Origin: a virus
DNA: 21,667 nucleotides
Strand: one strand, 5' to 3'
Virus record (IMG/VR): IMGVR_UViG_3300010157_000286
Location: 1 to 21,667 of that record
Shown here: positions 1 through 21,667 of the stretch, in pieces
Layout: the number at the start of each line of letters is the position of its first letter
Position numbering within the stretch: the stretch's first letter is position 1
The notes under the pieces: generated by a model
What the model was told of the DNA's origin: nothing
Databases searched by the model: none
Seen by the model: only the letters and a program-made list of their open reading frames with translations
Program-made: the position numbers and the translations under genes

Positions 1-2
1 CA

Positions 3-59
3 GGGGCAGAAGCCGTCCCGAAATTGGCGGCAAAAGTTGGGGTGTCGAAAACGCATTGA
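3..59 (+). CDS. possible 3' end of an upstream gene (partial)
   Basis: This frame enters from the left edge and stops at TGA 57-59. The 18 visible residues include AVPKLAAKVGVSKTH, which looks like part of a helix-turn-helix, but the piece is too short to assign. The stop is followed immediately by a perfect hairpin (60-82), a common arrangement at a gene end; this is the main argument for the frame. The other two forward frames are also open here, so the choice of frame is weak. Confidence 0.25.
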   Translation, partial: GAEAVPKLAAKVGVSKTH

Positions 60-82
60 TTTGCGGGCTGTTCGCCCGCAAA
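60..82 (+). other. perfect 9-bp inverted repeat (hairpin) upstream of the small terminase gene
   Basis: TTTGCGGGC (60-68) and GCCCGCAAA (74-82) are exact reverse complements around the 5-base loop TGTTC. The hairpin starts right after a TGA at 57-59 and ends 15 bases before the chosen terS start. No T-run follows on either strand, so it is not a textbook intrinsic terminator. It could be an mRNA 3' end, an RNase barrier or a translation-control hairpin. The pairing is seen directly; any role is inferred. Confidence 0.6.
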
Positions 83-97
83 CGTAGGATGGAAGGT

Positions 98-580
98 ATG
101 AAAGGCCGACCACCAACGCCGAAGCACATCCTTGAACTTCGAGGTTCGTGGCGAGCCAATGAGCGCGAGGAGCTTGGCGATCCGCTCGACGCACCGCTCC
201 AGCCGCCGGAGTGGCTGTGCGAACGCGGCAAGGCCGTTTTCGCCAATGTGGTGGCCTGGTTGATGAAGATGGGGACGCTGTCAGCGTCCGACGAAGGAGT
301 CGTCCTGCGATACGCCACGACCTACGTTCTCTGGGAACACGCTGCAATGAAGATGCAGGCCGTCCCCGAGGTGTACATCGACGTTATCGACAAGCATGGT
401 GCCGTCCGCTTTGCCCGCCCGACCAGTCTGGCGATGCAGGCAAAGGAAACCGGCGAGCAACTGCGGCACCTTGAAACGGTGCTAGGGCTGACCCCGTCCG
501 ACCGCACCCGCCTTGGCTTCAAGGCTGAGAAGGTCGTCCTAGACCCGATGGATGCTCTCCTTGCAAAACGACGCGGTTGA
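98..580 (+). CDS. terS: terminase small subunit, P27 family
   Basis: The small terminase subunit recognises phage DNA and delivers it to the large subunit for packaging. The 160-residue product opens with MKGRPPTPKHILELRG, the basic N-terminus typical of the P27 family, followed by a helical body (WLCERGKAVFANVVAWL, then a YATTYVLWEHA helix) and a C-terminal LGLTPSDRTRLGF segment, also typical of the family. Start choice: ATG 98 has AGGA at 86-89, eight bases upstream, and gives the usual family N-terminus. ATG 89 and TTG 56 are in frame but poorer; TTG 56 would read through the 60-82 hairpin. The gene overlaps the large terminase gene by 29 bases, consistent with translational coupling. Length is normal for the family. 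Confidence 0.9.
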   Translation: MKGRPPTPKHILELRGSWRANEREELGDPLDAPLQPPEWLCERGKAVFANVVAWLMKMGTLSASDEGVVLRYATTYVLWEHAAMKMQAVPEVYIDVIDKHGAVRFARPTSLAMQAKETGEQLRHLETVLGLTPSDRTRLGFKAEKVVLDPMDALLAKRRG

Positions 581-2075
581 TATTCGCGACTTTATCGGGC
601 TGCTCAAGCATTCTCGCGGCGATTTCGCCGGCCAGCCATTCGTGCTGGAGGAGTGGCAGGACAGCTACTTCGATAGGCTACTCAACACGAAAAGGGCAGA
701 CGGACTACGAAGATACCGCACATCCCTGCTCGCGCTGCCCCGCAAAAATGGTAAGACGCAAATGGCGGCAGCCTTGGGGCTGTACATGCTTTTTTGCGAC
801 GACGTTGGTGCTGAGGTCATCTGCGCCGCCGGCGACAGAGGACAGGCATCCCTGCTCCACACCGCGGCCAAGCAACTGCTTGAGTCCTGCCCCTCCCTTT
901 GCAGGCGGGCGAAGATTTACCGCAACAGCATTGTGGTGCCGGAGCGGAACTCAAGCATGTTCTGCATCAGCAGCGAGGCTGGAACCAAACACGGCTACAA
1001 CCCCTCCTGCTGCCTGATAGACGAGTATCACGTCTTCCCCGACCGGGAACTTGTTGACGTTCTGGAAACTGGAATGGGGGCGAGAAGCCAGCCGCTCACG
1101 GTCTATATCACCACCGCCGGCACCGACAAGCTTGGCCCCTGCTACAAGGATTGGCAGCGGGCCGAGAAGATTCGCGACGGCCTCATCAAGGACGACACCT
1201 TCCTGCCGTGCATCTACGCTGCGCCGCCCGAAGCAGACCCATTTGACGAAGCCACCTGGGCGGCAGCGAATCCGAATTACGGAAAAGTGCTGAAGCCGGA
1301 TTACTTCCGAGCGTTCGCGGAGAGGGCGAAAGCATCGCCGAGCGACGAGGTTGTTTTCAAGACGCTCCACTTGAATATCTGGGAGAACTCCACGGCGAGG
1401 TGGCTTCGTAACGGCGTTTGGGAAGCCAATGCCGGCCCTCTCCGGCCCACAGCAGGCCGCAAATGCTGGTGCGGAATCGATCTCGCCAGCAACTTCGACA
1501 CGACGGCGTTCGTGGCCGTCTGGCCCGACACAGATGGGACGTATGACATCCACTGCATGCTGTTCATACCTGAAGATAACGCAGCCAAGCGAGAGCGAGA
1601 GGATCGAGTCCCCTATCAACAATGGGCGAAGGATGGGTTTGTTAGAATGACAGAAGGCGATGTGACTGATTATGACGTTGTTCGCGACTACATTCTCTCG
1701 TTCTGCGAGAAGAATTCGGTTGAGGGCATAGCCATTGATCGCTACAACGCCACGCACTTGACGACGCAGTTGATCAATGAGGGTGTCACGGTCAAGCCCT
1801 TTGGACAGGGTTTTATCTCGATGAGTCCGGCCACGAAGCAAGCCGAGGTACTGGCAATATCAAACCAGCTTCGGCATGCCGGAAACCCGGCACTGGCCTG
1901 GCAGATATCCAACGTGCAGATAAAGATGGATGATGCCGGAAACGTCAAGCCGACCAAAAAGCATTCGCACGACACAGGCAGAATCGATGGAGCGGTAGCA
2001 CTTTTCATGGCGCTGGGCATTGCCAGCACCGCCAACCACGGCGAAGAAAACCCCTACGAAATCATGGTGATATAG
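552..2075 (+). CDS. terL: terminase large subunit (HK97-type ATPase/nuclease)
   Basis: This is the DNA-packaging motor: an N-terminal ATPase translocates DNA and a C-terminal RNase H-like nuclease cuts it. In the 507-residue product, ALPRKNGKTQ (61-70) is the Walker A-like loop, CLIDEYH (154-160) supplies Walker B Asp157 and Glu158, and ITTAGTD (186-192) is the coupling motif. The nuclease begins at WCGIDLASNFDTTAF with Asp310. IAIDRYNAT contributes Asp396 and GRIDGAVALF contributes Asp479, giving the three acidic metal-binding positions expected. The length is normal and no motif is missing. It starts inside terS and ends one base before the portal's GTG codon, so the three genes form one packaging operon. 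The family assignment is firm; the cos versus headful mode cannot be read from the sequence. Confidence 0.96.
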   Translation: MLSLQNDAVDIRDFIGLLKHSRGDFAGQPFVLEEWQDSYFDRLLNTKRADGLRRYRTSLLALPRKNGKTQMAAALGLYMLFCDDVGAEVICAAGDRGQASLLHTAAKQLLESCPSLCRRAKIYRNSIVVPERNSSMFCISSEAGTKHGYNPSCCLIDEYHVFPDRELVDVLETGMGARSQPLTVYITTAGTDKLGPCYKDWQRAEKIRDGLIKDDTFLPCIYAAPPEADPFDEATWAAANPNYGKVLKPDYFRAFAERAKASPSDEVVFKTLHLNIWENSTARWLRNGVWEANAGPLRPTAGRKCWCGIDLASNFDTTAFVAVWPDTDGTYDIHCMLFIPEDNAAKREREDRVPYQQWAKDGFVRMTEGDVTDYDVVRDYILSFCEKNSVEGIAIDRYNATHLTTQLINEGVTVKPFGQGFISMSPATKQAEVLAISNQLRHAGNPALAWQISNVQIKMDDAGNVKPTKKHSHDTGRIDGAVALFMALGIASTANHGEENPYEIMVI

Positions 2076-2076
2076 C

Positions 2077-3723
2077 GTGGAGGATGCAGCCATCGAGGAC
2101 ATGCTGGAGCTTGACTTCCGCAGCGCCATCTCTAGGGTATTCGAGGAGATCGTAGAGACTCGCCGCACGGTCGCTGGCGTCTTCATCTCCCCCGAAACAA
2201 GCCTCCAGTGCAGTGCCGTGCTGGCCTGCGTTCGACTCTACGCTGAAACGATCGGCAGCCTGCCGTTCCACGTTTACAAGCGTTTGCCGGCAGGCAAGGG
2301 GAAGGTGATCGCCGAAGACCACCCGCTGTACAACGTGCTTGCCTACGACCCGAATGGCTGGCAGACGAGCTACGAATTCCGCGAGTTGATGCAGGCGTGG
2401 ATGCTCCTATGGGGAAACGCCTATGCCTACATCGTCCCCGGCCGCCGGGGCAGCGTGACTGAACTGCACCCTCTGCACCCTGCCCACATGGTCTGCAAGC
2501 GGTTGCCGGGGAAAGGCAAGCTTCGCACCGGCGGCAAACTGCGGTACGAATACACCTTCCCCGGCGATTCGCTGCCAACGATCTACAACCAAGACGAGAT
2601 TTTCCATCTGCGGTGGCTGTCCAGCGACGGCGTGACAGGCTATGTGCCGACCACGCTATCGCGGGATGCGATTGCTCTGGCTCGAGCGACTGAGCTTGAG
2701 TCTTCGGCATACTTTGGCAACGGAGCCAGGCCTGGCACGGTAATCGAAACCGATCAGCCACTGAAGCCAGAGACGGCGCAGCGGTTGCGGCAGGCATGGG
2801 AAGACATGCACCGCGGCCCCGAGCGAGGGTCAAAGACGGCAGTGATGCCGCACGGCGCTCACGTCAAAGAACTGACCCGCAATAATCAGACTGATATGCT
2901 CGTTGAGACTCGGCGCTACCAAGTCGAGGAGATCACCCGAGCGTACCGTGTACCCCCTTATATGGTGGGTGACGTGAGCAAGGCCAGCTACAACTCATTC
3001 GAGCAGCAGGGGCTGGATTTCCTGACCTTCAGCCTGACGCCGCACCTCCGACGTTGGGAGGGAGCATGCCGCCGTGACCTCGTTACTGACGACGAGACGT
3101 TTTTCGTTGGCTTCGACACCTCGGCGTTGATTGCAGCCGACCACGCGGCCATGGGTGCCTTCTGCCGGGAGATGCAGAATATCGGCGTCTACTCAATCAA
3201 CGACGTTCGCAGCAAGATCGGCGACAACCCGATCGGCGAAGAGGGCGACAAGCGGTTCGTGCAGGTCAATATGCAGCTTCTGGAGGCTTTCACGCCTCAC
3301 ACGCCCAACGGACAGGCACCGGAGCCGGCCGCCCCCGCCGCGGCCCCTGACGCCCCCGCACCGCAGAAAACAGCACCCGACGCCCCGCCGGAGCCTCCGG
3401 CCGCCGGCAAGCGAGACGCCAACGAGGTGCTGTTCAAATCGACGCTCCGACGCCTCGCAGCTATCGAATCTGACGGCATTCTGGAGCGTCGGAACAAGCC
3501 AACCAAGATGGCCGCCTTCTTCGATGAGCATCGCAGCCGGATCGTCAACGAACTGAGAGATGCCGCAGAGGCTACCGGCCAACACATCGAGTCGTTTGCC
3601 GACAATTGGATTGAGCGATCTAAGGATTTGCTGTTGGAATGCCACCGCAGTGGCACCAAATACGAAGTAGCCCTGGAGGGATGGTGCGACAAGCACCTCG
3701 CGACTGATGCCGCAGCCACTTGA
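2077..3723 (+). CDS. portal protein, HK97 family, with long C-terminal extension
   Basis: The portal forms the ring at one capsid vertex through which DNA enters and to which the neck attaches. The N-terminal half has the family hallmarks: ACVRLYAETIGSLPFHVYKR, HPLYNVLAYDPN and LLWGNAYAYI. Later come YRVPPYMVGD and SYNSFEQQGLDFLTFSLTPH. The core ends near residue 404. A Pro/Ala-rich linker (about 405-444) then joins a charged helical domain (445-548), making the protein (548 residues) longer than the roughly 420-residue HK97 portal. GTG 2077 directly follows the terL stop. ATG 2101 is an alternative, but neither has an ideally spaced ribosome binding site. The 3' end overlaps the next gene by 17 bases. 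The C-terminal extension could bind scaffold, protease or the neighbouring bacterioferritin-fold protein, but the sequence does not show this. Confidence 0.95.
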   Translation: MEDAAIEDMLELDFRSAISRVFEEIVETRRTVAGVFISPETSLQCSAVLACVRLYAETIGSLPFHVYKRLPAGKGKVIAEDHPLYNVLAYDPNGWQTSYEFRELMQAWMLLWGNAYAYIVPGRRGSVTELHPLHPAHMVCKRLPGKGKLRTGGKLRYEYTFPGDSLPTIYNQDEIFHLRWLSSDGVTGYVPTTLSRDAIALARATELESSAYFGNGARPGTVIETDQPLKPETAQRLRQAWEDMHRGPERGSKTAVMPHGAHVKELTRNNQTDMLVETRRYQVEEITRAYRVPPYMVGDVSKASYNSFEQQGLDFLTFSLTPHLRRWEGACRRDLVTDDETFFVGFDTSALIAADHAAMGAFCREMQNIGVYSINDVRSKIGDNPIGEEGDKRFVQVNMQLLEAFTPHTPNGQAPEPAAPAAAPDAPAPQKTAPDAPPEPPAAGKRDANEVLFKSTLRRLAAIESDGILERRNKPTKMAAFFDEHRSRIVNELRDAAEATGQHIESFADNWIERSKDLLLECHRSGTKYEVALEGWCDKHLATDAAAT

Positions 3724-4174
3724 CGGTGTGATCGACGCCTTGCAAGCCTCCCTGCGCCTCCATTGGTCGCAGGCGGCGATGTATGACATGCAGGCCGTGC
3801 ATCTGACCCGCTGGGGGTATTCCAAGCTGGGCGAAACGTGGGCCTCCTACGCAGTCGAGGAACGCGGCCACATCAAGATGCTGTCAGAGCGAATCGAATT
3901 CTTCGACATTCAGCCGACAACCGAGTTTGATCAGCCAGAACTGCCCCGGCACGACTTCGAGGGCATTCTGGACGTGAACTATGCGGCCGACGTGACCGCC
4001 GCAGAGGTTGAGCGATCGGGATTCTTGACCTGCATGGAAATCGGCGACAGCACATCGGCCAAGATTTTCACGAAGTTGAGGCGTGGCAGCGAGGATTCGA
4101 TGGCAAATATCGAAGCAATCCGCCGCGTGATCGAGCAGATCGGTGCAGACAACTACCTTGCCAACCAGGTGTAA
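3707..4174 (+). CDS. bacterioferritin-fold protein with degraded iron centre, in the head operon
   Basis: The 155-residue product matches bacterioferritin (158 residues in E. coli) along its full length. Residues 87-155 align with E. coli Bfr 86-154 without a gap, ending IGADNYLANQV against MGLQNYLQAQI. YSKLGETWASYAVEERGHIK matches helix B. By my alignment to remembered E. coli Bfr, two of six diiron ligands are kept (Glu52 for E51, His55 for H54). The others are changed: His19 for E18, Asp95 for E94, Ser128 for E127 and Ser131 for H130. Haem ligand Met52 is Arg53. The four-helix fold and perhaps cage assembly are thus likely, while normal ferroxidase and haem binding are unlikely. It overlaps the portal gene by 17 bases and its stop lies one base before the protease ATG, so it is a true member of the head operon. 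ATG 3707 is kept because the alignment covers helix A; no strong ribosome binding site precedes it. Role unknown: head structural protein, internal protein or iron-related protein are all possible. Confidence 0.85.
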   Translation: MPQPLDGVIDALQASLRLHWSQAAMYDMQAVHLTRWGYSKLGETWASYAVEERGHIKMLSERIEFFDIQPTTEFDQPELPRHDFEGILDVNYAADVTAAEVERSGFLTCMEIGDSTSAKIFTKLRRGSEDSMANIEAIRRVIEQIGADNYLANQV

Positions 4175-4175
4175 C

Positions 4176-5765
4176 ATGGAAATCGAACGCCGCACAAACC
4201 TCGGTGAAACGTCGCTGGAGTACCGCGACGACCTCAATACAGGCATGAAGCAGCCGGTAATTTCCGGCTATGCGGCGGTATTCCAGAGCGAGTCAAGAAA
4301 TCTGGGAGGCTTCACTGAGGTCATTCAGCCCGGCGCGTTCGCAGAGGTGCTGTCCAGTAACCCCGATGTGGTCGGTTGCTACAACCACGACAAGAATTTC
4401 GTGCTGGGACGCACCAGTTCAGGCACGATGATGCTGTCTGAAGACGAGCGCGGCCTGAAGTACAAAATCTACCCGCCCGAAGCTCGAGCCGATGTGATTC
4501 AGGCGGTCGAACGGCGCGATGTCATCGGAAGCAGTATTGCGTTTTTGTGCCGTGACGAAGATCAGTCTTGGTCAGGCACCACCCGCGGCATGCGGCTGCG
4601 GACAATCAAGAAAATCAGCCTGCTTGACGACGTTGGGCCGGTGGTTCGCCCAGCATACGACGGCGCGAGCGTGATTGTGAGCCGAAGAGCGCTGGAAATG
4701 GCCCTCGGCGACCACTTTCGTCCCAATTTGAGCATGGCAAACGCCGCAAAACGTGGCTTAAAGGGCGGAAAAACGGGCGAAACTGACCAGAATCTGGTCG
4801 GAATTGCGACGAAAATAGCCGAAAGATGCATCATTACGCCCGAGGAAATCGTCTATCTGGAGGTCGTTTTCGAGCGTTGCATGGACGCAAAAACCACCGG
4901 ATGGTCAGGTTCGCCAGCGTTTTGGGAGTATCAGATGGCCGGAGGCGACTCCGGTGCCAAGTGGATCGGTAGAAGGGCGGCAGAACAGACCAGTAACGAC
5001 GTTGACTTGAAGCCACCGGCCGACATGGCCGCCGCTGCAAGGCGTGGCATTGAGCTTCACGAAGCCGGCCGCTCCGGCGACGGACTGAAACCGGAGACGG
5101 TAGCCCGCGCGAAGCGGATCGCAGCCCGCGAGACGCTGACGCCCGAGCATGTGCGTGAGATGCGGGCTTGGTTTGCCCGCCATTACGTTGATAAGAAGGC
5201 AGGCTGGTCGAATGCAGGTGAGGAGACGCCCGGCTACACCGCTTGGATGCTCTGGGGCGGCGATCCCGGCCGGCGGTGGAGTGAAGCCAAGGTCAAGCAG
5301 ATGGAAAACGAGAAGCGTGACGACATGTTTGACCCGATCATGCCGCCACCCGCCCCCGAGGCCGACGAGTCATCGTCCTCTGAGTCATATGACCTGACGC
5401 CGGCCAATGACCAACTGCACGAAGCGATCGAAGGCATCGCCGAAGTCAACGGCCAATGGCCGCAGGACGGTGCCAACGGCGCACATTACATGCGCGAAAG
5501 CCCGTTTGCTGACTCCGGCTTGGTGTGCGCCAACTGCGTGATGTTCAAAGGCGGCGGGAAGTGCGAGGCGGTCGCTGGCGAAATCGAGGCGGGCGGTGTC
5601 TGCAAGCTGTGGGTTATCCCTGCTGACAAGATGAACATGGAGCCGGCGGGCCGCAGCGAAGCGCCGCCAGAAACTACGCCAGCAGTTGTTACGCCACCGA
5701 TCGATTACGCAGGCAGAGCGGCATCACTTCGCGCCGCTCTCCTCGAGTCAGTTGCACGGCAGTAA
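4176..5765 (+). CDS. HK97-type prohead protease fused to duplicated small domain and HiPIP-like Cys4 domain
   Basis: The N-terminal domain (about 1-178 of 529) is a prohead protease (peptidase S78/U35 type) that cleaves scaffold and capsid protein during head maturation. PVISGYAAVFQSES is the usual opening, His71 in CYNHDKNFVLGR is the likely catalytic histidine, and Ser120 in GSSIAF fits the nucleophile position. Residues about 187-272 and 280-377 are two diverged copies of a small alpha-helical domain: AAKRG..., TPEE, GWS, GGD-GAKWIG against AAARRG..., TPEH, GWS, GGDPGRRWSE. A Pro/Glu/Ser linker (about 389-405) follows. Residues 435-485 contain Cys451, 454, 463 and 476 (C-x2-C-x8-C-x12-C, then KLW), the spacing seen in high-potential iron-sulfur proteins. 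ATG 4176 with AGGTG at 4167-4171 is preferred over the upstream in-frame GTG 4143, which lies in the previous gene. The protease call is firm; the cofactor of the Cys4 domain is inferred. Confidence 0.92.
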   Translation: MEIERRTNLGETSLEYRDDLNTGMKQPVISGYAAVFQSESRNLGGFTEVIQPGAFAEVLSSNPDVVGCYNHDKNFVLGRTSSGTMMLSEDERGLKYKIYPPEARADVIQAVERRDVIGSSIAFLCRDEDQSWSGTTRGMRLRTIKKISLLDDVGPVVRPAYDGASVIVSRRALEMALGDHFRPNLSMANAAKRGLKGGKTGETDQNLVGIATKIAERCIITPEEIVYLEVVFERCMDAKTTGWSGSPAFWEYQMAGGDSGAKWIGRRAAEQTSNDVDLKPPADMAAAARRGIELHEAGRSGDGLKPETVARAKRIAARETLTPEHVREMRAWFARHYVDKKAGWSNAGEETPGYTAWMLWGGDPGRRWSEAKVKQMENEKRDDMFDPIMPPPAPEADESSSSESYDLTPANDQLHEAIEGIAEVNGQWPQDGANGAHYMRESPFADSGLVCANCVMFKGGGKCEAVAGEIEAGGVCKLWVIPADKMNMEPAGRSEAPPETTPAVVTPPIDYAGRAASLRAALLESVARQ

Positions 5766-5922
5766 TAATCTGGTGTAAGCTACAGACTGACACATTGCTC
5801 TGCGATGGATTTTGCAGAGAGCAGTGCGAGCGGCACAAGTCGCGGCGCGCTAGCGGGACAACATCACCCGCCAGCCGCCTTGCTATGCCTGGTGGTTGGC
5901 ACCATACGGAGCCAAAGCCACC
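5766..5922 (+). promoter_or_regulatory. structured non-coding leader of the major capsid gene
   Basis: This 157-base gap between protease and capsid genes has no convincing reading frame. It is dense in inverted repeats: CTCTGC 5798-5803 with GCAGAG 5814-5819; GCGGG 5853-5857 with CCCGC 5867-5871; a 10-bp stem of 5870-5879 with 5891-5900 that includes two G-U pairs and an 11-base loop; and TTGGC 5896-5900 with GCCAA 5911-5915. The last two share 5896-5900 and so exclude each other, and the last one embraces the probable capsid ribosome binding site GGAG (5908-5911). A good sigma70-type promoter was not found. The pairings are seen by eye; regulation of capsid translation or mRNA processing is inferred. 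Confidence 0.5.
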
Positions 5923-7263
5923 ATGGCCGCATCGAATCTCAAGCGTCTTCAGGATCGTGCCGCTGCCGTTGCAGCGCGGATGAATGAACTGGCCGGCGTG
6001 TCGGAGCGTTCGGAAGAGCAGACCGCAGAACTGCGGAAGCTTGACACCGAGGCCGACACCGTCAAGGCCGACCTGGAGTTCGAGCAGCGTCTGGCTGCCA
6101 AGGAGAAGGAACTCCGCAGCGTCATCGAGCCTGCCGCCGCCCCCGCCCCTGCTGCCACTGAGCCAGAGAAGCGGAAGCTTCCCGCTCAGATTGCCAGGAT
6201 CGACTACCGCTCGCTCTCGGCGTTCAACGACAGCCCCGCGGCCGTCGAAGATGCTTACAAGGTTGGCCGCTGGCTTCGGGCGTCGATCTTCCGCAAGGAA
6301 GAAGACCTCCGGTGGTGCAATGACAATGGCGTCGAAAGCCGCGCCCTCAACGAGGGTGTTAATTCGGCCGGCGGAACCCTCGTTCCCGACGTACTCGCGG
6401 ATCGCGTGATTCGACTTGTCGAAACGTATGGTACTTTCCCGCCCGCTGCGGAATCGCAGACGATGGCTCGCGATACCCTTGTGATTCCCAAGCGGCTCAC
6501 GGGGACTTCGGCTTATTTTGTCGGAGAGGGAAATAGTATCAACGAAAGCGAGCCGACTTACGGAAATGTGCAGTTGATCGCCCGTAAGCTGGCCTGCTCC
6601 TGCCGCCTCTCTACGGAGGTGATGGAGGATGCTCTGGTGAATCTGGCAGACCAGGTAACAACCGAGTTTTCGACTTCGCTGGCCCTGAAAATTGATCAAT
6701 GCGGATGGCTTGGTGACGGCAGCTCCACCTACGGCGGCATCTACGGTATCGTGCCGAAGATCGACAACGGAAGCTACACCGCTTCGGTTGTTACCGCGTC
6801 CACCGGCGGCACGACCTTCGGCAGCCTGACGCTCAACGACTTCCTTAACGTCATGGGCAAGGTTCCGCTCTACGCCCGCCAGGGTGCCGAGTGGTATGTG
6901 TCCCCGGCAGGGTTCGCGGCCTCGATGGCTCGCCTCAAGTACTCTGCCGGCGGTAACGCTGTGCAGCAGATCGGTGGCGATGCTGGCCTGGAGTTCCTCG
7001 GCTACAAGGTCAACCTTGTGCATGTGATGAACACCACGCTGACCAGCGATCCCTCGGCCGTCAAGGTGATCTTCGGAAACATGAAGCTCTCCTCGATCCT
7101 TGCCAAGCGGCGTGACTTCTCGGTGAAGCTCTACGATCAGGTCTACGCGACTACCGATCAGATGCTTCTCCAAGGCACCATGCGGTTCGACATCAACCAT
7201 CACTCCCTCGGCAGCACGTCGGAGGTCGGCCCTGTGGTCGCCCTCAAGACTGCCGCCTCTTGA
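5923..7263 (+). CDS. major capsid protein, HK97 fold
   Basis: This is the main shell protein. From ATG 5923 the product has 446 residues. Residues 1-75 are highly charged and predicted coiled coil (NLKRLQDRAAAVAARMNEL and on), the built-in scaffold or delta domain of HK97-type capsid proteins. A Pro/Ala/Glu linker (about 75-90) probably carries the protease cleavage site. The HK97 core follows: GVNSAGGTLVPDVLADRVIR, the YFVGEGNSINESEPTYGNV beta region, LACSCRLSTEVMEDALVNL (spine-helix region), DQCGWLGDGSSTYGGIYGI, then YVSPAGFAASMARLKYSAG and the C-terminal LYDQVYATTDQMLLQGTMRFD. An in-frame TTG at 5896 adds nine residues, but ATG 5923 with GGAG at 5908-5911 is the better start. The long structured leader upstream suits a highly expressed gene. 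The cleavage site is not identified precisely. Confidence 0.95.
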   Translation: MAASNLKRLQDRAAAVAARMNELAGVSERSEEQTAELRKLDTEADTVKADLEFEQRLAAKEKELRSVIEPAAAPAPAATEPEKRKLPAQIARIDYRSLSAFNDSPAAVEDAYKVGRWLRASIFRKEEDLRWCNDNGVESRALNEGVNSAGGTLVPDVLADRVIRLVETYGTFPPAAESQTMARDTLVIPKRLTGTSAYFVGEGNSINESEPTYGNVQLIARKLACSCRLSTEVMEDALVNLADQVTTEFSTSLALKIDQCGWLGDGSSTYGGIYGIVPKIDNGSYTASVVTASTGGTTFGSLTLNDFLNVMGKVPLYARQGAEWYVSPAGFAASMARLKYSAGGNAVQQIGGDAGLEFLGYKVNLVHVMNTTLTSDPSAVKVIFGNMKLSSILAKRRDFSVKLYDQVYATTDQMLLQGTMRFDINHHSLGSTSEVGPVVALKTAAS

Positions 7264-7285
7264 TCCATCTTAGGAGCAGCCTGAC

Positions 7286-7723
7286 ATGATTCACGCACAG
7301 AATTCCAAGGTTCTGTTCAGCCTCGACACCTCGACCACCGCTTCCAGCGGCACGGCGAGCCTGGTGATCGACCGGTTGGACTATGACTACGCCGACGTTG
7401 TGGTGGCGCGGGCCAGCAACGCTGCGACGACCTTTGCCAGCGTCTTGAAGGTGCAGGAGTCTGACGACAACTCCACCTACACCGACATCACGGCATTCGT
7501 CGGCGGCGGCACCGGCGGCTTCACGATCCCGACCGTGACCAGCACGGGCAGCGTGTCGGCCGTCAAGATGGGCATCGACTGCCGCAATCGGAAGCGTTAC
7601 CTGAAGGTGCTGGTAACGCCCTCCACGGCGGTCAACGTCGCCATCGAGGCCCGCCTGCACCGCGGTCACATCAGCCCAGCGTCCGCTACGGCGGCCGGTG
7701 TGCTGGCAATCGTCAACGGTTAG
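7286..7723 (+). CDS. probable capsid decoration or minor head protein
   Basis: The 145-residue product is rich in Thr, Ser, Ala, Val and Gly and is predicted all-beta. It starts MIHAQNSKVLFSLDTSTTA and contains VLKVQESDDNSTYTDITAFVGG, with a CRNRKRYLKVLVTPS strand pair. Small beta proteins of this type follow the capsid gene in many uncultured phage genomes; I recognise the pattern from memory but have no named family. The position right after the capsid gene and the strong AGGAG at 7272-7276, nine bases before ATG, fit a protein made in high copy, such as a decoration protein. No enzymatic motif, signal peptide or membrane segment is visible. Other possible roles are head fibre or stabilising protein. 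Confidence 0.7.
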   Translation: MIHAQNSKVLFSLDTSTTASSGTASLVIDRLDYDYADVVVARASNAATTFASVLKVQESDDNSTYTDITAFVGGGTGGFTIPTVTSTGSVSAVKMGIDCRNRKRYLKVLVTPSTAVNVAIEARLHRGHISPASATAAGVLAIVNG

Positions 7724-7784
7724 TCCCATATTGCGGGACGGCCAAGGATGGCCGAATAGGCGCAGGGACGCGCGCCCGCTCCCT
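7723..7784 (+). other. three consecutive hairpins in the spacer before the glycosyltransferase gene
   Basis: The 76-base spacer (7724-7799) contains three back-to-back inverted repeats. These are GTCCC 7723-7727 with GGGAC 7735-7739; CGGCC 7739-7743 with GGCCG 7750-7754; and AGGGA plus GCG (7764-7768, 7770-7772) with CGC plus TCCCT (7777-7779, 7780-7784), which has one bulged C. The first begins in the stop codon of the previous gene. The last ends two bases before the ribosome binding site AAGGAG (7787-7792). No T-run follows any stem, so simple intrinsic termination is unlikely. RNA processing or stabilisation of capsid-region mRNA is plausible but inferred. Confidence 0.55.
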
Positions 7785-7799
7785 ACAAGGAGCGATTCG

Positions 7800-8528
7800 A
7801 TGCTGATTCGTACCGGGAACATTGAAGCGGACTTGAAGATCGCGGCGGTGATGTCCACCCCGCGACTCGCCTTCTCCGACAACATGTTCTGTGTCTCTCA
7901 GGCACTTGCCCCACACGGCATATCGCCGTATCGCGTCACAGGCGCGTTCTGGGGGCAGTGCCTTGAGAGAGCCATGCAGTTCGTGATGGACGACAATGAC
8001 GTAATCCTGACCATTGATTACGACAGCGTCTTCTCCACCAAGACATTCGAGGCTTTGGTGGCCCTCTTCTGCCACTCTGGCGTCGATGCAATCGCCCCGC
8101 TCCAGACGAAGCGGGAGGCGAACACGATCATGCTCTCCCTGCCGGGCGTCGGCCCCGAGGAGAAGAAGGATGTCGATGACGCCTGGTTCAAGAAGTCGGT
8201 GCAGTTGGTGGACACCGCCCACTTCGGCCTGACGCTGATTCGGGTGTCGGCACTCAAGAAGATTCCGAAGCCATGGTTCCTTGCCGCCGCCGGTGCGGAC
8301 GGCACCTGGGAGGCTCCCGACCACGTTGACGAAGACATTTTCTTTTGGAACCAGTGGAAGGCCGCTGGCAACACGCTGGGGATCGCCACCGCGGTGTCGA
8401 TCGGCCACATCGAGCCGATGATCACTTGGCCCAGCCGCGAAACCGGCACGGGCAAGGTGCAGCAACACACAACCGAGTATTGGAAGGGCGGCGCAGGCCC
8501 GAAGGAAGCATGGGGGATCGTCCGATGA
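7800..8528 (+). CDS. GT-A-type glycosyltransferase-like protein
   Basis: GT-A glycosyltransferases move a sugar from a nucleotide sugar to an acceptor using a metal held by a DxD motif. In this 242-residue protein VILTIDYDSVFS gives the DxD motif at Asp73-Asp75 after a predicted beta-strand and an N-terminal helix region (FWGQCLERAMQFVMDD). VDEDIFFWNQWKAAGN (176-191) fits the acceptor or base region, and His203 in VSIGHIEP suits the C-terminal metal-binding histidine of many members. There is no signal peptide or membrane segment, so it acts in the cytoplasm. ATG 7800 has an ideal AAGGAG at 7787-7792; frames starting further upstream would run through the hairpins. Its place between head and neck genes suggests it modifies a virion protein, but the donor and acceptor are unknown. 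Confidence 0.75.
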   Translation: MLIRTGNIEADLKIAAVMSTPRLAFSDNMFCVSQALAPHGISPYRVTGAFWGQCLERAMQFVMDDNDVILTIDYDSVFSTKTFEALVALFCHSGVDAIAPLQTKREANTIMLSLPGVGPEEKKDVDDAWFKKSVQLVDTAHFGLTLIRVSALKKIPKPWFLAAAGADGTWEAPDHVDEDIFFWNQWKAAGNTLGIATAVSIGHIEPMITWPSRETGTGKVQQHTTEYWKGGAGPKEAWGIVR

Positions 8529-8752
8529 GTGCAGTCCGAGAAGGTGCCATTCGCATTCGTGTTCTGGTCGGCTTCGGTGCCTACCCCGTAGGCAGCGTTT
8601 TTGACTGGGATCGCGGCATGGCGATCGAACTGATCAAGCAGGGGCTGATCGAAGAGTTTCCAGAAGAGCGGATGGAGACAGCCGAGGCCGCCGAGGAGCG
8701 TGGACTTGAACGAGCAGAACTACCAGACACCAAAGTGCGGAGAAGGAAATGA
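8525..8752 (+). CDS. small hypothetical phage protein upstream of the connector
   Basis: The 75-residue product has a compact N-terminal part, REGAIRIRVLVGFGAYPVGSVFDWDRGMAIELIKQGLIEEF. This resembles small phage proteins with a short SH3-like barrel (a VGxVF turn) followed by a helix, often found just before the gp6-type connector gene. The rest is a charged Glu/Arg-rich tail ending KVRRRK. ATG 8525 overlaps the glycosyltransferase stop (ATGA) and the stop overlaps the next ATG in the same way, so it is a coupled member of the neck operon. No function can be assigned from sequence. Confidence 0.75.
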   Translation: MSAVREGAIRIRVLVGFGAYPVGSVFDWDRGMAIELIKQGLIEEFPEERMETAEAAEERGLERAELPDTKVRRRK

Positions 8753-9432
8753 GTTCCATCGACTACTCTGCCCCGCAAAGCCCGTCAGTAATGACGACGG
8801 TCTTGTACGGCTTGCCCAGAAACTCCTCGCCGACGATCACTCCCTACCGCAGTCTTGCCCGAGTTGTGCAGCCAACCGTCGAGCCGGTCAGCCTGCTCGA
8901 GGCGAAGGCCCACTGCCGCGTTGACACCGAGGCCGACGACGCCTACATCCAAGGTCTGATCAGCACGGCCCGCGAGTATGTGGAGGAAATCCACGACGTG
9001 ACGCTGATCACGTCCACTTGGGAGACTCGCTACTACTGCTTCCCGCTGTGGGAACTGGTGTTGCCACGCCTGCCGATGCTGGATGCCCCGATCACGGTCA
9101 CCTATCGCGACCAAGAGGGCAACCTGCAATCGATCACCAGCACCGCCGGCCAGTTTCAGGTTGATCGCTACACCGTCCCCGGCCGCATCCTGCCGCTCTA
9201 CGCAAACTACTGGCCGCCGGTGCGAGGGGACGAGAACAGCGTCATCGTCCGCTGGCAGGCCGGCTACGGGGCCAGCGGCGACAGCGTCCCCCGGCTGCAC
9301 CGGAACCAAATCCTGCTCTTGGTCGGCCATTGGTACGTCAATCGCGAGGCGGTCGGCGTCGGCAACTACGGTGCGATCCCGATGACGTTCGACACCCTGC
9401 GGGCCGCCGCTGACTGGGGAGCCTACCGATGA
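8749..9432 (+). CDS. head-tail connector (gp6 / phiE125 gp8-like)
   Basis: This protein is the likely adaptor ring bound to the portal, the first component added after packaging. The segment VEPVSLLEAKAHCRVDTEADDAYIQGLISTA (about residues 45-75) is the classic gp6-family helical pattern, followed by REYVEEIHDVTLITSTWE. Strand-rich LPRLPMLDAPITVTYRDQEG and SVIVRWQAGYG come next, and the C-terminus has LLVGHWYVNREAV and the TLRAAADWGAYR ending typical of the phiE125 gp8 group. At 227 residues the length is normal for that group. The ribosome binding site GGAGAAGGA lies immediately upstream of ATG 8749, and the start overlaps the stop of the previous gene. Confidence 0.9.
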   Translation: MSSIDYSAPQSPSVMTTVLYGLPRNSSPTITPYRSLARVVQPTVEPVSLLEAKAHCRVDTEADDAYIQGLISTAREYVEEIHDVTLITSTWETRYYCFPLWELVLPRLPMLDAPITVTYRDQEGNLQSITSTAGQFQVDRYTVPGRILPLYANYWPPVRGDENSVIVRWQAGYGASGDSVPRLHRNQILLLVGHWYVNREAVGVGNYGAIPMTFDTLRAAADWGAYR

Positions 9433-9755
9433 CCATCCAGGCCCGAATCGACACCGATGTGGTCTATCAAGACAACGACGGCACGACGCTGATTGTGGGC
9501 GTCCAGTCGGAGCATCTGAGGCTCTCGCCGCTCTATTGCTCCTCCACCAGCGGCACTGTGGGGACTTCTGCGGTGACATTGGCCGCTCCTGCGTCAATCT
9601 CCACCCTGGCCCTGAAGAACACGGGAAACGGCGTCCTGCGAGTCGCAGGGATGGATTTCGCGGCGGGGCGGCTGGCCGTCCTGCCGGTAACGGCGACGAT
9701 CACAGTCACCGCCCCCGCCGTGGCATCGAGCTACACAGCCGTGTGGGTGGGGTGA
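9429..9755 (+). CDS. small beta-rich structural protein of the neck cluster
   Basis: The 108-residue product is rich in Thr, Ala, Val and Ser with alternating hydrophobic strands, for example ASISTLALKNTGNGVLRVAG and LAVLPVTATITVTAP. It looks like a small beta-sandwich. It starts by an ATGA overlap with the connector gene and ends one base before the next ATG, so it is co-translated with neck genes. It has the same general style (strand, KNTG or QNLS turn, then AGRLAVL or AGEPAVL) as the product at 17448-17816, which may point to a shared fold. I do not recognise a named family. Confidence 0.7.
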   Translation: MTIQARIDTDVVYQDNDGTTLIVGVQSEHLRLSPLYCSSTSGTVGTSAVTLAAPASISTLALKNTGNGVLRVAGMDFAAGRLAVLPVTATITVTAPAVASSYTAVWVG

Positions 9756-9756
9756 A

Positions 9757-10074
9757 ATGCAGAACGCCGGCCCACTTCGCGAGCGGGTGACCGTCCAAGC
9801 ACCAACGACGGTTCGCAATGCGCTTGGGGAGACGACGATCGGCTGGGCGACGGTCGGCGAGGTCTGGGCGAGCGTCAACGGTCTGAGCAGCCGCGAGGTG
9901 ATGCTGGGGATGCAGGCCAACGCGCTGGTGACCTACAAAATTCGGATTCGCTTCTTTTCAGGCATCACCCACCAGCACCGGCTGCTCTGGCGTGGCAAGA
10001 CGATGGAGATTGCCAGCGTTGTCGAGCGGGATGTGCGGACAATGCACGAAATCCTGGCACGGGAGGTGGAGTGA
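9757..10074 (+). CDS. head-tail joining protein (SPP1 gp16-like, phage H-T join family)
   Basis: This protein is probably the stopper or head-closure ring below the connector, holding packaged DNA in. The 105-residue product shows the family order: AGPLRERVTVQAPTTVRNAL, GWATVGEVWASVNGLSSREV, then YKIRIRFFSGITHQHRLLW, GKTMEIASVVERD and the MHEILAREVE ending. The typical W-A-x-V and THxHRL positions are present, and the length is normal. The gene lies between the connector and the gp10-like gene, the usual order. Its stop overlaps the next start by one base (TGATG). Confidence 0.9.
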   Translation: MQNAGPLRERVTVQAPTTVRNALGETTIGWATVGEVWASVNGLSSREVMLGMQANALVTYKIRIRFFSGITHQHRLLWRGKTMEIASVVERDVRTMHEILAREVE

Positions 10075-10841
10075 TGGCGCTTTACAGGCACAACGCCACG
10101 CCGCGGGATATCGACGGCACGACGGCCCTGCACCAACTCAACCAGTTCGTGACCATCAGAACTTCGGGCGTTCGCCACCTCTACGAACAGCTTGACAAGA
10201 TGGTCGGAGAAGCTCTTTCGGACGCAATTCTGAAGCATGCCGTACGCACGGCCTCGAAAATTGTTGAAGAGACGTACAAGAGCAAAGCCCGCCAACATGT
10301 CGCCACCGGCAACCTTGCCAATTCGGTGACAACAATGCCTCGCAATTACAAAAACGCCAACGGAAGCAGGGCTGTTGTCGATGTAACAGGCCCGAGACAG
10401 ACGGGCAACGTCGGCTCGCAGCCAGGCCAAGAATCGGGAAATCACAGTTGGCTTGTCGAGTTCGGCAGTGGGCCACGCCGGCCGGGAACCGAGAACCGCC
10501 GCACCTACGTCAACGTGCATCAGCGGATCAATGGAAAGATGCACCTGCACCCCGGCAAGAGCATGAACGACAAGCAGTTCGCCAATGCCGGGGCCGGCTA
10601 CTATTTCCTCATGGGCAGCCTTCGCGAGCGCGGGCCTGGCAGCACCTACTCGCGCGACTTCGCAGGCACTGGCCCCAGCGGTGACGGCAGAAAGCAGCAT
10701 CCGATCACCTTGAAGCCGGGCGAAACTATTGCCCCGATGCCAGCCATGCATTTGATGCGAGACACAATCACCGAATGCCAAGCGGACGTGCTGCGGACGC
10801 TTGAGAGCATGCTTTCGGCGGCAGTCAGGAAGTACCAATGA
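10074..10841 (+). CDS. HK97 gp10-like neck/tail completion protein
   Basis: The gp10 family helps join the tail tube to the head. The 255-residue product has the N-terminal helical region (VRHLYEQLDKMVGEALSDAILKHAVRTA), a TGNLANSVTT segment (the common TGxLxxS motif), WLVEFGSGPRR (the xxxExGT-like turn) and a C-terminal MPAMHLMRDTITE matching the P-x-P-F-L-x-x-A-like end of the family. It is longer than HK97 gp10 because of an inserted loop region (about 165-215, KSMNDKQFANAG and SRDFAGTGPSG). GTG 10071 and ATG 10074 are adjacent in-frame starts. ATG is preferred because it lies seven bases after GGGAGG (10061-10066). The family call is good; the insert is unexplained. Confidence 0.85.
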   Translation: MALYRHNATPRDIDGTTALHQLNQFVTIRTSGVRHLYEQLDKMVGEALSDAILKHAVRTASKIVEETYKSKARQHVATGNLANSVTTMPRNYKNANGSRAVVDVTGPRQTGNVGSQPGQESGNHSWLVEFGSGPRRPGTENRRTYVNVHQRINGKMHLHPGKSMNDKQFANAGAGYYFLMGSLRERGPGSTYSRDFAGTGPSGDGRKQHPITLKPGETIAPMPAMHLMRDTITECQADVLRTLESMLSAAVRKYQ

Positions 10842-11266
10842 TCCTCACCCCCGAAAAACACGTCTACATGCGTCTTGTCACCACCCCTGCGGTGGCGAGG
10901 ATCGTCGGTTTTCAGGTTTACCCGATCGCCGTGCCGCGAACAGACGCCGCCCTGCCGTACATCGTCTACAAGCGGGCAAACATAAGCCGTGAATCCAACT
11001 TGGCTGGCCCAAACTTCATGCCGCTGGTGAGTCTTCAGATCGCCGCGTGGGCATTGACATACGACACCGTGCGGGAACTAGGCGACGAAGTTCGCCTCGC
11101 TCTGGATGGTCACACTGGGACGCTGGCAGGGGTTACAATACAAGATATGAGGCTGGTGTCCGAGGTGGACGATTTCCTTGACCCCACCATGTACGGATCG
11201 CAGCTTCCACCAGCATATGAAGTAAGGCAGCTTTATCAAATTCGGTGGCAAGAGGCTACCGGGTAG
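10838..11266 (+). CDS. tail completion protein, DUF3168 / gp17-like
   Basis: This group caps the tail tube and presents it to the head. In the 142-residue product, VYPIAVPRTDAALPYIVYKR is the hallmark segment (the VYP and LPYIVY strands), followed by MPLVSLQIAAWALTYDTVRELGDEVRLALDG, the QI.W....D.V..L...V..AL pattern of DUF3168. The C-terminal YEVRQLYQIRWQEATG is a final strand. ATG 10838 overlaps the previous stop (ATGA). Size and gene order (after gp10, before the tail tube) fit. The assignment rests on pattern recognition rather than a search. Confidence 0.85.
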   Translation: MILTPEKHVYMRLVTTPAVARIVGFQVYPIAVPRTDAALPYIVYKRANISRESNLAGPNFMPLVSLQIAAWALTYDTVRELGDEVRLALDGHTGTLAGVTIQDMRLVSEVDDFLDPTMYGSQLPPAYEVRQLYQIRWQEATG

Positions 11267-11292
11267 CACAACCAGCGCAAGGAGGCGCAACG

Positions 11293-11634
11293 ATGGCAGG
11301 TATTTCCGCACAGGGACTGACGTTCACGTTCCCGACGACCGCAACGACCCTCATCATCACCAGCGTCAATGTCAGCGACAGCCAAGACCTCATCGACGGC
11401 AGCCACTTGGGGATCGCCCCCAACGGTCGGCGTGAGTACGTCGGCGGGTTCGCTACGATGCGGGAAGTGTCGGTCGATGTCATCACCACGACCCTCTCGA
11501 CCGCTGGAACGTCGGGCGCTCTTGCGATCACTGGCCCACTGTCGTTCAGCGGCAATGCCACGATCGTTTCCAGCAACGTGGGTGGCTCGATCGGCGACCT
11601 CGTCAAAGGCAGCCTCACCTTCCGCGTTGCGTAA
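11293..11634 (+). CDS. tail-tube-like protein A (small paralogue)
   Basis: The 113-residue all-beta product starts MAGISAQGLTFTFP and ends DLVKGSLTFRVA. The following gene starts MAGFSPQGATFVFY and has ELVRGSMKFRM near its end, so the two are tandem relatives. Interior features such as VSDSQDLIDGSHLG and REVSVDVITTTL are typical of small siphovirus tail tube proteins (strand, DxxxxTDS-like loop, strand). The start has an excellent AAGGAGG at 11279-11285, seven bases upstream, suggesting high expression, as expected for a tube subunit. Which of the two paralogues forms the main tube is not clear; the strong ribosome binding site favours this one. Confidence 0.75.
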   Translation: MAGISAQGLTFTFPTTATTLIITSVNVSDSQDLIDGSHLGIAPNGRREYVGGFATMREVSVDVITTTLSTAGTSGALAITGPLSFSGNATIVSSNVGGSIGDLVKGSLTFRVA

Positions 11635-11643
11635 AGGTGGCCC

Positions 11644-12084
11644 ATGGCGGGATTCAGCCCACAGGGTGCGACGTTTGTCTTTTACGGACATTTGGGGGCG
11701 GTCACGCCCAAAAGCGTCGTCTACCGCACTCCCGACTTCAACATCTACGCCAAGATCACTGGCATGTCGGTTGAATCTCCGGTTGCCGAGGTTACCGACA
11801 TGACATCGATCTTGGATGGATCAAACGCCACCGTAATCGTTCCAACAGGGGCGCAGTCGGGGGGTTCCATCAGCGTGGATTTCATCGCCGACGCGGCCGG
11901 CATCGACATGCAATCGCTTCTTGGCGGGTATGGCGTCGTGAAGTTCACCTGCGCAGCCAACTACACAGTCGCAAGGCACGTCGTCCTTGAGGCTGTATCC
12001 CTTGATGTGCGCACGGCCGAGCTTGTGCGCGGGTCTATGAAGTTCCGAATGTCGGACTACAACCCATTTGGTTTGACCTTTTAA
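11644..12084 (+). CDS. tail-tube-like protein B (paralogue of the preceding gene)
   Basis: The 146-residue beta-rich product shares its N-terminal MAGxSxQGxTFxF pattern and C-terminal (D/E)LV(K/R)GS-x-x-FR with the gene just before. It has an extra 30 or so residues near the N-terminus (GHLGAVTPKSVVYRTPDFNI) and a GGSISVDFIADAAG strand pair aligning with REVSVDVITTTLSTAG of the paralogue. It lies between tube protein A and the tail chaperone genes, where the major tail protein is normally found. AAGG at 11634-11637 precedes the start. It may be a second tube subunit, a tube-tip adaptor or the principal tail protein. The paralogy is seen directly; the division of labour is not. Confidence 0.7.
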   Translation: MAGFSPQGATFVFYGHLGAVTPKSVVYRTPDFNIYAKITGMSVESPVAEVTDMTSILDGSNATVIVPTGAQSGGSISVDFIADAAGIDMQSLLGGYGVVKFTCAANYTVARHVVLEAVSLDVRTAELVRGSMKFRMSDYNPFGLTF

Positions 12085-12096
12085 GTTAGGTGTCTG

Positions 12097-12474
12097 ATGC
12101 CAGTTCTTGATGCAAAAGCCATTCTCGCCGCCAACGACGCCAAGCTGGAGCTTGTCAACGTCCCAGAGTGGAACGGCGACGTTTACGTCCGCGTCCTCCG
12201 CGGCACCGACCGCGACATCTTCGTGGAAAGCCTCCAGAAGGAGAAGGACAAGCCAATCCGGTCGAAGTTCCTCGTCCTGACGTTGTGCGACGACATCGGC
12301 AAACGGCTGTTCACCTCTGACGCTGACATCGCCGCCCTCGGCGACAAGAACAGCGTCGTGCTGAACCGGCTGTTTGATGCCGCGTGGGCGCTGAACTACT
12401 TCCGGCCGGAGGACGTTGACGCCATGGGAAAAGATTCGCCGAGCGCCCCGAGCGACGTTTCTACTTCCGCCTAG
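12097..12474 (+). CDS. tail assembly chaperone, G-like protein
   Basis: G-type chaperones bind the tape measure protein and guide tail tube assembly around it; they are absent from the virion. The 125-residue product has LDAKAILAANDAKLELVNVPEWNGDVYVRVLRGTDRDIF, the standard opening of this group (PEW-G-VxVR-L-G-RD). KFLVLTLCDDIGKRLFTSDADIAALGDKNSVVLNRLFDAAWALN (L-D--GKRLF-D-D--AL--K) follows. It carries the slippery heptamer GGGAAAA at its codons 111-112, so a fraction of ribosomes should shift into the downstream T-like frame. Without the shift it ends with a short Ser/Pro tail. The gene sits directly upstream of the tape measure gene, as in lambda and HK97. AGG at 12088-12090 lies six bases before ATG. 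Confidence 0.9.
   Translation: MPVLDAKAILAANDAKLELVNVPEWNGDVYVRVLRGTDRDIFVESLQKEKDKPIRSKFLVLTLCDDIGKRLFTSDADIAALGDKNSVVLNRLFDAAWALNYFRPEDVDAMGKDSPSAPSDVSTSA
12426..12432 (+). promoter_or_regulatory. -1 frameshift slippery heptamer GGGAAAA
   Basis: In the G-like frame the codons read ATG GGA AAA, so the heptamer is correctly phased as G GGA AAA (X XXY YYZ). Slipping back one base lets both tRNAs re-pair on GGG AAA. Lambda uses G GGA AAG at the equivalent place. The -1 frame is then open to TGA 12735-12737 and encodes a T-like domain with no ATG of its own. Downstream GC-rich sequence could add structure, but no clear stem was identified. Confidence 0.85.
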
Positions 12475-12737
12475 CTCTGGCCCTCGGCAAGACGGTCAAG
12501 CAGTTGCTGGAAGAAATCGACAGCCAAGAGATCGCGGAGTGGTATGCCTTCGACCAAAGGTGGCCGCTCCCCGATCCTTGGCAGCAGACGGCCCGCCTGG
12601 CTCGGATCGTGATGTGCGCCAGCGGCAACTACAAGAAGAACGACATCCCCGACGAGTCAGCATTCATCCCCTCCAGCCACCGGCCGGAGCAGACGCAGGA
12701 ACAGATCATTGCCGAGCTAAGAAAGCTCACAGGGTGA
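12432..12737 (+). CDS. T-like extension of the tail assembly chaperone, made by -1 frameshift (GT fusion)
   Basis: After the slip the frame continues RFAERPERRFYFRLALALG, then KTVKQLLEEIDSQEIAEWYAFDQRWPLPDPW, the recognisable T domain (FRLALALG-TV--L-----E--EW-AF---PLP). It ends at TGA 12735-12737. The fusion would be 213 residues: 112 from the G-like part (12097-12432) and 101 from here. A separate start is unlikely: the only in-frame candidate seen is TTG 12504, which would cut off the conserved FRLALALG segment. The stop is four bases before the tape measure start, the normal position. In lambda, GT binds tape measure protein and recruits tube subunits; that role is inferred here from family and position. 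Confidence 0.85.
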   Translation, partial: RFAERPERRFYFRLALALGKTVKQLLEEIDSQEIAEWYAFDQRWPLPDPWQQTARLARIVMCASGNYKKNDIPDESAFIPSSHRPEQTQEQIIAELRKLTG

Positions 12738-12741
12738 CACC

Positions 12742-15700
12742 ATGGGATACCTCGGCAAAATCTCTGCGGTCGTCGGCGTTAGTACCGGCGACTTTGAGTC
12801 GAAGCTGAATCGGTGCGCCAACGAAGTCACCAACTTCTCCAGCAAGGTCGTTCGGTCGCTGGCAGCCACAAGCGGGCAGACCGGCGCGTCGTTCGATCAG
12901 ATGTACACGAAGGCGCAGCGTTTCGAGCGAATGCTGCGGGCGGCGACATCTGGCAAGCTGGACTTCGCTGGGCTGAAGAACTTCCCTGGCAAGACGCTGG
13001 AAGAAGCAGCCGCCAGCATGCGGAAGATGGAGTCGGTTGCTTTCTCCATGACGGCCCCGATCGCCCAGATCGCAAAACAGACAGAGACGATGTCTGCGTC
13101 TATGCGTGAGGCGTTTGCACCTGCACTCATCAAGGCACAGGCCGAGGCCGAGAGGCTTCGTGACAAGCTTTCAGAGGTGGGTCAAACCGTAACGCAAGGT
13201 GAACTGGTAGAGGGCGAGAAGCAAGTCGAGCGGCTGGCCGATGCCTTCAGAAACCTTGGCGAAGCGGCGCAGATGGCCGGCAAGCTGTCTTCAGGGAAGG
13301 GTTTTCGGTTCTCGCAGCCTGGCGCATATGACGAGTTGAGTCGGGCGTCGTCGGCAGATGCGAAGGTGACCGCACTGCCAGCACACCAGATGACCCCCTC
13401 GCTGGTCAAGCTTATTCAAGAGCAAAAGGCCGCGGCTGATGCGGTGGCCCAGTACAACGCTGCCCTTCAGGCCAGCCCGTCTGCGGAAGCACAGGCCGCA
13501 TTAAACGCACGGGTGGTCGCGCTTCGGGATGTAACGGAGGAGATCAACCGCCAGATCGCTGTCTACGACAAGCTTGACACGCAGGCGGCCACGATAAAGC
13601 GGACGACTGCGGCTTTTGAAGAGCTTCGATCCTCTGCCGCAGCAGCGTTGAGCGGATTACCGCAAAACCTTGACCAAGCAAAAGCCAAGTATGACCAGAT
13701 CGTCGCTACTATCAGCAAGCTGTCCGCAGAGCAAAAGAAGGCATTTGCGGCAGGGACTTCTGGGGGCCATGCGGTTGACAGCTTGGCAGGTGCGGTTACC
13801 TCAGAGAAAGAGTCGCAGCTACCAAAAGCGCTGAAGCTGATTGGCGAGATAAGCGCCCAGATTGACGGCATGCACAAGATGGATGTCGGTGCCAAGGAGG
13901 CCGCCGCCGAAACTGAGCGACTTCAGCAAAGCATCGAAAAGATCATCAGCACCTATGCCGACTTGGGGCAAGACGCAAGATTTGCTTTTACGGGCCAAGC
14001 CCAAAGCATCAAGCAGGCATCGCAGCAACGGCAACAGATTCTTTCGCAGGTTGGCAGCATGGCCCCCGCAAGCCGGGCCTTTGCGTCAGCAAAACTGGAA
14101 GACCTTGACAACCAAGCTCGAGCGATGATTTCCAGCGGCAACAAAGACCAGTTGCCCGACATCAACGATCACCTTGCCAAGATGAAGCAGGTTGTCGCCG
14201 ATCAGATTGCTGCCGACGCTGCAATGAAAGACACGGCAGACGACGCCAGCAGGCTCAAGAAGGAACTGGAAAGCGCAGCGTCGGCCGCCCAGAAAAACGC
14301 AGATGCACTCAATAGAGCATTCACTGGGCAAGCCCAGAACGTCGATCAAGTCAGTTCCTCTTACGGGACGCTGATTTCGCGAATCGAAAAGCTCACTGAC
14401 GTGCAAAGGATGCAGCTTCAGGCCAAGCATGGCAGCGACTTAACCGATGTGGGACACAGCATTGCATTCCCAGAAGGGTCAAATGGTGCGATGTCTGCTG
14501 GTCAGATATCTTCAGCGAACGCTGGGTTGGCTTATGCTGGCGCAAGCGTAACCAAGTTTGAGCAAGACAACAAGGACTTAGACGAGCGGACTGCAAAAAC
14601 AACGGCGTTCAACAAACAACTTGCCAAGATAACCGACTCCATTGGGACGCCCGCAGCGCCTATCGACGCTTTCGACGCCGCCGTGCAGAAAGCCACGGCA
14701 GACGTTGCGAAAATGAAGGACGCCACAAAGAAGGCGCAGGCTGAGAGATTTCTTAACAAGCTAAAAAGTGACTCTGTTGCCTTGGCTGCTGCGGGCGGAA
14801 GCCCAGCATCGAAAGACGCCGATATAGCCAAGCTGACACGCAGAGCAAATAAAATTGACGCATTCGCAAATCAAAGGACAGCGGCTGGCGTATTCGGTTC
14901 TGAAATCGGTTCGGCAGACCAGCAGATCGCCAGCCTTGAGGCCGATGTAAAACAAACCCTTGCGGTTATCGAAAAGCTCCCAATACCAATTCAAAGAGTT
15001 CTTGGCCCAGCAATCGACGCCGTCAAAGACAAGGTAGTGGCGCTGACGGCAGCTTCTACTCTTTCTGAAAGAGAAGCCGCAAGAGTTTCGGCTGATGCCT
15101 TAAAGAAAACTGCCGTAAACCACAAGACATCTCAAGATTTTTCTGGAACATTCGGCGAGTTCTTGGATGAAGCAGCACCCAAGGCATATAAGTCGCAACT
15201 CGATTCCATTCAACAGCGATTCATGTCTCTGGGGGCAGTTGTTGGCGGCCCAACAGCAAAGGCTATCGACAACTACGAAAAAGCCCTGCATGACGCTTCG
15301 CAAACAGGCGTCCTCGGCACGAAGCAGACCCGCGATCAAATGGAGTCGCTCACCGTCTCCATAGCCAAGGCTGCGGTGGCCGAAAAGCTTCTTAACAACG
15401 GCCAGGCAAAGTCGTTTTTGGTGGGGTTGAAGAAAAACTTTGGAGACGTTGGTCGCGGCGGCGCAGACAAGTTTGCGCTTGCAATGAATCAAGCTGCCTA
15501 CGCGGTCGATGACTGGATGTCCGCAACTGGCGGCATTGAGCAGAAGATTCGGGCTATCTCAAACAACTTGACTCAGCTTGGGTTTGTTGCTGGCGGAAAC
15601 ACAGGGCTGTATCTTGCTCTTGCCTCTGTGATAACGTCTCATGTAGTGATCGCTTACATGAAATTTGCAGAGGGTGGCAAGACCGCCGAAGACAAGTCAA

Positions 15701-17439
15701 AGGCTCTCAATGACGCCCTTGACAAGCAGAAGGATGGAGTCGGAAAGCTGTCAGCAGCCTACGCCGATCTGGCGAAAGAAATGTCCAAGTCGGAGAACGC
15801 CAGTAAGGGGATTGCTAGGGCCGACGTGATCGGCAAGATTGATGACCTCCGCAGGTCAAACAGCAATCGCCGATCTGGCGATTTGGCGGAAGGCGTCCTC
15901 AGTGAGTCAGCGTTGCAAGCATCCTTAGAGCGAAAGCTCAAGAATGCCACCACCGCAGGCCAAGCCGTCAGTATCCAAATGGCACTTGAGTCCTCCAGGG
16001 GGAGGGAGCGATCGGCTAGGAACGCAGCGTCATCGACAGTCCCTCTTGTTGACGAATCACAAATAGACGCCCTTCGTGCATTCAGAGCGCAGCGGACAAA
16101 CGAACTGACGAACTCATTTCAATCCAGCTTTAGGGACGCCACTGGCTTTGATTTTGGAAACAAGGCTCGCCTGCAAAGGATACAGGGCGAAAAAGATGTG
16201 GCGGCAGTAGACGCCATTATCAAGAAATTTGAGGATTCTGTCTCGGCGGCAAGCGACAAACTCGCAGAAAACATAGTCACCGCATCTCTTTCGGCCAGCG
16301 ACAAAATCGACGCAGCGCAATCAGACGTTGCCGATGCGATCGCGCGCGGCGTGAAGGGTGCGGCTGCTTTCCAGGTAGAGCTTGATGCGGCTGGGCGGGC
16401 TTTGTCAAACGCGATGATGGCGATGCACGATGCCGCCATGGAGAGCAACCCAGCAAAGAAAGCCGAAGCGACAGAGAGAGCGCAGCGTCAGTACGACAAC
16501 GCAGTTCGTAATTCCGCAAGTTTCGCTGATCGATCTGCTGCGATCCGCAGGCAGCGAGGGATGGCTGGGGAGGGATCATCTCTTGCCGTAGACGTTGCCG
16601 CACGCGACGAGATTGCTGCGCGGCGGGCATATAACGATGCCGCCAAGAACGCTGCCGCAGTGAACGCATTGGCTGACAAAAACGCTAGGGAGGCAGGACA
16701 AAGAGTTCAAGATGCTATCAAAGCGCAAAAGACAGCCGAGGAGGATTTGGCTGCTAAAGAGGCGCATCTTCGGCTAAACCCCAGGGACGAGAACAGTCCA
16801 TTCAACCCCCCTGGCTTGACGAAAGATGAACAAAAAGTAGAAGACGCCAAGAAGCAGGTTGAGCTTGCAAGGGCTGCGGTAAAGGCCGCCCGCGAAGAGA
16901 AAATGCAAGCGATCAGCAGCGGGGCCGTCAACAGCTTTGACGCCAATGAAGAGGCAAGGAAAGCAGCAAAGTCGTTTGAGGACGCACAGTCGCGAGCCGA
17001 CGAGGCCAAAAGCCGCCAAGAAGGAGTGCAGCGCGAACGCGAACGGACGAAAGCGGGCCTTGATCTTGCAAGGTCTGAAAAGGAGCGGCGAGTTAAGTCG
17101 GCTACCACAGACGCCGAGCTTGTAGGGGCAGCCGCAGCAGAAATGGCAAACCCTCAGAAGTTTCTGCAAGGGTATTTTGACAACAAAAAGAAAGAAGTGC
17201 AGACAGCGCTTAAGGGATACGAAGACGAAAGACAGAACGCCCTGACAGGCGGGCCTTCTCGGGCGGCGCTCAATGCCACAGACGTAACTTCAGCGGCTGG
17301 CTCGAGCGAACTCAACCGCCTGCTCCGCGGCGATGACGCCAGCAAGGATGTGAACTTCGCTGAAATGAAACACCAGTCGGAACTGCTGGCCGAGATCAGA
17401 GATGGCATCAGAGACGCCACCGGCATCATCGTCAACTAA
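12742..17439 (+). CDS. tail tape measure protein
   Basis: The 1565-residue product is overwhelmingly alpha-helical and charged, with long coiled-coil stretches at both ends. The N-terminus (ISAVVGVSTGDFESKLNRCANEVTNF) matches the usual opening of tape measure proteins, where the first helix follows a VG--T--F---L segment. One hydrophobic segment at about 954-975 (TGLYLALASVITSHVVIAYMKF) could insert in the host membrane during DNA delivery. Degenerate repeats of about 110 residues begin at 303, 416 and 527. From the usual 0.15 nm per residue the tail would be about 235 nm long. No lysozyme or peptidase motif was seen. Part of the middle (around 14800-15200) is lower in GC than the neighbouring genes. 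It follows G/GT with a 4-base gap and has AGGGTG at 12731-12736 as ribosome binding site. Confidence 0.92.
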   Translation: MGYLGKISAVVGVSTGDFESKLNRCANEVTNFSSKVVRSLAATSGQTGASFDQMYTKAQRFERMLRAATSGKLDFAGLKNFPGKTLEEAAASMRKMESVAFSMTAPIAQIAKQTETMSASMREAFAPALIKAQAEAERLRDKLSEVGQTVTQGELVEGEKQVERLADAFRNLGEAAQMAGKLSSGKGFRFSQPGAYDELSRASSADAKVTALPAHQMTPSLVKLIQEQKAAADAVAQYNAALQASPSAEAQAALNARVVALRDVTEEINRQIAVYDKLDTQAATIKRTTAAFEELRSSAAAALSGLPQNLDQAKAKYDQIVATISKLSAEQKKAFAAGTSGGHAVDSLAGAVTSEKESQLPKALKLIGEISAQIDGMHKMDVGAKEAAAETERLQQSIEKIISTYADLGQDARFAFTGQAQSIKQASQQRQQILSQVGSMAPASRAFASAKLEDLDNQARAMISSGNKDQLPDINDHLAKMKQVVADQIAADAAMKDTADDASRLKKELESAASAAQKNADALNRAFTGQAQNVDQVSSSYGTLISRIEKLTDVQRMQLQAKHGSDLTDVGHSIAFPEGSNGAMSAGQISSANAGLAYAGASVTKFEQDNKDLDERTAKTTAFNKQLAKITDSIGTPAAPIDAFDAAVQKATADVAKMKDATKKAQAERFLNKLKSDSVALAAAGGSPASKDADIAKLTRRANKIDAFANQRTAAGVFGSEIGSADQQIASLEADVKQTLAVIEKLPIPIQRVLGPAIDAVKDKVVALTAASTLSEREAARVSADALKKTAVNHKTSQDFSGTFGEFLDEAAPKAYKSQLDSIQQRFMSLGAVVGGPTAKAIDNYEKALHDASQTGVLGTKQTRDQMESLTVSIAKAAVAEKLLNNGQAKSFLVGLKKNFGDVGRGGADKFALAMNQAAYAVDDWMSATGGIEQKIRAISNNLTQLGFVAGGNTGLYLALASVITSHVVIAYMKFAEGGKTAEDKSKALNDALDKQKDGVGKLSAAYADLAKEMSKSENASKGIARADVIGKIDDLRRSNSNRRSGDLAEGVLSESALQASLERKLKNATTAGQAVSIQMALESSRGRERSARNAASSTVPLVDESQIDALRAFRAQRTNELTNSFQSSFRDATGFDFGNKARLQRIQGEKDVAAVDAIIKKFEDSVSAASDKLAENIVTASLSASDKIDAAQSDVADAIARGVKGAAAFQVELDAAGRALSNAMMAMHDAAMESNPAKKAEATERAQRQYDNAVRNSASFADRSAAIRRQRGMAGEGSSLAVDVAARDEIAARRAYNDAAKNAAAVNALADKNAREAGQRVQDAIKAQKTAEEDLAAKEAHLRLNPRDENSPFNPPGLTKDEQKVEDAKKQVELARAAVKAAREEKMQAISSGAVNSFDANEEARKAAKSFEDAQSRADEAKSRQEGVQRERERTKAGLDLARSEKERRVKSATTDAELVGAAAAEMANPQKFLQGYFDNKKKEVQTALKGYEDERQNALTGGPSRAALNATDVTSAAGSSELNRLLRGDDASKDVNFAEMKHQSELLAEIRDGIRDATGIIVN
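13648..14655 (+). repeat. degenerate ~110-residue repeats within the tape measure protein
   Basis: Three clear repeat starts are LSGLPQNLDQAKAKYDQI (residue 303, base 13648), FTGQAQSIKQASQQRQQI (416, base 13987) and FTGQAQNVDQVSSSYGTL (527, base 14320). Each is followed by a helix such as ISKLSAEQKKAF or IEKLTDVQRMQL. Spacings are 113 and 111 residues. Weaker copies begin at IGTPAAPIDAFDAAVQKA (634, base 14641) and FGSEIGSADQQIASLEAD (718, base 14893). The repeats are protein-level and diverged; no long exact DNA repeat was noticed. They suggest growth of the tape measure by internal duplication. Confidence 0.6.
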
Positions 17440-17447
17440 GGAAAATC

Positions 17448-17816
17448 ATGGCAGACTTGAATATCAGTTGCGCTTATTCTCTCAGCAAGGACAACTTGAC
17501 CAACAGCGCCAGCGTATCCGGCGCGACAGCGTCAATGGCGAACTCTGGCTTCCAGAGCAACACGCTCTCGCTGTCTGGATCGGCCGTTGGCATCAGCACC
17601 GCCAACCTGACAAACGTCGGAGTGGCGTTCATCCAGAACCTTTCGACCAGCACTGCGGCAACCGCCGCCATTGGAGTGCTGAACGGGGCGACGTTCGTCC
17701 CGTTCGCCAACCTGCGGGCCGGCGAGCCAGCGGTTCTCAGGCTTGTCGCCGGATCGACGTACCAGGCTACCGGCACCTCCGGCACCCGCCTTCGCGTTGA
17801 CATCACAGAAGGCTGA
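17448..17816 (+). CDS. small beta-rich tail-associated protein
   Basis: The 122-residue product is rich in Ser, Thr, Ala, Asn and Gly, with alternating strands. Examples are ISTANLTNVGVAFIQNLSTS, FVPFANLRAGEPAVLRLVAG and TRLRVDITEG. The AGE-A-LRL pattern followed by TYQATG is common in small phage beta proteins of the tail-tip region, but I cannot name a family. It follows the tape measure gene, with AAGGA (17438-17442) as ribosome binding site overlapping that gene's stop. Its style resembles the product at 9429-9755, so a shared fold is possible. Likely a structural protein. Confidence 0.7.
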   Translation: MADLNISCAYSLSKDNLTNSASVSGATASMANSGFQSNTLSLSGSAVGISTANLTNVGVAFIQNLSTSTAATAAIGVLNGATFVPFANLRAGEPAVLRLVAGSTYQATGTSGTRLRVDITEG

Positions 17817-17818
17817 CC

Positions 17819-18979
17819 ATGATTCAATCCATAGAACTTGGGCAGGCGCAGACGTTCACCCGCAGCGCCGAGGTGGACGGCCAGCATGACACTCGAGAAC
17901 GAGTGTTCAAGGTGCTGATGTCATACCCCAGCGAGAAGTATGACCCGCAAATCTTCTGCGGCGTGAAAATCGGAGACGCACATCCAGACAACAAGTTTTT
18001 GACTTGCTACGAATTTGACTGCAAGTTCGACGGCGACAGTCGTCTGGTAAACCTTGTCACTTTCAAGTACAAGAACTTTGCCAGTCAGTTCGCTTCGGAT
18101 CAGATGAAGGATCACGATCCGAAGCAGGACTCGCCAGAGATTCGCGTTGCGAACTGGACGACTTCAATGTCGCTCATGGAGCGGCCGGCAAACATCTGGA
18201 GAACTTATCCGCCAGCAAACCCAGACCTGTGGAAGCGGCCCGCCAATCCCAACGGCGACCTTTATGACGGCGTCACGATCCTGCGGCCAGTCACCTCATT
18301 CCACATTGAGCAGTACGAACCAAACGATCCAATCAAGTTTAATAAATATGGTGGATGGATCAACAGCAAGATCGTAAGGCTGACGACGCGAACCACTTAC
18401 GATTTCCCAGTTCACACGCTCATGTTTCGTGGGGTTACCTACAAGCCTCATGTTGAGACGTTTGGGTCGCAGACATTCCGTGGCTGGCTGGCGACATACG
18501 AACTTCTTTACGATCCGAATTTGGTTGTGCTTCCGAACCCAGACGGCAGCCCGCCAACCGCTTCGGCCGACCCAAATGACCCGATCCCATACGCTCAGAC
18601 GGTTATCGGCTGGGATCGCCTTCAAGTCGTGGAAGGTTTCAATGTCCTGAACAACCGCAAGGATGACGCCGACGTTGATTGGAAAGCACTTGCGCTAAAG
18701 CACATGGACGGGCAGATACTCTTCACCGCTGGAGCCACTTCATACGCCACGAACGTGCAGAACACAGTCACGCGGGCAATGGTGACCGTTCCCGAATACC
18801 AAAGCGGCGGCCTGTTGCAACGACCTTCATCGTCTCCCGTGGCACTGAATGCTGACGGCACACCCAGGAACCTGTGGAAGACGCAGTCCAACGGGTACAA
18901 GCTACAGCCGCTGCTGACAATTCAGCAGACGCAGTATGAGTTTGACATGGTCAAAGTGCTGAACTTGAGGCTGACATAA
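17819..18979 (+). CDS. putative distal tail or baseplate protein (unrecognised family)
   Basis: The 386-residue product has no motif that I recognise. It is predicted mostly beta, with many aromatic residues (YEFDCKFDGDSRLVNLVTFKYKNF, WLATYELLYDPNLVVLP) and a Pro/Asp-rich loop (NPDGSPPTASADPNDPIPY, about 240-258). It has no signal peptide or membrane segment. The gene directly follows the small beta protein after the tape measure gene, where siphoviruses encode the distal tail and tail-tip hub, so such a role is the best guess. GAAGG (17809-17813) serves as ribosome binding site. The stop overlaps the next start (taATG), so the two products are probably co-translated. Confidence 0.6.
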   Translation: MIQSIELGQAQTFTRSAEVDGQHDTRERVFKVLMSYPSEKYDPQIFCGVKIGDAHPDNKFLTCYEFDCKFDGDSRLVNLVTFKYKNFASQFASDQMKDHDPKQDSPEIRVANWTTSMSLMERPANIWRTYPPANPDLWKRPANPNGDLYDGVTILRPVTSFHIEQYEPNDPIKFNKYGGWINSKIVRLTTRTTYDFPVHTLMFRGVTYKPHVETFGSQTFRGWLATYELLYDPNLVVLPNPDGSPPTASADPNDPIPYAQTVIGWDRLQVVEGFNVLNNRKDDADVDWKALALKHMDGQILFTAGATSYATNVQNTVTRAMVTVPEYQSGGLLQRPSSSPVALNADGTPRNLWKTQSNGYKLQPLLTIQQTQYEFDMVKVLNLRLT

Positions 18980-19323
18980 TGGCCGAAGGCTACCTCATAG
19001 GCCCAAACCTCTTGGCCGACATCCGCCGCACGGTCGCCGCCGTTGACGGTAGCGAACTGGCCCTGACCCCCACCCGCATCCAAACGCGGTTCGAGGAAGT
19101 CCAGTACCCGCAGCAGAAGATTTTCCGCATCGGCACGTTCACGGGGGCGTGGTCGCTCAACGGCACCAACACCGTCACGCTGCCGGTGTCTGGGTCAACG
19201 TCGGTCACGACGGTATCGGCGACGAATTTGTTTGCGTCGATTGCGACGGCAAGCTCATCGCGAAACTGCGGCATCGCGAAAGACGGCACCGCTTGGTATC
19301 TCATCGCAGCCCAGTGCGGATAG
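18979..19323 (+). CDS. small tail-tip protein (unrecognised family)
   Basis: In the 114-residue product, the segment IFRIGTFTGAWSLNGTNTVTLP, then ATNLFASIATASSSRNCGIAKDGTAWYLIAAQCG, forms a beta-hairpin-rich domain ending with two cysteines. Proteins with the same F-G-W-G---VT...NL-A-------C-IA-DG--WYLIAAQ pattern occur, from memory, in tail regions of uncultured and planctomycete-associated phages; no function is known to me. It starts inside the stop of the previous gene. The following gene's ribosome binding site overlaps its own stop. Confidence 0.65.
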   Translation: MAEGYLIGPNLLADIRRTVAAVDGSELALTPTRIQTRFEEVQYPQQKIFRIGTFTGAWSLNGTNTVTLPVSGSTSVTTVSATNLFASIATASSSRNCGIAKDGTAWYLIAAQCG

Positions 19324-19332
19324 GAGGGCGGG

Positions 19333-20397
19333 ATGTTTATACCGGGGTGCTTTTGTTGCGGCGGTGGCGGCGGGCCTGCCGATTCGTGCAGCTACTGTGC
19401 CGATCTCTGTACATTACCACCAGCAATAACGATGCGACTTGATTTAGGGGCATCTGCTGGCGTCACAGGTGCCTCGCTGCCAAGCGGGACTGCTGCTGCG
19501 CTCAAATCCTACATTGAGTCGCTTTTGTTTTGCCGCCACATGACAAAGCATGATGTTTCGTGCCACGACCCAGACTACGAATACATTTTGGAAGACGGCT
19601 ACACAATTGGCTACGCCGACAACTGGGGGGAATCTGGAGAGTTTGGCGGCATACAGCTTGGTTGCTCTGGAGGCTCAAGTTTCTACAACGCTTACCTTCT
19701 TGTTGGAGATGGCCTTTCGTACATGTACGAAGGAGCAATGACTGTAAGTGGTGTAGCTTTTTCTTATGCCTTTGGAGCCAACCTGCAACGAAGAGGGCGG
19801 TCGTTTTTCTTAGACCACGCAGTATGCCCGCTGACCTCCGAAATTCCAATTGTCGGAACCATCAGAATGCCTGACGGATTTTACGACATAGACGGAATTG
19901 TTTTGCCTTTTTCGGTTTACGTCACATCAGGCACTGGTGGTGCAAACAAGTCGTTTGTGTCGTTTCCTGACGCTCGCCTAATGATGGCACCGTCGTCTTG
20001 TGCGTCTCCTGTATTTTACAACCACAACACATGGTGGTATTACCTAATCGGAACAAGTGCGGAAGGCACAGCGTCACCCACTTACTGGTCTTCTGGAAAA
20101 TACACAGCCGACTGTGAGATTCTTGGATACTTAGGGTATCGACCCAAAATTACAGCCGGTAAGGCTGGCGTTGTCCACATCACCGCAACCAATGTCTATT
20201 ACGACTACTGGTGGCGCGTGTTTCGTGGCTCAACCAAAGTCATTGAGTACGGCAGCGATTCGACGCCCGACAGCGGCGGTAACACCGGATCGATCACCAA
20301 CACGTTTGCCGTGTCGGCCGGCGACGTAATCACGCTGGGCGATCCCGGCGATTACAACGTCTGCACAAACCTCCAAATCTGGTGGACACCCACATGA
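19333..20397 (+). CDS. Cys-rich putative tail fibre or receptor-binding protein
   Basis: The 354-residue product begins MFIPGCFCCGGGGGPADSC, with six cysteines in the first 26 residues (6, 8, 9, 19, 22, 26). The rest is beta-rich and aromatic: YIESLLFCRHMTKHDVSCHD, GGIQLGCSGGSSFYNAYLLVG, NHNTWWYYLIG, and a C-terminal GDVITLGDPGDYNVCTNLQIWW strand pair. Position at the end of the tail cluster and the patchy base composition suit a host-recognition protein: bases 19861-19920 are 40% GC while 20281-20340 are 60%. AGGAGG at 19322-19327 is a strong ribosome binding site. There is no signal peptide, and no named domain is recognised. The Cys-rich start could bind metal or form disulfides in the finished virion. 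Confidence 0.6.
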   Translation: MFIPGCFCCGGGGGPADSCSYCADLCTLPPAITMRLDLGASAGVTGASLPSGTAAALKSYIESLLFCRHMTKHDVSCHDPDYEYILEDGYTIGYADNWGESGEFGGIQLGCSGGSSFYNAYLLVGDGLSYMYEGAMTVSGVAFSYAFGANLQRRGRSFFLDHAVCPLTSEIPIVGTIRMPDGFYDIDGIVLPFSVYVTSGTGGANKSFVSFPDARLMMAPSSCASPVFYNHNTWWYYLIGTSAEGTASPTYWSSGKYTADCEILGYLGYRPKITAGKAGVVHITATNVYYDYWWRVFRGSTKVIEYGSDSTPDSGGNTGSITNTFAVSAGDVITLGDPGDYNVCTNLQIWWTPT

Positions 20398-20684
20398 AAT
20401 GCCAACTCGTCCCCGTGAACCGTAAATACGCCCGATGCACGGTCTGCCTGCGGTTGGCCCGCCACGCTTCCGGCGACGACAACCGGGAATGCCCCGGCGA
20501 GCCGCCGCCCCCCATGGGCCTCGGCGACATGGTCAAGGCGGGCTTGAACGCTGTCGGCATCACGCAGGAGCGTGTTGCGGCCGTTTTCGGCTCCTGCTGG
20601 GGTTGCCCAGAGCGCCAGCAGGTTTTCAACGAGTGGGGTGCTAAAATAGGGATAGGTGTTGATCCCTCTAGGCTACCGGGCTAG
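20394..20684 (+). CDS. small Cys-rich (zinc-ribbon-like) phage protein
   Basis: The 96-residue product has two CxxC pairs, Cys15-Cys18 (ARCTVCLR) and Cys68-Cys71 (GSCWGCPERQ), plus Cys3 and Cys33. The middle is LGDMVKAGLNAVGITQERVAAVFG, a helix-turn-helix-like stretch, and the end is NEWGAKIGIG. I recall small proteins with LGD-----L---GIT--RV and C-GC--R as recurrent in phages of planctomycetes and related metagenomes, but the function is unknown. Zinc binding is likely from the cysteine spacing. ATG 20394 overlaps the stop of the fibre gene (ATGA); GTG 20382 upstream is less likely. A short 6-bp hairpin (AGGGAT 20648-20653 with ATCCCT 20662-20667) lies near its 3' end. Confidence 0.7.
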   Translation: MKCQLVPVNRKYARCTVCLRLARHASGDDNRECPGEPPPPMGLGDMVKAGLNAVGITQERVAAVFGSCWGCPERQQVFNEWGAKIGIGVDPSRLPG

Positions 20685-20690
20685 ACTATT

Positions 20691-20909
20691 ATGCGTTCGT
20701 TCGGCGATCTTGATCCCGACGACGACACGCCCGCGGGCGGCGGCATTCCCGACGATGACGGCATGGTCTGGCTGGAGGGCAAGGATGGCGTCCAAGAAAA
20801 ACCCGCTCCTCGAGAAGGTGCTGGCAAAGCTCTCGGCGGTGAAGCGAAACCCGTCCTGGTGGGAAAAGGTCGAGCCAGAACACGCAGAGCTTCTCGCCGG
20901 CCTGCGTGA
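20691..20909 (+). CDS. possible small acidic protein overlapping the next gene
   Basis: The frame encodes 72 residues starting MRSFGDLDPDDDTPAGGG, then IPDDDGMVWLEGKDGV. Up to about 20795 its third codon positions are mostly G or C, as in real genes here. Beyond that point the bias is lost and appears in the frame of the gene starting at 20785, whose ribosome binding site lies inside this frame. Thus only the first 35 or so codons look coding. Either it is a short gene with a long non-selected overlap, or it was once joined to the next gene and has been frameshifted. No good ribosome binding site precedes ATG 20691. Confidence 0.35.
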   Translation: MRSFGDLDPDDDTPAGGGIPDDDGMVWLEGKDGVQEKPAPREGAGKALGGEAKPVLVGKGRARTRRASRRPA

Positions 20910-21039
20910 AGCGTGGCTGGCCGGCACGTTTGGCCCGCACTTGAAGCCTGCGGCCACAGCGATCTCCAAGACGCTCTCCGAAGAGAACGTCGCGACCATC
21001 GGCCCAGACAGGGTTGCCGTGTGGCTAAAAAGAGCCTAG
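20785..21039 (+). CDS. small helical protein, putative DNA-binding (unassigned)
   Basis: The 84-residue product starts MASKKNPLLEKVLAKLSAVK, then RNPSWWEKVEPEHAELLAGL, and continues REAWLAGTFGPHLKPAATAISKTLSEENVATIGPDRVAVWLKRA. The last part (AATAISKTLSEE...IGPDRVAVWLKR) has the spacing of a helix-turn-helix with a final V--WL recognition helix, as in small terminase-like or regulator proteins. GGAGGG at 20774-20779 gives a strong start at 20785. It overlaps the downstream phosphoesterase gene by 19 bases. I have seen such small proteins next to phage metallophosphoesterases, but no function is established. Confidence 0.7.
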   Translation: MASKKNPLLEKVLAKLSAVKRNPSWWEKVEPEHAELLAGLREAWLAGTFGPHLKPAATAISKTLSEENVATIGPDRVAVWLKRA

Positions 21040-21667
21040 TAGCCAAGGTCGCCGCCGCCCTGCCCATCCCTGCCGACGCCCCCCAGGTAGTCGAAAAGCA
21101 GGACGGCGAGGCCCGCGAGCATTGCACTGTGTCGGAGACGATCCGCACCGTCGAAGACCTCCTGCGGCATATCGGTGCCGACATGACCCGCTTTGAAGTC
21201 GAGCGGTCGGAGGCAACCAAATGGGCGGTTGGTGCCAAAGACCCCGCCACGGGGCAGGTGACCGTCACCGACCTGCACCGGGTATTCGTCAGGCTCCGGC
21301 CCAAGGGCGGAATGGGCCAGCGGGAGGCCGTTGAGGCCATTCTGGAGGGTGCGAGGCGGTCTGTTGTCTACCGGCCCGCAAAACGGCATAGGCGGCGTCC
21401 TGCGGGCATCTGGCAGGTTCTGGTGGTGGCCGATCCGCATTTTGGCAAATATTGCTGGGGCAGATCGACCGGCGGCGAGGACTACGATCTGTCGATTGCA
21501 GAGCGGCTGCTGCGCGAGGCGTCCACCAGGCTGATCGACGACGGCGATACGGTGTTCCGGCCGGAGCGTCGAACTATCTGCCTCTGCGGGGACATATTCC
21601 ACTATGACTCCCCGGCCGGGCAAACCACCGGCGGGACGATGCTGGATCGTGACGGCCGCATCCAGAA
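21021..21667 (+). CDS. calcineurin-like metallophosphoesterase, 3' end cut off by the window
   Basis: From GTG 21021 the frame is open to the window edge (about 215 residues seen). After an N-terminal helical domain (TVEDLLRHIGADMTRFEVER, then TKWAVGAKDPATG), a basic linker (RPAKRHRRRPAG) leads to the phosphoesterase core. VVADPHFGK supplies the D-x-H metal motif, the GGEDYDLSIAERLLREA region follows, and CGDIFHYDS gives the G-D-x-x-H-x-D block. Then QTTGGTMLDRDGR matches the loop seen in phage members of this family. The remaining GNHD/H and GHxH motifs must lie beyond 21667. AGGG at 21010-21013 serves as ribosome binding site. Such enzymes are common in phages; substrates are unproven. GTG 21021 is preferred, although the frame is open further upstream. 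Confidence 0.8.
   Translation, partial: MAKKSLVAKVAAALPIPADAPQVVEKQDGEAREHCTVSETIRTVEDLLRHIGADMTRFEVERSEATKWAVGAKDPATGQVTVTDLHRVFVRLRPKGGMGQREAVEAILEGARRSVVYRPAKRHRRRPAGIWQVLVVADPHFGKYCWGRSTGGEDYDLSIAERLLREASTRLIDDGDTVFRPERRTICLCGDIFHYDSPAGQTTGGTMLDRDGRIQ

Follow-up and report, generated by a model that had tools for sequence, protein, structure and literature searches.

The locus described here raises the question of what a bacterioferritin-like protein is doing among the head genes of a tailed phage, and whether it belongs to the virion or is an accessory function that travels with these genes. The window analysed is the whole 21,667 nt stretch of an uncultured phage contig (positions 1 to 21,667 of IMG/VR record IMGVR_UViG_3300010157_000286). 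The genes of the head region are as follows.

56..580, + strand: terminase small subunit (PF05119, E = 1.6e-10)
552..2075, + strand: terminase large subunit (PF20441/PF03354)
2077..3723, + strand: portal protein with a C-terminal WCDKH-type tail (PF04860, E = 6.4e-92)
3707..4174, + strand: bacterioferritin-like protein with a remodelled centre, 155 aa (PF00210, PDB bacterioferritins, AlphaFold and Foldseek, >60 viral homologues)
4176..5765, + strand: prohead protease from ATG 4176; the longest open reading frame starts at GTG 4143 (PF04586, E = 1e-35)
5896..7263, + strand: HK97-type major capsid protein (PF05065, E = 1.4e-29)

As the initial annotation reported, the ferritin-like gene overlaps the portal gene and abuts the protease gene. 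Its ATG lies within the portal gene, giving a 17-nt overlap (the portal stop codon is at 3721–3723), and the protease ATG at 4176 comes one base after its own stop codon at 4172–4174. The position between portal and protease is recurrent, with the order portal, ferritin-like gene, protease and capsid found in about 60 IMG/VR contigs, and in most carriers the gene lies within the late head operon. Exactly one ferritin-like gene was present in each of the 14 carrier genomes checked, with no second copy in any of them.

Two other genes of the window are recorded here. At 7698–8528, between the capsid and connector genes, there is a glycosyltransferase-2-like gene (Glyco_trans_2_3, E = 0.0014) that is kept at 56–65% in related phages; a gene matching PHROG 1574 more strongly than this one does adjoins the bacterioferritin of another phage contig, L075 (see below). 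At 19333–20397 lies an otherwise unplaced late protein, a small gene with a Cys-rich N-terminus (CFCCGGGGGPADSCSYCADLC) and one weak, unrelated Pfam match.

A bacterioferritin fold outside the functional bacterioferritin family

Four lines of evidence agree that the product has the bacterioferritin fold claimed for it at the outset. First, it matches PF00210 with E = 1.4e-8 and 35.2 bits, above the gathering score of 24.5, and is thus a member of the ferritin superfamily. Second, its best match among PDB sequences (phmmer) is 4am2, with E = 4.3e-9 and an alignment that is gapless over residues 8–151; the initial annotation had described 69 C-terminal residues without a gap, and was right about the absence of gaps but too short in extent. 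Third, a family profile matches PDB sequences with E values down to 1.9e-23. Fourth, the AlphaFold model (pLDDT 95.3, pTM 0.88) is a four-helix bundle with a short helix E and Bfr-like geometry, and its top Foldseek matches are bacterioferritins, with TM scores of 0.93–0.96 and, for most, an rmsd of 1.0–1.5 Å. Profile and structure searches alike return ferritin-fold matches, and helix E and the whole subunit fold are retained.

Against the NCBIfam bacterioferritin equivalog TIGR00754, which has a cut-off of 125.55 bits, the window protein scores 31.1 bits and related copies 51–59 bits, whereas the L075 protein passes with 144.4 bits; no PHROG was found for the ferritin-like protein in the PHROGs library. 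Compared with the bacterioferritins of E. coli (1bcf) and Blastochloris viridis (4am2), members of TIGR00754/PF00210, the phage protein shares the five-helix subunit, the length and the gapless alignment, and it retains E52, H55 and an acidic residue at 95; it differs in Glu18 to His, Glu127 to Ser, His130 to Ser, Ala or Gly, and replacement of the haem ligand Met52. Judged by the ligand, haem Met and equivalog tests, it is predicted to be a bacterioferritin in fold only, outside the functional family. One further candidate, MT835709, proved to be a bacterial bacterioferritin on a contig recorded as phage and was set aside as not being a relative in phage context.

A remodelled metal and haem site

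Ligand positions were mapped against the PDB sequences of bacterioferritins, and conservation was counted over 58 distinct family sequences drawn from >60 viral homologues (IMG/VR) at 45–82% identity. The corresponding codons in the window are listed here.

3761..3763, + strand: His19, replacing diiron ligand Glu18; invariant (58/58)
3860..3862, + strand: Glu52, equivalent to Glu51; invariant (58/58)
3863..3865, + strand: Arg53, replacing haem ligand Met52; Arg in 52/58, otherwise Phe, Leu, Lys or Gln
3869..3871, + strand: His55, equivalent to His54; invariant (58/58)
3989..3991, + strand: Asp95, replacing Glu94; Glu in 32/58, Asp in 26/58
4088..4090, + strand: Ser128, replacing bridging Glu127; invariant (58/58), with Ser/Thr also in many Planctomycetota bacterioferritins
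4097..4099, + strand: Ser131, replacing His130; Ser in 42, Ala in 14 and Gly in 2 of 58

There are several features of this arrangement. First, the substitutions initially proposed (His19, Asp95, Ser128, Ser131, and Arg53 for the haem Met) are correct on the PDB sequences and hold family-wide: not one of the 58 members has the diiron set E18, E51, H54, E94, E127 and H130, and none has Met at position 53. Second, Glu52 and His55 had been named as the only two of six ligands to survive; both are indeed kept, but position 95 is always acidic, so that an original-kind, ligand-capable residue is present at three of the six diiron positions, with H19 as an additional candidate. Third, H19, Y26, H32, E52, H55, H82, D83, E102, S128 and E129 are invariant across the 58 sequences, and there are 24 invariant columns at 45–82% identity. 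Finally, dN/dS for the ferritin-like gene is 0.02–0.29, within the head-gene range, indicating purifying selection.

Because the residues are invariant or class-conserved and dN/dS is low, the centre is, as read from these alignments, rebuilt and maintained rather than decayed. Of the two descriptions offered earlier, ‘dead’ or ‘remodelled’, the second fits better and the first is not the obvious word, since among the mapped residues only 53 and 131 vary beyond their class. The phage protein probably has a putative non-diiron His2/carboxylate2 site, perhaps mononuclear. The four buried charged residues might also form structural salt bridges with one another, in the manner of ferritin light chains.

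Presence, loss and movement of the gene

If the protein were an essential component of an HK97-type head, the gene should be present whenever the head operon is, and this is not the case. The contig L086 (7.2 kb; all contigs are uncultured and some are short) has 88% DNA identity to the window over both flanking head genes, which are intact, but lacks the ferritin-like gene. Its protease starts MSQPLD-LERRT, in which the six opening ferritin codons read on, in frame, into those of the protease, corresponding to a precise in-frame deletion. The L086 portal retains the WCDKH-type tail that is typical of carrier portals and absent from non-carrier portals, which argues that the gene was lost, and recently. 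In a tree of 84 distinct related portals, 52 are from phages with the gene and 32 from phages without it, and three changes are needed; the gene is present throughout one clade, of 48 distinct portals, with the window lying apart, among non-carriers.

The gene is also found elsewhere. In L038/L039 (60–61% identity) and in L066–L068, L071, L073 and L074 (45–48%) it belongs to the replication module of another phage group, which also encodes a Prim-Pol protein and a UvrD-type helicase; in the two such genomes in which a portal was found, both of them large, this is tens of kilobases from the ferritin gene. Between L053 and L041 the portal dS is 0.03 and the ferritin dS 0.79, so the gene has been swapped independently of the portal. 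The ferritin-like gene is an accessory, swappable cassette with its usual slot at the portal/protease junction, and the clean loss in L086, the 32 of 84 portals without it and the replication-module location argue against its being an obligatory component of the head. The initial suggestion, that a ferritin fold had been reused structurally in the head or at the portal vertex, is not supported, on these same grounds and on the existence of secreted cellular copies (see below).

A related possibility is that the protein forms part of the virion or is carried as cargo inside the head, made with the head proteins, packaged near the portal or within the head, and perhaps ejected with the DNA. The invariance of the portal-ferritin-protease order in about 60 contigs and the full retention in the clade of 48 portals are as this would predict, and there are two further points in its favour: Foldseek ferritin-fold matches named ‘Prohead protease’ from uncultured Caudovirales phages (ranks 6, 12 and 20; E = 1.7e-3 to 2.3e-2), and the canonical bacterioferritin located between capsid and tail-sheath genes in L075. 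However, the head genes of L086 are intact without the gene, many sister phages do without it, other members sit in the replication module, a secreted cellular version exists, and there is no C-terminal extension for cargo targeting; we consider a virion role unlikely. Virion proteomics alone would be weak evidence on this point because the bacterioferritin of the host can be carried along during virion purification, as seen with phage AXL1 (PMC9206674).

The cargo analogy had been drawn from encapsulins, whose cargo ferritins bear targeting peptides (PMC8346489), and it does not hold up: the gene ends at the normal Bfr C-terminus, which leaves no room for a C-terminal targeting peptide. All the ferritin-like sequences stop at the Bfr C-terminus or no more than two or three residues from it, and the targeting peptide beyond the fold that marks Family 1 encapsulin cargo is lacking. 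The two systems are alike in having a ferritin fold encoded beside an HK97-fold shell gene. They differ in that the phage protein is a single full-length bundle with no targeting peptide, it is encoded beside a tailed-phage capsid gene accompanied by portal, terminase and protease genes, and the gene is dispensable and also found elsewhere in genomes.

Variable C-termini of the prohead proteases

A Pfam scan of ten sister-phage proteases found no ferritin domain fused to them, and the idea of a ferritin-protease fusion was rejected; the scan gave DUF5824, TUDOR-like and weak LPD22 and HiPIP matches instead. The region past the S78 protease domain is variable among L110, L119, L130 and L101, with DUF5824, TUDOR-like, HiPIP-like and weak LPD22 segments, as if it were a site of domain exchange. 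In the window the C-terminal part of the protease (5442–5648) has a HiPIP-like motif with four invariant Cys and an invariant Tyr and Trp, spaced CxNC-x8-C-x12-CKxW, the third spacing varying among relatives. A profile of this motif matches HiPIP 3h31 in the PDB (E = 8.4e-5), and 18 of 21 members match Pfam HIPIP (best 6e-4), the window alone falling below the curated cut-off; AlphaFold gives the segment a pLDDT of 46. The motif occurs whether or not a phage carries the ferritin gene, and in a portal-containing open reading frame of G014/G016. It may represent a [4Fe-4S] domain attached to the head protease of a phage.

Cellular copies and origin

A genome scan with close alignment gave no match, and a wider scan revealed three loci with the remodelled protein in planctomycete metagenome-assembled genomes, whose labels, one of them Kuenenia, may be in error. 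The copy at L166 has an N-terminal signal-peptide-like sequence (MLKMLGLGLAICASSIAISAE), with a related signal sequence in L172, and is near sulfatase-like genes (neighbour families were assigned by reading, not search); no matching phage genes were found at the L166 locus, and no other PF00210 genes in the three genomes with the secreted copy. These copies nest in the phage clade (tree support 100/95), suggesting transfer of the remodelled protein from phage to host. The nesting, together with export predicted from sequence, implies that the protein can work without a virion.

A second group of cellular relatives consists of chromosomal bacterioferritins with S/T128 and S131 and the haem Met kept, which make up 19 of 29 from Planctomycetota (the 29 being the sequences most similar to the phage profile, a selection that favours S128) as against 0 of 24 from Chloroflexota. 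They are found at loci L173–L190, L192, L193 and L197, and the other ferritin-family genes in those genomes keep all six ligands. They resemble the phage family in the loss of the helix-D ligands and in a conserved E129, but retain Glu19 and haem Met53 and lack H32, H82 and E102. With all columns included they are the nearest cellular group and join the viral clade (97/92); once the ligand columns are taken out, the test neither favours nor rejects the grouping (AU p = 0.47), and the viral clade sits on a very long stem, at 3.55 changes per column. The gene is likely derived from a Planctomycetota bacterioferritin. Judging from the ferritin-like gene alone, Planctomycetota are probably the hosts of these phages; a search for the host via the portal in 392 Planctomycetota genomes gave distant portals only.

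Possible roles in infection

We favour, with moderate confidence, the interpretation that this is a phage accessory protein of bacterioferritin fold, a putative metalloprotein that would influence metal or redox homeostasis within infected cells. The ancestor would have been a bacterioferritin, most likely of Planctomycetota, that may first have lost its helix-D ligands (E128 to S, H131 to S); on the viral branch E19 would then have become His and the haem Met been lost, leaving a conserved buried set of H19, E52, H55 and D/E95 beside S128/E129. The protein is predicted to fold as a bacterioferritin subunit, possibly still cage-forming, and would bind metal at a candidate non-diiron site, perhaps mononuclear His2-carboxylate2. 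Expressed from whichever operon houses the gene, it would provide metal buffering or redox protection in the infected cell and is unlikely to be a head building block, given the clean deletion, the second genomic home and the exported cellular version.

A different intracellular role would be that of a subunit which, itself inactive, joins the host's own bacterioferritin cage and, while infection proceeds, changes how iron is stored or how it is released with the help of haem. The protein is suited to this in keeping the whole subunit fold and helix E while losing the haem Met and ferroxidase ligands, a host-type bacterioferritin is its likely ancestor, and mixed-subunit bacterioferritins are known (PDB entries 9iig and 9bts). 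However, a poison subunit needs no invariant H19, E52, H55 and D/E95, export is predicted for the planctomycete copy, which would place it apart from any cytosolic cage, and no further PF00210 gene was found in the three genomes that carry it; we regard this role as quite doubtful. It is a long shot that the conserved residues (two His and two carboxylates, H19, E52, H55 and D/E95, plus an invariant H32 close to the former haem pocket) form a new type of metal site in a late factor that is packaged and delivered, perhaps working with the HiPIP-like domain of the protease, and that planctomycetes later took up and export.

Loss in L086 and patchy presence might instead indicate a decaying moron without function, which is very improbable given dN/dS values in the head-gene range and 24 invariant columns across such divergent sequences. 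A normal iron-storage bacterioferritin with misaligned ligands is scarcely credible, and we discarded it: the best homologues are bacterioferritins, but the alignment is gapless across the whole fold, the helix-D ligand positions lack Glu or His in 58 of 58 members, and the score of 31 bits is far from the 125.55-bit equivalog cut-off.

Other phage ferritins and implications

A canonical bacterioferritin, with six ligands and the haem Met, is encoded at 5983–6456 of L075 (and also in L076–L078), a contractile-tailed phage contig in which it lies between the major-capsid and tail-sheath genes. Lactobacillus phage Semele encodes a DNA-binding ferritin-like protein (PMC6669764). This and the viral proteins matched in BFVD are, like the family described here, single accessory ferritin-superfamily genes on phages, but are of Dps or non-haem types, and the BFVD matches have only 9–17% identity. 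A literature search for phage bacterioferritins, which left most subscription journals outside its scope, found only host-protein contamination and Dps-type genes, and no paper describing the remodelled family.

The sequences described here represent a lineage of viral bacterioferritins that has no entry in the PHROGs library and whose centre is conserved yet non-canonical; in it a natural deletion separates the ferritin-like gene from head assembly. The protein has apparently passed back into a bacterial host, there in an exported form, and the comparison brings to light an unremarked Planctomycetota chromosomal bacterioferritin variant in which the helix-D ligands are lost and the haem ligand is kept.
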